A DNA stretch of 10,674 nt from Melioribacteraceae bacterium (GTDB lineage: Bacteria; Bacteroidota; Ignavibacteria; Ignavibacteriales; Melioribacteraceae): contig JALSNL010000216.1 of NCBI GenBank assembly GCA_026987055.1, positions 1-10,674 on the forward strand, in the 5' to 3' direction. The notes beneath the pieces were generated by a model, which had not been told where the DNA came from, did not search any database, and saw only the letters and a program-made list of their open reading frames with translations. Every line of letters starts with the position of its first letter. Within the stretch, counting starts at the first letter, position 1. The translations under genes were made by a program, and so were the position numbers. Positions 1 through 10,674 of the stretch are shown here, piece by piece.

Positions 1-402
1 TAAAACCCGCACTTGACCTCACTTAAAAGGAAATTGTCATAGATTTCAATTCTACAATAGTACGATTAAAACTAAAAAATCGTTTTAATGTTTTGCCGAA
101 TAAGTTTTATTTCAATTCTACAATAGTACGATTAAAACGAATGTACCTAACTTCAAATATATCTATTTTCATATATTTCAATTCTACAATAGGACGATTA
201 AAACGATAAAATGTCCGCAATCAACCCTTGAAAAAAATTTATTTCAATTCTACAATAGTACGATTAAAACGGTCTTGCTGTTGCCGGTGGCGTAGTTGCT
301 ACAGTCATTTCAATTCTACAATAGTACGATTAAAACACAGACAAATTTAACTCATATCATAGTTAATTTAAAATTTCAATTCTACAATAGTACGATTAAA
401 AC
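1..402 (-). CRISPR. CRISPR array, 6 complete repeats plus a partial one, 36-bp spacers
   Basis: Six 30-bp repeats lie at 43-72, 109-138, 175-204, 241-270, 307-336 and 373-402. On the plus strand each starts ATTTCAATTC and ends CGATTAAAAC. TAAAAC at 1-6 is the tail of a seventh repeat, so the array continues past the left edge. All six spacers (7-42, 73-108, 139-174, 205-240, 271-306, 337-372) are exactly 36 bp, giving a strict 66-bp period. Read on the minus strand the repeat begins GTTTTAATCG and ends GAATTGAAAT. That is the usual form of I-B repeats, whose last eight bases become the crRNA 5' handle (here ATTGAAAT). Transcription is therefore inferred to run leftward, the leader is at 403-519, and spacer 337-372 is the newest. 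The repeat at 175-204 has T to G at base 193; the others are identical. Confidence 0.98.
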
Positions 403-519
403 TGCCCCAAAATAAGCCTTTTTCATGCTAATTTCAAAGCTTTTTTTATGTGTTTTTACGTCGACCTGTAATAGTGTAAAATCTCTAGGGGTACGACGAT
501 ATATGCTGGTTTAACTAAT
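403..519 (-). promoter_or_regulatory. CRISPR leader
   Basis: This AT-rich 117-bp stretch lies between the cas2 stop and the first repeat and contains no plausible gene. It is on the side expected for the leader, given the repeat orientation and the leftward direction of the cas genes. It should hold the pre-crRNA promoter and any sequences that guide Cas1-Cas2 integration. The leader function is inferred from position; no leader motif was recognised by homology. Confidence 0.75.
409..438 (-). promoter_or_regulatory. candidate pre-crRNA promoter
   Basis: On the minus strand TTGAAA (plus 432-437) is followed after 17 bp by TATTTT (plus 409-414), a fair sigma-70-like pair. The same bases also read as TTTG (plus 435-438), 20 bp, then TATTTTGG. 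That is one mismatch from the Bacteroidetes -33/-7 consensus TTTG-N19-21-TAnnTTTG. The start of transcription would fall at about the first base of the first repeat, so nearly no leader would be transcribed. In AT-rich DNA such matches arise by chance, so this is only a candidate. Confidence 0.35.
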
Positions 520-783
520 TTATATGAATGAATCGGTTTCATTTCTTTCTACGCCCAATACTTGTCTGTTAGTATAATTTCCCGAATCGAATTGATAGAT
601 AATTACCGAATCTTTTTCTTTATTGATTTTATCTTTTATTCCTTTTTTAATTATCTCGAACTGTGCTTCCGTTACATCTCCTTCAAATACGGAATTTTGT
701 ATCCATAATAAATGTTGTCTAAGAAATTTTAAAAGTTTTACACCTCTTTTAGGTGCGGCGTCATATACAATTATTACATACAT
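520..783 (-). CDS. cas2: Cas2, CRISPR adaptation protein
   Basis: This is an 87-residue Cas2 of normal length with a ferredoxin-like fold. It starts MYVIIVYDAAPKRG, with the conserved Asp at position 8 at the end of the first beta strand. The C-terminal half (SVIIYQF) matches the second Cas2 strand block. In the adaptation complex a Cas2 dimer bridges two Cas1 dimers during spacer capture and integration. The ATG at 783 is chosen because the family starts at this strand and AAAAGG (plus 791-796) lies 7 bases upstream. A longer reading to 834 would translate the palindrome at 801-819 and is rejected. It is the last gene before the leader, separated from cas1 by 44 bp that contain one palindrome. 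Confidence 0.94.
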   Translation of the reverse strand: MYVIIVYDAAPKRGVKLLKFLRQHLLWIQNSVFEGDVTEAQFEIIKKGIKDKINKEKDSVIIYQFDSGNYTNRQVLGVERNETDSFI

Positions 784-790
784 TTTTTTA

Positions 791-796
791 CCTTTT
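791..796 (-). promoter_or_regulatory. ribosome-binding site that sets the cas2 start
   Basis: AAAAGG on the minus strand sits 7 bases before the ATG at 783. It lies between the palindrome and the gene, and supports the short 87-residue Cas2 rather than a version extended upstream. Confidence 0.55.
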
Positions 797-800
797 GTTG

Positions 801-819
801 CACAGATTAGTAATCTGTG
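801..819. repeat. REP-like palindrome 1 (cas1-cas2 gap)
   Basis: CACAGATTAGTAATCTGTG: perfect 9-bp arms around a central G. As RNA it would form an 8-bp stem with a 3-base loop. It starts 8 bases after the cas1 stop and ends 17 bases before the cas2 start. The plus-strand flanks are GTTG on the left and ATACG on the right. No T tract follows it in the direction of transcription, so it does not look like an intrinsic terminator. Confidence 0.95.
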
Positions 820-827
820 ATACGTTT

Positions 828-1910
828 TTACCACCAGATTTTAAATGGCTTATATTCTTTTTCTCCAATAATATGTTTAATAAGCTTGTAACACTCCAAT
901 CTAATAAGATGTCTGTAACTAACAGACCTTTTAAGAGTTCTATGTTTAATTGTTGTTTTCAATTTTTCATCATATTCGCGTAAATATATTTTTCTGCCTT
1001 CTTCGGTTAACAGACAATGGTTAATTTTTTTATCGAAATGTTTTGCTTTAATTTGCTTTTTATTTAGCAGACTAAAAATAATTCTATCCGAAAGCAACGG
1101 TTTAAATATTTCTGCTAAATCCAAAGCTAAAGAAAATCTTCTTTCTCCCGGTTCGTGTAAAAAGCTAATTAATGGATTTAACTGCGTTTTATAAATTTCA
1201 CTTAACACTGTTGTATAAACTAACGAATTACCAAATGATATTAGTGCATTTATTTCATTTGTCGGCGGACGTTTTTCTCTTTTCGAAAAGTTAATCGGTT
1301 CATCTATAATTAAATTCCAAGTAGTATAATATGTTGATCTTATGTTCCCTTCAATACCCATAAGTTCTTGAACATCAGTTGTTTCTTTTATTTGTTTCAT
1401 AAGTTTATCAATCCTTGGAATAAATGGAGACATATCTTTATTGCGCGCGTTATAGTAAAGAAGATTTTTTCTAATGTTATTTGCCGAACCTTCTACAAAT
1501 TTTTGAGCAATTAAAACTCGCAGATTATTGTTAGAATATGAGGCAACCTGTCGTACTAATAGTTTACCGGAAACAAAAGGTTCTCTCGGGTAAAAACTTC
1601 CGCTATAATAACCGTAGTAATTAAAAAGATGTAATGTAATCTGATTTTTGGCAAGAAAGTTCAGAAACTTTGTATTAAATCTAAGTTCACTAAAACAATA
1701 AATTGCTTCTATATCTTCTATTGGTAAAGGTTTGCGTGGAAGCTTTTTGGGCTCATACTCATCTGCAGATTTGTCGTTGGTTTCATCTTCAACTTCAATA
1801 ATATCTTCCTCTGCTTCTACCGGTTCTTCTGCCTTACCGGGTTCAAAATATAGTGTATTTTGTCTACGAATTAACTTTCCGCTGCTGAAAATGTAATAGT
1901 TTCTTTTCAT
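828..1910 (-). CDS. cas1: Cas1, CRISPR integrase, with an acidic insertion
   Basis: This 360-residue Cas1 is the metal-dependent integrase that joins new spacers to the leader end of the array. The N-terminal beta domain starts NYYIFSSGKLIRRQNTLYF and resumes at about residue 63 (IEDIEAIYCF). The catalytic domain has E187 (MGIEGNIRSTYY), H252 (FLHEPGERRFS) and D264/E267 (LALDLAEIFKP), the conserved metal ligands, so the enzyme should be active. Residues about 24-60 are an unusual, strongly acidic and probably disordered segment rich in Glu and Asp, placed between two strands of the N-terminal domain; relatives usually have only a short turn there. This makes the protein longer than the common 320-340 residues. 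GGAAG lies 7 bases before the ATG at 1910. One palindrome separates it from cas4 and another from cas2. Confidence 0.97.
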   Translation of the reverse strand: MKRNYYIFSSGKLIRRQNTLYFEPGKAEEPVEAEEDIIEVEDETNDKSADEYEPKKLPRKPLPIEDIEAIYCFSELRFNTKFLNFLAKNQITLHLFNYYGYYSGSFYPREPFVSGKLLVRQVASYSNNNLRVLIAQKFVEGSANNIRKNLLYYNARNKDMSPFIPRIDKLMKQIKETTDVQELMGIEGNIRSTYYTTWNLIIDEPINFSKREKRPPTNEINALISFGNSLVYTTVLSEIYKTQLNPLISFLHEPGERRFSLALDLAEIFKPLLSDRIIFSLLNKKQIKAKHFDKKINHCLLTEEGRKIYLREYDEKLKTTIKHRTLKRSVSYRHLIRLECYKLIKHIIGEKEYKPFKIWW

Positions 1911-1933
1911 AATATTTCTTCCGGTTTTCGTTG

Positions 1934-1952
1934 CACAGATTAGTAATCTGTG
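1934..1952. repeat. REP-like palindrome 2 (cas4-cas1 gap)
   Basis: Identical in all 19 bases to the copy at 801-819, with the same central G orientation. It lies 22 bases after the cas4 stop and 23 bases before the cas1 ATG. The flanks are TCGTTG and TTACGA. The outermost TCGT/ACGA also pair, so the imperfect inverted repeat reaches about 31 bp (1928-1958). Confidence 0.95.
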
Positions 1953-1974
1953 TTACGATTTAAAGCAACTAGAA

Positions 1975-2457
1975 TTATATGTAACATAAATCATAATACG
2001 AACATTTTTTACAATATGATTTATTAATAACATTCGGTGGTGTTTCTTTCTTTAATATATAATTAATTGAATTATTTATTTCCATTAGTTTTTTCTCATC
2101 TCCAGGATTTAGTTCAACTTCAACCGTTTGCCGGAGTTTCGGATAATCTATCTTACCTTTTACACCGTCAATCCCTTTTTCTTTTAATACCTTTATGTAA
2201 TATTTTACTTGCCAGATATGTGTTTCTTCCATTTTATCGGATTTTTTAACTTCGTGTATCGTTTTGGTTTTCGCATCGTAATTATCAAGCACAATATTAT
2301 CTATACGTATTTCGTGTTTTTTTCGTTGATATGTTGAATCGGATATAAATTTACCCATTGCCACAACATCGCTGTTGTGCTCCATATCTATTTTGTGAGT
2401 GAAAAGCCAAAGTTTTCTCTCACAAATAAAATAATATGCAATTTGAGTTCCTGTCAT
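1975..2457 (-). CDS. cas4: Cas4, RecB-like nuclease with Fe-S cluster cysteines
   Basis: This 160-residue Cas4 is a PD-(D/E)XK nuclease that trims prespacers and helps select those with a correct PAM before Cas1-Cas2 integrates them. The N-terminus GTQIAYYFICERKLWLF carries the first cluster cysteine (C12). The C-terminal cluster cysteines are C149, C152 and C158 (CKKCSYYDLC). The nuclease residues are visible as D53 (RIDNIVLD), E69/K71 (HEVKKS) and Q83 (QVKYYI). All key residues are present and the length is normal for I-B Cas4. The ATG at 2457 has no obvious Shine-Dalgarno site; a palindrome ends only 13 bases upstream. It is separated from cas3, its usual neighbour, by the transposase gene. 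Confidence 0.95.
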   Translation of the reverse strand: MTGTQIAYYFICERKLWLFTHKIDMEHNSDVVAMGKFISDSTYQRKKHEIRIDNIVLDNYDAKTKTIHEVKKSDKMEETHIWQVKYYIKVLKEKGIDGVKGKIDYPKLRQTVEVELNPGDEKKLMEINNSINYILKKETPPNVINKSYCKKCSYYDLCYI

Positions 2458-2470
2458 ATTTAAAACGTAG

Positions 2471-2489
2471 CACAGATTAGTAATCTGTG
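2471..2489. repeat. REP-like palindrome 3 (RAYT-cas4 gap)
   Basis: Identical in all 19 bases and in orientation to the others. The flanks are GTAG and TTAAA. It lies 37 bases after the transposase stop and 13 bases before the cas4 ATG, and marks the downstream side of the transposase gene. Confidence 0.95.
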
Positions 2490-2526
2490 TTAAAAAACCA
2501 GAAAATAGTACAGATAAATTTCTGTA

Positions 2527-3099
2527 TTACAAAACCAAATAATTTTTATTGCAATACGTGTATTCCCAATCAAACCAGTTATTTACCAAACCGGCTTTTA
2601 CCGGATTTTCCAAAACATATTTTATTGTAAAATAAAGTTCTTTCTCATTTCTAATCCACCTATCAAAACTTTCATCTTGCCAAAAAGAACCCTCGCGTTG
2701 TAAAAACAGGTTTGATTTTCTTGCGGATATTCGTTTAATAGATTGCATTATTTTACTTATACCTTTATTACCCGATAGTAATTCAAAAACCAGGTGGATA
2801 TGATTAGGCATAATTGTATAACAAATTAAATTATAATCTTTGCCATCGGGATAGTGCAAAGTGTTTTTACAAACATCCGCTATATCTTTTTCTGCTAAAT
2901 ATTGCTTTCCGTATTCTCCACTGTCTAAAACCGAATCATATTTTTTGATAATTCGTTCGTATTTTGTGTTGTCTAAATTTTTCAAATCGGAATGAATTAT
3001 TTTAAGTAATGTTTGCGGTATAGAATTCTTTAACCGGTATGTAATAAAATACATTCCGTCGTTAAAATATAAATGCGGTAAGTTGCGTTTGTGTAACAT
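2527..3099 (-). CDS. REP-associated tyrosine transposase (RAYT, Y1 HUH family)
   Basis: This 190-residue protein is a full-length RAYT (TnpA_REP), a single-strand DNA endonuclease related to IS200/IS605 transposases. The HUH metal motif is H100-I-H102 in YTIMPNHIHLVFELL. The catalytic Tyr is probably Y161 in YVLENPVKAGLV, the signature block of the family. FWQDESFDRWI (139-149) is the other conserved block. The N-terminal YFITYRL strand is also typical. No frameshift or stop is seen, so it may be active. The family nicks and joins DNA at REP hairpins and is mostly single-copy and vertically kept rather than self-transposing like an IS. It lies in the cas operon in the same direction, 42 bp downstream of cas3. 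There is no clear Shine-Dalgarno site at the ATG at 3099, so expression may be low or depend on readthrough. Confidence 0.94.
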   Translation of the reverse strand: MLHKRNLPHLYFNDGMYFITYRLKNSIPQTLLKIIHSDLKNLDNTKYERIIKKYDSVLDSGEYGKQYLAEKDIADVCKNTLHYPDGKDYNLICYTIMPNHIHLVFELLSGNKGISKIMQSIKRISARKSNLFLQREGSFWQDESFDRWIRNEKELYFTIKYVLENPVKAGLVNNWFDWEYTYCNKNYLVL

Positions 3100-3113
3100 A
3101 ATATTATTTGTTG

Positions 3114-3132
3114 CACAGATTAGTAATCTGTG
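3114..3132. repeat. REP-like palindrome 4 (cas3-RAYT gap)
   Basis: Identical in all 19 bases and in orientation to the other copies. The flanks are GTTG and CTATG. It starts 9 bases after the cas3 stop and ends 14 bases before the transposase ATG, and marks the upstream side of the transposase gene. Confidence 0.95.
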
Positions 3133-3141
3133 CTATGTTGT

Positions 3142-5767
3142 TTAAATAAACGGATTATATTCGGGGAAATCATATTTTAGTATTCCCGTTTCTTCATCAT
3201 ATTCAGTTTTTACAATAAAAATATTACGGCACCATTTATTTATTAGTTTTTCTTGATGATTATCAAAATTATTTTCGTTATTAACTAACTGATAACTAAG
3301 TCGAATATCCTCGCGAAATCTAATTTCGTCGTATTTCCATTTTGGGAAATAAACATTTACAACAAATCTGTTTAAAATTACTTTTTTGAATTTAACATAA
3401 AGGTTTTTGTTATCTGAGTTCTTTTCGAAAAATTCATTTATGCTTTTTATCAGTTCTTCAAGTTTTGTTTTGGGGATAACGGAAATACTGGAAATTTCTC
3501 TGAATATTCTATGTGCTTCATCTTTTCTTTCCGCCATAAAACCCGAATCAAGTATATCAAGTGTTTTGTAAAAAGTTGTCAGATAACTTTCCGAAACTGC
3601 AAATATTTTAGGATTATAAAGTTTTTTAACAAGTTCTTTCTTTTCTAATTCGGATAATATCAAAGCCTCGGGCTCAAGTTTTTTTATTGTTTTAAAAAAT
3701 TCATCAACCGTTTTTTTGTTTCGCCAATCTTTTGATTTTTTCTTGTATTTCCCGTTTTTATCCAACCATTTGTCTGTTTCTAAATCACTTTCAGTTTTTG
3801 AGAAGAGTTTTAATGAAATTTCAATAAGATCATTCGAATAAACATTGTTCCCACCCGATTCAATTCCATTTTCAAAAATCGTTACGAAAACATTAGGGCT
3901 CTCCAAATTACTCGGCGATTCGGTTTTATAACGTCTCAAGACTCGTCCCATTCTTTGAACTAAAGAATCGATCGGCACAAATTCCGTATATAAAATATCC
4001 GCATCCAAATCCAATGATGCTTCAACTACTTGTGTAGCAACAACAATTTTGGGTATATTTTCGTCCAAAGGTTTTGGATTTGAGAATTCTTTAACTATTA
4101 AATTTTCTTTTTCTTTTCTTTTTTCGTATGTTAATCTGGAATGTAATAGTTCAACAAACATCTTTTCACCAACGTTTTTCTTAATTTTATCAAACACATC
4201 AACAGCAAGTTTTACTGTATTAACAACTACCAAGACTCGCTGTCCATTGTTTTCATAAGATTTATCAATTATTTCGTCTATAATTTTATAATATTCAAAT
4301 TCATTTTCATTGTTTTTAATTTTAATAAATTTCAGTTTATGTTTTTTTATGGATGAATAATCAACTTCTGTAGCTTTATCGTAATAGTCAATCAATTCGA
4401 AATCTTTTTCCCCGACTTCATCTTTAATTCTGTTCTTCAATTCTTCCCGAATAAAATCAGGCATTGTTGCAGTTATCAATAAAAATTTGCCACCCATTTT
4501 ATAAATATCTTGTAGATATCTCACTATTATTGCTGCAGCTTTTGGATCATAAGCTTGCACTTCGTCAATTACCAAACGTGAGTAAGAAAAAGTTGCATAA
4601 ATTTTTTCATAAGAAGGCGGACGCAAAGCATAAGGGAAAAACTGATCGCCAGTAGAAACCATAAACGGATAACTTAATTGTCTTGCAAGATAATAAGATT
4701 TTAAGTTTTCCGTTTCGTTTCCGTCTCCCAATAAATAAACATCGGCATCGGAATGAAGCAAGCCCACTCTTTCATCTTCATCATTAAATAATTGTTGTGA
4801 ACGTTCGAATATTTGATTTACCGCGGAACGCAACGGCAATGTATAGAACGTTTTTTCACCTTTGGACCAGATGTAAGAAAATTCTGTTTTGCCGCTACCC
4901 GTTGGTGCAACTAAAATTACATTTTTTTCACTTAATTTTTTTTCTTCTATTAATTTTACCTGCCAAATCTTTTTTTCGTCATCCAAGTTAAATTTATCTT
5001 TTAGTTTGCTTTTAATTTTTTCGTATTCAATTCCTTTAAATTCAATCGGTTGTTCGTAATTATTCTCACTTTCACAGAAAGAAGCAAAATGATCGCATCG
5101 AATTAAAAATCCAGATAATTTTACCCAATCAACTAAGTTTACTTTTTCGAATGAAATACGCTTCGGTAACCAGTACAAACTGTAAGGCGGAATAGCATAG
5201 TCCTCGATTTGTGCACCGTTAATAATTTCCGTCAACATGGTTTTGTCGAATTTAATAAGTTCTGCATAACCATTAAAAAAATCTCTAAGTTCTTCTTTAA
5301 GATTTTTTTCAATTTCGGATTGCAAATTTTCATTAAGCAAATTTTCGATTTCGTCAATTGAATATCGAATTACTTCTTCAAAATTATTACGCCAATGATG
5401 ATAAGCAACAGCAGACAAAACAAATTGCTTGTACTCTTTTGCATCTTCCGGATAAATTTGTTTAATCTTTTCTTCCAATTTTATTTTATCGATTAAGAAT
5501 AGCGAGAAAATAGAATGGGGCAAATTTGTAGAAATTTCAAAAGGACAGTAATTTTTATTTCCTAAAGTTCTAATTTGAAAATAGGGTAAGGCTTTACCCA
5601 AGTCATGTAAAATAACAGCAATTTTTATGAGTTCGTATAATTTATTATCACCTATGAATGTTTTAATTTCATTTATGTTCCTTAAAATATCTTCGATATG
5701 TTGAAGAAGTGAAATACCGTTTTTATTATTTTCATTTGCACTTTTTGCCCAAATTTTTGCTTCAATG

Positions 5768-5775
<8 letters not shown>
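3142..5775 (-). CDS. cas3: Cas3, HD nuclease fused to SF2 helicase
   Basis: This 877-residue Cas3 is the effector recruited by Cascade to unwind and degrade target DNA. The N-terminal HD nuclease domain spans about 1-235, with H26, H57-D58 (VILHDLGK), H87 and H126-H127 (AYHHWR). The helicase has Walker A APTGSGKTE (290-298), the DEVQ box (404-407, in place of the commoner DEAH), TAT (435-437), motif V VVATQVVEASLDLD (578-591) and motif VI QRMGRVLRR (607-615). All key residues are present and HD and helicase are in one chain, as usual for I-B. The C-terminal region after about 620 is the accessory domain and is less conserved. It overlaps the end of cas5 by 8 bases, with GGGTGA before its ATG, so translation is probably coupled. 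It is the last gene of the tightly packed interference block. Confidence 0.97.
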
Positions 5776-8506
<2,731 letters not shown>

Positions 8507-8508
8507 TT

Positions 8509-9615
8509 TTATCTCCTCTTAATTTTATCTTCAATTAACGAATACAATTTTAATATCTTGTTAGCCGTGTTTTTCAAATGGTTACGATTTTTTTGTAAGA
8601 ATAAAGTATTGTTAATATAATTTTGTTCGCTTTTGTTTAATTGGTCTTTTATTGAAAGTCTCAAAAATTTCTGAGCAAGATCAATTAAGTCGGAATATTT
8701 TTCGTCAAGAATTTTATTGTAAATATTGTATTCTCCTAAGTCCGATAAAATTGATGCAATTTGTCTGTCCGTAATAATCTTTACAACATTATACGGCAAT
8801 GTAAAATATTCAATGCTTTTATTCTTTTTAGTAATAATTTCTATGTTCATTCCACTCCATATTCCAAGAGAAGTTTGAATTTTATTTGCATATTCTATGA
8901 CCGTAGTTGCAAGAATTTCTCGTTTTGTACGATTCTCGATTTTACTATTAGCGCCAAAGGATTCTTTCACGAATTTGTTGAGTTCGTACATTACTTTAAA
9001 CGAAGGGGCGTTGATAAAAATTTCGGAAAAATCTGATAACGTTGTTAAGCCGAGATGGTGGTGAATTAAAATAATGGAACAGACGGGACAAACGTAAGTT
9101 GAAGTGTTAAAGTTCCAAAATCCGTTTGGGAATAAGGATTGAGCTCCACCTAGCTGTTTATCAAATTTATTAGAGAATTCATTAATTCCATAATAGAAAG
9201 TGTCAAAATCATTATTTCTCTCACTCCAAACCTTATTCAACGTTTTTAGTCTTTCTTTTGAAAAACCTAAATTACTTGAACAAATAGAACAATTTTTTTT
9301 CGTTTTTTTTATTCTCTTAATTGATTTCAAATAAAGATGAAAGTTATTTTTGTCTTGTATCCGAGATGAATTTATAAAATTTGGATACAGATTTGATTTA
9401 CCTACGATTGAAACTTTTAATGTTTTCTCTTGTCCGAAAAAGCGACGATTAACATCAATAAAATCAAAATACCGTTCGGGTAACTCTGCTGTATTTCCAC
9501 TAAAACTTATCTTATTTATTCCTTCTAAAACATCCAATAATTTTAATCCAACTACTCCGGCGTTATATAACCAATTAGATGGAAAAAGTATTATTTTATT
9601 ATTTTCTTTAATCAT
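8509..9615 (-). CDS. cas8: Cas8, large Cascade subunit of the CXXC-CXXC (Cst1) type
   Basis: This 368-residue protein is the likely large subunit, which recognises the PAM and opens target DNA. The N-terminus FPSNWLYNAGVVGLKLL (11-27) is characteristic of the Cst1 group. Two CXXC pairs, C109/C112 (NCSICSS) and C176/C179 (VCPVCS), 67 residues apart, fit the 'CXXC-CXXC region' family (TIGR01908) and probably bind zinc. The basic C-terminus (NRNHLKNTANKILKLYSLIEDKIKRR) ends early compared with typical longer members, and the missing helical part may be the separate ORF that follows. The start overlaps the cas6 stop as ATGA, with GGAGGTG 5 bases upstream. The assignment rests on the motifs and on its place between cas6 and cas7. 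Confidence 0.8.
   Translation of the reverse strand: MIKENNKIILFPSNWLYNAGVVGLKLLDVLEGINKISFSGNTAELPERYFDFIDVNRRFFGQEKTLKVSIVGKSNLYPNFINSSRIQDKNNFHLYLKSIKRIKKTKKNCSICSSNLGFSKERLKTLNKVWSERNNDFDTFYYGINEFSNKFDKQLGGAQSLFPNGFWNFNTSTYVCPVCSIILIHHHLGLTTLSDFSEIFINAPSFKVMYELNKFVKESFGANSKIENRTKREILATTVIEYANKIQTSLGIWSGMNIEIITKKNKSIEYFTLPYNVVKIITDRQIASILSDLGEYNIYNKILDEKYSDLIDLAQKFLRLSIKDQLNKSEQNYINNTLFLQKNRNHLKNTANKILKLYSLIEDKIKRR
8513..8517 (-). promoter_or_regulatory. ribosome-binding site of the small subunit candidate, inside the end of cas8
   Basis: AGGAG on the minus strand falls in the last codons of cas8, 6 bases before the ATG at 8506. The cas8 stop (8509-8511) and this ATG are 2 bases apart and in different frames. 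The site supports a real, translationally coupled gene start rather than a broken cas8. Confidence 0.8.
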
Positions 9616-9627
9616 TTCACCACCTCC
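9612..9627 (-). promoter_or_regulatory. cas6-cas8 coupled junction with strong ribosome-binding site
   Basis: GGAGGTG (plus 9621-9627) lies 5 bases before the cas8 ATG. The cas8 start and the cas6 stop share the bases ATGA (9615-9612), a typical arrangement for translational coupling. Confidence 0.85.
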
Positions 9628-10307
9628 AACATTCCAAAACCTTGAGAACGATGAACACCAATGCCAACATCATAAACCATTTGTAAAATTTCTTCATCGG
9701 CTTTTAATTTAAAAAGACCTTTATTCGTCGGCATCTTCTGATAATGATAAATAGGAAGTTTTCTCATTTGAATCGGCTCAAATTCAACATTAGTTACTTC
9801 TGTTATATTTAAAAATTCTTTCGCACATTCTTTGATTGAGAATATTAAGCCTTCGTAAAATCCTTCTTCTTCGGGCCAAAGAAATTTGTTTGAATCTCCC
9901 TTATTATTTACAAGAAATGGAGAAAGAGTTTTAAATATTTTTTCGGTTCCGTATATTTTATAAGGTGGATGAAGTGTTACATTTTTCAATTTTAGAACAT
10001 TATCGAATAATCGATATTCATCTATATTATGAAAACTGTTGTAAATATAGGTTATCAATTCATGATTGTTCGAAGAGAAATTTAATTTGACTTTTGTACC
10101 TACTTTTAACAAATTTCCTTCATCTCCATATAATTCTGGGAAGTAAACACCAAATGTAAATGGCTTTAGTTTATGTTGATTATAAAAAGTATTGAATAAG
10201 TTTTTATTTGCCAATTCAAATGATGCTTTTATAAGGGATATAAATCCTCTAAGATAATCTCTTGGTAATTTATCTCCACTCATTTCATAATTAATAGTTA
10301 ATCTCAT
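9612..10307 (-). CDS. cas6: Cas6, pre-crRNA endoribonuclease
   Basis: This 231-residue RAMP endonuclease cuts the pre-crRNA within each repeat, leaving an 8-nt 5' handle. The C-terminal glycine-rich loop is GIGVHRSQGFGMLEV (215-229), the best hallmark of Cas6. The N-terminus (MRLTINYEMS, then LPRDYLRGFISLIKASFE) fits the first RAMP strand and helix. H45 (YNQHKLKPFTFGVYFPEL) is a candidate catalytic histidine, but I cannot confirm it without alignment. Length is normal and no damage is seen. GAGGTG lies 5 bases before the ATG at 10307. It begins 29 bp after the stop of the truncated cas6-like remnant and overlaps cas8 by 4 bases (ATGA), so it leads the interference block. Confidence 0.92.
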   Translation of the reverse strand: MRLTINYEMSGDKLPRDYLRGFISLIKASFELANKNLFNTFYNQHKLKPFTFGVYFPELYGDEGNLLKVGTKVKLNFSSNNHELITYIYNSFHNIDEYRLFDNVLKLKNVTLHPPYKIYGTEKIFKTLSPFLVNNKGDSNKFLWPEEEGFYEGLIFSIKECAKEFLNITEVTNVEFEPIQMRKLPIYHYQKMPTNKGLFKLKADEEILQMVYDVGIGVHRSQGFGMLEVVK

Positions 10308-10336
10308 CTTTTCACCTCAAAAATTTTTCTTATTTC

Positions 10337-10669
10337 TTAATAGTTAAAGCAATTAATATTTAATATATTTTTCTCAATCTTCTGCTCTTCAAATATTCCA
10401 ATCATAAAATTTTGTATAAACTCTTTAACAAGTGGGGAAGAAATCACTAAGCTGGCTTTCGGCTCAAGTAGCTTAATTATTTGGCTTTCAATGCTAAACT
10501 TCTCAAATCTTAATGCAAAGGAAAAAAGTTTATATGTTTTACCTGTTTGTTTATAGCCTTTTGAGTGCAAAAATTCTGCAAATTCTTTTGAACCGAACCG
10601 GAGTAATTTATAAACTGCAGCTGCTAAAGGATAATAATAATTAGGTGTTATTCGATTTGTATTTACCAC
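10337..10669 (-). pseudogene. N-terminal remnant of a second, different cas6
   Basis: The 110 readable residues match the N-terminal half of a Cas6 from a different branch than the intact gene downstream. Family blocks are YYYPLAAAVYKLLRFGS, EFAEFLHSKGYKQTGKTYKL (with H35, a likely catalytic His) and PLVKEFIQNFMIGIFEEQKI. A full protein of this kind is about 240-270 residues, and the C-terminal RAMP half with its glycine-rich loop is missing. Reading stops at 10337 after an unrelated-looking tail (NILNINCFNY). The missing half is not found before the intact cas6, which starts 29 bp further on. The apparent start is a GTG at 10669 at the window edge, inside a likely palindrome, and the first RAMP strand also seems absent, so the 5' end may be damaged too. 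The frame is still open at the edge, so an upstream start cannot be excluded. Confidence 0.7.
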
Positions 10670-10674
10670 AGATT
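10667..10674. repeat. probable left half of a fifth palindrome, cut by the window edge
   Basis: CACAGATT at the very end equals the first 8 bases of the 19-bp palindrome. The preceding TTTAC resembles the reverse complement of the right-hand flanks of the other copies (for example TTTAA before CACAGATT for the copy at 2471). If it is a copy, it would be in the opposite orientation. Only 8 bases are visible, so this is tentative. Confidence 0.45.

Follow-up and report, generated by a model that had tools for sequence, protein, structure and literature searches.

RAYTs are REP-associated tyrosine transposases. The described system closest to the locus analysed here is REPtron Sm of Stenotrophomonas maltophilia, in which, according to PMC8266576, a group 3 TnpA-REP is accompanied by perfect 8-bp palindromes with a 3-nt loop that stand directly after GTAG. 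Our locus shares the RAYT, the 8-bp palindromes and the loop length, but its tags are mostly GTTG, its loop is another one, its copies are few and they lie inside a cas operon. The same paper describes REPtrons Ma and Mb of Marinomonas, whose REPs, like those found here, crowd round their own RAYT, and the crowding near tnpA was read as recent arrival and local multiplication; unlike in Marinomonas, the linkage seen here, between RAYT and cas4, recurs in another genus (G010). TIRtrons, as outlined in PMC3733652, combine Y1-like genes (TIRYTs) with longer palindromes, which is the arrangement at six of the loci surveyed below (L067, L072, L076, L079, L081 and L082), whereas the repeats studied here are short and tagged, that is, of REP type. 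REPINs and BIMEs likewise associate REP units with a RAYT, but in PMC3116915 they are paired inverted REPs, and our copies are single and in one orientation. No description of RAYTs in cas operons was found in the literature searched, whose reach left out most subscription papers; term look-ups in PMC12669027, PMC10910872 and PMC5704561 yielded none, and no paper containing both terms was found.

The window, that is, the whole stretch of 10,674 nt analysed, is an entire contig of a Melioribacteraceae assembly (G000; 2.35 Mb, 458 contigs, 68.6% complete). The end of a CRISPR array, read from the sequence, occupies positions 1–402, and the genes that follow are all on the minus strand. Profile matches upheld the earlier gene names Cas2, Cas1, Cas4, Y1 transposase/RAYT and Cas3. 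The adaptation half comprises cas2 (520–783; PF09827, TIGR01573; taken as 520–795 in the family scans), type I-B cas1 (828–1910; PF01867, TIGR03641), cas4 (1975–2457; PF01930, TIGR00372) and the gene of a 190-aa RAYT (2527–3099; NF047646, Pfam Y1_Tnp, 4er8, alignment A1), followed by cas3 (3142–5775). On the interference side lie type I-B cas5 (5768–6577; TIGR01895), cas7 (Cst2/DevR; 6558–8012; TIGR02585), a 158-aa ORF (8030–8506), a cas8-like gene (Cas_CXXC_CXXC; 8509–9615; PF09706, 26.3 bits, cut-off 21) and cas6 (9612–10307; PF01881). The 158-aa ORF has no family match and is kept in orthologous operons; its position suggests that it encodes the small subunit. The outermost gene, orf110 (10337–10672), is open at the contig end and weakly resembles the Cas6 N-terminal domain (PF21350, 26.7 bits, below the cut-off of 27).

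As the original prediction stated, four 19-bp palindromes, identical in every base and in one orientation (plus strand), occupy one junction each: cas1–cas2 (copy 1, 801–819), cas4–cas1 (copy 2, 1934–1952), RAYT–cas4 (copy 3, 2471–2489) and cas3–RAYT (copy 4, 3114–3132), copies 3 and 4 thus flanking the RAYT gene. Their predicted spacing also held, with 8, 22, 37 and 9 bases from the preceding stop codon and 17, 23, 13 and 14 bases to the following start codon for copies 1–4, the cas2 start being the ATG at 783. Each copy consists of a perfect 8-bp stem and a 3-nt loop with a tag directly 5' of the stem, which is GTTG in three of the four (797–800, 1930–1933 and 3110–3113) and GTAG in copy 3 (2467–2470). 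The likeness of the copies therefore extends past the 19 bp, with the tag before and N-TA after on the plus strand. A chance origin was rejected, since 200 dinucleotide shuffles gave no occurrence even with up to 3 mismatches, and so was a CRISPR-repeat identity, the array repeat at 1–402 being an unrelated sequence. The interference block was likewise confirmed to be free of copies: its junctions measure −8, −20, 17, 2 and −4 bp, with 29 bp between orf110 and cas6, and a copy could have entered just two of them (17 and 29 bp) with every gene overlap left intact. The neutral alternative, that the insertion fits only in the gaps where it is found, agrees with these data. The final 8 bases of the contig, CACAGATT (10667–10674, minus strand, upstream of orf110), are half of the palindrome and, on their letters alone, probably half of a fifth copy in the opposite orientation, so that a further palindrome upstream of the operon is likely. 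Because the contig stops in this half palindrome, absence of a copy at the operon's 5' end cannot be claimed. The half-copy would be inverse to the four others but lies 7.5 kb off, and hence makes no REPIN or BIME pair.

We then asked what the palindromes are. The RAYT matches NCBIfam NF047646 with 84.0 bits (cut-off 80) and the TnpA-REP 4er8 with E 9e-7. Its HUH positions and the Tyr taken as catalytic are intact, and those columns are invariant in alignment A1. Of 13 RAYT loci, those of 12 homologues plus that of the second Y1 gene in G000, 11 carry two or more palindromes from a single family at the gene; L143 has a single palindrome at its RAYT and L144 has none. RAYTs outside cas operons are likewise surrounded by palindromes of this build. 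Their sequence varies with RAYT lineage: the three nearest relatives have palindromes with CACAGA(C/T)T-type arms, the CACAGA core is common to the four nearest RAYTs, and more distant RAYTs have other palindrome families. The GTAG tag stands at copies round the RAYTs of G010, G057 and G018, and a same-orientation REP precedes the RAYT start by 14 nt in the window, 23 in G010, 28 in G057 and about 86 in G018. Copies lie near the RAYT in 4/4 cases in G000, 8/14 in G057, 3/5 in G010 and, for another palindrome family, 9/24 in G331; G018, with just 2/19, counts against the REP reading. These results indicate that the label REP-like was correct, and that the palindromes are very probably REPs, short non-autonomous mobile repeats of the RAYT at 2527–3099, which together form a 'REPtron' in the adaptation half of a type I-B operon.

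The genome-wide count in the 68.6% complete G000 found the exact 19-mer solely at the four operon sites, all within 2.3 kb. Most gaps of other operons in the assembled part thus do not hold it, and a REP family scattered through G000 was rejected. With up to 3 mismatches, three more sites appeared (L147–L149; AACAGATTAGTAATCTGTT twice and AACAGATTAGTAATCCGTT once), none with a RAYT match, and the 12-mer CACAGATTASTA occurs at two additional places (L195 and L196), both more than 3 mismatches from the 19-mer. Numerous genome-dispersed REP copies are usual but not universal, as stated in PMC8266576.

A survey of 117 distinct cas1 loci separated the RAYT from the cas genes as the partner of the palindromes. 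A Y1/RAYT-like gene lies between cas3 and cas1 at 16 of them, always on the cas strand, and repeated palindromes are present in the adaptation half of 14 of these 16 loci and of 3 of the 101 without such a gene. The exceptions are L089 and L161, with the gene but no repeated palindromes in the interval, and L049, L065 and L186, with repeated palindromes but no Y1-like gene there. The link originally proposed between the palindromes and the cas genes therefore stands in one part, as the assembled portion of the genome has exact copies in this operon alone, and falls in the other, the tie being to the RAYT. At the 19 of 117 loci without a same-strand upstream Cas3 match, the interval was taken as 3 kb upstream of cas1. 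Seventeen of 20 Y1 matches fell inside the interval, the L158 gene, which is broken in two, entering this count twice, hence 16 loci; the other three lie elsewhere (L042 at 2218, L052 and L176). L089 is a threshold match (E 8e-4); its gene, like the second one of L042, resembles an ordinary IS200 transposase in our judgement. Eight RAYT-like rows of cas1 loci went into HMM g2, which is biased to their kin; cas3–cas4 gap lengths were excluded, as they had been measured from truncated Cas3 matches. The density of Y1-like genes in the cas3–cas1 interval is about 25–45 times the genome-wide density, a rough figure because the 15 genomes of the background count had all been picked for having such a gene and because that count (E 1e-5, alignment A1, 13/16 rows from cas loci) and the interval scan (E 1e-3, other models) differed in threshold and model. 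Among control RAYTs outside cas loci with both neighbours known, 12/27 have both on their own strand.

The history of the linkage is patchy. The nearest kin of the RAYT stand at the same place of the orthologous operon in G010 and beside a cas4 remnant in G057; the orthologous operons L027, L152 and L155 have neither a RAYT nor repeated palindromes there. The RAYT–cas linkage requires at least six changes on the tree, whose CAS label takes in L042:2218 and L052:173 (cas loci, outside the cas3–cas1 interval) and omits L083, L089, L158 and the second L042 gene; Y1-like genes in cas loci thus reflect several gains or losses. As the Cas3/Cas4 tree of five orthologous operons left the sister relation of G000 and G010 unresolved, their RAYT may stem from one gain or from several losses. 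Since G010 belongs to another genus, the RAYT–cas4 linkage seems to predate the four identical copies. Adaptation junctions of orthologous operons also carry other, unrelated insertions, and no clean empty site for the palindrome was found. The cas1–cas2 spacing in relatives ranges from 1–2 nt up to 710 bp, too variable for the repeat to be said to have made that gap.

By analogy with published TnpA-REPs, the RAYT would recognise the single-stranded tagged hairpin, cleave beside it and join the cleaved hairpin to single-stranded DNA elsewhere; most new copies would land close by. Copies that broke genes would be lost and those between adaptation genes would stay, so that each adaptation junction would end up with a single copy and the overlapping genes of the interference block with none. 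A cas-specific hairpin function is not needed. According to PMC8266576, the S. maltophilia enzyme still binds a repeat with a GTTG tag but no longer cleaves it; with GTTG on three of the four copies, the repeats may no longer be mobile, or the RAYT of the window may differ from that enzyme.

A domesticated RAYT might instead be a working adaptation part, such as one that processes single-stranded DNA or DNA hairpins for Cas4–Cas1–Cas2, with the REPs as kept sites. The 16 same-strand loci, the G010 and G057 neighbourhoods and the conserved HUH and Tyr positions are in its favour, but we regard it as unlikely: most cas1 loci, including L027, L152 and L155, do without a RAYT, its linkage is patchy, unrelated insertions enter the same junctions, and same-strand RAYTs are expected anyway if operons lose insertions on the opposite strand. 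Somewhat less probable still is the regulatory function first suggested, in which RNA hairpins under selection determine how much RAYT, Cas4, Cas1 and Cas2 is made, through processing, protection of 3' ends or masking of start sites. One palindrome does stand 13–23 nt ahead of the start at every adaptation junction, REPs can act on messages as reported in PMC8266576, and in modelled folds of 109-nt segments each of the four start codons is base-paired, that of cas1 with bases 1955–1957 adjoining the repeat. However, the 19-mer itself is predicted to form a weak stem (−7.0 kcal/mol) that pairs with nothing outside itself and with no start codon, hairpins of this build also occur round RAYTs outside cas operons, and the RAYT-free orthologous operons lack repeated palindromes. 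Intrinsic terminators were rejected too, as copy 3 alone has a T-run on the message strand and is called there weakly, copies 1 and 4 being called on the opposite strand and copy 2 on neither. Operator sites for a regulator of the operon are very improbable, for although the palindromes are perfect dyads of operator-like length with a probable fifth half-site upstream of the first gene, they lie at internal junctions rather than promoters, recur in type round RAYTs elsewhere, and family scans of the window revealed no gene for a separate regulator.

The REP reading means that an ordinary kind of mobile repeat accounts for a pattern resembling operon-wide regulation. What stands out is the address: in a number of related bacteria, RAYT, TIRYT and Y1 HUH transposase genes adjoin cas4 or cas1, mostly with hairpins of their own. 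Bertels and Rainey (PMC3116915) speculated that REPIN-like elements may have given rise to CRISPRs, and an operon shared by REPs and CRISPR makes a functional or evolutionary link testable. It is conceivable, though doubtful, that RAYTs and TIRYTs are recurrent working passengers of type I-B adaptation modules in Bacteroidota and Ignavibacteria, in spacer acquisition or cassette mobilisation. If so, a HUH single-strand transposase would sit next to cas4, its hairpin sites interspersed among the adaptation genes, would supply or trim single-stranded or hairpin prespacers or mobilise the adaptation cassette, and REP transposition and CRISPR integration would share one transcription unit.

The four 19-bp palindromes of the original prediction, at 801, 1934, 2471 and 3114, were confirmed in position, identity and single orientation, and chance is not expected to yield them. 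They lie in the cas1-cas2 (44 bp, with the cas2 ATG taken at 783), cas4-cas1 (64 bp), RAYT-cas4 (69 bp) and cas3-RAYT (42 bp) junctions. Each palindrome has a perfect 8-bp stem and a 3-nt loop, directly preceded on the + strand by a GTTG (three copies) or GTAG (one copy) tag, and the REPtron Sm repeats are described with the same stem and loop placed directly after a GTAG tag (PMC8266576). The gene between cas3 and cas4 (2527-3099, - strand) is, judged by its sequence, a RAYT: it exceeded the family cut-off of NCBIfam REP_Tyr_transpos, matched Pfam Y1_Tnp, resembled the solved TnpA-REP structure 4er8 and kept the HUH and Tyr columns intact in the alignment. The exact 19-mer had no further site in the own assembly (2.35 Mb, 458 contigs, 68.6% complete). 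Because the window is a complete contig whose final bases are CACAGATT, a fifth copy in opposite orientation is probable upstream of the operon's first gene. The repeat is also in open frame with cas2 (784-834) and RAYT (3100-3132), where it would encode HRLLICAT ahead of either ATG; the GTG at 834 is a cas2 start that a gene caller could pick. At the contig end, orf110 (10337-10672) resembles the Cas6 N-terminal domain with a score just under the Pfam cut-off; it precedes a cas6 gene in the same operon, and its homologues were matched in many cas1 loci.

Of 58 genomes searched for RAYTs, 24 had matches, the own genome included. We read 3.8-19.5 kb around twelve homologues and 9.2 kb around the second Y1 gene of the own genome (G000), and 11 of these 13 loci carried at least two palindromes of one family at the RAYT/Y1 gene; L143 had one and L144, a 3.8-kb contig, none. 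The nearest homologues, in genomes G057, G010 and G018 (60-63% identity), were accompanied by repeats with a CACAGA(C/T)T core and GTAG tags, and a same-orientation repeat lay upstream of the RAYT start by 14 nt in the window, 23 nt in G010, 28 nt in G057 and about 86 nt in G018. Crowding of copies around the RAYT varied in degree: 4/4 in G000, 8/14 in G057, 3/5 in G010, 2/19 in G018 and, for a different palindrome family, 9/24 in G331. Two families alternate at regular spacing around the RAYT in L138 (9015-10497) and L040 (8663-9863), as if a single RAYT served two repeats. Some Y1-like reading frames themselves contain long palindromes from the families at their flanks and remain open (L072, 9065; L079, 8795; L067, 8959; L081, 7426; L082, 8896), where repeats seem to have inserted in frame into their own transposase gene. 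The viral IMG/VR contig L225 holds a fully symmetrical form of the repeat with a tag on each side, GTAGCACAGATTACTAATCTGTGCTAC (4027-4053).

The RAYTs of the window, G010 and G057 formed one clade (support 99/93). In G010 the gene occupies the same position of the orthologous operon, ordered orf110, cas6, cas8, a 158-aa ORF, cas7, cas5, cas3, REP, a TumE toxin-like gene, REP, RAYT, REPs, cas4 and contig end. In G057 a 38-aa cas4 fragment (60.5% identity, E 3e-9) follows the RAYT and REPs, and further cas genes were not matched within the 19 kb read. Identity between the window and G010 is 63% for RAYT, 67% for Cas3 and 62% for Cas4. The RAYT-cas4 linkage therefore looks old; the four identical window repeats look recent, or kept identical. 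Repeated palindromes were absent from the adaptation half of the RAYT-free orthologous operons L027, L152 and L155, which carries other insertions instead. The cas4-cas1 (5147-5515) and cas1-cas2 (6735-7100) gaps of L027 each hold a 121-122-aa ORF bordered by CACGGATT/CACAGATT-type repeats, and by eye these ORFs look like GxxExxY proteins.

For the survey of cas loci, scanning genome contigs for Cas1 supplied 77 public cas1 loci. Among 296 phylum genomes, 55 contained Cas1, at 57 places, and 43 of these were used (own and 13 weakest left out). With the window and minus four duplicates this made 117 distinct cas1 loci, scanned from cas3 to cas1 or, in 19 loci with no upstream Cas3 match, up to 3 kb upstream of cas1. 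A RAYT/Y1-like gene, always on the cas1 strand, was present in this interval in 16 of 117 (the window, L036, L040, L042, L067, L072, L076, L078, L079, L081, L082, L083, L089, L158, where it is in two pieces, L160 and L161). The interval, 18% of the bases, held 17 of the 20 RAYT/Y1 matches, with three outside (binomial p 1.5e-10), and repeated palindromes occurred there in 14/16 loci with such a gene versus 3/101 others (L049, L065, L186; Fisher p 1.7e-13), p values that overstate the evidence because the loci are related. Searching 15 background genomes (about 67 Mb) with the alignment of RAYT-like proteins gave 74 matches, fragments counted, and Pfam Y1_Tnp gave 45 in ten of them (about 47 Mb). 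At one to two per Mb, about 0.35-0.66 genes would be expected in 0.32 Mb of intervals and 16 were observed, an enrichment of roughly 25- to 45-fold that is rough, since every background genome was chosen for such a gene and the background count (E 1e-5) and the interval scan (E 1e-3) used different models. A tree of 48 RAYT-like proteins requires a minimum of six changes of the cas label, versus a mean of 13.7 when labels are shuffled; RAYT-like genes in cas loci are clustered, yet with several gains or losses. L186 (genome G161) is a second one-per-gap case, with three identical GGACGCAAAGCTTGCGTCC palindromes (10051, 10982, 11807) in three consecutive gaps immediately before cas1 and no resident transposase, its interval lacking a Y1-like gene.

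An element of a known kind, lodged at an unusual site, accounts for the regularity of the palindromes. In the best reading, the RAYT would spread mobile repeats locally, with copies tolerated solely between genes. At four of the five interference junctions the genes overlap or touch, and a repeat inserted there would disrupt a gene or its coupling; the two interference-side junctions able to take a copy (17 and 29 bp) are too few for an argument. Against mobile repeats stand the three GTTG tags, which by analogy may be non-cleavable, as the S. maltophilia enzyme binds a GTTG-tagged repeat without cleaving it (PMC8266576), and the fact that movement of the repeats is inferred. The repeats might also affect the message as RNA. 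The 19-mer folds at -7.0 kcal/mol and, in modelled folds of 109-nt pieces, pairs solely within itself. The cas2, cas4, cas1 and RAYT start codons are all paired in these folds, those of cas2 and cas4 with downstream sequence, that of cas1 with 1955-1957, directly adjoining the repeat, and that of RAYT with 3157-3159. A termination U-tract was absent at the copies, save weakly at copy 3. The cas1-cas2 gap is 1-2 nt in 5 of the 13 relatives listed (L028, L031, L033, L034, L155) and 25 to 710 bp in other relatives, so a repeat may or may not have made its own gap.

We found no description of recurrent RAYT/TIRYT/Y1 genes and palindromes in adaptation modules in the literature searched. Genomic association is the basis on which a RAYT function in adaptation may be suggested, and the recurrence of RAYT/TIRYT/Y1 genes in adaptation modules merits follow-up.
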